Of a stretch of 64,000 bases of DNA, positions 1 to 64,000 are shown one piece after another. The position numbers and the translations under genes are program-made. A model generated the notes under the pieces. The model ran no database searches, was not told where the DNA came from, and saw nothing but the letters and a program-made list of their open reading frames with translations. The stretch comes from Bacteroidales bacterium (lineage in GTDB: Bacteria > Bacteroidota > Bacteroidia > Bacteroidales > UBA932), in contig JAFRRW010000016.1 in NCBI GenBank assembly GCA_017427885.1, positions 1 to 64,000 on the forward strand, read 5' to 3'. The number at the start of each line of letters is the position of its first letter. Position 1 is the first letter of the stretch.

Positions 1-98
1 AATTCGTGTATGCCGATCCCCGCGCTCTTTCGCGGCTTGCCGCGTCCTTCCTCGCCGCCGGAAGCCAAGGCATCCTCCGTCCGCCCTACTTTCCTTCC
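1..98 (-). rRNA. 23S ribosomal RNA, 5' end (partial)
   Basis: On the minus strand the sequence reads GGAGGATGCCTTGGC, then a block with GGCGAGGAAGGACGCGG and GCCGCGAAAGAGCGCGG. This matches the conserved first 80 or so nucleotides of bacterial 23S rRNA (in E. coli GGTGGATGCC, GGCGATGAAGGACGTG, CTGCGATAAGCG). The gene runs leftwards out of the window, so only the 5' end of domain I is present. The exact mature 5' end, near 98, is inferred from the roughly 20 nt that precede GGATGCC in other bacteria. No 16S gene or tRNA lies upstream: the promoter sits about 280 bp away and a divergent protein gene follows. Confidence 0.9.
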
Positions 99-368
99 AC
101 TCTGTGAATCGCGACGCACACGGAGCCCTCGCGGACTCCAGCGCGACTGCGCTTCTCTTTAGACTCGTGATGAAATTGCGTCCACAACGCCCCCTTCTCT
201 CATTAAAGAAGAAGGGAACGACAAGACTCGCAATGTTATCTCTTGCTTCTGTTGCTTCTAGCTTTGTACTCTATTTCTCGTGCCCGACTTGCTCGCGCAA
301 TCGGGCCACCTCGTTGATCTTCTCCAGTATTGTCAAAAAACTCTGTTTTTCCGTCCCTTTTCGAAACG
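99..368 (-). other. Leader of the 23S rRNA transcript
   Basis: This is about 270 bp between the minus-strand promoter and the start of 23S. It holds no tRNA and no 16S 3' end: the conserved GGATCACCTCC is absent. It has a strong hairpin at 283-305, with arms CCCGA..TTGC and GCAA..TCGGG, and a second stem near 125-145 (GGAGTCCGCGAGGGCTCC on the minus strand). Such stems suit rRNA processing or antitermination, but that role is inferred. Confidence 0.6.
271..336 (-). other. Short coding-like stretch in the rRNA leader
   Basis: A minus-strand frame with a TTG at 336 reads MTILEKINEVARLREQVG, then HEK and a TAG stop at 271. About 15 of 18 codons from the CTG at 327 end in G or C, like real genes here and unlike the AT-rich flanks. 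There is no ATG and no ribosome binding site. It could be a leftover gene 3' end carried with an rRNA leader, a leader peptide, or chance overlap with the hairpin at 283-305. Confidence 0.2.
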
Positions 369-373
369 GGCTG

Positions 374-404
374 CAAAGATAGCGACTTTTTTATTTCCAC
401 CAAA
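374..404 (-). promoter_or_regulatory. Promoter of the 23S transcript
   Basis: The minus strand has TTTG at 404-401, a 19 bp spacer, and TATCTTTG at 381-374, a perfect Bacteroidota promoter (TTTG-N19-TAnnTTTG). Transcription would start near 368 and run into 23S. Confidence 0.8.
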
Positions 405-449
405 TTTTTTTTCGAATTATTCGCTAAAGTTTTTTACCTGCATTTTTCT

Positions 450-457
450 TATCTTTG
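450..457 (+). promoter_or_regulatory. -7 element for the OPT transporter
   Basis: TATCTTTG matches the Bacteroidota -7 consensus and lies 40 bp before the transporter start. The -33 region is only T-rich. It diverges from the rRNA promoter about 45 bp away. Confidence 0.6.
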
Positions 458-497
458 ACAACCCTTAGGTCTGACTCCAAACCAATATTTCTGACAC

Positions 498-2474
498 ATG
501 GAAAAAACCGAGATGAAACTTCCGGAGAACGCGGGCAGGGAACTTGCCCCCGGAGAAGAATACAAGCCCCTGCTGGACAAGGGTGGAAAATTCGCCGAAG
601 TCACCTTCTATTCGGTGGCGGTCGGCATATTGATGGTGATCCTATTCTCGGCGGCCGCCGCCTATCTTGGACTCAAGGTGGGCCAGGTGTTCGAGGCCGC
701 CATTCCCATAGCCATCATCGCCGTCGGCCTCACCAGCGCCCTGGGCAAGAAGGACGGCCTGGGACAGAACGTGATTATCCAGTCCATCGGCGGCTGCTCA
801 GGGGCCGTGGTGGCCGGAGCGATCTTCACCCTTCCCGCCATATACATCCTCGGAGTAGAGGTGGATTTCTGGCAGATGTTCCTTTCTTCCCTGCTTGGAG
901 GCGTCCTGGGCATCCTCTTCCTTATCCCCTTCAGGAAATATTTCGTGAAGGAGATGCACGGGAAATATCCCTTCCCCGAAGCGACGGCGACAACCCAGGT
1001 GCTCGTCAGCGGCGAGAGCGGCGGAACCGGGGCCAAGACCCTCCTGGTCAGCGGCCTTATCGGAGGTCTCTATGATTTCGTGGTCTCCACCTTCGGGGCC
1101 TGGAGCGAGACGGTCACCACCTCGATTTTCACCTTCGGGCAGACCCTCGCCGACAAGGCCAAGGTGATCCTCAAACTCAACACCGGTGCCGCCGTATTCG
1201 GCCTAGGTTATATAATAGGTCTCAAATATGCCTTCATCATCACTTGCGGCAGCCTTCTCGTATGGCTGGTGATCATACCCCTGATGAACCTCATCTGGGG
1301 TGGTCAGGTGATAGACCTGATGAATACGGGAGTCGTACAAACAATCGGGGAAATGGGCCCTGACCAGATATTCCGCGATTATGCAAGGCACATCGGCATA
1401 GGAGGCATCGCCACGGCCGGCATCATCGGCATCATCAAGTCCTTCGGTGTAATCAAGTCGGCGATCGGCCTGGCCGCCGGAGAATTCTCGAAGAAAGGCC
1501 GGACGGCCGCGGAAGAATATGACCGCACCCAGGACGACATACCGATGAAGACCATCGTTTTCGGCATCATCATAGCCCTACTGGCAGTCTTCGCCTTCTT
1601 CGCCTTCGGAGGAGTGGTGAACAACGTCTGGCAGGCCCTGATCGGGGTGCTGATCGTCGGTGTCATCTCCTTCCTTTTCACGACGGTGGCGGCCAACGCC
1701 ATCGCCATAGTCGGCACCAACCCGGTGAGCGGAATGACGCTGATGACGCTGATTATCGCCTCTCTGGTCCTGGTCGCCGTAGGCCTCAAGGGTAACACCG
1801 GAATGGCCGCCGCCCTGATAATCGGAGGTGTCGTATGCACCGCCCTCGCAGTAGCCGGATCCTTCATCACCGACCTGAAGATAGGATACTGGATAGGTTC
1901 CACCCCCAGGAAGCAGGAGAAGTGGAAGTTCGTCGGCACCCTTGTCGCGGCGGCCACCGTCTGCGGAGTAATGCTCATCCTCAACAAGACCTACGGATTC
2001 ACCGGCGACGGGGCCCTCGTGGCGCCCCAGGCCAATGCGATGGCCGCCGTGATTCAGCCGATGATGAACAACGGAGGCGCCCCCTGGCTCCTTTATGGGA
2101 TAGGAGCGGTCATAGCCATACTGCTCACAGTGTTGAAAATTCCAGCCCTTCCTTTCGCCCTCGGAATGTTCATCCCCATCGACCTCAACCTTCCGCTGCT
2201 GGTCGGAGGAGCCGTGGCCTGGTACGTGAGCACCCGTTCAAAGGACAAGGAAGTCAATGTCGCCAGGGCCGAAAAAGGCACCCTCATCGCCTCCGGCTTC
2301 ATCGCAGGCGGAGCCCTTATGGGAGTGGTGAGCGCCATCCTGAAATTCGCCGGAGCCGACCTCTTCATGTCAGGCTGGAATTCCGTCTATGGAGAGACCC
2401 TCGCCCTTGTTCCTTATGTCCTGCTTATATGGTATGTCATCAAATCGTCAATGAAAGCGAAAAAAGATGCTTAA
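498..2474 (+). CDS. OPT family oligopeptide transporter
   Basis: This 658-residue inner-membrane protein is almost entirely hydrophobic helices. It carries the OPT signature AYLGLKVGQVFEAAIPIAI at about residues 55-73, followed by a glycine-rich stretch (IQSIGGCSGAVVAGAIF) and a second conserved half (NPVSGMTLMTLIIASL). Its length fits the bacterial OPT branch. OPT proteins import oligopeptides or metal chelates by secondary transport; the substrate cannot be told from sequence. The ATG follows a good -7 element by 40 bp. The last 8 bp overlap the next gene's start, so the two are probably translated together. A peptidase T gene two genes downstream fits peptide use. Confidence 0.92.
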   Translation: MEKTEMKLPENAGRELAPGEEYKPLLDKGGKFAEVTFYSVAVGILMVILFSAAAAYLGLKVGQVFEAAIPIAIIAVGLTSALGKKDGLGQNVIIQSIGGCSGAVVAGAIFTLPAIYILGVEVDFWQMFLSSLLGGVLGILFLIPFRKYFVKEMHGKYPFPEATATTQVLVSGESGGTGAKTLLVSGLIGGLYDFVVSTFGAWSETVTTSIFTFGQTLADKAKVILKLNTGAAVFGLGYIIGLKYAFIITCGSLLVWLVIIPLMNLIWGGQVIDLMNTGVVQTIGEMGPDQIFRDYARHIGIGGIATAGIIGIIKSFGVIKSAIGLAAGEFSKKGRTAAEEYDRTQDDIPMKTIVFGIIIALLAVFAFFAFGGVVNNVWQALIGVLIVGVISFLFTTVAANAIAIVGTNPVSGMTLMTLIIASLVLVAVGLKGNTGMAAALIIGGVVCTALAVAGSFITDLKIGYWIGSTPRKQEKWKFVGTLVAAATVCGVMLILNKTYGFTGDGALVAPQANAMAAVIQPMMNNGGAPWLLYGIGAVIAILLTVLKIPALPFALGMFIPIDLNLPLLVGGAVAWYVSTRSKDKEVNVARAEKGTLIASGFIAGGALMGVVSAILKFAGADLFMSGWNSVYGETLALVPYVLLIWYVIKSSMKAKKDA

Positions 2475-3717
2475 CCGACTCCTGCTCGTGGCGGCGGTCC
2501 TCCTGGCAGCAGGATGCGGACAAAAGGAAAAAGGCTTCGTCAACACCGGGAACTATGAGTTCTCGGGCGGGACGATAAGCCGGGAAGTACTTGACAATTA
2601 CCTTTCAAGGGCGGTGACCCAGTCCGGATACCTGTTTTCCGAAGGGCTCCCCGCAGACTCCTATTACGGCACCGAAGACGACGCCCGCATGCTCCTCAAC
2701 ATCGGCGCGAAATTCATCGGCCGCTCCATCTATGTTTGGATGAGGGCCGAATTGTTCAACAACCCGGACTGGCTCAAAAACGCGAAGGCGAAGATCGAGG
2801 CCTATCACGCCAAGGATCCCGACGCAATCTTCCAGGCCGCCCTGTTCGAGGCGATTTACAAAGAGCACATCGAACAGGTGCCCATTCCGGAATGGGTGTT
2901 CACCGCCTTCGGCCTCGAACCCGAAAAGAGGAATTTCCGTTTCGATGATATGTGCGTCACCTCCGACCCCCGTTTCAAGGATCTGTGGGGAAAGGATACA
3001 GGGGTGCCGGACATGACCAAGACCGAGAGCCAGATGTGGTTCTATTTCATGGGTGTAAAATACCTGGAAATAGGAATAGAAGCCTTCCATTGCGGCCAGA
3101 TAGACCTGATCTGCTTCAACGAACGGGACACGTATGCCTGTTTCCGCAAGGTCCAGGCGATGCTCCGAGAAAAGGCTGAGGCCATCTCCCGCAGAGGCAC
3201 CATCCTGTTCGACGCGCACAGCACGAGGGGCGGCGCGGTGGTGGACGGCCATCACCTTCTTGACTTCACGTCCTTCCCCCTGCGCCTTCGCGAAGTTTTG
3301 GACGAGCCGCTCAAAGCCACCCTCCAGGCCGGATATCTGGACAGCATCATCGGAAGGACGCTGCCGGGCATCACTCCTTCCGGATGGTACTGCGACCGTC
3401 TCCCTTATATTCTCGAATTCGACAACTGGGGACACAACCCCAACCCGGGCAAGGCAGACCACAATCACCATTCAGTATGGGGGTATGACGAAATATCCTG
3501 GATAAGTCTCTGCGACGAAGCCTATCAGAACTGGTTTTTCAAGTATGCCGTCGAATATCTCAGGGAAAACGATCCTGTCGGATTCATCCAGATGCCCGGA
3601 GCCAGGGGGACCGTGGACGGAAGGGAATCGACCTACCGCCTGAACACCGCCAGTCCGGCCTGTCCGACCGGACACAACGGGGAAGAAACCGTAAAGAAGC
3701 TTTGGAAAAAATATTAA
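2467..3717 (+). CDS. Uncharacterised lipoprotein coupled to the OPT transporter
   Basis: This 416-residue protein starts with a lipoprotein signal (LLVAAVLLAAGC), so it should be anchored in a membrane by its first cysteine after export. The rest is soluble, rich in Trp, Tyr, His and Asp, with clusters such as LFDAHSTRGGAVVDGHH and DNWGHNPNPGKADHNHH that could bind metal or sugar. I do not recognise the family with confidence; an enzyme acting on peptides or glycans is possible. The start overlaps the transporter stop by 8 bp (ATGCTTAA), which suggests a joint role, perhaps capture or processing of the transported substrate. Peptidase T starts 4 bp after its stop. Confidence 0.8.
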   Translation: MLNRLLLVAAVLLAAGCGQKEKGFVNTGNYEFSGGTISREVLDNYLSRAVTQSGYLFSEGLPADSYYGTEDDARMLLNIGAKFIGRSIYVWMRAELFNNPDWLKNAKAKIEAYHAKDPDAIFQAALFEAIYKEHIEQVPIPEWVFTAFGLEPEKRNFRFDDMCVTSDPRFKDLWGKDTGVPDMTKTESQMWFYFMGVKYLEIGIEAFHCGQIDLICFNERDTYACFRKVQAMLREKAEAISRRGTILFDAHSTRGGAVVDGHHLLDFTSFPLRLREVLDEPLKATLQAGYLDSIIGRTLPGITPSGWYCDRLPYILEFDNWGHNPNPGKADHNHHSVWGYDEISWISLCDEAYQNWFFKYAVEYLRENDPVGFIQMPGARGTVDGRESTYRLNTASPACPTGHNGEETVKKLWKKY

Positions 3718-3721
3718 TGAT

Positions 3722-4951
3722 ATGGAAAAGATACTAGACCGTTTTTTGAGGTATGTGTCGGTGGACACGCAGTCGAACGAGGAAAGCGAGAGCCAGCCTT
3801 CGGCGACGAAGGAACTGGACCTGCTGCGGATGCTGTGCAGGGAACTCCAGGAAATGGGGGTGGAGGCCTCCCTGGACGAATATGGATATGTGATGGGATC
3901 TATTCCTTCAAACATAGACGAAGAGGTCCCCGCCGTGGGATTCATCGCCCACGTGGATACTGCCCCTGACGCTCCGGGAGTGAATGTCAAGCCCCAGATA
4001 ATCAAGGATTACGACGGAGGGGAGATTCCCCTGAAGGGGGTCCCCGACCTGTCCCTCAAGCCCTCCGAATTCCCGGAGATGCTGAAATACAAGGGACAGA
4101 CCCTCATCACCACCGACGGCACAACCCTGCTCGGAGCAGATGACAAGGCCGGCGTCGCCGAGATAATGGATGCGGTGCAGTACATCACATCACATCCCGA
4201 ATTCAGGCACGGGACCGTGAAGATAGGCTTCACCCCCGACGAAGAGATCGGCCGGGGCGTGGTGAAATTCGACGTCGGGAAGTTCGGGGCGGACTTCGCC
4301 TACACGATGGACGGCGGAGAGGTCGGCGAACTGGAATACGAGAACTTCAACGCCGCTTCGGCCCGGATACATATCCAGGGCCGAAACGTCCATCCCGGCT
4401 ACGCCAAGGGCAAGATGAAGAACTCCATCCTCATTGCGATGGAACTGAACGACCTGCTTCCGATCGAGCAGAGGCCGGAATACACCGAAGGCTACGAAGG
4501 CTTCAACCATATCATCTCCTTCAAGGGGACCGTGGAAGAGACGGATTTCGCATATATCATCCGCGACCACGACAGGGAGAAATTCGAGAAGAAGAAGGCT
4601 TTTGTCGCGGAATGCGTGGACTTCATCAACAAGAAATACGGCCCCGGAACCGCAGAGGCCGTGATAAAGGACCAGTACTACAATATGAAGAGCCAGTTGG
4701 AGCCGCACATGCACGTGGTTGACAAAGCGGTGAAGGCTATGGAGATGGCCGGCATCAAGCCGAAGATCCAGCCCATCCGCGGGGGCACCGACGGGGCCAA
4801 CCTCAGTTTCAAGGGTCTCCCCTGCCCGAACATCTTCGCCGGAGGCCTCAACTTCCACGGGAAGATGGAATACGTCCCCCTGGAGAGCATCGAGAAGGCT
4901 TCCGAGGTTATCCTCAACATCATCAGCCTGTACGCCGGACAGCCCGCCTGA
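3722..4951 (+). CDS. pepT: Peptidase T (tripeptide aminopeptidase)
   Basis: This 409-residue M20B zinc peptidase removes the N-terminal residue from tripeptides in the cytoplasm. Metal-site motifs are all present: AHVDT (His77, Asp79), GADDKAG (Asp140), the catalytic DEEIGRG (Glu174/175), MDGGE (Asp197) and a late His in LNFHGKMEY. The N-terminal RFLRYVSVDTQSNE is typical. Length is normal. It starts 4 bp after the lipoprotein, so transporter, lipoprotein and pepT probably form one peptide-use operon. The next gene has its own promoter. Confidence 0.95.
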   Translation: MEKILDRFLRYVSVDTQSNEESESQPSATKELDLLRMLCRELQEMGVEASLDEYGYVMGSIPSNIDEEVPAVGFIAHVDTAPDAPGVNVKPQIIKDYDGGEIPLKGVPDLSLKPSEFPEMLKYKGQTLITTDGTTLLGADDKAGVAEIMDAVQYITSHPEFRHGTVKIGFTPDEEIGRGVVKFDVGKFGADFAYTMDGGEVGELEYENFNAASARIHIQGRNVHPGYAKGKMKNSILIAMELNDLLPIEQRPEYTEGYEGFNHIISFKGTVEETDFAYIIRDHDREKFEKKKAFVAECVDFINKKYGPGTAEAVIKDQYYNMKSQLEPHMHVVDKAVKAMEMAGIKPKIQPIRGGTDGANLSFKGLPCPNIFAGGLNFHGKMEYVPLESIEKASEVILNIISLYAGQPA

Positions 4952-4964
4952 GGGGAGGCACGTT

Positions 4965-4995
4965 TTTGGAATTACGGCGATTCTTAGTAAATTTA
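4965..4995 (+). promoter_or_regulatory. Promoter of the transketolase operon
   Basis: TTTG at 4965-4968, a 19 bp spacer and TAAATTTA at 4988-4995 match the Bacteroidota promoter with one mismatch. The leader to the ATG at 5037 would be about 35 nt. Confidence 0.6.
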
Positions 4996-5036
4996 CAAGT
5001 TGATTTGAAATCTGAAACCATATTCATAACCAAACA

Positions 5037-5882
5037 ATGGCTGATACTGAACAATTGAAGAAAATTGCCTCCCAAGTCAGGAGAGACATCATCCGGATGG
5101 TGACGGCGGCGAAATCCGGCCACCCGGGAGGTTCAATGTCCTCGACGGACATAATGACCGCACTTTATTTCAGCGTAATGAAGCAGAGCCCCGAAGGCTG
5201 GACACGGAGCGGAAAGGGCCAGGACATGTTCATCCTGTCCGCAGGCCATCTCGCCCCCGTCCTCTACTCGGTTCTCGCCCGCGCGGGCTATTTCCCCAAG
5301 GAAGAACTCGGCACCCTGCGCAAGTTCGGGTCCCGTCTCCAGGGCCATCCCTCGGTAGAACACGGGCTGCCCGGAGTGTTCCAGGCCGCAGGCTCCCTCG
5401 GACAGGGACTTTCGGTGGCAGTTGGAGCGGCTCTCGCGAAGAAGATGGACAAGGAGGACAATTTCGTTTACGTCCTCTGCGGCGACGGTGAAACCGAAGA
5501 AGGCCAGATATGGGAAGCGGCGATGTTCGCCCCCCATCACGGCGTGGACAACCTCATAGCCTTCACAGACTGGAACGGCCAGCAGATTGACGGAACCGTC
5601 GACAGCGTGGCGGGAGAGGGTGATCTGGGGATCAAGTGGAAAGCTTTCGGCTGGAGGGTGATTTCGGCCGACGGGCACGACATGGACGCCATCCTGGCGG
5701 CTTTCGAAGAAGCCAAGGCGGGAAAGGGTACAGGCAAGCCGACGATGATCCTTTTCAAGACCGACATGGGCCACGGGGTGGATTTCATGGCAGGTACCCA
5801 CAAGTGGCACGGTAAGGCACCTTCACCGGAGGAGTGCGAAAATGCCCTCAGGCAGCTGGAAGAAACGCTTGGTGATTATTAA
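5037..5882 (+). CDS. Transketolase, N-terminal (thiamine-binding) subunit
   Basis: This 281-residue protein is the first half of a split transketolase. It carries the thiamine diphosphate site: AAKSGHPGGSMSSTDI near residue 25, GSLGQGLSVAVGAAL near 115, and the metal motif CGDGETEEGQIWEA near 145. Transketolase moves two-carbon units between sugar phosphates in the pentose phosphate pathway. Two-gene transketolases are known in archaea and many bacteria, so this is not a broken gene. The C-terminal partner follows after 15 bp with a clear AAGGAGG ribosome binding site. Confidence 0.95.
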   Translation: MADTEQLKKIASQVRRDIIRMVTAAKSGHPGGSMSSTDIMTALYFSVMKQSPEGWTRSGKGQDMFILSAGHLAPVLYSVLARAGYFPKEELGTLRKFGSRLQGHPSVEHGLPGVFQAAGSLGQGLSVAVGAALAKKMDKEDNFVYVLCGDGETEEGQIWEAAMFAPHHGVDNLIAFTDWNGQQIDGTVDSVAGEGDLGIKWKAFGWRVISADGHDMDAILAAFEEAKAGKGTGKPTMILFKTDMGHGVDFMAGTHKWHGKAPSPEECENALRQLEETLGDY

Positions 5883-5897
5883 TAAGGAGGACTGAGT

Positions 5898-6851
5898 ATG
5901 AAAAAGTATATAGATACAGGAAAGAAAGACACCCGCAGCGGTTTCGGAGCGGGTCTTCTCGAAGCGGGCAAGGCGGACAAACGGGTCCTCGCCCTCACCG
6001 CCGATCTCAAGGGTTCCCTCAAGATGGGGGACTTCGCCTCGGCCTTCCCCGACAGGTTCATCCAGTGCGGAATCGCCGAGTCCAATATGGTGGGGGTTGC
6101 CTCCGGTCTTGCCCTCGCCGGCAAGGTCCCCTTCATCGGCTCATTCGCCGAATTCGTCACCGGCAGGGTATATGACCAGATCCGCCAGGAGGTGGCCTAC
6201 GGCCATACCAATGTGAAAATCGCTTCCTCCCACGCAGGCATCACCCTCGGAGAGGACGGAGCCACCCACCAGACGATGGAGGACATCGCCCTGATGAGGG
6301 CCCTCCCGGGAATGATCGTCATCAACCCCTGTGACTACAACCAGACTAAGAACGCCACCATCGCCGCCGCTAAGGTCGACGGACCGGTGTACCTGCGTTT
6401 CGGAAGGCCTTCCGTTCCCAATTTCACTCCCGAGAACGAGCCCTTCGAAATCGGCAAGGCCTATGTCCTCAACGAAGGCAAGGACGTGACCATCTTCGCC
6501 ACCGGGCATACGGTGTGGGAGGCCCTCCTCGCCGCCGAGGCCCTCGAGGCTGAAGGAATCTGCGCCGAGGTGATCAACGTGGCCACCATCAAGCCCCTTG
6601 ACGAAAAGACCGTCACAGCCTCCGCCTTCAAGACGAAGGCCGTGGTCGTGGCTGAAGAGCACAACAGCGCCGGCGGACTGGGCGAACTCATCGCAGGAGT
6701 CCTTGCAAAGCGCAGACCCACCCCGATGGAATTCGTGAACGGCGCCGACAAGTTCGGGCAGAGCGGAAGTCCCGCCGAGCTGATGGCGGCCTACGGTCTC
6801 GATGCGGCTCACATAGCAGAGGCGGCCAGGAAGGCGATAGCGAGAAAATAA
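5898..6851 (+). CDS. Transketolase, C-terminal subunit
   Basis: This 317-residue protein is the second half of the split transketolase. It has the pyrimidine-binding domain (CGIAESNMVGVASGLALAG, SFAEFVTGRVYDQIR, SSHAGITLGEDGATHQ) and a C-terminal domain with KAVVVAEEHNSAGGLGELI. It pairs with the N-terminal subunit 15 bp upstream to form the active enzyme. An AAGGAGG lies 8 bp before the ATG, one of the few strong ribosome binding sites in the window. The sigma factor gene begins 4 bp after the stop, so it is very likely on the same transcript. Confidence 0.95.
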   Translation: MKKYIDTGKKDTRSGFGAGLLEAGKADKRVLALTADLKGSLKMGDFASAFPDRFIQCGIAESNMVGVASGLALAGKVPFIGSFAEFVTGRVYDQIRQEVAYGHTNVKIASSHAGITLGEDGATHQTMEDIALMRALPGMIVINPCDYNQTKNATIAAAKVDGPVYLRFGRPSVPNFTPENEPFEIGKAYVLNEGKDVTIFATGHTVWEALLAAEALEAEGICAEVINVATIKPLDEKTVTASAFKTKAVVVAEEHNSAGGLGELIAGVLAKRRPTPMEFVNGADKFGQSGSPAELMAAYGLDAAHIAEAARKAIARK

Positions 6852-6855
6852 CCGC

Positions 6856-7389
6856 TTGGATGACAGGGAGATACTCTTGACCTGGCGGAGCGGACGGCAG
6901 GAAGAAGCTTTCAAGGCTATTGTTGAACAATACAGCGAAAAGCTTTACCTCCACGTTCGCAGCCTCACCCACTCCCACGAAGACACCGACGACCTCCTCC
7001 AGGAGATTTTCATAAAGATATGGGGAGCCCTCCCGAGTTTCAGGGGGGACTCCCATCTTTATACCTGGATATGGAGGATCGCCACCAACGAGACCCTCAA
7101 TTTCCTTGGCAAAAGCGGCAGGCGTTCCACCGAAGGCCTTTCCCCCGAGATGGAGCAGAAGATAGACACCGACCCCTGGTTCGACGGGACTGCGGCCGAG
7201 AGGGAACTGGCCAAGGCCATCGCAGCCCTGCCGAAAAAGCAGAGGCTGGTCTTCCAGATGAGATATTACGAAGAAATGACTTACGAAGAGATCTCAAAAG
7301 TCCTGGACACTTCCGTCGGCTCCCTCAAGGCTTCCTACCACTTTGCCCTCGGCAAGGTGAAGGATGCTCTTGAAAAAACCCTGTTGTGA
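6856..7389 (+). CDS. ECF-type RNA polymerase sigma factor
   Basis: This 177-residue protein has region 2 (AFKAIVEQYSEKLYLHVRSL, DDLLQEIFIKIW, FRGDSHLYTWIWRIATNE) and region 4 (LPKKQRLVFQMRYYEEMTYE, then EISKVLDTSVGSLKASYHFA). It should direct RNA polymerase to a small set of envelope-stress or surface genes. The start is a TTG; the ATG 4 bp further on is out of frame and the next in-frame ATG would cut region 4. It sits 4 bp after transketolase and is followed by a one-helix membrane protein and a periplasmic Spy-like protein, a common Bacteroidota set of sigma factor, regulator and sensor or target. Confidence 0.93.
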   Translation: MDDREILLTWRSGRQEEAFKAIVEQYSEKLYLHVRSLTHSHEDTDDLLQEIFIKIWGALPSFRGDSHLYTWIWRIATNETLNFLGKSGRRSTEGLSPEMEQKIDTDPWFDGTAAERELAKAIAALPKKQRLVFQMRYYEEMTYEEISKVLDTSVGSLKASYHFALGKVKDALEKTLL

Positions 7390-7430
7390 GATTTTTAACC
7401 TTTTAAGTTTCCATTTGTCTAAAGATTGTC

Positions 7431-7835
7431 ATGAGCAGCAAGATGAGCGATATGTACAATGTGCCCGAAGGGTACTTCGAGGGCCTGAAGGCCCGGCTGG
7501 AAAGGATTCCGGCCGAGCATTCCGCGGCCCCGGCGAAGCGTCCCTTCACCTGGATGCGCATACGTCCCTATGTAGCGCTTGCCGCCTGCCTTGCCCTGCT
7601 CCTGACAGCCGGAACCATTCTTCTGGACAGGAAAGCGGATCTCTCCGGAACTTCGGAAAGCATCTACGAACAGATGATGTACTCCGATCTGATTCCCGAC
7701 ACCGATCCCGACTCCATATTCGGCGCCCCCTCCAGTCCGGGCGAGTCATATGATATTTCCGACGAAGACATTGTGGATTATCTGATCTCCAGCGGGGCTT
7801 CCGTCGAATTGATTGCCCTGGCCGAGGATCAATAA
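7431..7835 (+). CDS. Single-pass membrane protein, probable anti-sigma regulator
   Basis: This 134-residue protein has a short N-terminal part with the motif NVPEGYFEGLKARLE, one transmembrane helix (YVALAACLALLLTAGTILL, about residues 51-69), and an acidic tail with SYDISDEDIVDYLISSGAS. Proteins with a VPEGYFE-like start, one helix and a DEDIVDYLI-like end commonly follow ECF sigma factors in Bacteroidota. The natural reading is a cytoplasmic tail that holds the sigma factor and an outer part that senses, but no zinc-binding anti-sigma motif is visible, so this is inferred from position. It lies 41 bp after the sigma gene and 13 bp before the next gene. Confidence 0.8.
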   Translation: MSSKMSDMYNVPEGYFEGLKARLERIPAEHSAAPAKRPFTWMRIRPYVALAACLALLLTAGTILLDRKADLSGTSESIYEQMMYSDLIPDTDPDSIFGAPSSPGESYDISDEDIVDYLISSGASVELIALAEDQ

Positions 7836-7848
7836 AACTCAGTAAAAA

Positions 7849-8394
7849 ATGAAAAGGAACATCCTGTTTGCGCTGATCGCCTTCGCCTTCCTCTCCTCCG
7901 GTATGGCGCTGGCACAGCAGAATTCAGAAAAAAAAGACTGGCAGGAAAGGATGAAGGCGGAGAAAATAGCCTTCCTCACCGACTGCATGGAACTCACCTC
8001 CGAAGAGGCCCAGGTCTTCTGGCCGGTTTATAACAAGGCTGAGAAAGAAAAAGGCGAGGCATTCAAGGTAATGCTCGACAGTTACAAGGCCCTTGACCAG
8101 GCCCTCAAAGAAGGAAAGACCGAAGCTGAAATCAATAATCTCCTGTCGAAGTATCTGGAAGCGAAGAGTAATAACGAGGCCGTGGACAACTCCTACGCCG
8201 ACGAATACCTCAAGGTGCTTCCCGCCTCCAAGGTGGCGAAACTCTTCATAGGAGAGGAAAGGTTCCGCCGCAACCAGATTCACAAACTCCGCTCCGGCTT
8301 CCGTCCACAGGACGAAGGCAGACGTCCTGGAAAGACCGGAGGCAGGACGCCAAGGATGCCGAGAAGAAGTGAAGGTAGCACCACTAACAATTAA
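7849..8394 (+). CDS. Periplasmic Spy/CpxP-like protein
   Basis: This 181-residue protein has a cleavable signal peptide (ILFALIAFAFLSSGMALAQ), then a charged helical body. The motif LTSEEAQVFWPVYN at residues 49-62 is the hallmark of a Bacteroidota family resembling Spy and CpxP, helical periplasmic proteins that bind unfolded proteins. The tail is basic and probably disordered (RPGKTGGRTPRMPRRSEG). Following an ECF sigma factor and a membrane regulator, it may be the periplasmic sensor or a chaperone target of that system; the exact role is inferred. A terminator follows directly. Confidence 0.85.
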   Translation: MKRNILFALIAFAFLSSGMALAQQNSEKKDWQERMKAEKIAFLTDCMELTSEEAQVFWPVYNKAEKEKGEAFKVMLDSYKALDQALKEGKTEAEINNLLSKYLEAKSNNEAVDNSYADEYLKVLPASKVAKLFIGEERFRRNQIHKLRSGFRPQDEGRRPGKTGGRTPRMPRRSEGSTTNN

Positions 8395-8400
8395 AACAAA

Positions 8401-8429
8401 AGGCTTTCGCAAATCGCGAAAGCCTTTTT
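8401..8429. terminator. Intrinsic terminator between converging genes
   Basis: AGGCTTTCGC and GCGAAAGCCT form a perfect 10 bp stem with a 5 nt loop (AAATC), followed by TTTTT. On the other strand the hairpin is also followed by a T-run (from AAAACAAA), so it can end both the sigma factor operon and the lolD-like gene. Confidence 0.9.
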
Positions 8430-9115
8430 CATTCTCCGAAGGTGAGGCCCGAGGCCTCTTTTGAAACGAACTCGCCGTCCTTCATATAAAGCGTCCTGTC
8501 GCACATCCCTGCAAGGGTCGGGTCGTGGGTCACTATGACTATCGTCTGGCCGTATCTGTCCCTAAGCGAGAAAAACAGCCTGTGGAGGTCGGCCTTGCTG
8601 GCGCTGTCCAGATTGCCGGAAGGTTCGTCGGCAAAAAGGATGGCGGGATTGTTGACGAGTGCCCTCGCGATCGCCACCCTCTGCTGTTCTCCGCCGGATA
8701 GTTCGGAAGGCTTGTGGCCGAGCCTGTGGCCAAGTCCTAGGTCCTCGAGAAGGGCCTTTGCCGCTTTCCTTGCCTCCCTGTCCGGCCTCCCGGCGATGTA
8801 TGCCGGAATCAGGACGTTCTCAAGGGAAGTGAACTCCGGAAGGAGATGGTGGAACTGGAAAACGAAGCCGATGCGGGTGTTGCGGAAGGCTGAAAGGGTC
8901 TTCCTGTCCATCGAGAGGATGTCCTTCCCCTCTATCTCGAGGGTTCCGGCATCCGGGGAGGAAAGGGTCCCCAGGATTTGCAGGAGGGTGGATTTCCCGG
9001 CCCCGGATGCTCCCATAATGGAGACGACCTCGGATTCGCCGGCTTGGAAATCAATTCCCTTCAGCACCTTGAGGGAGCCGAAGGATTTCTCTATGCCTTT
9101 AGCCTGGATAATCAC
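8429..9115 (-). CDS. LolD-type ABC transporter ATP-binding protein
   Basis: This ATPase of about 228 residues belongs to the MacB/LolD family, which drives release of lipoproteins from the inner membrane or acts with MacB-like permeases. It has Walker A (GASGAGKST), the Q-loop, signature [15 protein letters not shown], Walker B ([12 protein letters not shown]) and the H-loop (VIVTHD). I place the start at the GTG at 9115, giving [13 protein letters not shown], since related proteins begin there. An ATG at 9145 would add ten residues but overlaps the -7 element of the tRNA gene on the other strand. No permease gene is adjacent. GTG versus ATG is not settled. Confidence 0.9.
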
Positions 9116-9134
9116 CTGTTTCCAATTTAATTCA

Positions 9135-9142
9135 TATATTTG
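9135..9142 (+). promoter_or_regulatory. -7 element of the tRNA-Pro gene
   Basis: TATATTTG is a perfect -7 match ending 23 bp before the mature tRNA 5' end. No good -33 is seen. Confidence 0.6.
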
Positions 9143-9165
9143 CACTCCTTTCCGAAGAAAGGGAC

Positions 9166-9239
9166 CGGGGTGTGGCGCAGTTGGCTAGCGCATCTGGTTT
9201 GGGACCAGAGGGTCGAGTGTTCGAGTCACTTCACCCCGA
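9166..9239 (+). tRNA. tRNA-Pro (UGG anticodon)
   Basis: The sequence folds as a complete cloverleaf. The acceptor arms are CGGGGTG and CACCCCG, the D arm is GCGC..GCGC, the anticodon stem CTGG/CCAG presents TGG in its loop, and the T loop is TTCGAGT. The UGG anticodon reads proline codons. The 3' CCA is not encoded: the gene ends with discriminator A at 9239 followed by CA, so CCA must be added after transcription. A terminator begins 7 bp downstream. Confidence 0.95.
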
Positions 9240-9245
9240 CAAATG

Positions 9246-9272
9246 AAAGGCGCCTTGCGGGCGCCTTTTTTC
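9246..9272. terminator. Terminator of the tRNA-Pro gene
   Basis: AAGGCGCC and GGCGCCTT form a tight stem followed by T6. It lies between the tRNA and the converging phosphopantetheinyl transferase gene and may serve both. Confidence 0.85.
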
Positions 9273-9910
9273 TATCCTACCACCCAGACGAGGACGTGAC
9301 GGTCGAAAGTCATATATTGGAGCTCGAACTCCTCCTCGTAGCCGTCCTTGTGTATGAACGTGGCCTCGAGTTCTCCTTCTTCCTTCACACGGAAACGTTC
9401 CACCTCGATCTGCTCGGCGAAGTCCACCTTGTAGGAGGACACCCTCTTGAAGATGGCTTCCTTGGTGCACCAGTAGATGGCCAGCTGCTCGTTCTTCCTG
9501 TCTTCGTCGAGGTCGTCGAGCTCATCCTCGGAGAGGGCCTTCTTCTCCACGGCGGAAAAATCCCTGTCGAGGGACTCCATGTCGATGCCTACGTCCTCGT
9601 TGTCGTCAAGGATGACGGCCACGTATTTGGAAGTATGGGTTATGCTGATGTTGGTGACGCTGTTCTCGATGTAGGGCTTGCCGTTGTCGTGATGGCTGAG
9701 ATACACCTTCTCGTCGAAAAGTTCGTCAAGAAGGGCCCTCACGGCCAGCCTCTGCTTGCGCAGGGACTCGCTCTTGATGAACGATATTTCCTCCATCTCA
9801 TCGGAAGGGATGGAGCTGAGTTCCTTCAGTTCCTCCTCCGTTTCTGTGATCTGCCAGACTGCAATCGTGGTCCTGGTATCTTCGAGTTCTTTCTTTAAAT
9901 ATAGTGCCAT
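9272..9910 (-). CDS. 4'-phosphopantetheinyl transferase superfamily protein
   Basis: This 212-residue Sfp-type enzyme moves phosphopantetheine from coenzyme A onto a serine of carrier proteins. Both family motifs are present: VGIDME (Asp110 and Glu112 bind magnesium) and WCTKEAIFK at 147-155 with Glu151 and Lys155. The N-terminal half holds the usual RKQRLAVRALLDEL and HHDNGKPYI. The target is not shown by context: no carrier protein or synthase is nearby, and the fatty-acid carrier is the simplest guess. A minus-strand -7 element lies about 195 bp upstream. Confidence 0.9.
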   Translation of the reverse strand: MALYLKKELEDTRTTIAVWQITETEEELKELSSIPSDEMEEISFIKSESLRKQRLAVRALLDELFDEKVYLSHHDNGKPYIENSVTNISITHTSKYVAVILDDNEDVGIDMESLDRDFSAVEKKALSEDELDDLDEDRKNEQLAIYWCTKEAIFKRVSSYKVDFAEQIEVERFRVKEEGELEATFIHKDGYEEEFELQYMTFDRHVLVWVVG

Positions 9911-10103
9911 AGTCTTGAATGTCAGTTAAACCCCTTCCACGGAGATACGACGGTCCCTGCGGCGGAGAGTCTCCGTCGCGGAATCGGTTATTGTATAATT
10001 ACGGGCAGACAGAGGGTCCTCCGATCGGGGGTCTCCGCCTAAATCATTGTTTGATTGACCTGAACAGGAAGGGTCCATAAAAAACTCCAATGGTTCTCAA
10101 GTG

Positions 10104-10111
10104 CAAATATA
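10104..10111 (-). promoter_or_regulatory. -7 element for the phosphopantetheinyl transferase
   Basis: CAAATATA on the plus strand is TATATTTG on the minus strand, a perfect -7. It predicts a leader of about 190 nt. Confidence 0.5.
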
Positions 10112-10151
10112 ACGATTTTTTCAATTTCAAAGAAAATACCCCGGATTTTGC

Positions 10152-10159
10152 TATCTTTG
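10152..10159 (+). promoter_or_regulatory. -7 element for malate dehydrogenase
   Basis: TATCTTTG followed by C is a perfect -7 match 44 bp before the ATG. The -33 region does not match well. Confidence 0.6.
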
Positions 10160-10203
10160 CACCGCCATATAGATATTAACCAATTAAAACAATAATTTTT
10201 ATT

Positions 10204-11190
10204 ATGGGATTTTTGACTAATGACAAGCTGACCATCGTCGGAGCCGCCGGGATGATCGGTTCGAACATGGCCCAGACGGCCATGATGCTCAAGCTTACGC
10301 CGAATCTTTGCCTGTATGACGTATACGAGCCCGGCCTCAAGGGCGTGGTCGCGGAAATGAACCACTGCGCCTTCCCCGGAGCCAACATCACCTGGACCAC
10401 CGACGCAGCTGAGGCCTTCAAGGACGCGAAATACATCATCTCCTCCGGCGGAGCCCCCCGCAAGGCCGGAATGACCCGCGAGGACCTTCTCAAGGGCAAC
10501 TGCCAGATAGCTGAGGATTTCGGAAAGAACGTCAGGCAGTACTGCCCCGACGTGAAGCACATCGTAGTCATTTTCAACCCCGCCGACCTGACCGGACTGG
10601 TTGTCCTCCTGCACTCGGGCCTCAAGCCTTCCCAGGTGACCACCCTCGCCGCCCTCGACTCCACCCGTCTCCAGACCGAGCTTGCCGCCCACTTCGGAGT
10701 ACAGCAGTGCAAGGTGACCGGCGCCTACACCTATGGCGGTCACGGTGAAGCCATGGCGGTTTTCGCCTCAGGAGTGAAGATAGACGGCACCCCCCTCGCC
10801 GATAAGAAACTCTCCGCCGAGGACTGGGAGACCATCAAGCACGAGACCGTACAGGGCGGAAGCAAGATCATCGAGCTCCGCGGACGTTCCTCCTTCCAGA
10901 GCCCGGCCTACAACGCCGTGAAGATGATCGAGGCCGCGATGGGCGGTGAGAAGTTCACCTGGCCCGCCGGCACCTATGTCAACGACGGGAAGTTCCACAA
11001 CGTGATGATGGCGATGCCCACCGTCATTGATGCCACAGGCGTACATTTCACCGAGCCGAAAGGCACTGCCGAGGAACTCGCAGCCCTTCAGGCTTCCTAC
11101 GAGCATCTCTGCCAGATGCGCGACGAGATCGTGGAACTCGGCATCGTCCCTCCCGTGAAGGACTGGAAGACCGTCAACCCGAACCTGTAG
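10204..11190 (+). CDS. mdh: Malate dehydrogenase (lactate/malate dehydrogenase family)
   Basis: This 328-residue cytoplasmic enzyme interconverts malate and oxaloacetate with NAD(H), in the branched fumarate-reducing metabolism of Bacteroidales. The Rossmann motif IVGAAGMIGS is at 11-20. Substrate-binding arginines sit in GGAPRKAGMTRED, then FNPADLTG and LAALDSTR. The catalytic His180 is in TYGGHGEA. The family also includes lactate dehydrogenases, but this loop and the Bacteroidales-type sequence favour malate. It stands alone with its own promoter and a hairpin downstream. Confidence 0.93.
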   Translation: MGFLTNDKLTIVGAAGMIGSNMAQTAMMLKLTPNLCLYDVYEPGLKGVVAEMNHCAFPGANITWTTDAAEAFKDAKYIISSGGAPRKAGMTREDLLKGNCQIAEDFGKNVRQYCPDVKHIVVIFNPADLTGLVVLLHSGLKPSQVTTLAALDSTRLQTELAAHFGVQQCKVTGAYTYGGHGEAMAVFASGVKIDGTPLADKKLSAEDWETIKHETVQGGSKIIELRGRSSFQSPAYNAVKMIEAAMGGEKFTWPAGTYVNDGKFHNVMMAMPTVIDATGVHFTEPKGTAEELAALQASYEHLCQMRDEIVELGIVPPVKDWKTVNPNL

Positions 11191-11212
11191 GACAACGTTC
11201 TTTTTACAAGAA

Positions 11213-11240
11213 AGCGGGCAGCCCGGTCGGGCTGCCCGCT
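11213..11240. terminator. Bidirectional hairpin between mdh and the surface operon
   Basis: AGCGGGCAGCCCG and CGGGCTGCCCGCT form a perfect 13 bp stem around GT. On the minus strand it is followed by TTTCTTG, so it best fits a terminator of the large lipoprotein operon; on the plus strand the T-run is weak. Confidence 0.75.
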
Positions 11241-11273
11241 GACGTTTATTGATCCTCCACAAAATGAGAAAGA

Positions 11274-14200
11274 TTAATCTTCCACGCGTTTATAGAGTGC
11301 TACATTAGCTGAAGAGGAGGAACTTTGGAAATAGCTGCTCGAAGAAGAATAACGTAGGTTGTATGTAGTATTGTTACTAGTACGTGAGATAGTAGCAACA
11401 CCACTACTAGATATACTGATATTGAAACTGTGTGACGAACCCTTTGTCTCTTCCGCTCCCATATTATTATATGTGGGATACAAGTACCTGGAGACAGAAG
11501 CGACATAGAGATAATACCCGTCTTCCAATGTCATCTGGCAATCCTCCAGGGCATCCGAAGTTATTGTCCCATCTGAGATTGACACATCCAGCGCGTTCCC
11601 CGAAGTAGCGAAGTTAGAACCATTAAGTGTAGGTTTGAACACCTTTGATCCGTCTTCATACACAAGTATATACTTGTCACCGGCCACAAGGTCAGATGAA
11701 GAAGAGACTTTCACGTACTGCGTTGTAGACGGTGTAGGATCGTCTCCGCCGCCAGGCGTAGAACCGTCGTCAAGCATATAGAGACAGACATTAATCGTAA
11801 CGGAAGTGCTATAGGTACTGCTGAAATAACTGCTATTGGTTGACCAGCACAGACTGGCGGCTGTGGTACTCGCATTCGTAATCTTGGCTATCCCGTCACT
11901 TTGGATGGAAACCGTCAAGTTGTGGGAAGGAGAACTCTCTGCCTGAAGTGAGGTATTATTACTCTCCGTGTAAGGATACAAATATCTGTCTGCTGATTCA
12001 ACATAAAAATAATAGCCGTCCTTCAACGTAAGCTCACAATCCTCCAGTTCAGAAGATTCAATCTTGCTGCTCGAAATTGTTACACTCTGAACATTATCCT
12101 TGGCTTTCTTGAAAGTGCTTCCATCAAGAATCGGCTTGAAGACAGATGGAGTACTCTCAAAAACGAGCAGGTACTTGGCGTCTGCTTTGAGACCGGACGA
12201 GGATGTGACCTTCCGATATGTTTTGACAGGAGCTTCGCTATTCTTGACAGTCAAAGTATAGCTGACCTCCTCGGCCTTGTAGGTGTCGTTCTTCGGAGCT
12301 GAGGCGGTAATCGTTGCGGTGCCGGTCTTTCCGGACAGGGTAACCTCACCGGTGGTGGAGTTTACCGAGGCAACAGACGAACCTGATGTCACACTGTATG
12401 ACACTCCATCAGTTACACCTTCGAGTGACGGCTCCTCAACGTTATAGCCCTGAGCCAGGTCGTGTGTCACACTTGCGGGGCTGAAGGTGAGGTTGCGAGG
12501 GGTAAGAGGAGGAGTCGAACTGTAAAGAACGGCAACGTGAGAACTTCCGGAGGTTGTACTCATGCTCCATCTGTCATTACTTGTACTGTAATACAGATAA
12601 TACGTTGAACTTCCTGAACCGGTGGCGGTCAAATAACTGGTGGAATAATCATATGACCAAAGGTAGTAACCGGAAGCACTGGACGAGGCTGTCGCTGTAT
12701 ATCTTCCACTGGAGCCTCCTCTTTGTAAATACTGCCCGTTATTCTCAAAAGTAAACTTGCTGGAAGAAGCAGCTGCAGTCCAAATGAGATTGTCGTCAGC
12801 ATCATACTGGAAGGAGTCTCCGGTGAATACTTCTTCAGCAACACCGGCCGAACTGCCATTGTTGTTCTGCAAGGCATATCCATTCGAAATGATCAGATAA
12901 TCATCGCCTGCTACAATCTCCTCGGCCTTATACCAGGTAGGAACATTGGTGCTGGTTACGTGGATTGTATAACTGGCAGAACCGGGCTTGTACTCGGTGT
13001 TGCCTGCAGCACTTGCTGTTATGACAACGGTACCGGTCTTGAGGATGGTCACGTCGCCCGTGGTGGCATTCACCTCGGCAATGTTCTCATTGCTGGAAGA
13101 GTACTTCACCGTTCCTATGGCACCTGACAATGTCGGCTTGACAAAAGCAGCGCCTCCGTCTATGTCATAGTTGAATTCCGTTTCACTGAAGGTGGGATTC
13201 TGATGCTGACGGCCGTCATCAAGCACGTAGAGGCATATGCCGGTGGAATACTGTCCGGAGAGTGAAGAATTGCTGCTGAAGTAGTGGCTCGACGTGGACC
13301 ATACAAGGTAGTTGGAACCGCTCTGAGTCTTAATCTGGACAATGCCGTCACTGAATCCAATGGTCAGGGAGTTTGTAGCCGTGGCTTCCGCGGAGAGGGT
13401 GCCGCTGCCGCTGCTGGAACCAGTAGGATACAGGTAGCTGCCTTCTGCATCGGATTTGAGGTAATATCCAGCTTCCAAAGTCAGATGGCAATCTTCAAAC
13501 TCGCTTGAAGTGATTGTATTCGAGGAGATTTCGACATCCAGAGCATTGGAAGTACTCTTTGAGAATGTCTTCCCGTCCGAAGAAAGGATAGGCTTGAACA
13601 CCTTGGGATCTCCGTCATCCGCATCTCCGGCGAGACCCTCGAATACCAACAGGTACTGGGAACCGGCTTCAAGATCAGCGGTGGAGGTGACCTTGTTGTA
13701 GATATTGACGTTGCTGCTGGTTACTAGGATGGTGTAGCTGGCGGAACCGGCCTGGTGCTGATCGTCTCCGGCGGCGATGGCGGTGATGACTGCCGTACCG
13801 ACCTTCTTGATCTCAACCTTACCGGTAGTTTCGTTAACAGAAGCTACGGCTATGTTGCTGGAGGAATATGCGACCGTGGTTGCGGAAGTCGTCAGCTCGG
13901 GCTCGGTGAACGTTGCTCCGCCGTCGATGTCGAAGGTTATTTCGTCAACGCTGAAAGCGATCTCCTGAGGAGGACGGTTGGTATAGATCTGGACAGTTCC
14001 GATGCTGCTTCCAGGGGCGTCGCCATTCTGAGTATATCCTGTGGTCCATTCGCTGTCGTAGTAGCAGAAGAAAGTCATCGTTCCGGAACTCTCATGCCTC
14101 AGATATGATCCGTCATAGTCCCAAACGACATACTTAGGCTTATCTGAAGGAATCGAAGTGTCCAGGAGAATATCCTGGGAATTACGCTGCAGATAATAAC

Positions 14201-15416
14201 CATTGTTGGTGAGGGTGAAATGGCCGGCGACAACATCAGAACTGCCGCTACCGGTCATTTCTGTGCGGGCATCAGCCCTCCAGACAATGGTCGGATCGGC
14301 ATCGGACTCAAAGGTAATGACGCCGTCCTGAGGAGATACGGCCACCTTGTCCGTTGAGCCGGAGTTGTTCTTAAGGGCCTGGCCACCGGAAACAATCAGG
14401 TAATCGCAACCATCCTCGAAGATGGAAGCCTTGTACCAGGTGCTGGAATCCGGACCGGCTTCCTCTGCCTCGGCGGTAGAGAGGTCCAGGTTGATGTTCT
14501 TGAAGACGTCTGCGGAGAAGGTGATTTCCTTGCCGCCGGAGAGGGTCTTCGTGTAGTGGTACTGGTCAGTGAGAACCTCGATGCTGGTAATCGAAACCTT
14601 ACCGGGAATGGTCACGAAATAGGCTTCGAAAGCACCTAAAGCAGGGGCGGCCACTCCGTCACCGTAGGAAAGGGTAAGGATTCCGGGAGCCTCGTCACGT
14701 ACGAAATTGACAGTGGAGTTCTCGAAATCGATGTCGGAGGCGGAAGCGGAACCGGTAAGACCGGCGTCAGCGTTGATCGTAACGGATTTGACGGTTTCCC
14801 CGCTGCCCTTGAAATTGGAGAGGGAAATACGTCCGAGGGCCGCTACGCGGTCGAAATAGAGGTCCACGACGAGATTGTCATAATCATAAGGGTCGTCGTA
14901 GGACTTGCGGCTGTAACCGATGAGGAAATCGGCGTCGGGATCCTTCAGGGTCTCGGCGTCGGGATGCTGCTCGGAGGGAATCACGAAAGTGTAAGCTTCA
15001 CCAGGTTTCTGGGCAACCACGGCACCGTAGGTAAAAGGTCCCGTTCTGGTTCCCTTGGTCGCACCCTTGCTTCCATCATCGATATGGATGATCACGTCTT
15101 CGTCGATGGCGGCCTTGAAATGGGCGGTACGGTCATTCTCGGATAATTCGATAATGTCCGCTACACCGTAAGCGGCCTCCTTGTTCGCATCCATCTCGAA
15201 GAAATGGACGTTTTGGGGGTCCGTCTTCTTCCAGTCAGGAACAGCCATGTTGTCCTCGATCGAAAGGCCGGTCTTGGTGGTCTGGTCGACGGAGGAGAAA
15301 TAGACCGTATGCTTGTGGCTCTTGCGGGGACTGTTGTCCTTGAGTTCCTCCGTACAGGATACGAAGGCCGGAACCAGCAGCGCTAAGGTCAGAAGATAGG
15401 ATATATATTTTTTCAT
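11274..15416 (-). CDS. Giant modular surface lipoprotein with Ig-like repeats
   Basis: This 1380-residue protein has a lipoprotein signal (LALLVPAFVSC) and is probably displayed at the cell surface. Residues of about 40-340 look like a fimbrillin-like beta-sandwich (FVIPSEQHPDAETLK). Then come alternating modules. Type A begins WYKA..DYLIVSGGQALKNN and occurs twice. Type B begins YNKVTS..QYLLVFEG, with DCHLTLEAGYYL and YLYP, and occurs three times including the C-terminus. Ig-like (Big_2) modules such as VAYSSSNIAVASVNETTGKV occur three times. Ser, Thr, Gly and Tyr are abundant in A and B. It is the last gene of a four-gene operon. Adhesion or glycan binding is plausible; no enzyme motif is seen. 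Confidence 0.88.
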   Translation of the reverse strand: MKKYISYLLTLALLVPAFVSCTEELKDNSPRKSHKHTVYFSSVDQTTKTGLSIEDNMAVPDWKKTDPQNVHFFEMDANKEAAYGVADIIELSENDRTAHFKAAIDEDVIIHIDDGSKGATKGTRTGPFTYGAVVAQKPGEAYTFVIPSEQHPDAETLKDPDADFLIGYSRKSYDDPYDYDNLVVDLYFDRVAALGRISLSNFKGSGETVKSVTINADAGLTGSASASDIDFENSTVNFVRDEAPGILTLSYGDGVAAPALGAFEAYFVTIPGKVSITSIEVLTDQYHYTKTLSGGKEITFSADVFKNINLDLSTAEAEEAGPDSSTWYKASIFEDGCDYLIVSGGQALKNNSGSTDKVAVSPQDGVITFESDADPTIVWRADARTEMTGSGSSDVVAGHFTLTNNGYYLQRNSQDILLDTSIPSDKPKYVVWDYDGSYLRHESSGTMTFFCYYDSEWTTGYTQNGDAPGSSIGTVQIYTNRPPQEIAFSVDEITFDIDGGATFTEPELTTSATTVAYSSSNIAVASVNETTGKVEIKKVGTAVITAIAAGDDQHQAGSASYTILVTSSNVNIYNKVTSTADLEAGSQYLLVFEGLAGDADDGDPKVFKPILSSDGKTFSKSTSNALDVEISSNTITSSEFEDCHLTLEAGYYLKSDAEGSYLYPTGSSSGSGTLSAEATATNSLTIGFSDGIVQIKTQSGSNYLVWSTSSHYFSSNSSLSGQYSTGICLYVLDDGRQHQNPTFSETEFNYDIDGGAAFVKPTLSGAIGTVKYSSSNENIAEVNATTGDVTILKTGTVVITASAAGNTEYKPGSASYTIHVTSTNVPTWYKAEEIVAGDDYLIISNGYALQNNNGSSAGVAEEVFTGDSFQYDADDNLIWTAAASSSKFTFENNGQYLQRGGSSGRYTATASSSASGYYLWSYDYSTSYLTATGSGSSTYYLYYSTSNDRWSMSTTSGSSHVAVLYSSTPPLTPRNLTFSPASVTHDLAQGYNVEEPSLEGVTDGVSYSVTSGSSVASVNSTTGEVTLSGKTGTATITASAPKNDTYKAEEVSYTLTVKNSEAPVKTYRKVTSSSGLKADAKYLLVFESTPSVFKPILDGSTFKKAKDNVQSVTISSSKIESSELEDCELTLKDGYYFYVESADRYLYPYTESNNTSLQAESSPSHNLTVSIQSDGIAKITNASTTAASLCWSTNSSYFSSTYSTSVTINVCLYMLDDGSTPGGGDDPTPSTTQYVKVSSSSDLVAGDKYILVYEDGSKVFKPTLNGSNFATSGNALDVSISDGTITSDALEDCQMTLEDGYYLYVASVSRYLYPTYNNMGAEETKGSSHSFNISISSSGVATISRTSNNTTYNLRYSSSSSYFQSSSSSANVALYKRVED

Positions 15417-15429
15417 TCCGTTTTATCTG

Positions 15430-17178
15430 TTAAAAGTCATCGTCTTCAATCGGGGTCGGGTCACCTGCCTGATTCGGCTTCTTGTTGACCGTAAGCTCAG
15501 CTGTAACGGAGAGTGTATCTGAATCCGAAGGAGTGTAAGTGGCCGTGATGGTCACCGTACCTTCTTTCGCGCCGGTGGCGGTACCTCCGGAGACAGAGGC
15601 AATTTCCGTATTGGAGCTGGACCAGGTGGTGGCGCTAGCGGCTGTGACATCAGACGTCACGTCTTTTCCGTTGGTCGTGGTGGTGAGCGTAAGGGTGTAA
15701 GCCTGGGGGGTGCCGATAATTACTTCGGCCTCCTCCGGATCAATGGCGAGGCTGTAGGTGATCACGTCCTTGACGCTAAGGGTTGCCTCGGCGGTGAGCG
15801 CTTCAGTTTCGCCTTCGGGGGTATAGGAAGCAGTGATCGTGGCCGTTCCCTTTGCGACTCCGGTGGCAGTAAGTCCAGAAACGGTCGCAACATCAATATT
15901 GCTGCTTGTCAAGGTGGCCGCTACCTGGCTGTCAGAGGACACGCCGTTCTTGACGGTCGTCAGGGTAACGGTGTACTCCAGGGATTCCAGGGCATTGATC
16001 TCTTCTTCGGCGGGACTTATTGCAAGTTCATAGGTGATGACGTCGCTGACCGTAACGGCGCAAGAAGCTGTCTTCCCGCCGTCATTTGTCGTGACGGTGA
16101 TGGTAGCAATCCCGGCTTCCTTGGCAGTAACCTTGCCGTTGTCATCAACCTCTGCCACATCGGAGTTACTGCTTGACCAGGTAACGGCTTTGTCGTCGGC
16201 CTCTTCCGGGAGAACCGTAGCCACGAGAGTTTCGTCTTCTCCCACGTTCAAGGCAAGTTCCTCTTTGTCAAGGGACACTGAAGAAACGGGCGTAGTTTCG
16301 ATTATCACATCATCAACAGAAGTCCGGTAGAACATTCTTCTATTGAAAGTGACCGACTTCGTAGTTTCTTTTTTGAAGGTTCTGCCATTCTGATCTTTCA
16401 GCGTGATGGTATAGCCATTATCCAGGGTAACACTCGGCAAATCCAGCCAGAAGAGACTGTATTCTTCCGGATCCAACTCGACAGGGGTCTCGAGTTCCAT
16501 AGTGATGGTGTCGGAGTTGTCCAAATCTCTCGGGTCGAACTCCAGCACAGGATCACCATCCTTGAAAGAGACCGTAGGATATCCCGCTATGATTTCAGAA
16601 TTGTTGCCCTGGAAAGAAATGGATTTCAGCGCAAAGCCTTCTCCTCTCACCCGAATGCAGAGATATGCTCCTACGTGTTTGAAGAAGAAATCTCCCGTTT
16701 CTGACTGGGCGACCATCATCGGACGGACGCCGATACCGCGTCTGTCATTATAGAACTCCTGTTTTTCAGGAATCACGACGGTAAGTTCCCCGATAGTGTT
16801 ACAGGCATTGTCCCTGTCATAGGGATAAATGGCATAATCGAAACCGGTAGTGATGTCCTGTTCGGTAATGTGTGCAGGATCCTCACCTACCCTTTCAAAC
16901 GTTCCTGCAGTCGAACCATCCCTTTGCTGGAACTCATACTCACGGTTATAGGTCCTGTCATAGAAAATACTGACGCGATCATAACGGTTCCAGAAAAGAT
17001 AATATGTCGAATTTTCATGTGTAGCATATGCCTTTGAAGAGACATCGGGAATAATCTCTTCAATCGTGCCGCGGAAACTCTTTCCCGGAGCCTGCTCCGG
17101 TTCCCTGTTTTCCCGTTTATCACAGGAAGCCAGGGCTGCCACGGAGAGCAGCCCCAGCAAAACCAATGCTTTTTTCAT
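15430..17178 (-). CDS. Fimbrillin-like lipoprotein with Ig-like repeats
   Basis: This 582-residue lipoprotein (signal VLLGLLSVAALASC) has an N-terminal beta-rich domain to about residue 300 with fimbrillin-family features: FDYAIYPYDRDNACNTIGE, VVIPEKQEFYND and FFFKHVGAYLCIRV. Three or more Big_2-type Ig-like repeats follow, each with a WSSSNSDVAEVDDNGKVTA-like core, and a short acidic tail (PTPIEDDDF). It lacks the A and B modules of its neighbours. It lies 13 bp upstream of the 1380-residue gene and 15 bp downstream of the small peptide gene. It may be a stalk or assembly partner for the larger proteins; this is inferred. Confidence 0.85.
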   Translation of the reverse strand: MKKALVLLGLLSVAALASCDKRENREPEQAPGKSFRGTIEEIIPDVSSKAYATHENSTYYLFWNRYDRVSIFYDRTYNREYEFQQRDGSTAGTFERVGEDPAHITEQDITTGFDYAIYPYDRDNACNTIGELTVVIPEKQEFYNDRRGIGVRPMMVAQSETGDFFFKHVGAYLCIRVRGEGFALKSISFQGNNSEIIAGYPTVSFKDGDPVLEFDPRDLDNSDTITMELETPVELDPEEYSLFWLDLPSVTLDNGYTITLKDQNGRTFKKETTKSVTFNRRMFYRTSVDDVIIETTPVSSVSLDKEELALNVGEDETLVATVLPEEADDKAVTWSSSNSDVAEVDDNGKVTAKEAGIATITVTTNDGGKTASCAVTVSDVITYELAISPAEEEINALESLEYTVTLTTVKNGVSSDSQVAATLTSSNIDVATVSGLTATGVAKGTATITASYTPEGETEALTAEATLSVKDVITYSLAIDPEEAEVIIGTPQAYTLTLTTTTNGKDVTSDVTAASATTWSSSNTEIASVSGGTATGAKEGTVTITATYTPSDSDTLSVTAELTVNKKPNQAGDPTPIEDDDF

Positions 17179-17193
17179 CTCTGAAAGAAAAGG

Positions 17194-17304
17194 TTAAACG
17201 TCACCGCCTTCACCACCGGACTCCATGCCCGACATGATGCCTTCGCTTTCCATCTTGATTTCCTCAACCTGAGGCTGAGCGTAAACGTTTTTGTTCGTTT
17301 CCAT
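17194..17304 (-). CDS. 36-residue peptide in the surface lipoprotein operon
   Basis: An ATG at 17304 opens a 36-residue frame. It begins METNKNVYAQPQVEEIK, continues with a Met/Glu/Ser/Gly stretch (MESEGIMSGMESG) and ends GEGGDV. The spacing supports it as a gene: it fills the gap between two operon genes with an AT-rich leader (TTTTAATTGTTTTAATT before the ATG) like other starts here. The YxxPxV pattern resembles short Bacteroidales peptides with a KxYxxPxxxxI start, and also the leader motif of lasso peptides, but no maturation enzyme is nearby. Function unknown. Confidence 0.6.
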   Translation of the reverse strand: METNKNVYAQPQVEEIKMESEGIMSGMESGGEGGDV

Positions 17305-17351
17305 AATTAAAACAATTAAAAGGTTAATACTCTTATGATATATTCTTGATT

Positions 17352-20300
17352 CTAAATGTTCTCGAGGACGATGCCCTTGAATTCTTCGATTTCCTCCGCC
17401 GTTATACCGACATCGTTAATGAGATAGTTGGTAATCTTCTCCTGAAGGGTGGAACCTTCGAATACAGGAACCCCGTCTTCCTCTTGCATGAAACCGGGCA
17501 ATGAAGATCCTCCGCCCCAACCGGAACTTGAAGACCCTTCCATCCCCTGATAGAACAGATAACCGGTATTGTTCCTTTCCCTGTCCCCGGAAGTGACGTT
17601 CTTAGCAAAACCAGTCAGTTCGAAGTCAATTGAGCAATCTTTGGGTGAAACGCCGAGCATTCCTTCAATCAACAGGCCCCAATAACCGGTGCGGTCCGAA
17701 CCGATGCGGCAATGGAAGTAAGATGCCTTGCCGGCCTTTGCTGCGGCAAAGAAGGCTCTCAGGGTAGTTTTTACCTTAGACGTAGTCCGTAAATCACTGA
17801 GAGAAGCGCTATAGTTTGCCATAAGATACTCGGCTTCCGAATCGGAAAATACCTGTTTGCCTTCACTGCTCTGGCGGAGATCGATGTCATATCCGATGTT
17901 AAGATAATTCAGCATCACGGATCTTTCTTCACTGTTCGTGCTGTCAAGGTTGGTGCCGCGGAAGATCCATCCGTATTTGATTCTCTTTTTTCCGTCGGCC
18001 GTAACGAGACCACCGAGATCGCGGAAGTTGTTAGCCCTGTCAAAGGCGCCATCCCTGTCGCTGAGCCTGATCATACGCCTGCGCCCCTCTGTGGTGAACT
18101 GTCCCTTGAGGAGAAGCCCGGTATTGTCTTCGACCGTGCAATAATAGGTAAGGCCGGGAATCAGGTTGTATACGGCGGCGGAGGTCTTGCCGCTCGTCGT
18201 GGTCTGGGTCCAGACATCATCAGTCAGGGCCTGGTCGGCATAGATAGTAATGGTGGTCGTTCCTGAACTCTGGGTGTCCCATTCGATGGTGACGGGCTTG
18301 GGAACATCTATGCGTTGTGCGCTTGTACTGCTGGCACCGCTGGTATAAGTGGAAACGATGCTGACTCCGTTCGTGTTGCCGATCTTCTTATAGTTATCAT
18401 CAGTGTACCGATCCTCTGCAGCATTCAAATACGCATACACCTTGTCATTCTCCAGATTGAAGACTCCCAGGTCGACGAAGCCGCCGGAAACCGGCTCCCT
18501 GATCCTCAAGGTGTAGGAGGCCTCGGCGGGAGCGTAGTCGTCGTCACCGTCGGTCGAAGCCTTGATGGTAGTCAAGCCGGTGCTTATGATCTTGATCCTG
18601 TTATCGGAGATGGTGGCTACATTCGGGTTGGAAGAAGTGTAGTTGACAGGAGTGATGTTGCCCGAAACGGTCTGGGGGAACGCATAACTCTGTCCTGTTT
18701 CATATCCTTCACCTATCGTCCAAACGACACTCGGGCTGTCAAAGGTCAGAGTCTGCTTGGTCTTCGGCTTGGTGGTGCTGTAGATTGTGACGGTACGTGA
18801 ACTCGAACCAGAAGAACTCTGACTCCAGGTTGAACCACTGCAATATAAATAATATGTAGTGCCGGAAGCAGTATACATGTAATTATTGCTGCCGTCATAA
18901 GCCCAGACATAGTAGTTGGAACTCGGGCTGGTAGAGATAGACGGGGTCCCGCTGGAACTGGAACCGCGGGCGATATAATATCCGCCATTCACCAGGGTGA
19001 ACCCGCTGCCACTGGCCGCTGCCCTCCAAGTTACGGATCCGGCATCAGGTACGACGGCCGTGTCATTGGAAACCGTGACTTCGGTGGCACCGATTTTATT
19101 GTCATTATTGGCAAGGGCCTTCCCGTTGGATACGATCAGATAATCCTGCCCGGCAACGAACTCGGTTACGCGGTAGAACGTAGTCGCCGCACTGGTCGTA
19201 GCGGTGATGGTATAGGTAGCCTTTCCTTCATAATAGGTGTCGTCCGCCGCGGCGGTTGCGGTGATGACCGCTGTACCGGCCTTGAGGACGGTCACGACTC
19301 CGGATGTGCGGTTGACGGTCGCGACTGATTCGTTGTCGGACGAATAGGTGACGCTCGTCTTGTATCCCGACAGGGTCGGCTCGGGGAAGTCTCCGCCTGC
19401 ATCGACGTCATATGTGACGCTCGCAGGCTCGAAGATGAGGGTCTGTTTCTCCTTTACTGCACCTGCTCCGAGCAGGTAGAGGTGGAGTTTCTTTCCCTGA
19501 TCGCTTTCATCCCTGCTATAGTGGAAACCCTTGGATTCGCTGTAGGTCAGGAGATACTGATACGCTCCGCTGGAATTCTGGGCGCTCCTAATCTGGACGC
19601 CGTCCTCTTCCTGAACGAACGTATGGTAATATTTGTTGCCGCCGGACGACATCTCGTTTGTCTCCTTGATCTGGATCGCCTCATCGGCGTTTCCTCCGTT
19701 GGAGGAGTAGAACACGTAATATCCGTCGGCATTCTTTACGTTGTAAGCCCAGGATTCACCGTCGCAGGCGTGCTTCTCTCCGGTATTCTCAATGGTAACC
19801 GCATAGATGGACAGGTCCTGTCCTTCCTGAGGAATGACAACACCGTCAACGACAGTCACGGAAATGGCATAATTGCTGGACGCCATATTCGTCTTGGGAG
19901 TGAAGGCAAGGCTGTTCTCTCCGTTTTCATAGACCAGCAGATATACGCCGTCCTCGGGCTGCTCGCCCGGTTCGAGAGGGACCTCGCCGGCGGAGCCGGG
20001 ATCGGAGGAATGGGACTGCGAATCGTCGAAAGGAATGTTGACAGGCTTGAAGATGCCTGAAAAGAAGGAGGTCGCCGCATCAAGGGCTATAGTGTAATCA
20101 AATGTATAGGAGGTGCTGGGATCGGAAGGATGAACAGCAACTGTCTTGACGCTGAGTTCGCTACCTGCCGGCGCCTCGAACGGGGCGAGGGCCATATAGA
20201 AAAAGCCTGTCTCGCCAGCCGCTATCTCAGTTCCCTCCACGACGGTCAGTTTGACCTTGTTAGAAGCGCCGCTACCCGCTGTAAAGACGGGGTCATCAGC

Positions 20301-20915
20301 TGTGAAATCAACAGAGAAGGCCCCGGTGACAGGGGAAGTGGCCGTAAACTCTATCGACTTGACGACAATCGGGCTGTCAGTAGTGTTCTTAACCTTGAAC
20401 TCGGCCGCCGCAAGAATGTTCTTCATCTGCACGCTCAGCTCCTCGGAACGTGAGACTCCCGTCTTCTTGCCGAACATGGGGAACAACTCTCCGGAGAAAT
20501 GGCTCTTGTTGTCATTGCCAGTCTGCGTCTGCACGGAAGGGAATGTCAAATTGATCTGCTTGGCAGAAACATTGGACTCGACATAAGGATATACGGCATA
20601 CCAGTCGTTCGTGGAAGAAAGCCTGTTGACCTTTCCGGAAAAAGCGCTGGCTCCGTACCAGGAAAAATAAGATGACCAGAAGTCACTTCCGTTCGATGAA
20701 TGGATGACGGTAAGTTCATCACCCTCTATCCACAAGGTCTTGTCACCTTCATTGGCCGTCTTGGTATCGACGCCGACCCTGATGATCATCTCTACGGAGT
20801 CATCCTCGGGTGTATTGGAAACCAGATCTTTTGCACAAGAGGACAGTAGGAGGGTTCCGAAAACCAGGGCAAGGATGCCTGCAGTCAACGGAAACGATCG
20901 TAAAAGATTTTTCAT
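17352..20915 (-). CDS. Surface lipoprotein with Ig-like modules and a C-terminal tyrosine phosphatase
   Basis: This 1187-residue lipoprotein (ILALVFGTLLLSSC) has a fimbrillin-like N-terminal third, a B-type module (GVYLLVYENGENSLAFTPK), an Ig-like module, an A-type module (FYRVTEFVAGQDYLIVSNG), another Ig-like module and a fibronectin-like segment (AAVYNLIPGLTYYCTVEDN). From about residue 950 it is a Y_phosphatase3-type domain: NFRDLGG at 963-969, and HCRIGSDRTG with catalytic Cys1069 and Arg1075 in CX5R. The enzyme looks intact, so a phosphatase would be carried outside the cell. Substrate could be phosphotyrosine, phosphoserine or phosphoinositide. It is the first gene of the operon. Confidence 0.88.
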   Translation of the reverse strand: MKNLLRSFPLTAGILALVFGTLLLSSCAKDLVSNTPEDDSVEMIIRVGVDTKTANEGDKTLWIEGDELTVIHSSNGSDFWSSYFSWYGASAFSGKVNRLSSTNDWYAVYPYVESNVSAKQINLTFPSVQTQTGNDNKSHFSGELFPMFGKKTGVSRSEELSVQMKNILAAAEFKVKNTTDSPIVVKSIEFTATSPVTGAFSVDFTADDPVFTAGSGASNKVKLTVVEGTEIAAGETGFFYMALAPFEAPAGSELSVKTVAVHPSDPSTSYTFDYTIALDAATSFFSGIFKPVNIPFDDSQSHSSDPGSAGEVPLEPGEQPEDGVYLLVYENGENSLAFTPKTNMASSNYAISVTVVDGVVIPQEGQDLSIYAVTIENTGEKHACDGESWAYNVKNADGYYVFYSSNGGNADEAIQIKETNEMSSGGNKYYHTFVQEEDGVQIRSAQNSSGAYQYLLTYSESKGFHYSRDESDQGKKLHLYLLGAGAVKEKQTLIFEPASVTYDVDAGGDFPEPTLSGYKTSVTYSSDNESVATVNRTSGVVTVLKAGTAVITATAAADDTYYEGKATYTITATTSAATTFYRVTEFVAGQDYLIVSNGKALANNDNKIGATEVTVSNDTAVVPDAGSVTWRAAASGSGFTLVNGGYYIARGSSSSGTPSISTSPSSNYYVWAYDGSNNYMYTASGTTYYLYCSGSTWSQSSSGSSSRTVTIYSTTKPKTKQTLTFDSPSVVWTIGEGYETGQSYAFPQTVSGNITPVNYTSSNPNVATISDNRIKIISTGLTTIKASTDGDDDYAPAEASYTLRIREPVSGGFVDLGVFNLENDKVYAYLNAAEDRYTDDNYKKIGNTNGVSIVSTYTSGASSTSAQRIDVPKPVTIEWDTQSSGTTTITIYADQALTDDVWTQTTTSGKTSAAVYNLIPGLTYYCTVEDNTGLLLKGQFTTEGRRRMIRLSDRDGAFDRANNFRDLGGLVTADGKKRIKYGWIFRGTNLDSTNSEERSVMLNYLNIGYDIDLRQSSEGKQVFSDSEAEYLMANYSASLSDLRTTSKVKTTLRAFFAAAKAGKASYFHCRIGSDRTGYWGLLIEGMLGVSPKDCSIDFELTGFAKNVTSGDRERNNTGYLFYQGMEGSSSSGWGGGSSLPGFMQEEDGVPVFEGSTLQEKITNYLINDVGITAEEIEEFKGIVLENI

Positions 20916-20981
20916 GCTATGTAATGATTGATAATAAAAATAATCGAATTGTAACGGCTACAGTTCATTCGGATCCCTTTC

Positions 20982-21003
20982 CCAATTCTTGGTAGAGAAT
21001 TGG
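20982..21003. repeat. Inverted repeat in the leader of the surface operon
   Basis: CCAATTCT and AGAATTGG form a perfect 8 bp stem with a 6 nt loop (TGGTAG). It lies 67 bp before the first gene of the operon and could be an operator or a leader hairpin. There is no T-run. Confidence 0.5.
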
Positions 21004-21414
21004 AGGACAGGGGTTTCCAAAATGAGATTCAGGATATTGCAATCCGGAGAAAGATACTGTTTTTTCATAGGCCAGGAAGCCTGAATCGGAGGGTTCATCT
21101 ATATTAAAATAAAAATTACTAATACTGGAAACGATTGCAAGGTAATAATTATTGTCAAAATATCAATAGTTTTGATGTGTTTTTTCTGAAAGAATTATAT
21201 TTTCAAGATATGGAATAAATATACTAATTAGTTGAAAATGGACATATTCGCTTTTTATATAAAAGCAAAAGACTTTTTGTTTTGCATAACACTCTTCAAT
21301 GGTTATCTTTTAACACTAAAAGGTGATAAAAACCTGCAACTCATTGAAAAAAGTTGGAATAAAACACTCGATTCCCGATTGGGTTTACACTTTTGAAGAG
21401 AATGGTATGCCTGT

Positions 21415-21455
21415 TTTAATAAAATAACACCCCGTCACGATTAGGAGACGAGGTG
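21415..21455 (-). terminator. Terminator of the EnvC-like/TPR operon
   Basis: On the minus strand CACCTCGTC and GACGGGGTG pair with one mismatch around a 10 nt loop, followed by TTATTTTATTAAAA. It lies about 20 bp after the stop of the EnvC-like gene. Confidence 0.75.
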
Positions 21456-21474
21456 GCTTCAAGGGGAGAAACGC

Positions 21475-22689
21475 TTATGGACGGAGCCAGGTTTCGGGAT
21501 TCTGGGGGGTGCGGCCGGACCAGATTTGGAAATGGAAGAGGGTTTCCCCGCCGATGGTGTCGACGGTGCCGAGTACCTGGCCGAGTTTGACCTTGTCACC
21601 GGCCTTGACTGCCACGGAACCGAGCTTGCAGTAGAAGGTGAAGTAACTGCCGTGCTGGACGAGGACGCAGTGGTTATAGCCCGGCATTACCACGATCTGC
21701 TTGACGATGCCACCGAAGACAGCCTTCACGGCCGTATTTGGACTAACCGCCAGGGTGACGCCATTGTTGTAGGGAAGCTTGACATTCTTGAATACAGGAT
21801 GGTAGTTCTGGCCGAAATGCTCGGTCACGGGACCGTCTGCGGGCCAGGGAAGCTTGCCCTTGTTGGCCTCGAACTCGCTGGCAAGCTTATAGTCGATCTC
21901 GGTCCTGGGTTTGGACGGGGCCGTCGTGCCCTTCTTGCCTTTGGACGGGGCCGTCGTGGCGGCCGTCGCCTCGGCTATGATCCTGGCTATCTCCTTGTTG
22001 AGGGCCTCCACCTGGCGCCGCTTGTCCGCGATCTGCTTCTCGTATTTCTTCTTGTCGCGGTTGAGCTGGTTCACGATCTGCCTGGAATCCTTCTCGTCGC
22101 TCTGCAACTGGTTCATCTGGGCGACATTCTTGTTCCTCTCCGCGACAACTTCCTTTCGGAGTTCCTCGAGGGCGGCGGTTTCCTCGTCGAGACGGGCGCG
22201 TGTTTCTTTGATTTTCGCGGCCTGCCGGTTCATTTCGGAAGAAATGTTCTTAAGGTAACCGTAACGACGCAGGGCCTGTCCGACATTATCGCTGGCGAGA
22301 ATGTACATATACCAGATCCGGGAGTCCCTGTTCTTGTAGGCGCTGTGCACGAGGCGGGAATAATAGAGAGTCAGGGTGTCGAGCCTGGCCTGGATGCGTT
22401 CCACCTCCAGCCTTTTCGCTGAAATCCTGGCGTTAAGGGCCGCGACGGTCCTGTTTCCCTCCTCCACAAGTTCCTTGCGGTTCGAGATCTTCTTACGGAT
22501 GAGGCTGAGGTCGGAAAGGGCGGCGGAACTCTTTTTGGCGTTGTCCCTGAGCTGCTTGTCAAGAATCTTTATCTCGTTCTCCAGGCGTTCCCGCCGCTGC
22601 TCCTGCGACTTGGTGTTCTGCGCGGAAACATCCGCCATACCAAGCAGTATCAGAAGTGCTGCGACCAGATATGCGAACGTCCTTCTCAT
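21475..22689 (-). CDS. EnvC-like murein hydrolase activator (coiled coil plus LytM domain)
   Basis: This 404-residue protein has a signal peptide (LVAALLILLGMADVSAQ), a long coiled coil over about residues 25-250, an Ala/Thr/Lys linker, and a C-terminal M23/LytM domain (about 290-400). The zinc site is degenerate: the usual HxxxD is replaced by NNGVTL, the YxHL motif is YCKL, and only HFQIW remains of the HxH strand. That pattern fits an EnvC-type activator of amidases at the division site rather than an active endopeptidase. Its start overlaps the stop of the TPR gene by 4 bp (ATGA), so the two are coupled. Confidence 0.88.
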   Translation of the reverse strand: MRRTFAYLVAALLILLGMADVSAQNTKSQEQRRERLENEIKILDKQLRDNAKKSSAALSDLSLIRKKISNRKELVEEGNRTVAALNARISAKRLEVERIQARLDTLTLYYSRLVHSAYKNRDSRIWYMYILASDNVGQALRRYGYLKNISSEMNRQAAKIKETRARLDEETAALEELRKEVVAERNKNVAQMNQLQSDEKDSRQIVNQLNRDKKKYEKQIADKRRQVEALNKEIARIIAEATAATTAPSKGKKGTTAPSKPRTEIDYKLASEFEANKGKLPWPADGPVTEHFGQNYHPVFKNVKLPYNNGVTLAVSPNTAVKAVFGGIVKQIVVMPGYNHCVLVQHGSYFTFYCKLGSVAVKAGDKVKLGQVLGTVDTIGGETLFHFQIWSGRTPQNPETWLRP

Positions 22690-24359
22690 TTCTCCTCCTT
22701 CGCCTTGTCCTCGGCCATCTTGGAATATACCTTTGCCAGATCATTCTCCCCAAGCGCCTCTAGCACAAGGGAATAATGCATCAACACGACAGCATTCTCC
22801 TTGCCCCCGTAGAGCATCGCGTGCTTGAAAAGGGGCTTCGCCTCGGCGTCCCGGTGCAACAGGTGGAGGATCCAGCCGTAAGTGTCGAGATATGTGGGGT
22901 TGTCCGGTTCCTTCTCGACGGTTCTCTTGCTCATCTTCGCCGCTTTCTTCAGGTTCTTGCCCTGCAGGCAGAGATAATATGCATAGTTGTTGAGGACCGG
23001 GGCGTAGTCAGGATTGATTCTCAGGACGTCCTCGTAGCATTTCGCGGCGTTCCTGTCATCCCCGAGTTCGTGGTACATGTCCCCCATCGTGGAAAGGGCA
23101 GGTATCACCCTCGAAGTATCGGCCCCGGCGATTTCAATTATCCTCCTGCTCCCCTCAAGCACTCCCCTGTAATCCTTTTTATTGTACAGGGCCACGTTCT
23201 TCATGTCCAGGAAGGCGGTCTCCAGGGGGAAGGCGGCTATGGCGCTGTCGCACACCGCGGACATCGCATCCCAGTCCTTCTCATAATTGAGGAGTTCGAT
23301 ATATCCGGCGTGCGCATTCCTGCTGCGGGGATGGGCCGCAATGTTCTTCCTCATCGCGTCGCGGGCCATTTCACTCCTGTCCGTGCGGTAGTAATACACC
23401 CCGGCGCCCTGGAGCATTATGCTGTCGGAAGGATGTACCGCAAGGCCATTTTCAACCAGGGTGTCGAGACGGGAAAGATACTTCTGCGCGGAATACGGGT
23501 CAAGATGTTGCAAAAGAGCAGAAAGATACTGGCCTTTGGATGCGGAAGGGATTGATTCTGAGGAGAAAAACTCATTCAGAACAGAGAAATAGCCGTCGTC
23601 GTCCTTCCTCATCCTGAACACTTCCGCCTTGCCGAGAAGGGCGGGGGAAAAGTCGCTCTCCAGAAGGAGGGCCTCCTCATAATAGGCCACGGCCGAGGAA
23701 TCCCTGTCCTGTGACAACTCGTGGTCTCCGAGCATGGTCAGGACGCGGGGGGATGAGAACTCCCTGTCGTAGTCCTGAAGGGATGAAAGGGCCTCGTCGG
23801 TCCTTCCCAGCCCCATCAGGAGGTCGTAGCGGGTGACGGAAACGCTCTCGCTCTTGCCGAAAGACGACTCTATCTGGTCCAGGGCCGAAAGAACATTGTC
23901 ATAGTCCTTATTGTGAAGATAAAGGTTGACAAGTGAATACCAGGTATCGCTCTTTTTGGGGAAATCCCTTAGGATGTCTTCGTAAGTCTTGATGGTAAGG
24001 TCCGTCTCCCCTGCGGCGGACCAGGCGAAAGCCATACGCTCGCGGTACCAGTAGTTGGAAGAGTCGAGGGCGACGGCCTTCCCGAAATATCCCGCGGCCT
24101 CCCTGAACTGGCGGCGGGACAGGGCCCCTATGCCGGAATAATACCAGTAGGCGTCCTCCTGGGGGAAATTGGAAGTCAGGTATGACAGTTTCGACGACGC
24201 CTCCTTGGCCCTCCCCTCGTTGATATCCTGCACCGCGTCGATGAAGATGGCGTCCCGGTCGGTCCTGCCCGCACCGGAAACGGTCTTCTGCGCCGCGAGG
24301 TTCAAGGAAACCAACGGGACGAGCACAAGTAAAACGGCTATTCTTCTGCCAAATACCAT
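22686..24359 (-). CDS. TPR-repeat periplasmic protein
   Basis: This protein of 557 residues has a signal peptide (IAVLLVLVPLVSLNLAAQ) and is otherwise tandem tetratricopeptide repeats, e.g. AYWYYSGIGALSRRQFREAA and the C-terminal YAPVLNNYAYYLCLQGKNLK. TPR arrays are scaffolds for protein complexes. I chose the ATG at 24359: a longer frame reaches 24392 but its first codons contain the -7 element, and AAGGAAAG lies just upstream of 24359. It is co-transcribed with the EnvC-like gene, suggesting a role at the cell envelope. Partner proteins cannot be named. Confidence 0.87.
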   Translation of the reverse strand: MVFGRRIAVLLVLVPLVSLNLAAQKTVSGAGRTDRDAIFIDAVQDINEGRAKEASSKLSYLTSNFPQEDAYWYYSGIGALSRRQFREAAGYFGKAVALDSSNYWYRERMAFAWSAAGETDLTIKTYEDILRDFPKKSDTWYSLVNLYLHNKDYDNVLSALDQIESSFGKSESVSVTRYDLLMGLGRTDEALSSLQDYDREFSSPRVLTMLGDHELSQDRDSSAVAYYEEALLLESDFSPALLGKAEVFRMRKDDDGYFSVLNEFFSSESIPSASKGQYLSALLQHLDPYSAQKYLSRLDTLVENGLAVHPSDSIMLQGAGVYYYRTDRSEMARDAMRKNIAAHPRSRNAHAGYIELLNYEKDWDAMSAVCDSAIAAFPLETAFLDMKNVALYNKKDYRGVLEGSRRIIEIAGADTSRVIPALSTMGDMYHELGDDRNAAKCYEDVLRINPDYAPVLNNYAYYLCLQGKNLKKAAKMSKRTVEKEPDNPTYLDTYGWILHLLHRDAEAKPLFKHAMLYGGKENAVVLMHYSLVLEALGENDLAKVYSKMAEDKAKEEK

Positions 24360-24378
24360 ATCAACCAGACTTTCCTTA

Positions 24379-24386
24379 CAAAAATA
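24379..24386 (-). promoter_or_regulatory. -7 element of the TPR/EnvC-like operon
   Basis: CAAAAATA on the plus strand reads TATTTTTG on the minus strand, a perfect -7, 19 bp before the chosen ATG. It rules out the longer upstream start. Confidence 0.6.
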
Positions 24387-24439
24387 GTACAAATCAGGAA
24401 AAATTGACGAAATTTGCGATTACGGTTTGAATTATCGGA

Positions 24440-25054
24440 GTGCAAATGCAACGTTTCGGCAAAAAACAGCATCTTAACTCTCGTAGGGATCTGAAAAACC
24501 AGCCCGGTGGTCGGGAAGAGGATTTCAACTCATCGCTGCGGGACCTTGCCGAGGCGTGCAAACGCGGAGACAGGTCTGCCCAGCGAAATTTGTTTGACAC
24601 CCTCGCCCCGAAAATGTTTCCGGTGTGTCTCAGGTATATGGGAGACAGGGAAACGGCGGAGGACATCCTCCAGGAAGGGTTCGTAACCCTTTTCACCAGA
24701 CTGGACAGCTATTCGGGGGAAGGTTCCTTCGAAGGCTGGGCCCGGAAGATCTTTGTCAACACTGCACTCATGTCCCTCCGGAGGACGGACGCCTTGAAAC
24801 TATCCGACAGCCTGGAAACGGCCTGGGGTGTCGGCAGCGAAGGGGATTCCCCTGTCCGGGCCATGGGATACAAGGAACTCCTGGAGTTGATTTCACAGCT
24901 TCCGGCGGGCTTCCGAACCGTTTTCAACTTGCACGTAATCGAAGGATATTCGCATAAGGAAATATCGAAGATGTTGGGAATCTCGGAGGCCACGTCCCGG
25001 TCGCAGCTCCAGAGGGCCAGGATGTTGTTGCAGAAGAGGATAAAGAGCAGTTAG
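24440..25054 (+). CDS. ECF-type RNA polymerase sigma factor
   Basis: This 204-residue sigma factor has a 30-residue charged N-terminal extension, region 2 (AEACKRGDRSAQRNLFDTLA, ETAEDILQEGFVTLFTRL, FEGWARKIFVNTALMSLRR) and region 4 (LPAGFRTVFNLHVIEGYSHK, EISKMLGISEATSRSQLQRA). ATGs at 24440 and 24446 are both possible. The next gene starts one base after its stop and encodes a protein built like a dual-membrane-spanning anti-sigma factor. The pair should form a regulon control unit answering to outer-membrane conditions. Confidence 0.93.
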   Translation: MQMQRFGKKQHLNSRRDLKNQPGGREEDFNSSLRDLAEACKRGDRSAQRNLFDTLAPKMFPVCLRYMGDRETAEDILQEGFVTLFTRLDSYSGEGSFEGWARKIFVNTALMSLRRTDALKLSDSLETAWGVGSEGDSPVRAMGYKELLELISQLPAGFRTVFNLHVIEGYSHKEISKMLGISEATSRSQLQRARMLLQKRIKSS

Positions 25055-25055
25055 G

Positions 25056-26297
25056 ATGAAAGAAGATTTGTTCAAAGACTTCGACCTTGAAGTGAGGTCA
25101 ATAATGGAAGACGCACGTGAGGAGGTTCCTTCCCACGTGTGGAATTCCGTATCCGCCTCACTGGACAGGCTCGACGCCCGCAGGAGGTCAGCCTCCACGT
25201 GGTGGAAGATGGCCGCGGCAGGCCTCGCCGCCGCAGCGGCCGTCGCGGTCGGCGTCTTCTTCTCCGGCAACCTGCACAATTCTAACAATCATCATATTTC
25301 CGAGGGGGAAACCATCGCAGAGACTGTGCAGGCCCCCCAGACAACCAAAGACCAGAAGGAAGAACCGGTTCAGATCATCCAGGCGCCCAGGGGCGGAAGC
25401 CCGCTGATCGCCAGGGCGGAGCAGGCCGGTGATCCCCGGTATGAAAAGACGATTCAGCCCGAGAGCCGGGAAAACGACGTCCCGGCCTCGGCTGAAAAAG
25501 TCGAAAGTCCATCCGACGGCTCAGCCGCCACCACCCCAGCAAGGGAAGAAATGAAGAAGAGCGTCTCCGAGACCAAGGCTCCGGAAGAAGAAAAGGGAGA
25601 TCCCTTCGCAGCGATGGAGTTCCAGGACAGCAGGCGACGCAGCACCGGGAAACCCTCCATCGTAGCCGGCAGCAACCTTGAGACCAACACCCTCGACGCC
25701 TCGCGCGTAGGCATTCCAAGAAGGTTCCTGCCAGCCAACGGTCCCCTAAAGACCTCGGTCACCGAACTCAGCGAATCCACCTACGGCATTCCGCTGACCT
25801 TCGGCCTCGGAGTGAGGTTCCCCCTCAGTCCCAAGGTATCCATAGGCACGGGATTGCAGTACTCGATGCTGTCCCGCTCCTTCAGAGGCACTTATACCCC
25901 GGTCGAGAACGGCGTCCCCGGCGCTTCGATCACCTCCGACATCCACAACTATCAGCATTACATCGGCATTCCGGTGAACGTCTATTGCAACCTCGTGAAC
26001 GGACAGTCAGTGATGCTCTATGTCTTCGGGGGTGCCACTTTCGAGAAGGGCCTCAGCGACAGCTACCGCATTTCCCACGAGCCGCAGACCATCCACTGGT
26101 CCCGTTCGGTGAAGGGAATCCAGGCATCAGCGGCGGTCGGCCTCGGTGTGGAGTTCAAGCTCGCCAAGGGCTTCGGCCTCTACATCGACCCTGCCCTCAG
26201 GTATTATTTCGACTGCAACCAGCCCGAGAGCATACGTACGAGACAGCATCTGATGATGAACCTCGACCTCGGACTGCGTTTCGACATCGGAAGATAG
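25056..26297 (+). CDS. Dual-membrane-spanning anti-sigma factor (outer-membrane barrel)
   Basis: This 413-residue protein has three parts. An acidic N-terminal segment (LFKDFDLEVRSIMEDAREEV) ends before one transmembrane helix at about 49-69 (WWKMAAAGLAAAAAVAVGVF). A polar, Pro/Glu/Lys-rich stretch of some 160 residues could cross the periplasm. The C-terminal 180 residues have alternating beta strands (PLTFGLGVRFPLSP, IGTGLQYSML, FGLYIDPALRYYF, NLDLGLRFDIGR) typical of an 8-strand outer-membrane barrel. Anti-sigma factors of this design were described in Bacteroides thetaiotaomicron (Dma proteins). Position directly behind an ECF sigma gene supports the call; binding to the sigma factor is inferred. 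Confidence 0.85.
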   Translation: MKEDLFKDFDLEVRSIMEDAREEVPSHVWNSVSASLDRLDARRRSASTWWKMAAAGLAAAAAVAVGVFFSGNLHNSNNHHISEGETIAETVQAPQTTKDQKEEPVQIIQAPRGGSPLIARAEQAGDPRYEKTIQPESRENDVPASAEKVESPSDGSAATTPAREEMKKSVSETKAPEEEKGDPFAAMEFQDSRRRSTGKPSIVAGSNLETNTLDASRVGIPRRFLPANGPLKTSVTELSESTYGIPLTFGLGVRFPLSPKVSIGTGLQYSMLSRSFRGTYTPVENGVPGASITSDIHNYQHYIGIPVNVYCNLVNGQSVMLYVFGGATFEKGLSDSYRISHEPQTIHWSRSVKGIQASAAVGLGVEFKLAKGFGLYIDPALRYYFDCNQPESIRTRQHLMMNLDLGLRFDIGR

Positions 26298-26358
26298 CGC
26301 CTCCTTTCCAAAAGAATTGTTTCCTTTTAGAAAGAAAGACAAATAAAATCACCCTCAG

Positions 26359-26391
26359 CCCCCGGAACCCCTCCGGGGGTTTTCTTTTTTT
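26359..26391 (+). terminator. Intrinsic terminator after the sigma/anti-sigma pair
   Basis: CCCCCGGA and TCCGGGGG form a perfect 8 bp stem with a 5 nt loop, followed by TTTTCTTTTTTT. Confidence 0.9.
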
Positions 26392-26436
26392 CATAACTTG
26401 CACTCCGCCGCATACCGGCACCAAACACCTGGATTT

Positions 26437-27660
26437 ATGAAAACTTCAGCGTTCCTGTCCCTGGCAGCCATTGCCCTCACCCTAACTTTCTGCGAAAAAT
26501 GTCCCTGTCCGCCCGGTGATTCTCCCGGTCCCGGAGAGGATGAGCCCGTCCCGGTCCGCCTCGACACCACGGTCCTCGTCACAGGGGTCGAATTCCCGGA
26601 AGACTACGACTGGAGGAGGGATACGGCCCGCGGGGACGTCTCCTGCAAGATAGTGCTTTTCAAAAACGGAAAACGCATCCTGGAGGTCCCTTCGGGCCCT
26701 TCTACCCACACCTGCGCGGATCCTGACATGCACAGGATCGTCGGAGGAAGGCTGTACACGGAATTCTCATCCCAAGACAAGACCTTCCTGACACGCGACG
26801 GAGCCAGTCTCTTCAGTTTTTCTGGAAGGGAGCTGATCTGCGGTATGATCGTCGAAGGCTCCGACGTATGGACGCTCGGACAGGACAGGGACGGAAGGGG
26901 CTTCACTCTCAGGAAGAACGGGAAGGACATCATCCGTTCGGAGAGCGGCATAATCCCCGGAAGGATGGGCAATCCGCTCCTGCCCACCGGAGCCCTCTAC
27001 GAAGATAAAGGGAGGAAGTGTTTCGCATGGAAGACCGTGGAGACCGTGGGGGTGGCGAAGAAAACGGACTGGCATCTATACTGCGACGGGGAAGTGACCG
27101 ACCTTCCGTACGATTCCACGATTTCCGAAGTATTCGATGTCCGGATGGCAGGCGGAGCCGTCTGCAAGGCCTATCGTCTCAGGTCTTCGCCCATCAGTTT
27201 CATGGTGGCCGTAGGGGATGAAAAGCATATCATCATCAAACCTGCCGGTTTCTCACCCCTTAACATGCGGCTCGTGCCGGAAGAAGACGGACTCCTTGCC
27301 GTGGGAGAGGGAGATGATTCTTCCGGAACGCACGGCTCCTGCATCTGGGACCTGGAGGGCGTCAGGAAGAAGGAAAACGGAGAGATGGTCACCTTCTCCA
27401 TATCTGAAAAGGGAACGGCAAGCGTCAGTTGCGACAGGGAAGGCTATGTGGAGACGGTGAGGGGGATCACCCGAAACTGGTCCCTGGAAAAATATATCAA
27501 GATGATGACTCCGTCCTGCCTCTGCACGGCCGGAGAATCAGCCTTCGTTGCCCTTACACCGGGAAGCGGCAATCCCTTCATCTTCCGTGAAGGGGAGAAG
27601 ACGGAGGTCGTCATCAACGGATACCTTACCTCCATTTCCGTGTCCATCAACGAAATCTGA
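26437..27660 (+). CDS. Uncharacterised lipoprotein
   Basis: This protein of 407 residues begins MKTSAFLSLAAIALTLTFC, a lipoprotein signal with the lipid-bearing cysteine at position 19, then a Cys/Pro/Gly-rich linker (CPCPPGDSPGPGEDEPVPV). The frame could extend to a TTG at 26398, but that would put 13 polar residues before the signal. The mature part is about 370 residues of short strands with repeated patterns such as VVLFKNGKRILEV and LFSFSGRELICGMIVEGSDV, which may be a beta-propeller; this is a guess from spacing. No catalytic motif or family is recognised. It is not clearly linked to the LacI gene 66 bp downstream. Confidence 0.7.
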   Translation: MKTSAFLSLAAIALTLTFCEKCPCPPGDSPGPGEDEPVPVRLDTTVLVTGVEFPEDYDWRRDTARGDVSCKIVLFKNGKRILEVPSGPSTHTCADPDMHRIVGGRLYTEFSSQDKTFLTRDGASLFSFSGRELICGMIVEGSDVWTLGQDRDGRGFTLRKNGKDIIRSESGIIPGRMGNPLLPTGALYEDKGRKCFAWKTVETVGVAKKTDWHLYCDGEVTDLPYDSTISEVFDVRMAGGAVCKAYRLRSSPISFMVAVGDEKHIIIKPAGFSPLNMRLVPEEDGLLAVGEGDDSSGTHGSCIWDLEGVRKKENGEMVTFSISEKGTASVSCDREGYVETVRGITRNWSLEKYIKMMTPSCLCTAGESAFVALTPGSGNPFIFREGEKTEVVINGYLTSISVSINEI

Positions 27661-27686
27661 ACGCTACAAAGGTTTGCAGAACTCGA

Positions 27687-27694
27687 TATTTTTG
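27687..27694 (+). promoter_or_regulatory. -7 element for the LacI-family gene
   Basis: TATTTTTG is a perfect -7 match 32 bp before the ATG. No -33 at the usual spacing is seen. Confidence 0.5.
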
Positions 27695-27726
27695 ACTAAA
27701 GTTGCAGTCGAGAATATTGATTCTGT

Positions 27727-28743
27727 ATGACCAACGTAACCATCATAGATATAGCGGAAGCCCTGGGAATCACTCCCTCGACGGTATCCAGGGCCCTCTC
27801 CGGGAATCCCTATGTCAAGGAATCCACGCGGGAGGCCGTGCGGGCCAAGGCGAGGGAACTCGGGTATGAAAGGAACGTGCACGCCTCGAACCTCCGAAGC
27901 GGCAAGACCCACACCGTGGGAATCATCGTCCCCAGGATTGACCGGCAGTTTTTCAGTTCCATCATCAGCGCGGCCGAATCGATACTCGACGAAGCCGGCT
28001 TTTCGGTTATAATCTGCCAGTCGCACGAAAACGAAGAAGACGAGATCAGCGCCCTGAAAACCCTCACGGAAAGCCGTGTCGGGGGGATTATGGTTTCCCA
28101 CGCCACCGGATCGAGGAGCGGATCGCATATCCTTGAGGCAATGAACAGAGGGATTAAGATGGTGCAGTTCGACAGGGTTTTCCCCGGTTTCCCCGGTTCC
28201 TCCGTCACCAATGACGATTTCGCCGGAGCCTACAACGCCACGATGCACCTGATCGGGAACGGTTACACCAGGATAGGTGCCTTCACCGGCCCCCTGGGCA
28301 CAAATATGTTCCTCAACCGCTACGAGGGCTACAAGGCCGCCCTGACGGAAGCCGGACTTCCTTTGGACGAGGACATCGTGTTCGAGAATTCCATCGTCAG
28401 GGAAACAGGATATGCCAATGCCGCAAAAGCCGTAGAACGGGGTTGCGACGCCCTTTACAGTTCGGGAGACTATTCCGCGCTCGGAGCCTTGGATTTCCTG
28501 AAGGAAAAAGGAATCCGCATTCCACAGGACTTCGGAATAGTCGGCACCGCCAACGAGGCCTTTACCTCCCTGATATCCCCCGCCCTGAGTTCAACGGAGC
28601 AGAATCCGGTGGAAATCGGAAAGAAGGCCGCCCTGGCCCTGCTGAGGCTGATGAACAATGAGACTTCAGGGGAGAACCTGGTGGTTGACACAGAACTCAT
28701 CATCAGGGAATCTTCGGACAGGAAACACTTCGCCAAAAAGTGA
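27727..28743 (+). CDS. LacI-family transcriptional regulator
   Basis: This 338-residue repressor has a DNA-binding helix-turn-helix at the N-terminus (TIIDIAEALGITPSTVSRAL), the hinge (GYERNVHASNLRSGKT) and a periplasmic-binding-like sugar domain from about residue 60 (HTVGIIVPRIDRQFFSSIIS to the C-terminus). It should repress sugar-use genes and release on binding a sugar or sugar phosphate. Nearby uronate genes (kduD-like, kdgK, KDPG aldolase, 1.5-4 kb downstream) are plausible targets, but no operator was identified. The stop overlaps the GTG start of the next gene by 4 bp. Confidence 0.93.
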   Translation: MTNVTIIDIAEALGITPSTVSRALSGNPYVKESTREAVRAKARELGYERNVHASNLRSGKTHTVGIIVPRIDRQFFSSIISAAESILDEAGFSVIICQSHENEEDEISALKTLTESRVGGIMVSHATGSRSGSHILEAMNRGIKMVQFDRVFPGFPGSSVTNDDFAGAYNATMHLIGNGYTRIGAFTGPLGTNMFLNRYEGYKAALTEAGLPLDEDIVFENSIVRETGYANAAKAVERGCDALYSSGDYSALGALDFLKEKGIRIPQDFGIVGTANEAFTSLISPALSSTEQNPVEIGKKAALALLRLMNNETSGENLVVDTELIIRESSDRKHFAKK

Positions 28744-29375
28744 GGACCAAGGTTGCAGCATATCTCCTTGCAGCGGCCATCCTGTGCGCCGCAACCTCCT
28801 CCTGCTCCATATTCAGAAAAAATACTGCCTCCGCTCCGGCGACGACCGTCAGGACGACGAGGACGACGACTGCGATAAAGAACAAAAAAACGGACAAGAC
28901 CTTACCGGAGACGGTCAAAGTCAAGAGGACGGAGAAGCCCGCCTCCCCAGTCCACCAGAAAAGCGAAGCCGAAATCCTCGCCGATTCCCTCGTGGCATAT
29001 TCCAAATCCTATCTTGGGGTTAAATACAAGTACGCGGGATCAAGCCCCTCTGGATTCGACTGCTCCGGATTCGTGGTGTTCGTCTATTCCCATTTCGGGA
29101 TTTTCGTGCCCCGCACCTCCTCCAGCCAGTATATGTCCAGCGAACATATCGGAGTTTCCGACATCCGTCCCGGAGACCTGGCGTTCTTCAACGGCAGGCA
29201 CGCCGGCGGAAAGGATGTCGGACACGTGGCCATCATCACGGAAGTCCTCGGCGACGGAAAATACAGGATGATACATTCGACGATCCAGAAGGGCGTAATG
29301 ATCGACAACTTCCCCGAAGGCTCGTACTACCCTCCCCGCCTAGTCGGCTACGGCAGGGTGATACCGGAGAAATAA
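28740..29375 (+). CDS. NlpC/P60 cell-wall hydrolase lipoprotein
   Basis: This 211-residue protein starts with GTG inside the stop of the LacI gene (GTGA). It has a lipoprotein signal ending ATSSC (Cys22), a Thr/Lys-rich linker (about 30-70) and an NlpC/P60 domain with the catalytic triad Cys108 (FDCSGF), His162 (VGHVAI) and His179 (MIHSTIQKG). Such enzymes cut peptide bonds of the cell wall, usually D-Glu to diamino acid. Coupling to a LacI regulator is unusual. No RBS-independent start was found further upstream because the frame begins there. Confidence 0.9.
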   Translation: MRTKVAAYLLAAAILCAATSSCSIFRKNTASAPATTVRTTRTTTAIKNKKTDKTLPETVKVKRTEKPASPVHQKSEAEILADSLVAYSKSYLGVKYKYAGSSPSGFDCSGFVVFVYSHFGIFVPRTSSSQYMSSEHIGVSDIRPGDLAFFNGRHAGGKDVGHVAIITEVLGDGKYRMIHSTIQKGVMIDNFPEGSYYPPRLVGYGRVIPEK

Positions 29376-29377
29376 CT

Positions 29378-29475
29378 CCAGCAGACCCATTATCCCCGGA
29401 GGAGACATCCCCATAAGCGGGCATTGCGGCGTCAGCCGTGTATCTGGGAGCGTTGGGGATGTCTCCTCAGGGCTG
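29378..29475. repeat. Long inverted repeat between converging genes
   Basis: GAGGAGACATCCCC (29399-29412) and GGGGATGTCTCCTC (29455-29468) are perfect 14 bp arms around a 42 nt loop. Outer bases CCAGC/GCTGG add a second, interrupted stem. The right arm overlaps the stop codon of the dehydrogenase gene. Neither side has a T-run, so it is not an ordinary terminator. It may be a repeated palindromic element or an RNA-processing site. Confidence 0.7.
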
Positions 29476-30291
29476 GACCCGGGTATATTTAGGCTGTTTG
29501 CCGATGTAGGCGAGGATGCCGCCGTCGACGTATAGGACGTGGCCGTTGACGAAGTCGGAGGCGTCGGAGGCGAGGAAGACCGCCGGTCCCATCAGGTCTT
29601 CCGGGGTGCCCCAGCGGGCGGCGGGAGTCTTGGATATTATGAAACTGTCGAAGGGATGGCGGCTGCCGTCGAGCTGCCTTTCTCGCAGGGGTGCGGTCTG
29701 AGGGGTGGCGATGTAGCCGGGACCGATGGCGTTGCACTGGATGTTGGCTCCGCCGTATTCGGAACAGATGTTCCTGGTGAGCATTTTCAGGCCTCCCTTG
29801 GCCGCCGCATAGGCGGAAACGGTCTCACGCCCCAGTTCCGACATCATCGAACAGATGTTGATGATCTTCCCGTGGCCCTTCGCGATCATTCCCGGAATGA
29901 CGGCCTTGCTGACTATGAACGGTGCCGTAAGGTCGGTGTCGATGACCTGTTTCCATTCCTCCACCGACATCTCCGTCATAGGAATTCTCTTGATGATTCC
30001 TGCATTGTTGACCAGGATATCTATCGCCCCCATTTCCCTCGATATCTTCTCCACAAGCTCCTTAACGGCCTTCTCGTCGTTCACGTCGCACTTATAGCCC
30101 TTCACGTCGAACCCCTCCGCCTCATATTCCTCCTCAGCCTTGCGGATATGCTCGGGATTCCTGCTGTTGAACACCACCTTCGCTCCCGCCCCGGCGAGGG
30201 CCTTGCAGATCGCCATTCCTATGCCGTAAGTCCCTCCCGTCACGAGGGCCACCTTCCCTTCGAGGGAGAATCTACCTAGAATATTATCCAT
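29467..30291 (-). CDS. Short-chain dehydrogenase, KduD/gluconate 5-dehydrogenase-like
   Basis: This SDR enzyme of 274 residues has the cofactor motif TGGTYGIGMAICKAL, NNAG (ILVNNAGIIKR), catalytic Ser and YxxxK (SAYAAAKGGLK), and the C-terminal VNGHVLYVDGGILA. Its closest family is 2-deoxy-gluconate 3-dehydrogenase/gluconate 5-dehydrogenase, which feeds 2-keto-3-deoxygluconate formation. The start at 30291 (MDNILGRFSLEGKVALVTGG) follows from the promoter at 30347-30340; a longer frame to 30342 would begin inside that promoter. It diverges from KDG kinase and KDPG aldolase, which complete the pathway. Confidence 0.88.
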   Translation of the reverse strand: MDNILGRFSLEGKVALVTGGTYGIGMAICKALAGAGAKVVFNSRNPEHIRKAEEEYEAEGFDVKGYKCDVNDEKAVKELVEKISREMGAIDILVNNAGIIKRIPMTEMSVEEWKQVIDTDLTAPFIVSKAVIPGMIAKGHGKIINICSMMSELGRETVSAYAAAKGGLKMLTRNICSEYGGANIQCNAIGPGYIATPQTAPLRERQLDGSRHPFDSFIISKTPAARWGTPEDLMGPAVFLASDASDFVNGHVLYVDGGILAYIGKQPKYTRVQP

Positions 30292-30322
30292 TTTCCGAAT
30301 TAAATAGTTACCTTTATCTTCG
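30292..30322 (+). promoter_or_regulatory. Promoter of the kdgK operon
   Basis: TTTC at 30292-30295, a 19 bp spacer and TATCTTCG at 30315-30322 resemble the Bacteroidota promoter, with one mismatch in each box. It overlaps the leader of the opposing dehydrogenase gene. Confidence 0.45.
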
Positions 30323-30339
30323 TCCTGAAGGACCTGTAA

Positions 30340-30347
30340 CAAAGATA
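30340..30347 (-). promoter_or_regulatory. -7 element of the KduD-like gene
   Basis: CAAAGATA on the plus strand is TATCTTTG on the minus strand, a perfect -7, about 49 bp before the chosen start. It lies within 25 bp of the plus-strand promoter, so the two genes may be regulated together. Confidence 0.6.
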
Positions 30348-30362
30348 ATAATTTTATCCGGT

Positions 30363-31382
30363 ATGAAAATCGTCACAATGGGGGAACTTATGCTCCGGCT
30401 TTCCCCTCCGGGTCATTCGAGGTTTATCCAGACGCCCGTCCTCGACGTGGAATTCGGCGGCGGCGAGGCGAACGTGGCGGTGAGCCTGGCCAATTATGGC
30501 CATCACGCCTGCTTCGTAACCAAATTCCCGGCCCACGAGATGGGGCAGGCCGCAGTGAACGCCCTGCGCCGGTACGGAGTGGACACTTCCTTCATAGCCC
30601 GCGGTGGTGAAAGGATCGGAATCTACTACCAGGAAGCCGGTTCGGCTATGAGGCCCGGGAAGGTGATCTACGACAGGAAACACTCTGCTTTCGCGGAGGC
30701 TTCCCCCGATGATTTCGATTTCGACGCAATCTTCGAAGAGGCGGACTGGTTCCACTGGACCGGCATAACCCCGGCGCTGTCCGAAAAGGCGGCCACTCTC
30801 GTCCGACTCGCCTGCGAAGCCGCAAGGCGGCATTCCGTCACAATTTCCTGCGACCTCAACTTCCGCGCGAAACTGTGGACGAGCGAACGGGCCCGGGAGG
30901 TGATGACTCCGCTTATGAAATATGTCGACGTCTGCATCGGCAACGAGGAAGACGCCCAGAAATGCCTCGGATTTGTTCCGGAGGCCGACGTGGAGGGAGA
31001 AAAGACAGGAGCGGAAGGATACCGTGACATCTTCAGGAGGATGGCGGATATCTTCGGTTTCAGATATGTGGCAACGACGCTGAGGGAGAGTTTCTCGGCC
31101 TCGCATAACGGCTGGAAGGCGCTGATTTATGACGGGAAGGAGTTCTATGAGTCCAGGAAGTACGAAATCGAGCCGATTGTTGACCGCGTGGGCGGAGGGG
31201 ACGCCTTCTCCGGCGGCCTCATCCACGGCCTGCTGACGATGGCTTCGATGAAAGAAGCCCTGGAGTTCGCCGTGGCGGCATCCGCCCTCAAGCACACGAT
31301 TCCAGGCGACTTCAACCTGGCGTCCGCCCAGGAGGTCGCCTCTCTCGCCGCCGGCAACGTTTCCGGAAGAATCCAAAGATGA
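30363..31382 (+). CDS. kdgK: 2-keto-3-deoxygluconate kinase (PfkB family)
   Basis: This 339-residue sugar kinase has the PfkB N-terminal signature (GGGEANVAVSLANYGHHACF) and C-terminal ATP/anion-hole motif (VDRVGGGDAFSGGLIHG) with the catalytic Asp in GGGDAF. It should phosphorylate 2-keto-3-deoxygluconate to KDPG, which the next gene's product cleaves. The aldolase starts 16 bp downstream, and the divergent KduD-like gene supplies the substrate. This assignment leans on the neighbourhood; the sequence alone shows a PfkB sugar kinase. Confidence 0.9.
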   Translation: MKIVTMGELMLRLSPPGHSRFIQTPVLDVEFGGGEANVAVSLANYGHHACFVTKFPAHEMGQAAVNALRRYGVDTSFIARGGERIGIYYQEAGSAMRPGKVIYDRKHSAFAEASPDDFDFDAIFEEADWFHWTGITPALSEKAATLVRLACEAARRHSVTISCDLNFRAKLWTSERAREVMTPLMKYVDVCIGNEEDAQKCLGFVPEADVEGEKTGAEGYRDIFRRMADIFGFRYVATTLRESFSASHNGWKALIYDGKEFYESRKYEIEPIVDRVGGGDAFSGGLIHGLLTMASMKEALEFAVAASALKHTIPGDFNLASAQEVASLAAGNVSGRIQR

Positions 31383-31398
31383 TAATAATAGGTTTATT

Positions 31399-32061
31399 AT
31401 GGCAAAATATGACAAACCTTCAGTAATGGGGAAAATCGGGGAGACGAGGATCATTCCCGTATTCTTCGACAGCGACATCGATGTGGCCGAAAAAGTCGTG
31501 AAGGCCTGCTACGACGGAGGCATCAGGGTCTTCGAATTCACCAACAGGGGCGATTTCGCCAATGAAATCTTCGCGGAACTGATGCTGTTCGTCCGCGAGA
31601 ACTGCCCCGACATGGCCCTCGGGGCCGGCACCATCATCGACGCACCGTCGGCCGCCATCTTCCTGCAGTACGGCGCGGACTTCATCGTGTCTCCCTGTTT
31701 CTATCCCGAAGTGGCGAAAGTGTGCAACCGCCGCTGCGTACCCTACGTCCCCGGCTGCGGCACCGTCACCGAAATCTCCGTCGCCCAGGAAGCCGGCTGC
31801 GACCTGGTGAAGGTCTTCCCCGGAGATGTCCTCGGACCCAAATTCGTCAAGGACGTGCTCGCTCCCCTGCCGTGGACCAAGATGATGGTCACCGGAGGTG
31901 TCGCACCCGTAAGGGACAACCTCGAAGGGTGGTTCAATGCCGGAACTTACTGCGTGGGAATGGGCTCAAGACTCCTTCTCAAGGATCTGGTTGAAAAGGG
32001 AGACTGGGAAGAAATAACGCTGAGGTGCAGGCAGGCGCTGGATACGCTGGGATCACTCTGA
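31399..32061 (+). CDS. eda: KDPG/KHG aldolase
   Basis: This 220-residue TIM-barrel aldolase splits 2-keto-3-deoxy-6-phosphogluconate into pyruvate and glyceraldehyde 3-phosphate. The Schiff-base lysine lies in CDLVKVFPGDVLGP, the proton-relay Glu in GIRVFEFTNRG, and the phosphate loop in VTGGVAP. Length is normal. It ends the kdgK operon. The stop codon overlaps the remnant tsaE sequence on the other strand. Confidence 0.92.
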   Translation: MAKYDKPSVMGKIGETRIIPVFFDSDIDVAEKVVKACYDGGIRVFEFTNRGDFANEIFAELMLFVRENCPDMALGAGTIIDAPSAAIFLQYGADFIVSPCFYPEVAKVCNRRCVPYVPGCGTVTEISVAQEAGCDLVKVFPGDVLGPKFVKDVLAPLPWTKMMVTGGVAPVRDNLEGWFNAGTYCVGMGSRLLLKDLVEKGDWEEITLRCRQALDTLGSL

Positions 32062-32163
32062 TTCCCAACTGACGGTACTGGATCCGTCGACTATCTATAA
32101 TGTCGGCGGCGAAACAGCGTTGTCGATCCCGTCAAGACAGGGTATGTCTATTCGGTGGATCAT
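32053..32163 (-). pseudogene. Remnant of a second tsaE gene
   Basis: On the minus strand an in-frame 111 bp segment starts MIHRIDIPCLDGIDNAV and ends DGSSTVSWESE. The intact tsaE 1.4 kb to the right starts MIHRITIHDLDDLDRAA and ends DESRTVSWES. The middle 100 or so codons, including the ATP-binding loop, are missing and an internal TAG is present. As with the intact copy, its ATG overlaps the stop of the upstream TIM-barrel gene (ATGA). So the tsaE-TIM-barrel unit was duplicated and this tsaE was then lost by internal deletion. The left end overlaps the eda stop. Confidence 0.85.
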
Positions 32164-33503
32164 CGTGGAGAAAACTCGATCAGCACAGCCTCATTGGATG
32201 CAAGGGGGCAGGAGTACCAGCCGGAAGGAGTCTTTCCAAGTTTCACCTCGCCGTAAGGACCTGATGCTTTCACTTCGCGGCCATCGGCCTTGAAAAGGAT
32301 AGTATGGGCCTTGGGAGCCTTGTCGTAGGGATCGTCAGCGGAAGTCACGAACAAAGCCCTGCCTCCGTCTCCGCAACGGGCAACCATATCCCCTACTACA
32401 ATCGGACTGCCGTCATCGGCCTGAAGGCCGGAAACAGTTCCGTTGTCGTACGCATTCACGCTGTTCTGTCCGACATCCTCAAGCCAGTCAGTCCCTTCGA
32501 ACCCGATTAAAGCGCTGGATATCCTGCGATATTTCATATAGGGTTCAGACAGGGCGTGGATTTCCGCATTCACCTTCTTGAGCTTGTCGTACTGCTGTGT
32601 TTTCTCCCCTTTTTCATCTAAAACCTGATTGTGAAACCATCCTGCCGTATAGCATGCCCAGGATATGACCTCGGTCCCGAATGCCATCGCTGTCCAAGCC
32701 TGGAAACGGAGTTGGTTCATCGAAATCCAGTTCTCCTTCTTGTCGCTGTTCACCTGAACCACTATCCACATGCTGCGGGAAGTCCCAGTGCAGGCGTCAG
32801 CAACGATCCTTAGATTGTCATACATCTGGTGAACCTGGTGATCATCCCAGGAAAAGACATAAAAATCATAGCTCAAATAATCCATAGGCACATTCTTGCA
32901 GTATTCGGCGATATATTCCCTGTAAGAAGTAGTACCAAGCTGGTTAACGGTCTGGTCTTCGGCACTTTTAGCAACCGAGGCACCGTTTGGATAGATATTC
33001 AGATAGGCGAACTGGTTCGGAAACAACTGCTCCACTTTCGCTGTGACTTTCCCGTAATATGGGAAATCCACGGCGGAAGGCTCATCTCCGATATCTATGC
33101 CCCAAATCGCGGGATGGTCCGTGAAACCGGCCGCCTGTTCCTCATATTTCGACAGGGGATTGGTGGCCTCCAGCTTGCCGGCATTGTCTCCGTCGCCGCC
33201 CCACCAGCCGGGAACGACTCCCGACACAACGGCACCCACTCCGTATTTGCTGAAAAGGTCCAGCGTCTTCCTGTCGTTATCCAGGCCAATGACGAAATCT
33301 ATCCCGCAATCAGCCAGATCCTTCACGTGAGCCTCCGTCCTGGCATACGGCTGGAGGATATAGGTTCCTATGTTCAACTTGCTCCTGTCCATCCGGCACT
33401 CCTTGGTGACATAAGGGGTCTTGCCCGTGTTATCCGGAGTACGGCTGATTGCCGAAGGCATTGTCGCCGCCAGAACGGCGATGATGGCGAAAAATCTTTT
33501 CAT
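32160..33503 (-). CDS. Secreted TIM-barrel glycoside hydrolase-like protein, copy A
   Basis: This 447-residue protein has a signal peptide (FFAIIAVLAATMPSAIS) and a TIM-barrel-like body: YILQPYARTEAHVKDLADCG, FVIGLDNDRKTLDLFSKYGV, PAIWGIDIGDEPSA, YLSYDFYVFSW, AWTAMAFGTEVISWACYTAG. The DEP after a beta strand is where clan A glycoside hydrolases hold the acid/base residue, so a glycosidase is likely, but I cannot name a family. The C-terminal 100 residues form a beta domain (ALFVTSADDPYDKAPKAHTI). It is a close paralog of the gene at 33971-35305, with long identical stretches. A tsaE remnant follows its stop. Confidence 0.85.
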   Translation of the reverse strand: MKRFFAIIAVLAATMPSAISRTPDNTGKTPYVTKECRMDRSKLNIGTYILQPYARTEAHVKDLADCGIDFVIGLDNDRKTLDLFSKYGVGAVVSGVVPGWWGGDGDNAGKLEATNPLSKYEEQAAGFTDHPAIWGIDIGDEPSAVDFPYYGKVTAKVEQLFPNQFAYLNIYPNGASVAKSAEDQTVNQLGTTSYREYIAEYCKNVPMDYLSYDFYVFSWDDHQVHQMYDNLRIVADACTGTSRSMWIVVQVNSDKKENWISMNQLRFQAWTAMAFGTEVISWACYTAGWFHNQVLDEKGEKTQQYDKLKKVNAEIHALSEPYMKYRRISSALIGFEGTDWLEDVGQNSVNAYDNGTVSGLQADDGSPIVVGDMVARCGDGGRALFVTSADDPYDKAPKAHTILFKADGREVKASGPYGEVKLGKTPSGWYSCPLASNEAVLIEFSPR

Positions 33504-33548
33504 TCCAACCCTGTTTATGTTTGTGAATCTAAAAATACCGATATTTCC

Positions 33549-33974
33549 CTATGATTCCCAACTGACGGTGCGGGATTCATCGGGATTCACTGAAATATGC
33601 ACCCGCAAAGCCTCCTCGGGAAGTATGGTCTCGATATTCTCCGGCCACTCCATGATGCACAGGCAGCCGCTGTCAATATAATCGTAGAAACCGATGTCCA
33701 AGGCTTCTGCGATTTTTTCTATCCTGTAAAAATCAAAATGATACATCGGCTCCCCGGAACCCGTGCGGTACTCGTTGACAATCGAAAAACTGGGGGAGGA
33801 CACGGCATCCTCCTCAACTCCTAGCACCCTGCAGAGAGCCGTGGTGAACGTAGTCTTTCCCGCCCCCATAGGTGCATACAGGGCGATTATCCTGCTGTCC
33901 CCTATTTCATCCAGAAACTCACGGGCCGCCCTGTCAAGGTCGTCAAGGTCATGTATGGTTATCCGGTGAATCAT
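33549..33974 (-). CDS. tsaE: tRNA threonylcarbamoyladenosine biosynthesis ATPase TsaE
   Basis: This protein of 141 residues has the Walker A motif APMGAGKTT, SSPSFSIVNEY, YHFDFYRI and MEWPENIE, all hallmarks of TsaE, an essential ATPase that acts with TsaB and TsaD to make t6A37 in tRNAs reading ANN codons. The start at 33974 (MIHRITIHD) overlaps the stop of the upstream TIM-barrel gene by 4 bp (ATGA); a frame extending to 34031 would add residues unlike the family. It sits between two TIM-barrel paralogs and is probably translated from the same mRNA as copy B. Confidence 0.93.
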   Translation of the reverse strand: MIHRITIHDLDDLDRAAREFLDEIGDSRIIALYAPMGAGKTTFTTALCRVLGVEEDAVSSPSFSIVNEYRTGSGEPMYHFDFYRIEKIAEALDIGFYDYIDSGCLCIMEWPENIETILPEEALRVHISVNPDESRTVSWES

Positions 33975-35305
33975 CTTGAAGACAATTCTATCAGCACAGC
34001 CTCGTTGGAAGCCAGGGGGCAGGAATACCATCCGGAGGGAGTGAGTCCGAGCTTCACCTCTCCGTAAGGACCTGTCGCCTTGACATCGCGGCAGTCAGCC
34101 TTGAAAAGCAGGACGTGGGCCTTGTGGGCCTCATCGAAGGGATCGTCGGCAGAGGTTACGAACAGGGCGCGGCTGCCGTCCCCGCTGCGGGACAGCATGT
34201 CTCCCACCACTAGGGGACTGCCGTCATCGGCCTGGAGGCCGGAAACCACACCGTTGTCGAAGGCCTGCACGCTCTTCTGCCCGGTTCCATCAAGCCAGGG
34301 AGTCCCGTCGAAACCAACGAAACAGCTGGAAACCCTGTGATATTTCATATAAGGTTCGGAAAGGCCCCTTATCTCGGAATTGACCTTCTTCAGCTTGTCA
34401 TACTGCTGCGTCTTCTCTCCCTTGGCGTCGAGGACCTGGTTGTCCCACCAGCCGGCGGTGTAACAGGCCCAGGTTATGACCTCCGCCCCGAAGGCCATCG
34501 CGGTCCAGGCCTGGAAACGGAGCCGGTTCAAAGACGTCCAGACCTCCGGCTTGAGACTGTTCACCTGAAGCACGATCCACATTCCGCGGGCGGTCCCGGC
34601 GCAGGCGTCGGCGACGATCCTGAGGTTGTCGTACATCAGGGGAACCTTGCTTGAATACACATAGAAGTCATAGCAGATATAGTCTGTCGGGACGTTCTTG
34701 CAGTATTCGGCTATATGCTGGGTGTAAGTAGTGGTCCCAAGCTGGTTCCTGGTCTGGTCCTCGGTGTTCTTTGCAACCGAGGCATAGTTGGGATAGAGGT
34801 TGAGATAGGCGAACTGGTTCGGGAAGAGCTGCTCGACCTTCTCGATGACCTTGCCGTAATGGGGGAAATCCAGGGCGGAAGGCTCGTCTCCCACGTCGAT
34901 GCCCCAGATGGCCGGATGATCCTCGAAACGGCCGGCGCTTTCATCATATTTCGACAGGGGATTGGTCTGAGCCATCTTCCCCGCATTGTCACCGTCACCG
35001 CCCCACCAGCCGGGAACGATTCCCGAAACGACCGCCCCCACTCCATACTTGCTGAACAGGTCCAGGGTCTTCCTGTCGTTGTCCAGGCAGATTACGAAAT
35101 CTATCCCGCATTCCGAAAGATCCTTAACGTGGGCCTCGGTCCTTGCATAGGGCTGAAGGATATAGGTGCCTATGTTCAGGCGGTTCCTGTCCATCCTGCA
35201 TTCCTTGGTGACATAGGGGGTCTTCCCCGTCTTCAGAGGGGCCTGGGCGAAAGCACAGGAAAATGTGGCGGCAAGCGCGATGGCCGCGATGACGATTCTA
35301 TTCAT
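33971..35305 (-). CDS. Secreted TIM-barrel glycoside hydrolase-like protein, copy B
   Basis: This 444-residue protein parallels copy A (32160-33503) over its whole length: TGKTPYVTKECRMDR, NIGTYILQPYARTEAHVKDL, GWWGGDGDNAGK, HPAIWGIDVGDEPSALDF, PSGWYSCPLASNEAVLIE. By eye roughly three residues in four agree. Signal peptide RIVIAAIALAATFSCAFAQ. The probable acid/base Glu lies in GDEPSA. Its C-terminal ATGA overlap with tsaE mirrors copy A and the tsaE remnant, so this is the ancestral or at least the more complete unit. Substrate unknown; uronate and sialidase genes nearby suggest host or plant glycans. Confidence 0.85.
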   Translation of the reverse strand: MNRIVIAAIALAATFSCAFAQAPLKTGKTPYVTKECRMDRNRLNIGTYILQPYARTEAHVKDLSECGIDFVICLDNDRKTLDLFSKYGVGAVVSGIVPGWWGGDGDNAGKMAQTNPLSKYDESAGRFEDHPAIWGIDVGDEPSALDFPHYGKVIEKVEQLFPNQFAYLNLYPNYASVAKNTEDQTRNQLGTTTYTQHIAEYCKNVPTDYICYDFYVYSSKVPLMYDNLRIVADACAGTARGMWIVLQVNSLKPEVWTSLNRLRFQAWTAMAFGAEVITWACYTAGWWDNQVLDAKGEKTQQYDKLKKVNSEIRGLSEPYMKYHRVSSCFVGFDGTPWLDGTGQKSVQAFDNGVVSGLQADDGSPLVVGDMLSRSGDGSRALFVTSADDPFDEAHKAHVLLFKADCRDVKATGPYGEVKLGLTPSGWYSCPLASNEAVLIELSSR

Positions 35306-35375
35306 AATAATCAGAAAGTTCCTTGTGCAAATATACCGATATAATTCCGGAATCGGACCTGCAGGGACGAGAAAT

Positions 35376-36941
35376 TCACATTCCGAAATCGCGTCGGTCG
35401 AGGAAACGGTAGCCAGCGGCTTCAGTGATGTCGGCGGGGACGATGTCTTCGTGGCCGGAGAGGTCCGCGATGGTCCGGGAAACCTTGATTATTCGGGAAA
35501 AAGCCCTTGCGGAAAGTCCCATACGGTCGATTATCCTTTCCAGGACCTTCTGGCACTCGGGCGATAGCGGACAGTACTTTTCCGTCTGGCGGCCGTTCAT
35601 CTCGGCATTGGTCGATATATCTTCCACGGCGAACCTCATTTTCTGGATCTCCCTGGCCTTAAGGACCCTCCGGGCCACCTCGGAGCTTGGCTCCCCCTTC
35701 TCTCTCCTGACTAGTTTGTCTGGGGGCACGGGCCTCATAATCACTTGCAGATCAATTCTATCCATTATCGGACCCGAGAGCCGCGACATATAGGCCAGCC
35801 GCTGGCCCGGGGTGCAGGTGCACCTGTCTCCCTCCCCGTAATAGCCGCAGGGACAAGGATTGCTCGCGGCCACCAGCATGAAGGAGGCCGGGTAGCCGAC
35901 TTTCGCCCTGAGCCTGGAAATCACCACCCTGCGGTCCTCGATCGGGCCCCTGAGAGCCTCCACCACCGACCGTGGCATGAGTGCCAGCTCGTCAAGAAAG
36001 AGGATTCCGTTCTCCGCAAGTGTGACTTCCCCGGGAAGGATGCTGTCGCCGCCTCCGCCGCCGATGATTGCCGCAAGCGAAGCGCTATAGTGGGGGGAAC
36101 GGAACGGCCTCTGCCTTATAAGACCGAAATTCTTCCCCGAGGACTTCCCTGCCACGGAGTAAATCTTGCTCGTCACCACGGCCTCTTCGGTCGTCATCGG
36201 CGGAAGTATTCCCGCCATCGCCTTTGCAAGGGAGGTCTTACCCGAACCAGGGGGACCTATGAAAATTATATTATGGTTTCCCGCACAGGCGATTTCCACA
36301 CCCCTCTTCGCCCCTTCCTGGCCGATGATTTCCGAAAAATCCATATACTCCGCCTTGCGGGACCGGCGCTGGTTCTCCCTCTTCATTTTCTGGTAGAGCC
36401 TGGTGTTCCAGACCAGCAGGTCCGCCGGATCTTCCTTTTCCTCGAGTATCCGGAGTACTTCCGTGAGGTTCTTCACCCCGAAGATGAGAGTGTCGCTGTA
36501 TTCTATGGTTTCCATCGCCGAGCCCAGCGGAAGTATGCATCCGGAAAACCCGTTCTTGATGGCCAGTTCCACGGTCGGAAGGGCACCCGAAACGTCCCGG
36601 ACCGAGCCATCAAGGCCCAACTCGCCCATAATCAAGTATTTGCCCAGGCCGGGAAGTTCCCTCTGTCCGGAGGCCGCGATGATGCCCAGGGCTATGGGCA
36701 GGTCGTAACCGCTGCCGTTCTTGGTCATGAAGGCGGGGGCGAGGTTGATTATTATCTTCTTTCCGGGAATCTTGAAACCGAGGGACTGGAGGGCGGTGAC
36801 TGTCCTGAGCAGGCTCTCCTTGACGGCGGCGTCGGCAAGGCCGACGAGGTGGATGCCTATCCCGAGGGTGATGTCCACTTCCACGGTCACCGGCACGGCA
36901 TCTATCCCGATACATTTCGCCGCATTGATATTGATCATCAT
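35376..36941 (-). CDS. YifB/ComM family Mg-chelatase-like AAA ATPase
   Basis: This 521-residue cytoplasmic protein has an N-terminal Lon-like ChlI domain (ECIGIDAVPVTVEVDI-type start, VGLADAAVKESLLR), Walker A (GPPGSGKTSLAKAMA) near residue 230, Walker B (ILFLDELALM), a cysteine cluster (NPCPCGYYGEGDRCTC) and the AAA lid. ComM helps integrate imported single-stranded DNA during natural transformation; in many species its role is unclear. Length is normal. It starts with MMININ; either Met is possible. Confidence 0.92.
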   Translation of the reverse strand: MMININAAKCIGIDAVPVTVEVDITLGIGIHLVGLADAAVKESLLRTVTALQSLGFKIPGKKIIINLAPAFMTKNGSGYDLPIALGIIAASGQRELPGLGKYLIMGELGLDGSVRDVSGALPTVELAIKNGFSGCILPLGSAMETIEYSDTLIFGVKNLTEVLRILEEKEDPADLLVWNTRLYQKMKRENQRRSRKAEYMDFSEIIGQEGAKRGVEIACAGNHNIIFIGPPGSGKTSLAKAMAGILPPMTTEEAVVTSKIYSVAGKSSGKNFGLIRQRPFRSPHYSASLAAIIGGGGGDSILPGEVTLAENGILFLDELALMPRSVVEALRGPIEDRRVVISRLRAKVGYPASFMLVAASNPCPCGYYGEGDRCTCTPGQRLAYMSRLSGPIMDRIDLQVIMRPVPPDKLVRREKGEPSSEVARRVLKAREIQKMRFAVEDISTNAEMNGRQTEKYCPLSPECQKVLERIIDRMGLSARAFSRIIKVSRTIADLSGHEDIVPADITEAAGYRFLDRRDFGM

Positions 36942-37082
36942 AGTTTGAAGTTTTTCATTTGGGACAATTTATTGAATCAATTCCGATGAGGACCGGCAAA
37001 CTATATGATTGTGGTGGAACTTTTCCCTGTGTGGCGGAACTGCCTGTCTTCGGAAAAAATATTTTTTTCATAAATTTACATT

Positions 37083-38144
37083 ATGAAATCTTTCACTCTG
37101 ACTGCCCTCTTTCTCGGGCTGATAGTCTCGTTCCCCGTGACAGCACAGACCTTCATCGACCTGTCGAAGGACACCTCGGCCAGGACTGTCGTCCAGGCCG
37201 GAACCGAAACCCTCTACAACGGACATCCGACAACCGTGACTCTTGACGACGGCACTATCCTGTGCGCCTGGACCAGGGGACACGGCGGCCCCTGCGGCTT
37301 CCTGGCCAGCACTGCCGACGGGGGAAGGACCTGGGACGTCAGGGAATCTCCCGCCGAATGGGAAGGGATGGTCAACTGCCCCAGCCTCTATCTCCTCACC
37401 GACAAGAAGGGAAAGGAAAGGGTGTTCTGCTTCACCGGCCAACCCGATATGGGAATGAGTTACAGTGAGGACGACGGTAAGACCTGGACTCCGGCTAGAA
37501 GCCTCGGGAAACCCTGCGTGATGGCTTTCAGCAGCATCGTACGCCTTAAAAACGGCAATTACCTGGGGCTCTATCACAGGGGGTTTGAGGACAGGGACGA
37601 GAGTCCGCTTACCATTTGGCAAAGTATTTCTAAAGACGGCGGTCTTAGCTGGGGGAAGCCCCGCTGCGTGGCGAGCGTGGAGGGGAAGGACCCCTGCGAG
37701 CCCTGCGTCTTTCCCTCCCCTGACGGGAAGGAACTCCTCTGCCTGATGAGGGAGAATACCCACACGGGACGGTCCCTGATGATGACCTCCCGCGACAACG
37801 GCAGGACCTGGTCAAAGCCCCGCGAGACCTCCTGGTCCATCTCCGGCGACCGCCATATGGCGAAATACCTTCCCGACGGCCGCCTGGTGGTATGCTTCCG
37901 CGACACCGCCCCTGACAGTCCTGAGTCAGGGCACTTCACCGCCTGGGTGGGGACCTATGATGACATAGTCAACGCCCTGCCCGGAGAAAAGCGGATCAAA
38001 CTCCTTCACAACTATGCCGGCTGGGACTGCGGTTACTCCGGAGTGGAACTGCTTCCCGACGGGTATGTCCTCGCCACCACATACATCAAAATCGCCCCAG
38101 GAGAAAAGCAGCACTCCCTCGTCTGCGTCCGGTTCAAACCGTAA
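37083..38144 (+). CDS. Sialidase-family (exo-alpha-sialidase) protein
   Basis: This 353-residue secreted protein (signal TLTALFLGLIVSFPVTAQ) has four Asp-box repeats: STADGGRTW, SEDDGKTW, SKDGGLSW and SRDNGRTW, at about residues 76, 128, 181 and 234. These define the six-bladed sialidase propeller. The full set of catalytic arginines was not confirmed, so it might act on another sugar or only bind. Starch-utilisation genes are not adjacent. The gene is alone and followed by a long inverted repeat. Confidence 0.85.
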   Translation: MKSFTLTALFLGLIVSFPVTAQTFIDLSKDTSARTVVQAGTETLYNGHPTTVTLDDGTILCAWTRGHGGPCGFLASTADGGRTWDVRESPAEWEGMVNCPSLYLLTDKKGKERVFCFTGQPDMGMSYSEDDGKTWTPARSLGKPCVMAFSSIVRLKNGNYLGLYHRGFEDRDESPLTIWQSISKDGGLSWGKPRCVASVEGKDPCEPCVFPSPDGKELLCLMRENTHTGRSLMMTSRDNGRTWSKPRETSWSISGDRHMAKYLPDGRLVVCFRDTAPDSPESGHFTAWVGTYDDIVNALPGEKRIKLLHNYAGWDCGYSGVELLPDGYVLATTYIKIAPGEKQHSLVCVRFKP

Positions 38145-38146
38145 GG

Positions 38147-38241
38147 AACTTCCTGCATCTGTTCCAGTGACTGTGCCACCCTCGGCAGCATAAGAGGGAG
38201 GGGCCGCGAAGCGGCATCATCTGGAACAGATGCAGGAAGTT
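38147..38241. repeat. 95 bp inverted repeat before smpB
   Basis: Arms at 38147-38167 and 38221-38241 are a perfect 21 bp inverted repeat (left arm starts AACTTCCTGCATC). The 53 nt centre holds a smaller hairpin (CCGCGAAGCGG). On the plus strand it is followed by TTTTT, so it can terminate the sialidase gene, but a 21 bp perfect stem with a large loop is unusual. The smpB -7 element begins 5 bp after it. Confidence 0.8.
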
Positions 38242-38246
38242 TTTTA

Positions 38247-38254
38247 TATCTTTG
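38247..38254 (+). promoter_or_regulatory. -7 element of smpB, leaderless spacing
   Basis: TATCTTTG is a perfect match and ends 7 bp before the smpB ATG, so transcription should start at or next to the start codon. Confidence 0.6.
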
Positions 38255-38261
38255 CAGTCCT

Positions 38262-38717
38262 ATGCCCAAAGCGAAGAGCAAGATACAGATTTCCAACAGG
38301 CGGGCCTCCTTCGACTACCAGTTCGTGGAGACCTACACTGCCGGCATCGTGCTCGTCGGGACGGAAATCAAGTCCATAAGGGCCGGAAAGGCCTCGCTCG
38401 CAGATGCCTACTGCTACTTCGACACCCGCGGCCAACTTTGGGTGAGGGGCCTGAACATTTCCCAGTATTTCTGGGGATCCTGGGGCCAGCACGAGCCCAA
38501 GAGGGACCGCAAACTGCTCCTCAACAAAAGGGAACTCAGGCACTTGAGGCAGGGGGACAAGGAAAAGGGCATGACCATAGTCGCCGTGAAACTCTTCATC
38601 GCCGACAATGGCTACGCCAAACTCGTCATAGCCCTGGCTAAGGGAAAGAAGGACTATGACAAGCGGGAGTCCATCAAGGAGAAGGACGTCCGCCGTGAAA
38701 TGGAACGCGGGCTATGA
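38262..38717 (+). CDS. smpB: SsrA-binding protein SmpB
   Basis: This 151-residue RNA-binding protein escorts tmRNA to stalled ribosomes in trans-translation. Family features are clear: [39 protein letters not shown], the RNA-binding [10 protein letters not shown], and the basic C-terminal tail [20 protein letters not shown]. The -7 element ends 7 bp before the ATG, suggesting a leaderless mRNA. The next gene starts inside its stop (ATGA). Confidence 0.96.
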
Positions 38718-39580
38718 TCGTCCATCCGAACATAAAGGTGAATCTCGGCCTGAAAGTCCTCCGCAAAAGGGAGGACGGATTCCACGACATCGACACCATC
38801 TTCCTGCCCTGCAACGACATCACCGACACCCTCGAGGTAATAGCCGGAGACAACTACAGCCGGACCTCCGCATCCCTTTTCGCAAGGTATGAGGCCGGAG
38901 AAAGCCTCGTTCAGGTGATCTCCCCCGACGGGAAGCTTATGATAACGATAGCCAGGAAAGAGGGAATCGACTGGAATCCCCTTGAGGATCTCTGCGCCAA
39001 GGCATATTTCCTGCTGGCGGAAGAATTCGACCTGCCTCCCGTAAAGATTTTCCTCGAAAAGACGGCACCGGTCGGAGCAGGCCTCGGCGGAGGTTCTTCC
39101 GATGCCGCCTTCACCCTTGTCTGCCTCAACGAGACCGCCGGTCTGGGCCTTTCGAATGAACGGCTCGCCGCCCTTGCCGCCCGCCTCGGCAGCGACTGTG
39201 CCTTCTTTATCTACAACAGGCCGATGAGGGGTACCGGGAGAGGTGAAATCCTCGAACCCGTCGACATCGATCTCGAAGGACATGACCTCAAGATCATCGT
39301 ACCCGAGGGAATCTCCGTTTCGACCAGGGAAGCCTATTCCGGAATCATCCCCCGCGAGAACCCAGATTTCAGCCTTCCTGCCGGCATTGAAAACATCCCT
39401 CTCCCCGAAGCGGTCAAACGCCCGGTCGAAGACTGGAAGCATCTCATCACCAACGACTTCGAGACTACTGTCTTCGCAAAGCATCCCGCCCTGGCCGACA
39501 TCAGGCGGTCATTATACGAATCCGGAGCCCTCTATGCTTCGATGTCAGGCTCCGGTTCGGCTCTATTTGCCATTTACTAA
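38714..39580 (+). CDS. ispE: 4-diphosphocytidyl-2-C-methyl-D-erythritol kinase
   Basis: This 288-residue GHMP kinase phosphorylates CDP-methylerythritol, step four of the MEP isoprenoid pathway. It has [20 protein letters not shown] at the N-terminus, the ATP motif [15 protein letters not shown] and the C-terminal [12 protein letters not shown]. The ATG overlaps the smpB stop by 4 bp (ATGA), so the two are co-translated. Length is normal. Confidence 0.95.
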
Positions 39581-39595
39581 AGAAATCTCTCTGCC

Positions 39596-40882
39596 CTACA
39601 GCGTCTTGATGTGCAGGTTGCGCCAGCGGACCTTGATGCCGCCGCCGTCGTGGATCTGGAGGGCGATGCGGCCGTGACCGGCGCCGATCTTGTCGTCGTG
39701 AAGGTCGGTCATGGGCTCTCCGTTGAGCCAGGTCTGCAGATGGTCGCCCTGGAGCAGGATGCGCATAGTGTTCCAGTCCCCTTCCTTCAGTATGTTCTCC
39801 TTTTCGTCGGGAATCTGGTAAAGCCAGCCGCGGCCGTAGGACTCATAGACACCGGCGGTGTCGTGGTTCTTGGGGGCGACCTCCACCTGCCAGCCGTTCA
39901 CTCTCTGGCCGGGCATCTGGACGAAGGAACGGATGAATACTCCGGAATTGCCGTTCGCCTCCTGCTTGAACTCGAGGGAGAGGTCGAAATCGTCATAGTA
40001 GTCGGTGGTCGCAAGGTAACCGTACTCGTTGTCGGGGCCGCTCTCGCATACGAGGTTGCCGTCGGTGTCGGCATACCAGGGGTCAGTGCCGTAAAGCACC
40101 CAGCCGGTCAGGTCCTTGCCGTTGAAGAGATCCTTCTCGACAGGTTTGTCGGGCAGTTCCTTGATCTTGATATTGCGGAACCAGGCAGGGAAGCCGTGGT
40201 CCTGGAGGCAGATGTGACCGGTGCGGGAAAGGCCGTACTCGGGATGCTCGGCCCATTTGCCGCTGTTCTTGCGCTGCAGCCAGTCGTCCGACCAGGCGTC
40301 GAATTCCACGGTCACCTCGCCGTTGAGATAATAAGTCACGTGACCGTTGTCGAACACGATCCTGGATGTATTCCATTCCCCTGCAGGATTGAGCTTGCGG
40401 GTCTCGAAATCGGGAACGTACATCGCATAATCCACCGCGCAGCGCTGCCAGGGCTCGAGTTCATAGTCGTTGACCTCCGCATAGTTCTCGTCGTCGATCA
40501 GCTGATACTCAGGGCCGGTGATATAAGGAACGGGGAACTTGGGATTCTCCACCACATGATAGAGCATTCCGCTGTTGCCGCCGCGGGAGATCTTCCACTC
40601 CCAGCAGAGGTCGAAGTTCTTGAATTCCTTGTCGGTTACGATGTAGCCGCTGGCGTCCTCACCCTTGCCTTCTGCCATTATGGCGCCTTTCTCCACTGTC
40701 CAGGGACCGGTCAGGGCATCTCCGTTGTAGTCGCGCCACCCGTTAAGGGTCTTGCCGTCAAAAAGGAGCTGCCAGCCTTCGGCCTTCTCCTTCTTAGTAA
40801 GTTTGTTCTGCCCGCAGGTGCAGGACAGGGCCGTTGCCAATACAGCGGATGCGGCCAGGGCGATAATCAATATCCTTTTCAT
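39596..40882 (-). CDS. Lipoprotein with two 3-keto-disaccharide hydrolase domains (DUF1080)
   Basis: This 428-residue lipoprotein (ASAVLATALSC) holds two copies of the PF06439 domain. The first has LLFDGKTLNGWRDYNGD, GGNSGMLYHV and WNTSRIVFDNGHVTYYLNGE; the second has LFNGKDLTGWVLYGTD, GNSGVFIRSF and WNTMRILLQGDHLQTWLNGE. Such domains hydrolyse 3-keto-glycosides made by partner oxidoreductases, or act as concanavalin-like lectin folds. No Gfo/Idh oxidoreductase is adjacent, so the partner is unknown. It converges with ispE. Confidence 0.88.
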   Translation of the reverse strand: MKRILIIALAASAVLATALSCTCGQNKLTKKEKAEGWQLLFDGKTLNGWRDYNGDALTGPWTVEKGAIMAEGKGEDASGYIVTDKEFKNFDLCWEWKISRGGNSGMLYHVVENPKFPVPYITGPEYQLIDDENYAEVNDYELEPWQRCAVDYAMYVPDFETRKLNPAGEWNTSRIVFDNGHVTYYLNGEVTVEFDAWSDDWLQRKNSGKWAEHPEYGLSRTGHICLQDHGFPAWFRNIKIKELPDKPVEKDLFNGKDLTGWVLYGTDPWYADTDGNLVCESGPDNEYGYLATTDYYDDFDLSLEFKQEANGNSGVFIRSFVQMPGQRVNGWQVEVAPKNHDTAGVYESYGRGWLYQIPDEKENILKEGDWNTMRILLQGDHLQTWLNGEPMTDLHDDKIGAGHGRIALQIHDGGGIKVRWRNLHIKTL

Positions 40883-40953
40883 ATCCTAAAAATGATTTGG
40901 TTTCGAAAAATCAATGCAATTTACTACAAATAAAAGAATATCGAAAATTTGCT

Positions 40954-40961
40954 TATATTTG
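40954..40961 (+). promoter_or_regulatory. -7 element of the thiamine pyrophosphokinase gene, leaderless spacing
   Basis: TATATTTG is a perfect match and ends 6 bp before the ATG at 40968. Confidence 0.6.
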
Positions 40962-40967
40962 AAAGTT

Positions 40968-41633
40968 ATGAAACTTACCGCAGCCATAGTGGGAAACGGG
41001 GAATTTCCCCGAAAGGATTTCCCAAGATACCTTCTCGCATCGGCAGACGTGGTCATCTGCTGCGACGGTGCGCTCGGGCCGTACCTCCGCAATATGGAGA
41101 AGGTGTTCGGGAGGGAAAGGCTCCCTGACGCCGTCGTCGGGGATATGGACTCTCTGGGAAAGAATCTTCGTAAACGGTTCTCCGACAGGGTTATAAGGAT
41201 AGAAGAGCAGGAGGACAACGACCAGACCAAGGCCCTGAAGTACCTGCTGGGGAACTATCCGGGATTGGAAACCGTGCATCTTCTGGCCGCCACGGGCAAG
41301 AGGGAGGACCACACGATAGGTAACCTTTCCCTTATGATGGAATACGGCAGGACCTTCAACCTCCGGGAAAGGGGGATATCGATAGATATGGTCTCGGATT
41401 ATTCGACTTCCTTCCCTGTTTGGGATTCCTGTGAACTCCACTTGGGGAAAGGTCGCAGGGTTTCCCTTTTCTCCCCGGACAATTCCCTGAGAATAGTTTC
41501 CGAAGGCCTGGAATTCCCTACCGATGACGTAGTGTTCGACAACTGGTGGAAGGCCACCCTCAACAAGGCGGCGGACGACGTGGTGAAACTCTCCTTCAGC
41601 CATCCTTCGATGGCCCTCGTAATCCTCGACTGA
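40968..41633 (+). CDS. Thiamine pyrophosphokinase
   Basis: This protein of 221 residues turns thiamine into thiamine diphosphate with ATP. Motifs fit: ICCDGALGPYL, DAVVGDMDSLG, EQEDNDQTKALKYLL and LAATGKREDHTIGNLSLM, with the metal-binding Asp residues and the KREDH loop. The frame could extend to 40914, but a -7 element lies inside that extension and the family starts at MKLTAAIVG. It feeds cofactor to transketolase and other thiamine enzymes. Confidence 0.92.
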   Translation: MKLTAAIVGNGEFPRKDFPRYLLASADVVICCDGALGPYLRNMEKVFGRERLPDAVVGDMDSLGKNLRKRFSDRVIRIEEQEDNDQTKALKYLLGNYPGLETVHLLAATGKREDHTIGNLSLMMEYGRTFNLRERGISIDMVSDYSTSFPVWDSCELHLGKGRRVSLFSPDNSLRIVSEGLEFPTDDVVFDNWWKATLNKAADDVVKLSFSHPSMALVILD

Positions 41634-41733
41634 TCCGTCCGTCATAATTTTTTGTTAATTATTTCTGATGATTTTTAAACCTAAATCTTTTAAATACAAT
41701 CTACTCAAATGGCAATACATATAAACCGGTAAT

Positions 41734-43242
41734 ATGCTCAGAAAGATTCGAATCCTTCTTGCCGCCATCTGTTTCATCGGAGTGACCCTCCTGTTCCTGG
41801 ATTTCACGGGAACGCTGCACCGTTTCCTCGGATGGCTCGCAAAGATACAGTTCCTGCCTGCCCTGCTGGCCCTTAACCTGGTCATTGTGGCGGCCCTGGT
41901 GGTCCTCACCCTCGTCTTCGGCAGGGTTTACTGCTCCGTAATCTGTCCTTTGGGAGTGTTCCAGGACATCGTGTCCTGGTTCTCCGCGAAAAGGAAGAGA
42001 TTCCGCAGCCGCTTCTCCTGGTCGAAGGAGGTCAAATGGCTCCGCTACGGGGTGTGGACGCTTTTCGCCATCGCGCTCATCTTCGGAGTACAGGCCTTCG
42101 TGGCCCTTCTCGCACCCTACAGCGCCTGGGGAAGGATCGTCCAGAACCTTTTCCAGCCCCTCTACATATGGTGCAACAACCTCCTTGCACTTATCTCCGA
42201 GAGAGTCGGTTCCTATGCCTTCTACTCAAGGGAAGTCTGGCTCAGGAGCCTTCCCACCTTCCTCATCGCCCTGGCGACCTTCGTAGCGGTGCTCTGCCTG
42301 GCCTGGAAACACGGCAGGACCTGGTGCAACACCATCTGCCCTGTCGGAACCCTCCTCAGCTTCTTCTCCAGATGCGCGATGTTCCGCCCCGTCATCGATG
42401 TGGACAAATGCCGCAACTGCAAGATGTGCGAGCGAAAGTGCAAGGCATCCTGCATAGACATCGAGAACCATAAAATCGACTACAGCCGCTGCGTGGACTG
42501 CTTCGACTGCATCGAGTCCTGCAAGTTCGACGCCCTGCACTACAGGTTCGCCTGGGGCTCCCGCAAGGCCAAAGCCGTGGAGGCTACCGCCTCCGACGCT
42601 TCCAGGAGGGCATTCCTCACCTCCTCCGTCATCCTTGCCGGAGCGGTCACCCTCGAGGCCCAGGAGAAAAAACTCGACGGCGGTTTCGCCACCATCCTGG
42701 ACAAGAAGGTCCCCGAAAGGACCCTTCCCATCGCCCCATTCGGAGCCAGGAGCGCCAAGGACTTCTACCGCAGGTGCACCGGTTGCCAGCTTTGCGTGGC
42801 AGCCTGCCCCAACGACGTGCTGAGGCCCTCGACCTCCCTCGACAGGCTGATGCAGCCCGAAATGTCATACGAAAGGGGCTACTGCCGTCCTGAATGTACC
42901 AAATGCTCCGAAGTCTGCCCTTCCGGAGCTATCCTGCCCATCACCGCTCCCGAAAAGACCGCTTACAAGGTGGGAACGGCCCGGATTGACTACGACCTCT
43001 GCATCACCTCCGACGGGACCTCCTGCGGGAACTGCTCCCGTCACTGCCCCGCCTCCGCTATCCAGATGGTCAGCAAGGACCCTTCCGACAAGGAAGCCAT
43101 ACTCATCCCAGTGGTGCTGGAAGAAAACTGCATAGGATGCGGGGCCTGCGAGAACCTCTGCCCGTCCAGGCCTCTGAGCGCCATAACCGTAAACGGTGTC
43201 GAGGCCCCCTACAAGAGGGATTTTTCATCAATGTTTGAATAA
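41734..43242 (+). CDS. Membrane iron-sulfur protein, NapH-NapG-like fusion
   Basis: This 502-residue protein joins two redox modules. Residues 1-210 are a NapH/RdxA-like membrane part with several helices and two CxxxCP motifs (CSVICPLG, CNTICPVG). Residues 225-265 hold two [4Fe-4S] motif sets (CRNCKMCERKC, CVDCFDCIESC). At 291 a twin arginine (SRRAFLTSSVILAG) and hydrophobic stretch resemble an internal Tat signal, as at the start of NapG. After it come four more cysteine clusters (CTGCQLCVAACP, CTKCSEVCP, CGNCSRHCP, CIGCGACENLCP). It probably moves electrons from quinol across the membrane. The aldo/keto reductase starts 13 bp after its stop. Confidence 0.88.
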   Translation: MLRKIRILLAAICFIGVTLLFLDFTGTLHRFLGWLAKIQFLPALLALNLVIVAALVVLTLVFGRVYCSVICPLGVFQDIVSWFSAKRKRFRSRFSWSKEVKWLRYGVWTLFAIALIFGVQAFVALLAPYSAWGRIVQNLFQPLYIWCNNLLALISERVGSYAFYSREVWLRSLPTFLIALATFVAVLCLAWKHGRTWCNTICPVGTLLSFFSRCAMFRPVIDVDKCRNCKMCERKCKASCIDIENHKIDYSRCVDCFDCIESCKFDALHYRFAWGSRKAKAVEATASDASRRAFLTSSVILAGAVTLEAQEKKLDGGFATILDKKVPERTLPIAPFGARSAKDFYRRCTGCQLCVAACPNDVLRPSTSLDRLMQPEMSYERGYCRPECTKCSEVCPSGAILPITAPEKTAYKVGTARIDYDLCITSDGTSCGNCSRHCPASAIQMVSKDPSDKEAILIPVVLEENCIGCGACENLCPSRPLSAITVNGVEAPYKRDFSSMFE

Positions 43243-43254
43243 AAGACCGAAGAT

Positions 43255-44625
43255 ATGAAAAACAACGATATGGACAGAAGGGAATTCCTCAGGAGAGTAG
43301 GAATCGGAGCAGCAGGCATCGGCGCAGCCGCCTGCACACCCGGAGGTAAAAACGCCTCCCCGGCGGCGGTGAACGTCGACGAAGGTCCGGGAGAAATGGT
43401 CCTGCGTACCAACAACCGTAACGGAGACAAGGTCTCTCTGCTCGGATACGGCTGTATGCGGTGGAGGATGAAGAAGGGACCCGACGGGAAGGACATCGTC
43501 GACCAGGAAAACGTCAATGAACTGGTCGACCACGCCCTGGCGAACGGAGTGAACTATTACGACACATCACCCGTATATCTCCAGGGGCAGTCCGAAACGG
43601 CGGCCGGCATCGCCCTGAGCCGTCATCCCAGGAATTCCTATTACCTCGCCACCAAGCTCTCTAACTTCGGCGTAAACACAAGGGAAGCCTCCATCAAGAT
43701 GTATCACGATTCGATGGAACAGCTCCGCACCGATTATTTCGACTACTACCTCCTCCACAGCATTGGACGTGGTGGCAGGCAGGCCTTCAAAGAGAGGTAT
43801 GAGGATAACGGAATGATGGATTATATGCTCAAGGAGAGGGAAGCCGGCAGGATTCGCAACCTGGGTTTTTCCTTCCACGGAGCAAAGGATGAATTCGATG
43901 AACTCCTGGCCCTGGACGACCTCTACCACTGGGACTTCGTTCAGATAGAGATGAACTATCTGGACTGGAGATATGCAAAGGAGCCCAGGAACACCCAGGC
44001 CGAATATCTGTACGAGGAACTGGACAAGAAAGAACTGCCGATAGTCATTATGGAGCCCTTGCTCGGAGGACGTTTGGCGAGAGTACCCGACAATATCGCG
44101 GCCCGGCTCAAGGAAAGGGATCCCGACCACTCCGTGGCATCCTGGGCCTTCCGTTTCGTCGGCTCATACCCCAGGGTTCTGACCGCCCTCAGCGGAATGA
44201 CCAATATGGATGTCCTTAACGACAACCTCAACACCTTCAGGCATTTCCGCCCCCTCACCGAGAATGACATAGACTTCCTGATGAAGACGGCCGACATGAT
44301 CGACCACTATCCGACTGTCCCCTGCAACGACTGCAAATACTGCATGCCCTGCCCTTACGGACTCGACATTCCAGGTGTCTTCCTACACTACAACGCGATG
44401 GTGAATACGGGACAGATAGCCACCAGCAAGGAGCAGAAGGATTACCGCAAACTCCGCAGGGAATACCTCATCAGTTACGACAGGGCCGTCGAATCACTCC
44501 GCCAGGCCGACCACTGCACCACCTGCGGCCAGTGCCTCCCGACCTGCCCCCAGAGCATCGACATACCCAAGGAACTCCGCAGGATCGACTCCTACGTAGA
44601 AAGTCTCAGGCAAGACCGTCTTTAG
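43255..44625 (+). CDS. Tat-exported aldo/keto reductase with ferredoxin clusters
   Basis: This 456-residue protein has a Tat signal (RREFLRRVGIGAAGIG) and a lipobox-like AAAC at 27. The aldo/keto reductase barrel keeps the catalytic tetrad: Asp and Tyr in NYYDTSPVYL, Lys in LATKLSN, His in YLLHSIG. The C-terminal 120 residues contain two cysteine sets (CNDCKYCMPCPYGLDIPG, CTTCGQCLPTCPQSID) that would hold [4Fe-4S] clusters. Export with iron-sulfur clusters implies reduction by the adjacent membrane protein rather than by NADPH. It lies 13 bp after that gene. The substrate is unknown. Confidence 0.9.
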   Translation: MKNNDMDRREFLRRVGIGAAGIGAAACTPGGKNASPAAVNVDEGPGEMVLRTNNRNGDKVSLLGYGCMRWRMKKGPDGKDIVDQENVNELVDHALANGVNYYDTSPVYLQGQSETAAGIALSRHPRNSYYLATKLSNFGVNTREASIKMYHDSMEQLRTDYFDYYLLHSIGRGGRQAFKERYEDNGMMDYMLKEREAGRIRNLGFSFHGAKDEFDELLALDDLYHWDFVQIEMNYLDWRYAKEPRNTQAEYLYEELDKKELPIVIMEPLLGGRLARVPDNIAARLKERDPDHSVASWAFRFVGSYPRVLTALSGMTNMDVLNDNLNTFRHFRPLTENDIDFLMKTADMIDHYPTVPCNDCKYCMPCPYGLDIPGVFLHYNAMVNTGQIATSKEQKDYRKLRREYLISYDRAVESLRQADHCTTCGQCLPTCPQSIDIPKELRRIDSYVESLRQDRL

Positions 44626-44632
44626 ATAATCT

Positions 44633-45589
44633 TTATTTCCCGAGTTTCTCCCGGAGGTGCTTGAGCATGTCGCGCGTCATGCTCTTGAGATTGTAGGAAG
44701 GGCTCCATCCCCATTCCTTACGGGCGCAGGTGTCGTCCATCTTGTTCGGCCAGGAATCGGCGATGGCCTGGCGGGCCGGATCCACCTCGTACCTCATCTT
44801 GAACGTGGGGATTTCCTTCCGAATGGCCTCGTATATCTCCTCGGGGTCGAAACTCATGCTGGCGATGTTGAAGGCATTTCGGTGTTGCAGATACCTCGGA
44901 TCGGCCTCCATAATGTTGATGGCCGCTTTCAGTGCGTCCGGCATATACATCATATCCATATAGGTACCCTGGGCGATCGGGCATACGAATTCCTCGCCCT
45001 TGACGGCCGCGTAATAGATTTCTACGGCGTAGTCGGTGGTACCTCCGCCGGGCAGGGTTTTCCAGGAAATGAGGCCGGGGAAACGTACGGAACGCGTGTC
45101 CACCCCGTATTTATGGAAATAATAGTCGGAAAGAAGTTCGGTGGCCACCTTGGTCACGCCATAGATGCTGGTCGGCCTCTGGATGGTGTCCTGGGGGGTG
45201 TCGTCGCGGGGCGTGTCGGGACCGAAGGAACCTATGGAACTGGGAGTGAACACCGCCACGTGTTTTTCGCGGGCCACCTCGAGAATGTTCAGCAGGCCGT
45301 TCATCTGGATGTCCCAGGCCTTCAGCGGGAGGCGCTCGGCAGTGGCCGACAGGAGGGCGGCGAGGTTGTAGATGGTGTCTATGTCGTATTTGTCCACCAG
45401 CTCAGCGATCCGGAACCCGTCTAGGACGTTGACGATTTCGGCGGGGCCGCTCTCTAGGAGATCTCCGGTGGGAGGGGCGCTGGCGATGTAACCGGCGACA
45501 ATGGTTCCCTGATGGTACTTCTTGCGGAGGGCCATCGTAAGGTCGGACCCGATCTGCCCGGTCGAACCGATTATCAAGACATTTCTCAT
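44633..45589 (-). CDS. L-threonine 3-dehydrogenase, short-chain (epimerase-like) type
   Basis: This 318-residue NAD-binding protein has IIGSTGQIGSDL, the Ser of FTPSSIGSFG, and YGVTKVATE. It matches the epimerase-like threonine dehydrogenases that oxidise threonine to 2-amino-3-ketobutyrate. The divergent neighbour kbl cleaves that product, which supports the call. A -7-like TAACTTCG lies 23 bp upstream. Confidence 0.92.
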   Translation of the reverse strand: MRNVLIIGSTGQIGSDLTMALRKKYHQGTIVAGYIASAPPTGDLLESGPAEIVNVLDGFRIAELVDKYDIDTIYNLAALLSATAERLPLKAWDIQMNGLLNILEVAREKHVAVFTPSSIGSFGPDTPRDDTPQDTIQRPTSIYGVTKVATELLSDYYFHKYGVDTRSVRFPGLISWKTLPGGGTTDYAVEIYYAAVKGEEFVCPIAQGTYMDMMYMPDALKAAINIMEADPRYLQHRNAFNIASMSFDPEEIYEAIRKEIPTFKMRYEVDPARQAIADSWPNKMDDTCARKEWGWSPSYNLKSMTRDMLKHLREKLGK

Positions 45590-45611
45590 ACAATCTTTCC
45601 TTATATGGTTG

Positions 45612-45619
45612 CGAAGTTA
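45612..45619 (-). promoter_or_regulatory. -7-like element of threonine dehydrogenase
   Basis: CGAAGTTA on the plus strand reads TAACTTCG on the minus strand, one mismatch from consensus, 22 bp before the ATG. Confidence 0.4.
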
Positions 45620-45682
45620 CTCCTTTTTTGTCATAATTTTCATTTTCCCTTAGGAAAAAGATTCTTTTCCTTAAAAAATGAA

Positions 45683-45690
45683 TAAATTTG
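45683..45690 (+). promoter_or_regulatory. -7 element of kbl
   Basis: TAAATTTG is a perfect -7 match 36 bp before the kbl ATG. Confidence 0.55.
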
Positions 45691-45726
45691 TAAGCACAGG
45701 TTCGATAATTAAAACAATCAGACAAT

Positions 45727-46920
45727 ATGTACGGAAAATTTCAACAGCACCTCAAGGACCAGCTCTCAGAAATCAGGGAAGCGGGACTTTACAAGGCGGA
45801 ACGCACCATCTGCTCTCCCCAGGGAGCGGAGATAACCCTAGCCGACGGCAGCAAGGCCCTTAACTTCTGCGCCAACAACTATCTCGGACTGTCCAACAAT
45901 CCCCGCCTCATCGCCGCAGCCAAGAAGGCGATGGACGAGAGGGGCTTCGGAATGTCCTCCGTCCGCTTCATCTGCGGCAAGCAGGACCTTCACGAGCAGC
46001 TGGAAAAAGCCATTTCCGAATACTTCCACACCGAGGACACCATCCTCTACGCCGCATGCTTCGACGCCAACGGAGGCGTGTTCGAGCCTTTGCTCACCAA
46101 GGATGACGCCATCATCAGCGACGCCCTCAACCACGCCTCCATCATCGACGGGGTCAGGCTCTGCAAGGCCGTTCGTTATCGCTATGAGAACGCCGACATG
46201 GAAGACCTCGAGCGCTGCCTTAAGGAGGCGCAGGCCCAGAGGTTCCGCATCATCTGCACCGACGGCGTGTTCTCGATGGACGGCAACGTGGCCCCGATGG
46301 ACAAGATCTGCGAACTGGCCGAAAAATACGACGCCCTCGTGCTGGTGGACGAGAGCCATTCCGCGGGTGTCGTAGGCCCCACCGGAAGGGGCGTGGCCGA
46401 ACTGTTCAACCTCTACGGCCGCATCGACATCCACACCGGCACCCTCGGCAAGAGTTTCGGAGGAGCCGTGGGAGGATTCACCACCGGTAGGAAGGAAATC
46501 ATCGAGATGCTCCGCCAGAGGAGCCGTCCTTACCTCTTCAGCAACTCCCTTCCCCCGATGCTCTGCGCCGCCGGGATCGAACTCTTCAAGATGCTCGGCG
46601 AAAGCAACGAACTCCACGACAGGCAGCAGGCCAACGTGAAATATTTCAAGGATCAGATGGAAGCCGCCGGCTTTGACATCCATCCTACTGAAAGCGCCAT
46701 CGTGGCCGTGATGCTCTACGACCCCATCCTGGCCGGCAATTTCGCGAAGGAAATGGCCAAGGAGAACATCTTCGTGACCAGTTTCACCTATCCCGTCGTG
46801 CCGAAGGGAAAGGACCGCATCCGCGTCCAGCTCTCCGCCGCCCACGACTTCTCCCAGATCGACAGGGCCGTCGCCGCCTTCATCAAGGTCGGCCGCAAGC
46901 TCGGTGTCATCAAGGGCTGA
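45727..46920 (+). CDS. kbl: Glycine C-acetyltransferase (2-amino-3-ketobutyrate CoA ligase)
   Basis: This 397-residue PLP enzyme makes glycine and acetyl-CoA from 2-amino-3-ketobutyrate. Features: SNNPRLIAAAKKAMDERGFG, the Asp of LVDESHSAGVVG, and the PLP lysine in GTLGKSFGGAVGG. Alpha-oxoamine synthases share these; the divergent threonine dehydrogenase points to kbl rather than BioF. Length is typical. Confidence 0.94.
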   Translation: MYGKFQQHLKDQLSEIREAGLYKAERTICSPQGAEITLADGSKALNFCANNYLGLSNNPRLIAAAKKAMDERGFGMSSVRFICGKQDLHEQLEKAISEYFHTEDTILYAACFDANGGVFEPLLTKDDAIISDALNHASIIDGVRLCKAVRYRYENADMEDLERCLKEAQAQRFRIICTDGVFSMDGNVAPMDKICELAEKYDALVLVDESHSAGVVGPTGRGVAELFNLYGRIDIHTGTLGKSFGGAVGGFTTGRKEIIEMLRQRSRPYLFSNSLPPMLCAAGIELFKMLGESNELHDRQQANVKYFKDQMEAAGFDIHPTESAIVAVMLYDPILAGNFAKEMAKENIFVTSFTYPVVPKGKDRIRVQLSAAHDFSQIDRAVAAFIKVGRKLGVIKG

Positions 46921-46944
46921 CAGACCGGCTCCGGCGCTCAGGTT

Positions 46945-46976
46945 TTTGCCTGAAATACTGATTTTATTTATATTTG
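46945..46976 (+). promoter_or_regulatory. Promoter of cysE, leaderless spacing
   Basis: TTTG at 46945-46948, a 20 bp spacer and TATATTTG at 46969-46976 match the consensus in full. The -7 ends 4 bp before the ATG, so the mRNA should be leaderless. Confidence 0.7.
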
Positions 46977-46980
46977 AGGC

Positions 46981-47703
46981 ATGGAAGATCTGCTGAAAGA
47001 ACTGATTGCCTCGATGCGCCGCATTGTCTTTCCCGAATATATTCCCCAGGAGGACAGGGATAGGGACATTGCGGACGTCCGTTCCCTGGTCCGGAAGATT
47101 GCCGGAGAAGAGAAGGCCGATGCCTTCGCGGAGAGCATCCCCGAGATTGCCCGCCTGCTGCATACAGACGTGGAAGCCATAGCGGAAAATGACCCCGCCG
47201 TCACAAACCGTACGGAAATCGTGCTCTGCTATCCGGGCATAAGGGTAATGCTGTACTACCGCACAGCCCACAGGCTTCTGGAACTCGGAGTCCCGGTGGC
47301 ACCGCGCCTGCTGACCGAGATGGCCCATTCGGCCACCGGCATCGACATACACCCCGGAGCCCGCATCGGAGAATATTTCGCCATCGACCACGGCACCGGC
47401 ATCGTCATCGGAGAAACCACCGTCATCGGCAACCACGTGATGCTATACCAGGGAGTCACCCTTGGGGCGAAGAACTTCAAATACGATTCCGAAGGCCGTC
47501 CAGTCAACGAACCCCGCCACCCCATCCTGGAGGACAACGTCACCGTCTATGCCAACACCACCATCCTGGGCCGCGTGAAAATCGGCCACGACACGGTGGT
47601 CGGAGGTAACGTCTGGCTCACACACGATGTCCCTCCCCGCTCTCGCATCCTCCAGACCAGGGCCGTCGAGCAGCCCCTCTTCACCGACGGCGCAGGAATC
47701 TAG
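46981..47703 (+). CDS. cysE: Serine O-acetyltransferase
   Basis: This 240-residue enzyme acetylates serine for cysteine synthesis. The C-terminal half has left-handed beta-helix hexapeptides (GIDIHPGARIGEYFAIDHGT, GIVIGETTVIGNHVMLYQGV, TILGRVKIGHDTVVGGNVW); the N-terminal half is helical. The active-site His is in DHGTG. It lies near metY and cysK, making a cysteine gene cluster. Its stop overlaps the stop of the converging Lrp gene by 4 bp. Confidence 0.94.
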   Translation: MEDLLKELIASMRRIVFPEYIPQEDRDRDIADVRSLVRKIAGEEKADAFAESIPEIARLLHTDVEAIAENDPAVTNRTEIVLCYPGIRVMLYYRTAHRLLELGVPVAPRLLTEMAHSATGIDIHPGARIGEYFAIDHGTGIVIGETTVIGNHVMLYQGVTLGAKNFKYDSEGRPVNEPRHPILEDNVTVYANTTILGRVKIGHDTVVGGNVWLTHDVPPRSRILQTRAVEQPLFTDGAGI

Positions 47704-48164
47704 CGCACCGGTACCGCGTGGGTGTTCTTCACCTCGCCCATCACGAATGAACTGTTGAGCCCTCCGATGCAGTCGAGTTCGCCCAGGATCCTCAGCACGA
47801 ACTGCTGATACTCCTTCATGCTGGACACATACACTTTCATCAGGAAATCATAGTCACCGGAGATGTTGTAGCATTCTCCGACCTCCTCCATTGTCTGCAC
47901 GGCATCCATAAGGCGCCGTGCATTTTCATATGTGTGCTGCTTCATCTTTATGTAACAGAATGCCACGAAAGAGCAGTTCAGTTTCTCAGCATCCAGCACT
48001 GCCACGCAACCCCGGATGTAACCCTGTTCCCTCAACCGTTTGATACGCTCGAAGACCGGAGTAGGCGACAGGTGCACGCGTGCGGCAATCTCTTTGTTGG
48101 TCAGGGAGGCGTCTTTCTGCAGGATGCGCAGGATGGCAAGGTCGGTGGAATCAAGTCCGCTCAT
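47700..48164 (-). CDS. Lrp/AsnC-family transcriptional regulator
   Basis: This 154-residue protein has an N-terminal winged helix-turn-helix (DSTDLAILRILQKDASLTNK, EIAARVHLSPTPVFERIKRL) and a C-terminal RAM ligand domain (ECYNISGDYDFLMKVYVSSM). It should sense an amino acid. It diverges from metY, and cysE overlaps its 3' end, so sulfur amino-acid genes are likely targets; no binding site was identified. Confidence 0.93.
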   Translation of the reverse strand: MSGLDSTDLAILRILQKDASLTNKEIAARVHLSPTPVFERIKRLREQGYIRGCVAVLDAEKLNCSFVAFCYIKMKQHTYENARRLMDAVQTMEEVGECYNISGDYDFLMKVYVSSMKEYQQFVLRILGELDCIGGLNSSFVMGEVKNTHAVPVR

Positions 48165-48274
48165 AACGCAATCAGATGTTTATTCTTTCCGGAACGGTTT
48201 AAAACCATTCTCTTAAAATAATTTTTCTAAATTCTACGTAAATTTAGGGATATTTTTCAAATTTTCAATAAATA

Positions 48275-48305
48275 TTGGAATAATAAACCAGGGTACCGAA
48301 CTTTG
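48275..48305 (+). promoter_or_regulatory. Candidate promoter of metY
   Basis: TTGG at 48275-48278, a 19 bp spacer and GAACTTTG at 48298-48305 resemble the consensus with one mismatch in the -7. The surrounding gap of 163 bp is AT-rich and holds the Lrp gene's own promoter as well. Confidence 0.4.
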
Positions 48306-48327
48306 CAGAGAACAAAAACGAAAGATC

Positions 48328-49614
48328 ATGAGTAAGCAGAACTATCACGTTGAGACCCTGGCCGTCCACGTGGGCCAGGAGACTCCCGACCCGACCTCCG
48401 ATTCCCGTGCCGTACCTATCTACCAAACCACTTCATATGTATTCCGTGATTCGCAGCACGCAGCCGACCGTTTCGGACTGCGCGACCCGGGCAACATCTA
48501 CGGCCGCCTGACCAACTCCACCCAGGCAATTTTCGAAGAACGCGTAGCCGCCTTGGAAGGCGGAGTGGCAGGACTCGCGGTAGCTTCGGGTGCTGCGGCC
48601 ATCACCTACGCCCTTCAGAACGTCCTTCAGCAGGGCGACCATCTGATTGCTGCCGACAATTTATACGGAGGCTCCTTCAACCTCATCACACACACTTTTG
48701 CGACACAGGGAATCGAGCACAGCATAGTCCACGTCAATGACCTCCAGGCCCTGGAAGCCGCCATCCGGCCAAACACCAAAGTCATTTTCGCGGAAACCTT
48801 CGGGAATCCCAACTCCGATGTCGCCGACTTCGAAGGGATAGCGTCCGTTGCACATCGCCATAAGATCGTATTCATCGTTGACAACACCTTCGCCCCCATA
48901 GTCATACGCCCGCTCGACCACGGCGCCGACATCGTAGTCCACTCCGCGACCAAGTTCATCGGCGGCCACGGAAGTTCGCTCGGAGGAGTGATCGTGGACG
49001 GAGGCAAGTTCGACTGGAAAGCGAATGCGGACAAGTATCCCACCCTGGCTAAACCGGATCCAAGCTATCACGGGGCTATTTTCGCAGACGTAGCCGGTCC
49101 TGCCGCCTACGTCACCCGCATCCGCGCGGTGCTGCTGCGCGACACGGGCTCCGCCATCAGCCCCTTCAACGCGTGGACGCTGCTTCAGGGAGTGGAATCC
49201 CTACCCCTGCGCATAGAGCGGCACACCGAGAACGCCCTCAAGGTGGTGGAATACCTCTCCGACCACCCGAAGGTCGCAAAGGTGAACCACCCTGCCCTCC
49301 CCGGTCATCCCGACCATGCCCTATACGAGAAATACTTCCCGGATGGAGCGGGATCCATCTTCACCTTCGAGATCAAGGGAACGCAGGACGATGCCTGGAA
49401 GTTCATCGACTCGCTGAAGATATTCTCCCTCCTGGCCAATGTCGCGGACGTGAAGAGTTTGGTAATCCATCCATACACCACGACCCATTCCCAGCTGAGT
49501 CCGCAGGAACTCGAGGAACAACATATCACCCCCACGACCATCCGCCTTTCGATCGGCGTGGAGCACATCGACGACATCATTGCGGACCTGGACCAGGCCT
49601 TCGAAGCAAAATAA
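48328..49614 (+). CDS. metY: O-acetylhomoserine aminocarboxypropyltransferase/sulfhydrylase
   Basis: This 428-residue PLP enzyme joins O-acetylhomoserine with sulfide to make homocysteine. It shows PIYQTTSYVFRD, the SGAAAITYALQNVL motif, DNLYGGSFNLITHTFA and the PLP lysine in HSATKFIGGHGSSLGG. The long insert (TLAKPDPSYHGAIFADVAGP) separates MetY from the shorter cystathionine enzymes. It precedes cysK by 18 bp. Confidence 0.94.
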   Translation: MSKQNYHVETLAVHVGQETPDPTSDSRAVPIYQTTSYVFRDSQHAADRFGLRDPGNIYGRLTNSTQAIFEERVAALEGGVAGLAVASGAAAITYALQNVLQQGDHLIAADNLYGGSFNLITHTFATQGIEHSIVHVNDLQALEAAIRPNTKVIFAETFGNPNSDVADFEGIASVAHRHKIVFIVDNTFAPIVIRPLDHGADIVVHSATKFIGGHGSSLGGVIVDGGKFDWKANADKYPTLAKPDPSYHGAIFADVAGPAAYVTRIRAVLLRDTGSAISPFNAWTLLQGVESLPLRIERHTENALKVVEYLSDHPKVAKVNHPALPGHPDHALYEKYFPDGAGSIFTFEIKGTQDDAWKFIDSLKIFSLLANVADVKSLVIHPYTTTHSQLSPQELEEQHITPTTIRLSIGVEHIDDIIADLDQAFEAK

Positions 49615-49632
49615 TCATTATCTTTACGCATT

Positions 49633-50547
49633 ATGATTTACCAGAAACTCACTGACCTTGTCGGAAAAACCCCTCTCCTCGAGGTCTCCGGCCTTGAAGG
49701 CCAGCTGGCCCGTCTTGTCCTTAAACTCGAACTTTTCAACCCGGGCGGAAGCGTCAAGGACAGGATAGCCCTCGCGATGATCGAGGACGCAGAACAGAAG
49801 GGTGTCCTGAAACCGGGCGCCACCATAGTCGAGCCTACCAGCGGTAACACCGGAATCGGACTGGCCTGGGTGGCCAGGGCAAAAGGCTACAAGACCGTCC
49901 TCACGATGCCGGACACGATGAGCGTGGAACGCCGGAGCCTTCTCAAGGCCTTCGGAGCGGAAATAGTACTCACTCCTGGAGCCGAAGGGATGAAAGGGGC
50001 AATCGCCAGGGCGGAAGCCATCCGCAACGACACTCCCGGAGCCGTGATCCTGGGCCAGTTCACCAACCCTGCCAACCCCGCCGCCCACACCCGCACGACA
50101 GGGGAAGAAATATGGAAAGATACTGACGGTAAGGTGGACATCTTCGTCGCCGGAATAGGAACGGGAGGTACCTTGAGTGGTTCGGGAAGGGCGTTGAAAG
50201 CCCATAAACCGTCCGTTCAGGTAATAGGCGTGGAACCGGCCGGCTCGGCGGTGATCACCACCGGCAAACCAGGGAAGCACAAAATCCAGGGCATCGGAGC
50301 GGGTTTCGTTCCCGATACCTATTTGGAAGAATATGTGGACAGTGTGCTGACCGTCACGGACGAAGAAGCCTTTGAAGGGGCGCGGACCGTAGCCGCACGA
50401 CTGGGCCTGCTGGTCGGAATATCTTCGGGAGCCGCCTTCAGCGCGGCGCTGAGACTTGCGAGACTGCCGGAAAACGAAGGACGGCTAATCGTCGCCCTGC
50501 TTCCCGATACCGGGGAGAGGTATCTCTCCACCACCCTTTTCGGTTAA
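49633..50547 (+). CDS. cysK: Cysteine synthase A
   Basis: This 304-residue PLP enzyme makes cysteine from O-acetylserine and sulfide. It has the PLP lysine in GGSVKDRIAL, the substrate loop EPTSGNTGIGLAWVA, and the phosphate-binding GIGTGGTLSGSG. A -7-like TATCTTTA lies 6 bp before the start and may give an extra transcript. Its last 63 bp overlap the 3' end of the converging OstA-like gene. Confidence 0.95.
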   Translation: MIYQKLTDLVGKTPLLEVSGLEGQLARLVLKLELFNPGGSVKDRIALAMIEDAEQKGVLKPGATIVEPTSGNTGIGLAWVARAKGYKTVLTMPDTMSVERRSLLKAFGAEIVLTPGAEGMKGAIARAEAIRNDTPGAVILGQFTNPANPAAHTRTTGEEIWKDTDGKVDIFVAGIGTGGTLSGSGRALKAHKPSVQVIGVEPAGSAVITTGKPGKHKIQGIGAGFVPDTYLEEYVDSVLTVTDEEAFEGARTVAARLGLLVGISSGAAFSAALRLARLPENEGRLIVALLPDTGERYLSTTLFG

Positions 50548-53340
50548 CGGAGCAACCAACGGAGCGGGAAGGGCATCAATATCCTCCCTTATCTTTTTGA
50601 CTTTCCCTGACTTCTCGGACTTTTCCGCCTTTTCGGCCTTTTCGGCCTGGCGTTTCAGATAGCGCTCCTTGTATTGGAGCAGCCTTTCCTCTTCCTTCCT
50701 TTCCCTCTCCGCCTGGGCCTTGAGGAGTTTCAGGGTCTTGCGGCGTTTCTTTATCCTCTTTTTCTCCTCTTTCGCGGCCCTGGCCGCGGCATCCCTCTCA
50801 TCCTTCACCCGCCATTTCGCCTCACGGGCCTCCTGGCGGCGGTTCCTCTCCTGTTCCTTCAACGCCTTCTTGGCCTCTTTCTCGGAAATCTCCACCTTCG
50901 CGGGAACGGAAGATAGTGAATCGGCCGCAGCGAGGGTATCGGCGGGGGCCGGGGTTTCACCGGGGACAAGGTTACCCGACTCAGATGCAGGAGATTTCAA
51001 GGTGTCGGCACGGGCGGCCTGTTCAAGGCTCTCGGCAAAGGCGAGGGAATCCCTCTCCCGGAGGCTGGCAGCCTCCCGTTCACGCCGCCTGACTTCCTTG
51101 AGGGAATCGGCCGCGGCCAGGCTCTTCCTGATTTCCGCCATATGGCCGGGGAAGAACTCCTCGGTACGTTTGTATTCCGGCCTCTCGATGCCGGCGAAAC
51201 GGGTCCTTTCCGACGGTCGGGGCTTCAGTGGCGAAATGTCCTCAGGCGATGCCGGCCTCCCGCCCGGCTGCCAGTTATAACCCGTAAGGATCTTTTCTTC
51301 CGGCGGCAGCTGTACGACCGGATAGGCGTCGCTCTTGGGTTCGCTGAAATAGGATATGGTCTCGATGTTTCCGTCCACCAGCCTGGCCGACAGCATCTTG
51401 CTTCCGGCCTTGTTGACGGTGGCGAGGGTGTCGTTCTCCTCCAGATAGAACAGCAGCTGGGCGCCTCCGAGGACGTCGAACCGGCTCAGGCCGCCTTCGC
51501 CGTCAAAGAAGGCCATCATATCCGTACCCTTTATCTGGTCGAAACAGGTCGTATCCTTCGTCTCCTGAATGACGATGAAGGCGTTCGACATGAGGCTGGC
51601 CCTCTCCAGCTTCCTTTCCTTTAGCATCACGGCTATGCTGTCGGCCGTGTACTGGCGCACCTTCTCGTGCCAGATCACCGGATCTTCGTAGAGCCTCACC
51701 AGAGAGTCGAGGTCGTTGTACTCCAGGAGGTTGCACCTCACCTGCATGTCGTTCCTGAATATCCTCACCTTTCCCTTGGCCGTCACGAAACCAATCCTGG
51801 ATGTATCCTGGGGTGCCGCGGGAGCCTCCGCCGGAACCACGTCGAGGGAATCCCTCTGAGAAATGCCGAGAGAATCCACTGGTGATATGCCGAGGGAATC
51901 CAAAGGAGGCAGTTCAAGGGAATCCTTCGGAGAAAGCCTGTTCTGGAGAAGGAGGCTGTCGGGGATCTGCAGTATCTGCTCCAGCGTCACACGGGCCGCA
52001 GGGTCGGGGTCGTCGTCGAAGGGTGCTGGAAGGTTCCTCCTGCCGGAAGAGCCGCCGAAACCGCCCATACCACCCATACCGCCGATGCCGCCGCTTCCGC
52101 CTTTGTCACCGGCGCCGCCGAAGCCGCCCCTTAAGTTATCGGAGGATTTGGCATCCCTGCCACCTTCCTTGGAGTCCTTGGTGTTGGAAATCGGAGTGCC
52201 GTCGGGATTCAGACGGCCTTCCTCTATGGCCTTCTTCGTCTCCTCCGCCGTCTTCTTCGCTTCCTCGTAGGCGGTCTTCCGATACTGGGTGACAGCGTCA
52301 GCCTTGGTGTCGGTAAGCCTCTTGTTGGATAGTTTTACAAAAGAAGAATCTATGTCACAGCGTCTTATGGCGTCATATACAAGGAGGTCGGCTCCTATCC
52401 ACACCGTATCCACCTTCTCGTTTTCACCCTCTCCGCTCCGCGTCTGGGCTATGACCACCGGATCCCTGGTGAGTGTCACCCTTTTCAGGGAGTCCTCGTA
52501 GAACAGCCGCCCGGCCAGGATGGCCACATCCCTCGTGGTGTCGAGCACCTGGGCGTGGCCGAGCATTTCCACGTTCCCCGGAAGGGAATAGTAGTACAGG
52601 GAATCGGCCCATCCCTCCTGGTCCCGCGTCATCACGTGGACTTTCTTGTGGAAGAGGAAGGTCTCGGCACCGCGGTCATACCAGCCTGCGTCGGCATAGA
52701 GCATATCCTCATCCTTCCAGGCGCTGGTCTTGGTCCCGAAGGTGGCCAGGTCCTTCGCCGTGTCGTAGTTCAGCCGTGTGGTCTTGAGGAAGATGGAATC
52801 CGTGTACATATTCACCTTCTCCGTGAAGGTGAACAGCTTGATCTTGGAATCATAGGTGCCGGAGACGCTCTCTATTACCTGGCCGTCCTTGTCCACCATC
52901 GCCCCGCCATTGAAGAAAACTGCCACGCTGTCGCGGGTGTTGTAGTCAAGGAAACGGGTCCTGAGGGTGTTGCCGTCCTTGTCCCGCAGCTGTACCAGGG
53001 AGCCCCTGAACTGGGCCAGGTCCTGGTCGATGACATAGTCCAGTTTGTCACTCTTCAGGACGGTCCTGTCCTGGATGATCTGCACGTTGCCCCTTGCCTC
53101 TATCAGTCTGGCATTCACGTTCCAAAGGGCCGTGTCGCAGAGCAGGTATGTGTTGTTGTGAAGAAACCTGGCCGGTCCGGTGACCTTCCTGTACGTGACC
53201 CCTCCCTTCTCGATCAGCTCGTTGCTCTGGGCGCTCAACTCCTTGACGAGGGAGTCACGGGGCGCTTTGTCCTGGGCCGGGACCGGGACGGTCCAAAGCA
53301 GAGGAATCAGGGCGAGGAGGCACCGGAGGGCTCTGCGCAT
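50485..53340 (-). CDS. OstA-like outer-membrane biogenesis protein
   Basis: This 951-residue exported protein (signal LRCLLALIPLLWTVPVPAQ) has an OstA/LptA-like beta region to about residue 350: VTYRKVTGPARFLHNNTYLL, IEARGNVQIIQDRTVLKSDK, MYTDSIFLKTTRLNY. Further OstA-like strands follow (IGFVTAKGKVRIFRNDMQVR). Between them sit a glycine run (GGIGGMGGMGGFGG) and an Asp-Ser-Leu repeat region (LDSLGISPVDSLGIS). The last 250 residues are Lys/Glu/Arg-rich and probably helical. It likely shields lipopolysaccharide in transit to the outer membrane. The final 21 codons lie antisense to cysK. Confidence 0.85.
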   Translation of the reverse strand: MRRALRCLLALIPLLWTVPVPAQDKAPRDSLVKELSAQSNELIEKGGVTYRKVTGPARFLHNNTYLLCDTALWNVNARLIEARGNVQIIQDRTVLKSDKLDYVIDQDLAQFRGSLVQLRDKDGNTLRTRFLDYNTRDSVAVFFNGGAMVDKDGQVIESVSGTYDSKIKLFTFTEKVNMYTDSIFLKTTRLNYDTAKDLATFGTKTSAWKDEDMLYADAGWYDRGAETFLFHKKVHVMTRDQEGWADSLYYYSLPGNVEMLGHAQVLDTTRDVAILAGRLFYEDSLKRVTLTRDPVVIAQTRSGEGENEKVDTVWIGADLLVYDAIRRCDIDSSFVKLSNKRLTDTKADAVTQYRKTAYEEAKKTAEETKKAIEEGRLNPDGTPISNTKDSKEGGRDAKSSDNLRGGFGGAGDKGGSGGIGGMGGMGGFGGSSGRRNLPAPFDDDPDPAARVTLEQILQIPDSLLLQNRLSPKDSLELPPLDSLGISPVDSLGISQRDSLDVVPAEAPAAPQDTSRIGFVTAKGKVRIFRNDMQVRCNLLEYNDLDSLVRLYEDPVIWHEKVRQYTADSIAVMLKERKLERASLMSNAFIVIQETKDTTCFDQIKGTDMMAFFDGEGGLSRFDVLGGAQLLFYLEENDTLATVNKAGSKMLSARLVDGNIETISYFSEPKSDAYPVVQLPPEEKILTGYNWQPGGRPASPEDISPLKPRPSERTRFAGIERPEYKRTEEFFPGHMAEIRKSLAAADSLKEVRRREREAASLRERDSLAFAESLEQAARADTLKSPASESGNLVPGETPAPADTLAAADSLSSVPAKVEISEKEAKKALKEQERNRRQEAREAKWRVKDERDAAARAAKEEKKRIKKRRKTLKLLKAQAERERKEEERLLQYKERYLKRQAEKAEKAEKSEKSGKVKKIREDIDALPAPLVAPLTEKGGGEIPLPGIGKQGDD

Positions 53341-53341
53341 T

Positions 53342-54721
53342 TCACTTCCTTATTTTCGTCGCCCAACCCTCTCGATCGAACTCGCAGGAGGCGAACATCG
53401 GGTCGAGGACGATGTGGGTTTCCTTGATCTTCTTATCCAGGAACTTGTCCAGTTCCTGAATGCGGAGCCCTTGTTCCACCCTGCTCTGAAGCTGGGTGTA
53501 GTCTTCGGTGAAAGTGGCCGTATGGGAAGGGATTATCTTGTCCACCTTGATTATCTTGTAGACGGTGTTACCGCTCCTGCCCTCGTTGTCGAGGGACTGG
53601 ACGGGCTCTGATATCTCCCCTTCCTTAAGGTTCCTGATGGCCCGGTAGTCTTCAGGCTTGAGCTGGTCTATCTCGAAATAGGACGAGCCTGTCTCGGGGT
53701 CAGCCATCTGTCCGCCGTTTGTGCGGGTTGCCAGATCCTGGGAATAGAAGGCGGCGGCAAGTTCGAAGGTGACGGCCTGCGCCTTGATCTCGGTGCGGAG
53801 GGAGTCCAGCGTCTTGAAGGCTTTTTCCCTGTCCTCGTCCGTGTATTTCGGTTTCATCAGGATATGGCGGGCGTTGAACATATCCCCTTTCTTCTCTATC
53901 ACCTCGATGATATGGAAGCCGTCGGGGGTCTCCACTATCTGGGAAACGATACCCGGCTTGAGGGACATCGCCGCATCGGAGAAGACGGGCCAGTACATCG
54001 ATTTCGGGGCCATTCCCAGTTCTCCTCCGCGGAGGGCTGTACCCGGATCCTCGGAATATATCCTGGCCAGGGTGGCGAACCTTTCCCCGTTCATAACCCT
54101 TTCGCGGATGTCCAGAAGTTTCTCGCGGACGGCGAGGTTGGCCGCTTCGCGGTCGGGGTATATGCAGATCTGGCTGAGCTGGTATTTGATGGGGACTATG
54201 GGAAGGTCGGCGTGGTCGACCGTATCGAGATAGTGGCGGATGTCGTTGGGGGTCACGTCCGGAATCTTCTTCGCAATCTCCATCTGCTCCTGCTGGATGA
54301 GGTTCTGGTCCGTAACCTGCTCTCGCCAGGTCTGACGGAGTTTGTAGAGGGGCTTATGGAAATATTCCTCCACCTTCTCGTCGCTTCCGAAGGTCCTGCG
54401 GATGTTGTCTACGTGCTGGGAGAGGGCCATCTCCACCATCTCGTCATTGATGGCGAGGGAGTCGAGACGAGCCTGCATAAGGAAGAGTTTCGATTCCAGC
54501 ATCTGTTCCAGCACCTGGCATCTGGCGTTGCGCGTGTTCAGCATTCCTTGGGCCAGGAGCATCTGGACCTGATCCTCGAGGGAGGAAATCGACACCATCT
54601 CATTGCCCACGACGGCCACGGTCTTGTCGATCACCGTATATTTCTGGGCGGAAACCTGAAGGCAAAGTCCGGCCAGGACGGCGGCGAGGGATATCTTCTT
54701 TATAGTCAGAAACATATTCAA
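53342..54721 (-). CDS. SurA-like periplasmic peptidyl-prolyl isomerase
   Basis: This 459-residue protein (signal ISLAAVLAGLCLQVSAQ) has a SurA-type N-terminal domain (VAVVGNEMVSISSLEDQVQM) and two parvulin domains, each with the usual GELG or GGQM loops: FATLARIYSEDPGTALRGGE, and later ELAAAFYSQDLATRTNGGQM. SurA chaperones outer-membrane barrels. It lies 1 bp upstream of the OstA-like gene and 13 bp after the next PPIase, fitting an outer-membrane biogenesis operon. Confidence 0.9.
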   Translation of the reverse strand: MNMFLTIKKISLAAVLAGLCLQVSAQKYTVIDKTVAVVGNEMVSISSLEDQVQMLLAQGMLNTRNARCQVLEQMLESKLFLMQARLDSLAINDEMVEMALSQHVDNIRRTFGSDEKVEEYFHKPLYKLRQTWREQVTDQNLIQQEQMEIAKKIPDVTPNDIRHYLDTVDHADLPIVPIKYQLSQICIYPDREAANLAVREKLLDIRERVMNGERFATLARIYSEDPGTALRGGELGMAPKSMYWPVFSDAAMSLKPGIVSQIVETPDGFHIIEVIEKKGDMFNARHILMKPKYTDEDREKAFKTLDSLRTEIKAQAVTFELAAAFYSQDLATRTNGGQMADPETGSSYFEIDQLKPEDYRAIRNLKEGEISEPVQSLDNEGRSGNTVYKIIKVDKIIPSHTATFTEDYTQLQSRVEQGLRIQELDKFLDKKIKETHIVLDPMFASCEFDREGWATKIRK

Positions 54722-54734
54722 AGGGTTGACTTCG

Positions 54735-55589
54735 TCAATATATCACAAAATTCTCTTTGTTCCGTGCATCTTCAAGCAAGTCCTGTTCCAAATCGACCAC
54801 CAGGGAGTGTTTTCTTTCACTTAGCAGTATGTCGCCGATGCGGTCCCTGCAATAATCGAGGGGTGCGGTGTTCCCCGACATCATCATTCCGTTCACCTTA
54901 ATGATGTACAGGAAGCCCTGTCCGTCAGGTATTTCCACCGTGGTCTTGCCCGAAGAGGAAAGGAGGGAGAAGACGTCCGCCCCGGTCTCCCTCGCCACTT
55001 CCACGGCCTCGACCCACCTGCCGGACCAGTCGAAATACCTCTCCGAAGGATCGTTCAGGAGCGTGGTGTCCCTTTTCAGGACATCCTCAGCATCTTCCTG
55101 CGAAAGCGCCTTGCGGAGGGCCGGCAGGTCGGCGTCATCTTTCAGGACCCGGACATAACGGGCCTTCACAATCGGCCTGTCCAGTTTGAAGTCCTCCTTG
55201 CGGGCCTCGTAATAGTCGGATATCTCTTTTTCGGTCAGGTTGGTGTCCAGGCGTTCGTTCACATACCTCTGCTCGAAGCGGTATTTCAGCAGGGCCCTGC
55301 GGTACTCCTCCAGTTCCTTGGAAACGTCTTTCTCGTCCTTGGACAACTGAATCTCGGCCATATCAAGGAAGACAAGGTCCCTCGCCCAGGACTCTATGTA
55401 ACTCAGGGCGTACTTGACGCTGTCTTCCGGAGTCACCCCGTCGGGGATCGCCATTTCAAGTTCGGTACGGTACAGTTCGTGTTCCCCAACCCTCGCCACG
55501 ACATCCCCGTCGTGAATGAAATTCTTCACCGTCTTGCACGAAGGCAGGACGGAGAGAAGGACGAGGATTATGAGGGTGCGGAGGCGCAT
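54735..55589 (-). CDS. Peptidyl-prolyl isomerase-like lipoprotein
   Basis: This 284-residue lipoprotein (LIILVLLSVLPSC) has a SurA-like N-terminal helix region (VARVGEHELYRTELEMAIPD, ESWARDLVFLDMAEIQ) and a linker with NLTEKEISDYYEARKEDFKL. The parvulin domain is reduced or absent, so it may be a chaperone rather than an isomerase. Its place between guaB and the SurA-like gene argues for a role in outer-membrane protein folding. Confidence 0.8.
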   Translation of the reverse strand: MRLRTLIILVLLSVLPSCKTVKNFIHDGDVVARVGEHELYRTELEMAIPDGVTPEDSVKYALSYIESWARDLVFLDMAEIQLSKDEKDVSKELEEYRRALLKYRFEQRYVNERLDTNLTEKEISDYYEARKEDFKLDRPIVKARYVRVLKDDADLPALRKALSQEDAEDVLKRDTTLLNDPSERYFDWSGRWVEAVEVARETGADVFSLLSSSGKTTVEIPDGQGFLYIIKVNGMMMSGNTAPLDYCRDRIGDILLSERKHSLVVDLEQDLLEDARNKENFVIY

Positions 55590-55593
55590 CTTT

Positions 55594-57072
55594 CTATCTG
55601 GAATAGTTGGGGGCTTCTTTGGTGATGGTCACGTCGTGGGGATGGCTCTCGAGAAAACCGGCGTTGGTTATCCTCACGAACTTGGCCTTCTTCAGGGCCT
55701 CGAGGTCCTTGGCTCCGCAATAGCCCATTCCGGACCTCAGGCCGCCGACGAGCTGGTAAACGACCTCCCCGACAGTGCCCTTGTAGGGAACCTGGGCCAC
55801 GATGCCCTCGGGGACGAGTTTCTTTATGTCGTCTTCCATATCCTGGAAATAGCGGTCCTTGGAACCCTGCTCCATCGCCTCGAGGGAACCCATTCCCCTG
55901 TAGGACTTGAATTTCCTTCCGTTGAGGATGATGGTCTCACCAGGGCTCTCCTCGGTACCGGCGAAGAGGGAACCGGCCATTATGGTGCTCGCTCCGGCGG
56001 CAAGTGCCTTGACGATGTCTCCTGAATAACGGATGCCGCCGTCGGCTATGACGGGGATGCCGGTGCCCTTGAGGGCGTCGCAGGCCAGGAGGACGGCGCT
56101 GAGCTGGGGCACGCCCACTCCGGCGATGATCCTGGTCGTGCAGATTGAACCGGGGCCTATGCCCACCTTGACTGCGCTGACTCCGGCGTCGGCGAGGGCC
56201 TTGGCGCCCTCGGCCGTGGCGACGTTGCCTGCCACCACCTGGACTCCCTTGAAGGCGTCGCACACCTTTTTGATTTCCCTGAGCACGCCTTCCGAATGTC
56301 CGTGGGCCGTATCGATGACCACAGCGTCAGCCCCGGCGTCGACCAGGCGGGCCACCCTGTCGAGGGTGTCGGCCCTGACTCCCACCGCAGCAGCCACCAG
56401 GAGCCTTCCCTTGTCGTCCTTGGACGCTATGGGGTTGTCCTTGATCTTCATAAGGTCCTTGTAAGTGATCAGCCCGACAAGTTTTCCGTCCTCGTCCACT
56501 ACGGGGAGTTTCTCCACCTTGGTCTTGCGGAGGATCTCCGTGGCCTCGGCGAGGGACGTGCCCTTCATCGTGGTGACGAGATTCTCCTTGGTCATCACCT
56601 GGGAGATGGGGGTCTTCATGTCGTCCTGCCAGCGGAGGTCCCTGTTGGTCACGATACCGATAAGCTTTCCTCCGGCGTACACGACCGGGATGCCGCCTAT
56701 GTGGTTCTTCTTCATCATCGCCAGGGCGTCACCAACGGTGGATTCCGGACCGATGACGACGGGATCGTAGATCATCCCGTTCTCCGCCCTTTTCACGCGA
56801 CGGACCTGCTCGCACTGCTTGTCGATGGTCATATTCTTGTGTATCACGCCGATACCTCCGGCGCGGGCCATCGCGATGGCGAGGGACGCCTCGGTCACCG
56901 TATCCATCGCGGCGGATACTATGGGAGTGTGAAGGACGATGTCGCGGGTGAACCTGGTCGTGACATCCACCTCCCTCGGCAGCACTGCGGAATGCGCCGG
57001 GACGAGCAAAACATCATCGAAGGTCAGGCCTTCGGAAATCTCTCTGGTAACGAACTTGGACATAGCGGACAA
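55594..57072 (-). CDS. guaB: Inosine-5'-monophosphate dehydrogenase
   Basis: This 492-residue enzyme oxidises IMP to XMP, the first committed step to GMP. It has [20 protein letters not shown], two CBS domains between about 95 and 205, the catalytic Cys in [17 protein letters not shown], the [16 protein letters not shown]-type flap ([16 protein letters not shown]) and [11 protein letters not shown]. It heads a minus-strand operon with two folding factors and an OstA-like gene, an unusual pairing. The start could be Met1 or Met4. Confidence 0.95.
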
Positions 57073-57089
57073 ATTATTTTATAATTTGG

Positions 57090-57097
57090 CAAATATA
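57090..57097 (-). promoter_or_regulatory. -7 element of the guaB operon
   Basis: CAAATATA on the plus strand is TATATTTG on the minus strand, a perfect -7, 17 bp before the guaB start. Confidence 0.6.
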
Positions 57098-57117
57098 AGC
57101 ATTTCCGAGGAATATAT

Positions 57118-57125
57118 TATTTTTG
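57118..57125 (+). promoter_or_regulatory. -7 element of the radical SAM gene, leaderless spacing
   Basis: TATTTTTG is a perfect match and ends 5 bp before the ATG at 57131. It shares the 58 bp gap with the divergent guaB promoter. Confidence 0.55.
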
Positions 57126-57130
57126 TATAT

Positions 57131-58132
57131 ATGGATAATTCCCGGTTTCCCAAAGGGAAGAGATACAACACCTATGTGGAATACTGCAGGCGCCGGTACG
57201 GGCAGCGGCTGCAGAAACTCGTGCTGGACGCCGGTTTCACCTGCCCCAACCGGGACGGGACGGTCGGCCGGGGCGGCTGCACATACTGCGACAACGCCGC
57301 CTTCCATCCGGGATACAGCACGGCCGGGAAAAGCCTTGTCAGGCAGTTGGACGAAGGGATAGAGTTCCATAAGGTGAGATACAGGAGCGCCGCCTTCTAC
57401 CTCGCGTATTTCCAATCATACTCAAATACTTACGCTCCCCTAGAGAGACTCCGCGACCTCTACCTCGAGGCCCTTTCCCACCCCTCCGTGGCTGGCATAG
57501 TGATCGGCACGAGACCAGACTGCGTGGACGGGGAAAAACTGGATTTCCTCCGCGACCTGATGGAAGGGAAGGTGCTCCGGAACTGGAAGAGGGAACTCTC
57601 CGGCGGCACCCTCACGGCCCCCGTCGTGAACGTCGAATACGGTATAGAATCCTGCTCTGACACCACCCTGGAAAGGATAAACAGGGGCCACGATTTCAAC
57701 TGTTCCGTCAAGGCGGTGGAGGAAACGGCCGCCAGGGGCCTCCCCGTCGGAGCCCATTTCATCCTGGGCCTGCCCGGGGAAACGAGGGATGATATGTTAG
57801 CCCTGTGCGAAAAAATCAACGCCCTGCCCCTGACCTCGGTCAAATTCCACCAGCTCCAGATCATCAAGGGAACGAAGATGGAGGCGAAGTTCAAGGAGAG
57901 GCCCGGCGATTTCTACCTACCGGACCTGGACGGATACCTGGACCTCATAATCGACATTCTGGAGCGGCTCAGGCCGGACCTCTGCATAGAAAGGGTGGCC
58001 GGGGAGGTGCCTCCGAGGTTCGTGGAGACCCCCAAGTGGGGACTGATCAGGAATTTCGACATAATACACAGGCTCGACGCCAAGATGGAGGAGAGAGACG
58101 CCTGGCAAGGATCGATGTATAAAAATAGTTAA
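57131..58132 (+). CDS. Radical SAM protein, YhcC/TIGR01212 family
   Basis: This protein of 333 residues has the family's cluster motif CPNRDGTVGRGGCTYC, a long CX12CX2C spacing typical of YhcC, then GIVIGTRPDCVDGEKLDFL, VEYGIESCSDTTLERINRGH and GAHFILGLPGETRDDM. Its biochemical role is not known. A longer frame reaches 56939 but runs antisense through guaB, and the -7 element fixes the start at MDNSRFPKGKRYN. Confidence 0.92.
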   Translation: MDNSRFPKGKRYNTYVEYCRRRYGQRLQKLVLDAGFTCPNRDGTVGRGGCTYCDNAAFHPGYSTAGKSLVRQLDEGIEFHKVRYRSAAFYLAYFQSYSNTYAPLERLRDLYLEALSHPSVAGIVIGTRPDCVDGEKLDFLRDLMEGKVLRNWKRELSGGTLTAPVVNVEYGIESCSDTTLERINRGHDFNCSVKAVEETAARGLPVGAHFILGLPGETRDDMLALCEKINALPLTSVKFHQLQIIKGTKMEAKFKERPGDFYLPDLDGYLDLIIDILERLRPDLCIERVAGEVPPRFVETPKWGLIRNFDIIHRLDAKMEERDAWQGSMYKNS

Positions 58133-58141
58133 AGTATTTTT

Positions 58142-59128
58142 ATGGATATGAAGTTTTTCATTCGGGTTGCAGCGACGGTCACGGCCTTCGCCCTGACGGT
58201 TCCCGAGGCGACGGCGCAGAGATATGCGGTCACCACCCTTTCGGCGAACATGATGCTTCAGGAGCCGGATTTCGAGTCCTCCCTGGAGACCCAGTGCCTG
58301 ATGGGCACCCTCGTTCGGATCGAGGAGGAGAACGGCCTCTGGAGGAAGGTGTCCTGCCCTGAACCCTACACGGCCTGGACCAGCGAACTGTCCCTCAGGG
58401 AACTGTCTCCCGAAGAGGCCAAAGCCTGGCTCTCCGCTGACAGATACGTCTTCACCCCGATGTCCGGCCACGTTCTGGACGCCCCTTCACGCAAGGGCGG
58501 CCATTTGTCCGACCTCGTCGCGGGAGACCTTCTCGGCATAACGCTCAAGAACGGACGTCCGCTCAGGCGCGGAGGCTTCCTCGGGATAACCCTCCCCTCC
58601 GGACAGACGGGCTGGGTTCACAGGACGGAACTCGAAGGGTTCCGTGGCTGGACCGCATCAAGAAAGGCCACGGCTGAAAACATCATCTCCACCGCCCGGA
58701 GCCTGCTCGGAGTGCCCTACCTTTGGGGCGGGGAATCCTCGAAAGGGGTGGACTGCAGCGGCCTCGTCAGGTACTGCTTCTACCTCAACGGGGTGCTCCT
58801 TCCGAGGAACACCTCGCAGCAGGTGAAACTCGGGGAGGAAGTCCCCGTCACGGACGGTGATGGCAGTACTGACCTCTCAGCCTTGATTCCGGGTGACCTC
58901 GTATTCTTCGGCAATGAGGAAACCGGACGGGTCAACCACGTATCCATATACATAGGCGACGGGCGCATCATCCAGGCCTCCCAGCTCGTCAGGATCAGCA
59001 CCCTCACCGACACTTCCTCCCCCGATTACTACTCCCGCAAACCCCTGTATGCCAGGCGCATCCTAGGCCATATCGGCGAAGACGGCATCACTCCCATCAC
59101 CTCCAGCCCCTGGTATTTCCCTCTGTAA
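58142..59128 (+). CDS. NlpC/P60 cell-wall hydrolase with SH3-like domains
   Basis: This 328-residue secreted protein (signal VAATVTAFALTVPEATAQ) has two SH3-like domains to about residue 165 and a C-terminal NlpC/P60 domain with Cys205 (VDCSGL) and His266 (VNHVSI). The third polar residue is Gln278 (IIQAS) where His is common; Gln is tolerated in the family. It resembles dipeptidyl-peptidases that cut wall peptides at gamma-D-Glu. Met3 (ATGAAG at 58148) is an alternative start. The next gene starts 15 bp downstream. Confidence 0.92.
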   Translation: MDMKFFIRVAATVTAFALTVPEATAQRYAVTTLSANMMLQEPDFESSLETQCLMGTLVRIEEENGLWRKVSCPEPYTAWTSELSLRELSPEEAKAWLSADRYVFTPMSGHVLDAPSRKGGHLSDLVAGDLLGITLKNGRPLRRGGFLGITLPSGQTGWVHRTELEGFRGWTASRKATAENIISTARSLLGVPYLWGGESSKGVDCSGLVRYCFYLNGVLLPRNTSQQVKLGEEVPVTDGDGSTDLSALIPGDLVFFGNEETGRVNHVSIYIGDGRIIQASQLVRISTLTDTSSPDYYSRKPLYARRILGHIGEDGITPITSSPWYFPL

Positions 59129-59143
59129 ATTTCAAATCAGACG

Positions 59144-61843
59144 ATGAGAAAACTCTTCTTGTTTGCCGTTTCCCTCCTGTTCGCCGCCTTGGCTTCAGCC
59201 CAGCTTCCCGACGTCAAGGTTTCCGGCATAGGGACCAATCCCGACGGGACGACGGCGCCCGTGCAGGCTATCAACCCCCAGAACATCCTGGGGCACAACG
59301 TAAAGCAGAAGGACTTCCGGCTGCAGCCCTGGATCTCATACGACACCCTCCTGCTGTACAGCATGAACTTCATCAAGAGGTGCCCTGTGAAGGAGACGCC
59401 GGACGGACCCCTGCCCTGGTATCTCATTTCGGCGAGGCTGAAACAGGACGGCAGTTTCCACCTGCTCCAGAACAACCAGGGGAGCAATTTCTACTGGGCG
59501 ATGGAGACCTTCAAGCGGTATTACGCCTACACCGGGGACAGGTCGGCGCTGGAGCCCGTGAAGCAGTTCGCGGAGCGCATCGCCAGGTTCCACACTCCGA
59601 AGGACTTCGCCTGGCCGGACGTGCCCAGGACACAGGACGACACCGCGGACGGCATCTATGACGACGAGAAGGGAGAACCGGACAAGGCCGCGATGGTGGC
59701 CTGCGCCTACGTGGACTATGCAAAGTTCACCAGGGAAAAAAGGTTCATCGGTCTGGCCGAAGGGATAGCCAGGACGTTGCTCGCTCACGTGAAGGACGGA
59801 AATGAAAACGAGTCCCCGCTGCCGTTCAGGGTGAATCTGAGGACGGGAGAAACGATTGAGACAGAAGGACACAAGGAGGCATATACGTCCAATATGATAA
59901 TGGTGGTCAAGATGATTGACGCCCTGCTCTCGGTGGATACGTCGCTTGACCGGAAGTATCTGGAAGACAGGAAGACGCAGGTGATGGGATGGATACTGAG
60001 ATGTCCGATGAAGACCAACCTGTGGACCTGCTACTTCGAGGACGTGAAGGAAGAATACCGGCCCGACAACGTCAACCAGTTCAGCCCCCTGGAAACGGCC
60101 CGATACCTGCTGGACCACCCTGAGAGCGACTCCCTCTACAAGGAGCACGCACGGCAGCTCATCTATTTCGTGAAATACCGTTTCGGGTTCACGAGACGCT
60201 ACGGGGCCACCAGCATCGGGGAGCAGGACGCCTGCATAGGCGAGATGGGAAGCCACACCGCCCGTTACGCTTCGGTCGTGTCCAAATGGTTCGCCCTGAC
60301 GGAAGACAAAAAAGCCAGGGAAGAGGCGCGTGCCTCTTTCGCACTTTCAACCTATTCCGCATATAACGAACATTCCAAGGGTGACGCCGCCGTCAACTAC
60401 ACCGGCATCGGCTTCCTCAACCCCTGGTTCTCCGACTCATATTTCGACTATATGAGCCATTTCCTCGAAGGTTTCGGGCAACTTCCGGAACTCCTGCCTG
60501 AGGATGTCAGCCACCTCTTCTACTCCTCTTCGATGATAACCGGCATGGATTACGGGCCCGACGGGATTTCCTACGAGGCTTATGATGGAGACGGGACCGA
60601 ACGGCTGAAACTGACCTTCGTCCCCGAGGTGTATGCCGACGGGAAACCGCTGCCGTCGGACCAGTGGACCTTCGGCAAATGGCAGGGTACGGCGAACATC
60701 CTTTCGATCAACCGCAAGGGAGTCAAATCCATCGAGGTCAGGAAGGTGAAGGACATAATCCCCGAGCCTCCGAGGGAATATTCCCGGCCGGAAGTCGATA
60801 TGACCGGTTATCCCTATGCCGATTCCCTCCATTTCCCGAAACTCTATCCAAAGGCGGAATGGAAATACTCCTTCGACAGTTGGAAGGGCAGTTACAGGAA
60901 ATGGAAGAAGGGCTTCCGCAGCGACCTTGAAAAACTCCTCGGGGTGACGCTGATCAAGAATGAACTCGCCGGCTTCAAGCCAAGTGCGAATCTGCTCGGG
61001 ACCGAAGACAAGGATGGTTACACCCTGGAGCGCTGGGAGATATGGACCGAGCCGGACGTGCTGCTCCCCATCGTGGTGCTGCGGCCGAAGGAACTCAAAG
61101 GACGGGTACCGCTGATGATAACTCCCCACGGGCACCAGGAAAATACGGAGATGTACGCCGGAGTGTACTGGGACGAGGAAGACAGGGAACTGTCGGAGGA
61201 AGGGGAAAGGAACATAGCCCTGCAGGCCGTGGAGGAAGGTTTCGTGGCCATCGCCCCCACCGCGAGGGGTTTCGGCAAGACCCGCTGGAGCAAGAACATC
61301 GCGGACAGCACCTACAAGTCCTGCGAATACTATCTCTACCGCGACATAATGGTCGGAAGGACTCCTATCGGCGACAGGGTATGGGATATAATGAAAATCA
61401 TCGACTGGGCGGAGGAAAACCTGCCCGTGGATTCTTCCAAGGTGATGGTGTCAGGCCATTCAGGAGGAGGCACGGCCACCCTGTATGCCGGAGCCCTCGA
61501 CGAAAGGATTGCGGTGTGCATACCCTCCGGGGCTTTCTGTTCATATCAGAAGAGCATCTGCGACCTGTCCCACTGCGGATGCAACTATATCCCTGGGATA
61601 ATGAACCTCGGGAATATGGGGGACGTGGCCGGTCTGGTAGCAGGCCGCCAGCTCTGCATAATCCAGGGAAAGGACGACGACATCTTCCCCATTGAAGGCG
61701 CCCGTGAGGAATTCGAGAAGACGAAGAAGATATTCTCGGCGGCTGGTTCCGGCCGGTGCTGTTTCGCGGAAGGCAACGGAGGTCACCGCTATTACAAGGT
61801 CCCCGCCTGGAAATTCATACACGAATATTTGTCCTGGCAATAA
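59144..61843 (+). CDS. Secreted fusion of an alpha-toroid domain and an acetyl-xylan-esterase-like hydrolase
   Basis: This 899-residue protein (signal FLFAVSLLFAALASAQ) joins two enzymes. Residues of about 30-500 look like an (alpha/alpha) toroid found in glycoside hydrolases and epimerases (YAYTGDRSALEPVKQFAERI, AYVDYAKFTREKRFIGLAEG). Residues 590-899 are an alpha/beta hydrolase with nucleophile Ser773 in GHSGGG, acid in QGKDDDIFP and His881 in GNGGHRYY, similar to acetyl-xylan and related carbohydrate esterases. It probably trims an acylated polysaccharide. The serine hydrolase gene follows after 10 bp. Confidence 0.85.
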   Translation: MRKLFLFAVSLLFAALASAQLPDVKVSGIGTNPDGTTAPVQAINPQNILGHNVKQKDFRLQPWISYDTLLLYSMNFIKRCPVKETPDGPLPWYLISARLKQDGSFHLLQNNQGSNFYWAMETFKRYYAYTGDRSALEPVKQFAERIARFHTPKDFAWPDVPRTQDDTADGIYDDEKGEPDKAAMVACAYVDYAKFTREKRFIGLAEGIARTLLAHVKDGNENESPLPFRVNLRTGETIETEGHKEAYTSNMIMVVKMIDALLSVDTSLDRKYLEDRKTQVMGWILRCPMKTNLWTCYFEDVKEEYRPDNVNQFSPLETARYLLDHPESDSLYKEHARQLIYFVKYRFGFTRRYGATSIGEQDACIGEMGSHTARYASVVSKWFALTEDKKAREEARASFALSTYSAYNEHSKGDAAVNYTGIGFLNPWFSDSYFDYMSHFLEGFGQLPELLPEDVSHLFYSSSMITGMDYGPDGISYEAYDGDGTERLKLTFVPEVYADGKPLPSDQWTFGKWQGTANILSINRKGVKSIEVRKVKDIIPEPPREYSRPEVDMTGYPYADSLHFPKLYPKAEWKYSFDSWKGSYRKWKKGFRSDLEKLLGVTLIKNELAGFKPSANLLGTEDKDGYTLERWEIWTEPDVLLPIVVLRPKELKGRVPLMITPHGHQENTEMYAGVYWDEEDRELSEEGERNIALQAVEEGFVAIAPTARGFGKTRWSKNIADSTYKSCEYYLYRDIMVGRTPIGDRVWDIMKIIDWAEENLPVDSSKVMVSGHSGGGTATLYAGALDERIAVCIPSGAFCSYQKSICDLSHCGCNYIPGIMNLGNMGDVAGLVAGRQLCIIQGKDDDIFPIEGAREEFEKTKKIFSAAGSGRCCFAEGNGGHRYYKVPAWKFIHEYLSWQ

Positions 61844-61853
61844 TTGATTGAAT

Positions 61854-63056
61854 ATGAGAAGATTCCTTCTGCCCCTCCTGCTTTCCGCCGTAGCCGCCCA
61901 GGCGCAGCCGCGCAGCATCGACATAGACGCCCTCGCCCCCAAAATCGATTCCATCGCCCTTTACGGAGTGGAATCTGGCGGCTATCCCGGCTGCCAGGTC
62001 CTGGTGGCCCAGTCAGGGAAGATCCTCTACAGCAAGGGCATCGGCCGCCAGAGGGCCGGAGGACGCAGGGTGAGGAACACAGATATGTACGACCTCGCCT
62101 CCATCACCAAGTCCGCCGCCGTGGCGCTGGGGATAATGAAACTCTATGATGAGGGCAGAATTCGGGTGGAAGACCGTGCTTCAGAATACCTTACCTGGCT
62201 CAAGGGCACGGACAAGGAGGACATCACCATCGAGCAGCTGCTCTTCCACACAAGCGGCATCACCGGCTGGATAAACTTCTACCAGGACATCCCCTCCAGG
62301 AAAGGGGCGATACGGAAGCGCCGGGACGCCACCCACAACCTTCACGTTATGCACAGGATGTGGCTGGAAGACAGTTATCTGGACACACTCAGGCAGGCTA
62401 TCGTCCGGAGCCCCCTCGGGCCGAAGAGTTACGCCTACTCTGACGTCGGATTCGACCTTCTCGTCTGGGTGGTGGAAGCCGTTACGGGAGAATCTTTAAA
62501 CACCTATCTCAAGAGGACCTTCTATGAACCGATGGGCGTGAAGCGTACTATGTTCCTTCCCGCGGAGAGGTATTCCCGCAGGAAGATAGTGCCCACGATG
62601 AGGCACGACGCCCTCCGTGGAGGAAAGGAGGTCAGGGGCTACTGTGAAGATGAGATGGTGGCCTTCATGGGCGGAATCGGAGGGGGAGCCGGCCTTTTCT
62701 CGACGGCCGAAGACCTCGCCAGGATCTTCCAGATGCTGCTGAACGGCGGCGAACTGGATGGAAAACGCTATTTCAGCGAGGAAACCATACATTTCTTCCT
62801 CACCCACACCTCCCCCGACAGCCCCCGCCTGATGGGATTCGGGAAACCGACGCCGGACGATCCCAACAACCGACGCCCCTTCTCCGCCTTCGGCCACGGC
62901 GGAGTGACCGGCACGGACGTATGGGCCGACCCGGAGAATGAAATCATCTATGTATATCTCACGAACCGGTTCTCCCCGGTAAGGGACAACGACAGGTATA
63001 TGGACCTGGGCATCCAGAGGATGTTCCAGGCGGCGATATACGATTCCCTGTTATAA
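61854..63056 (+). CDS. Serine hydrolase of the class C beta-lactamase family
   Basis: This protein of 400 residues has a signal peptide (RRFLLPLLLSAVAAQAQ) and beta-lactamase-fold motifs: SITK (Ser83, Lys86), YSD (in YAYSDVGFDLL) and HGG (GHGGVTGTDVWADP). It could be an esterase, peptidase or wall-modifying enzyme; resistance to antibiotics is not implied. I chose the ATG at 61854; a TTG at 61848 adds two residues. It ends 1 bp before the converging deacetylase gene. Confidence 0.9.
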   Translation: MRRFLLPLLLSAVAAQAQPRSIDIDALAPKIDSIALYGVESGGYPGCQVLVAQSGKILYSKGIGRQRAGGRRVRNTDMYDLASITKSAAVALGIMKLYDEGRIRVEDRASEYLTWLKGTDKEDITIEQLLFHTSGITGWINFYQDIPSRKGAIRKRRDATHNLHVMHRMWLEDSYLDTLRQAIVRSPLGPKSYAYSDVGFDLLVWVVEAVTGESLNTYLKRTFYEPMGVKRTMFLPAERYSRRKIVPTMRHDALRGGKEVRGYCEDEMVAFMGGIGGGAGLFSTAEDLARIFQMLLNGGELDGKRYFSEETIHFFLTHTSPDSPRLMGFGKPTPDDPNNRRPFSAFGHGGVTGTDVWADPENEIIYVYLTNRFSPVRDNDRYMDLGIQRMFQAAIYDSLL

Positions 63057-63057
63057 A

Positions 63058-64000
63058 TTACGGCAGTTCGTCGAAGCCGACGGCGCGGAGGCCGCATTCC
63101 TGCGCAGTGGCGAGGATGCGCTCCAGCCACTCCGTCTTCATGTTGATTGACTTCGCATCCGGTGAAATGCCGTGCGAAGTGAGCACGAACACTTCCTTGC
63201 GCTCGGCTGCGCGGCGGATGCAGGCAAGGATGTCCCCGATGTCGGTGTGGTACGCCTCGCCGGCTATGACCGTGTCCAGACGATAGCGAAGGGGAGATTC
63301 CGAAGCGGGGAAGAACACCCGGTCTACAGTGTGTACCGGCTTCAGGCCTTCCTGCTTCTCGCCCTTCGGGTCGAAGGGGGCGACTCCCGAATGCCCGCCC
63401 CGAACGTGCGCGAAACCCCACTTCCTGAACAGGGAGTCGGACTCGTCGGTGCGCCGGCAGTTGGGATAGGCGTAAGAGGTTATCGGAATATAGGCTACCC
63501 GGCAGGCCTCCCGCTGGGGCTCGATCTCTTCCTTATAGAACTGTTCCGGACTTTTCACTGCCAGTTCATCGTCGGCGTTGGCGTGGCGCAGCCCGTGCAG
63601 CCCGACTGAATGCCCGGCCTCGGAAAGCCGCTTCATAGTACGCACCGCATCGCCGTTAATCGGCCCAGATACGAAGAACGTGGCGTGAGCCCCGTATTTC
63701 TCGAAAATCGGCAGGGCGTTCACCCAGTCATCGAAATTCCGGTCGTCGAAAGACAGGACGAGCAGACCCGTAATCTCCTCCGAAGGCTGGCAGTTTTCCA
63801 GCCTCAGATTCGTAACCGGACCACCCTCGATGAACTTCTTCGAACGTTCCCCGCCCCAGCCGCGATGATGCCTTACCCGCAATGCGTCCAGATGCTTTCG
63901 GGTGCAGTTCCGGAAGGTGACGTTCTCGGGATGCCGGGACTCCGGACTTGAGAACGCCACCGGCAACAGAGACTCGAAACGGCAGTCCTCAAATGAAATG
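63058..64000 (-). CDS. Polysaccharide deacetylase with an N-terminal beta-helix part (partial)
   Basis: The reading frame runs through to the window edge, so the N-terminus is missing. The first visible 75 residues (ISFEDCRFESLLPVAFSSPE, ENVTFRNCTRKHLDAL, TNLRLENCQPS) look like coils of a right-handed parallel beta-helix. From about residue 80 a NodB domain follows: LLVLSFDDRNFDDW with the metal Asp, AHATFFVSG, GHSVGLHGLRH with the metal His pair, and VLTSHGISPD near the end. It should remove acetyl groups from a polysaccharide. The two domains suggest binding and deacetylation of the same glycan. Confidence 0.85.
   Translation of the reverse strand, partial: ISFEDCRFESLLPVAFSSPESRHPENVTFRNCTRKHLDALRVRHHRGWGGERSKKFIEGGPVTNLRLENCQPSEEITGLLVLSFDDRNFDDWVNALPIFEKYGAHATFFVSGPINGDAVRTMKRLSEAGHSVGLHGLRHANADDELAVKSPEQFYKEEIEPQREACRVAYIPITSYAYPNCRRTDESDSLFRKWGFAHVRGGHSGVAPFDPKGEKQEGLKPVHTVDRVFFPASESPLRYRLDTVIAGEAYHTDIGDILACIRRAAERKEVFVLTSHGISPDAKSINMKTEWLERILATAQECGLRAVGFDELP

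Follow-up and report, generated by a model that had tools for sequence, protein, structure and literature searches.

A conserved free-standing 23S–5S rRNA unit with a Bacteroidota-type promoter in a family of Bacteroidales

The rRNA genes of a bacterium are regarded as unlinked, according to Brewer et al. (2020, ISME J 14:597), when more than 1500 bp lie between 16S and 23S or when no 23S is found within 1500 bp after 16S (PMC8178347). The portions of the literature used here name Planctomycetes, CPR, Chloroflexi, Cellulosilyticum, Helicobacter, and small symbionts as clades with such genes (PMC8178347, PMC7825169, PMC8172020), and also mention Thermus, Dehalococcoides, and Gimesia (PMC7761764); in Buchnera, Wolbachia, and Helicobacter, the split is between 16S and 23S–5S (PMC8172020, PMC12424978). 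As far as those portions describe them, the known unlinked genes resemble the locus reported here in that 16S lies far more than 1500 bp from 23S–5S and in that the arrangement is conserved over a clade, and the division into a 16S unit and a 23S–5S unit is the one given for Buchnera, Wolbachia, and Helicobacter. The present locus differs from the named clades, however, because it belongs to a family of Bacteroidales, leaves tRNA-Ile and tRNA-Ala with 16S, and can coexist with linked copies, and it differs from Buchnera, Wolbachia, and Helicobacter in its phylum, in its Bacteroidota-type promoters, and in the lack of any sign of strong genome reduction or AT-richness. Most genomes of the relatives measure 1.5–3 Mb, and the GC content over positions 451–3000 of the stretch analyzed is 53–62%. 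A literature search at the level of titles and the starts of abstracts, with most subscription journals outside its coverage, returned no report of the split in this family. The conserved free-standing 23S–5S unit in Bacteroidales is real, while unlinked rRNA genes as such are already known elsewhere, and a large, species-rich Bacteroidales family now joins the bacteria that possess them. Our main reading, to which we assign a probability of roughly 0.92, is that the stretch begins with the head of a free-standing 23S–5S unit, the rRNA operon being split between tRNA-Ala and the 23S leader with a promoter of its own for each half. This reading rests on the arrangement of the DNA, the match to the promoter consensus, and conservation.

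The window, by which we mean the whole stretch of 64,000 nucleotides that was analyzed, covers contig C16 from its left end (G000:C16:1-64000; the contig has 69,813 bp), the contig ending at window base 1. The genome, G000, is 1.87 Mb in 17 contigs and 81% complete. The relevant features are as follows.

1..100, minus strand: 5′ end of the 23S rRNA gene (Rfam RF02541 LSU_rRNA_bacteria, model positions 1-100, 55.5 bits, E 9e-14)
101..367, minus strand: predicted 23S leader RNA of ~267 nt, its start (near 367) placed from the sequence ~7 nt past the −7 box
325..341, minus strand: boxA-like leader element GTTTTTTGACAATACTG, whose common form among relatives is GTTCATTGACAATACTG
374..381, minus strand: −7 promoter box TATCTTTG, recognized from the sequence (consensus in the part of PMC7366714 used here)
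401..404, minus strand: −33 promoter box TTTG, at a spacing of 19 nt from the −7 box
498..2474, plus strand: divergent gene for an OPT-family oligopeptide transporter (TIGR00733, 264.5 bits; PF03169), a frequent neighbor of the split 23S
3722..4951, plus strand: gene for peptidase T (PepT; TIGR01882, 555.7 bits), the other frequent neighbor of the split 23S

The 23S match is truncated on its 3′ side by the contig end. We take the element at 325..341 to have the role of a boxA. The fold of the leader is more stable than those of its shuffles (z −2.1), 4 of 200 shuffles being equally good, and in relatives, sequences that match the promoter/leader stretch precede the starts of 23S and 16S genes and, in one case, a tRNA cluster. 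Promoters for the primary sigma factor of Bacteroidota consist of TTTG near −33 and TAnnTTTG near −7, as given in PMC7366714, and this consensus is present upstream of the 23S gene at 404-401 and 381-374 with a spacing of 19; transcription is predicted to start near window position 367 on the minus strand, where the boxes suggest promoter activity. Full matches to TTTG-N17-21-TAnnTTTG occur twice in the 64 kb, both strands included, and the mean in 50 block-shuffled copies was 0.48. No SSU match was found within the 64-kb window, and the tRNA scan of the window yielded only tRNA-Pro at 9166, with no spacer tRNA upstream of 23S. A preliminary description of this DNA had already claimed the minus-strand 5′ end of 23S, a leader of ~270 bp behind a promoter, a divergent protein gene, and the absence of a 16S 3′ end and of spacer tRNAs upstream, and these claims agree with the Rfam match at 1-100, the ~267-nt leader and TTTG-N19-TATCTTTG at 404-374, the OPT transporter gene starting at 498, and the negative SSU and tRNA searches.

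A second TATCTTTG box stands at 450-457 on the plus strand, without TTTG at the usual distance, and its position suggests a divergent OPT promoter placed back to back with that of 23S. Elsewhere in the window, two adjacent genes at 5037-6851 on the plus strand encode the N-terminal and C-terminal halves of transketolase, and a repetitive-looking protein of 1380 aa without a Pfam match is encoded at 11274-15416 on the minus strand.

The missing half of the operon lies at the far end of the same contig. When a relative's 16S-3′-end/tRNA stretch was used as the query, the 16S 3′ end, tRNA-Ile, and tRNA-Ala were found, among the matches listed, at C16:69563-69813 on the minus strand. Read inward from its right end, C16 carries the last bases of 16S (CTGGAACACCTCCTTT), tRNA-Ile(GAT), and tRNA-Ala(TGC); a hairpin with a T run comes next, and then a protein gene. 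The 16S half is therefore located upstream of 23S on the same strand and contig, and the ~69.7 kb from 16S-Ile-Ala to 23S place G000 among genomes with unlinked genes (>1500 bp from 16S to 23S). The hairpin past tRNA-Ala has a stability of −23.4 kcal/mol, a T run, and one mismatch in its stem; a strict terminator scan around this tRNA-Ala found none. Contig C8 ends in the 5′ part of 16S, which is preceded by a separate promoter, TATCTTTGCAGCCCGTTTC, and a leader. The short contig C1 carries the 3′ end of 23S together with 5S, after which comes a hairpin that folds at −30.6 kcal/mol and has a T run. Because the contigs of G000 break within rRNA genes, the joins C8-16S-C16 and C16-23S-C1 are our reconstruction. 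Rfam family searches of G000 gave no 16S or 23S match, probably because only short ends of these genes are present. The 5S gene after 23S and the sequel of 16S, both of which the preliminary description had proposed to look for, were thus located, the former across the reconstructed join of C16 and C1. Its idea that the spacer had been replaced is correct as to the dedicated leader and promoter, but the spacer tRNAs were not lost and stayed with the 16S half.

In the mechanism that we propose, one half, 16S–tRNA-Ile–tRNA-Ala, would have its own promoter and a terminator hairpin, and the other half, 23S–5S, would have a second promoter of the same type, a boxA-like element in its leader, and a terminator hairpin. 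The two halves may be transcribed at a ratio of about 1:1, given the resemblance between their promoters and between the first bases of their transcripts. If 23S were instead still read from the 16S promoter as part of one giant transcript, the halves would be expected on the same strand, as they are in G000 and in the same-contig pairs listed for relatives; the transcript would, however, have to extend over ~69 kb with genes on both strands and to pass the terminator hairpin after tRNA-Ala, and the neighboring OPT gene is oriented away from 23S. We give this explanation practically no credence, and it was rejected on the grounds of the opposite-strand genes and the terminator hairpins. That the halves share a transcript in G000 is very unlikely, since they are ~69.7 kb apart and ORFs lie on both strands across C16 between them. 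As for processing of the separate 23S unit, the pair counts of a leader-trailer stem in six relatives' loci and in G000 were not clearly above those of shuffles.

The split is not peculiar to G000, whose genus, with more than 400 species, is conceivably Candidatus Cryptobacteroides, in view of its size and of the gut sources of some named relatives. A DNA query for 23S, with the best two candidate stretches per genome scored, matched in 211 of 400 genomes of the same genus, and 40 loci from 36 distinct genomes (the best 30 of the search and 10 picked by hand) were examined. At least 1.4 kb of upstream DNA was present in 39 of these loci, the exception being L092 of G121 with 57 nt; G121 is also represented by L280, and each of the 36 genomes contributes at least one locus with 1.4 kb or more. 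No 16S lay upstream of 23S in any of the 40 loci, and hence in any of the 36 genomes, within the stretch available. OPT or PepT was found within 1.5 kb upstream of 23S in 22 of 30 loci. The view from the other half is the same: among 31 loci with 16S-3′ matches, 24 continue from the 16S end into tRNA-Ile and tRNA-Ala, and none of the 24 has 23S thereafter, within 1.0–1.5 kb downstream or, for G000 (L196), within 9.5 kb. Six of the remaining seven are contigs that end in 16S, and the seventh, L175 of G404, has tRNA-Ile only and then a hairpin. Five full-length 23S matches occur in the bins of the genus, four of which are followed by 5S 63–67 bp later. Those four have no 16S upstream over 4.4 kb in G337, 2.9 kb in G152, and, in the two cases from G121, just 58 nt; the fifth, L120 (G379:C52:1-5462, outside the 40 loci), is a linked 16S–23S whose LSU is 68% identical and only ~2.3 kb long, and it is probably a foreign contig in the bin. 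Besides G000, both halves were found on one contig and on the same strand in G022 (42 kb apart), G033 (34 kb), and G114 (105 kb), and also in G215 at a distance of 69 kb, where the contig includes no more of the 16S half than its tRNA end.

Another locus outside the 40, L255 (G379:C68), has a 16S 3′ end 6.0 kb upstream of 23S. In L255 and in L254 (G101:C80), an AdoCbl-II (B12) riboswitch match follows the 16S 3′ end; L255 is without tRNA, and its promoter-bearing 23S start comes 6 kb later on the same strand.

Contig ends call for caution. The contig of G000 ends within 23S, rRNA genes are the usual break points of assemblies, and a chimeric contig end could have placed a 23S start next to an unrelated gene. 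The same junction of promoter, leader, and often OPT/PepT nevertheless recurs across numerous species that were assembled independently and across other genera of the family, and the unlinked 23S is internal in two single-contig genomes. An assembly artifact has, in our estimation, a very slight chance of being the explanation. Misassembly, which the preliminary description had named among the findings that would overturn its claim, was rejected because of the recurrence across genomes and the single-contig sister genomes.

The promoter is conserved along with the arrangement. Of 64 locus rows for 23S, in which some genomes are repeated, 59 contain TAnnTTTG in the 600 nt that precede the gene; the five rows without it are the linked L019 from another family, the linked L120, and three rows of G121 that end 58 nt upstream. 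Upstream of 16S, it occurs in all 31 rows, repeats included. The run after the −7 box, often CAGCCCGTTTCGGAAA, is common to the 16S and 23S promoter sets. By eye, the boxA-like GTTCATTGACAATACTG or a variant is present in many leaders of both kinds, lying ~60 nt or less past many 23S promoters and in a variant form past 16S promoters, and the element is kept in the linked operons of sister genera. In a small set of eight genomes in which both promoters are present, the similarity between 16S and 23S over their first 14 transcribed bases was 10.75 within genomes versus 9.65 in shuffled pairing (p 0.004). Two promoter-like boxes stand in tandem upstream of 16S in L035 and L045.

The arrangement extends to sister genera of the family, where pairs of halves, read by hand with the best two candidates per genome scored, lie on the same contig and strand at distances of 12–80 kb. 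Such pairs were found in g219 (G819, G836, and G850), g215 (G833, G816, and G798), g218 (G903 and G893), g27 (G832, G891, and G911), and g209 (G868 and G908); in both genomes of g218 and in G908, the match on the 23S side is confined to the leader. In several of the sister-genus genomes, the neighbors of the 23S half are again PepT and OPT, at times inverted. The claim of the preliminary description that 23S is unlinked and has a dedicated leader and promoter was therefore borne out, but as a genus- and family-wide trait instead of a peculiarity of this genome, and the split may have arisen once, before the radiation of the family. Two genomes of g27, each a single contig, hold both states: G622 has 16S-Ile-Ala at 428956 and 23S–5S at 539590, 109 kb apart, together with two linked operons, and G860 has a split pair 30 kb apart and two linked operons. 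In both, the promoter precedes the split 23S and is absent from the linked 23S examined, while the linked 23S leader is the same as that of the split copy from the boxA-like element onward; in G622 the split leader and the linked spacer are 99% identical over query positions 1743-5075. The split unit is thus like an ordinary linked Bacteroidales operon (L163 of G622; L019), the G622 leader being identical in kind from the boxA-like element onward, and unlike it in the promoter before that element, which the split copy alone possesses. In other genera of the family, the promoter was found in 12 of 12 unlinked 23S loci versus 0 of 4 linked ones, with L260 and L265 dropped from the comparison because no 23S start was found in them. 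With split and linked copies coexisting in single-contig sister genomes and differing by a promoter, the family provides a natural test of how 16S and 23S are balanced without cotranscription. The linked operons L163, L264, L262, and L263 of sister genera may be re-fused or retained copies, and G792 of g209, also a single contig, has linked operons only. A scan of one linked locus per genome (L163 of G622; L264) found no spacer tRNAs, which L262 and L263 likewise lack.

Whether the split pair is the only rRNA locus of G000 is a separate matter. Flanks were counted by hand in depth in 40 genomes of the same genus, with all candidates scored in 10 and at most ten candidates in 30. The 16S-3′ flank was found in 26 of the 40, always as a single copy (that of G000 came from the wider search, in which the best two candidate stretches per genome were scored), and the 23S-5′ flank was likewise single in the 30 genomes where it was found, G121 being counted as having one, two of its copies starting within 58 nt of contig ends and the leader flank being on a third contig. 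On the outer sides, two to three 16S 5′ flanks were found in 13 of the 40 genomes and two to three 5S/23S-3′ flanks in 21, so that 27 have extra flanks of one kind or the other, and these extra flanks suggest that linked operons are hidden in relatives. We read the state of the genus as a single split pair accompanied by none, one, or two linked operons that assembly collapsed, although lone 5S genes could be the source of part of the extra 5S flanks. In wider, shallower searches, G102 and G416 each had 23S starts on two contigs, G404 had a pair of 16S-3′ flanks, and G245 and G017 had Ile-Ala at two places, findings that could represent mixed bins or second split copies.

It is conceivable, and we would not be greatly surprised, that G000 itself is in a mixed state, with a real split pair and one or two collapsed linked operons, the split 23S furnishing part of the 23S supply; we nonetheless consider this less probable than its opposite. 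The single-contig G622 and G860 show exactly such a state, with one split pair and two linked operons each, and the surplus of 16S-5′ or 5S/23S-3′ flanks in relatives, where the two inner flanks never exceed one, points the same way. Against it, the 16S 5′, 23S 5′, and 23S 3′/5S flanks of G000 number one each with all candidates scored, exactly one of each flank is likewise found in G016, G337, G105, and G107 (5 of the 40 genomes with G000), the extra 5S flanks of the others have the other possible source mentioned above, and the rows and loci inspected for the genus contained no linked spacer, save in the foreign-looking G379:C52. G000 looks split-only, tentatively so because the genome is 81% complete and because relatives suggest hidden linked copies. 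The statement that no linked 16S exists therefore holds tentatively for this genome and is not extended to the genus, many members of which may have linked operons as well. Going further, the split pair might be the sole rRNA locus in all five genomes, where matched promoters with coevolving first bases would balance the subunits, the split dating back to the ancestor of a family with 25 or more genera, and later re-fusion or the retention of extra copies accounting for the linked operons of some members; we regard this larger proposal as speculative and on the whole unlikely.

In the rest of the order, a search of 393 genomes, its listed matches read by hand, showed 16S and 23S side by side in 38 or more genomes from 28 other families, in line with the preliminary description's statement that linked operons are the rule in Bacteroidales, but the rule has exceptions, since at least three other families also have unlinked copies. 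In f79 (G477 and G671; L268 and L269), 23S is equipped with a promoter of its own, and 16S is absent from the adjoining 10 and 6 kb. In f34 (G640; L270 and L271) and f72 (G666; L272 and L273), the order is tRNA-Ile–tRNA-Ala–23S with no 16S in 6 kb upstream, and the break point differs in being before the spacer tRNAs instead of after them. Splits of the rRNA operon probably arose more than once in Bacteroidales.
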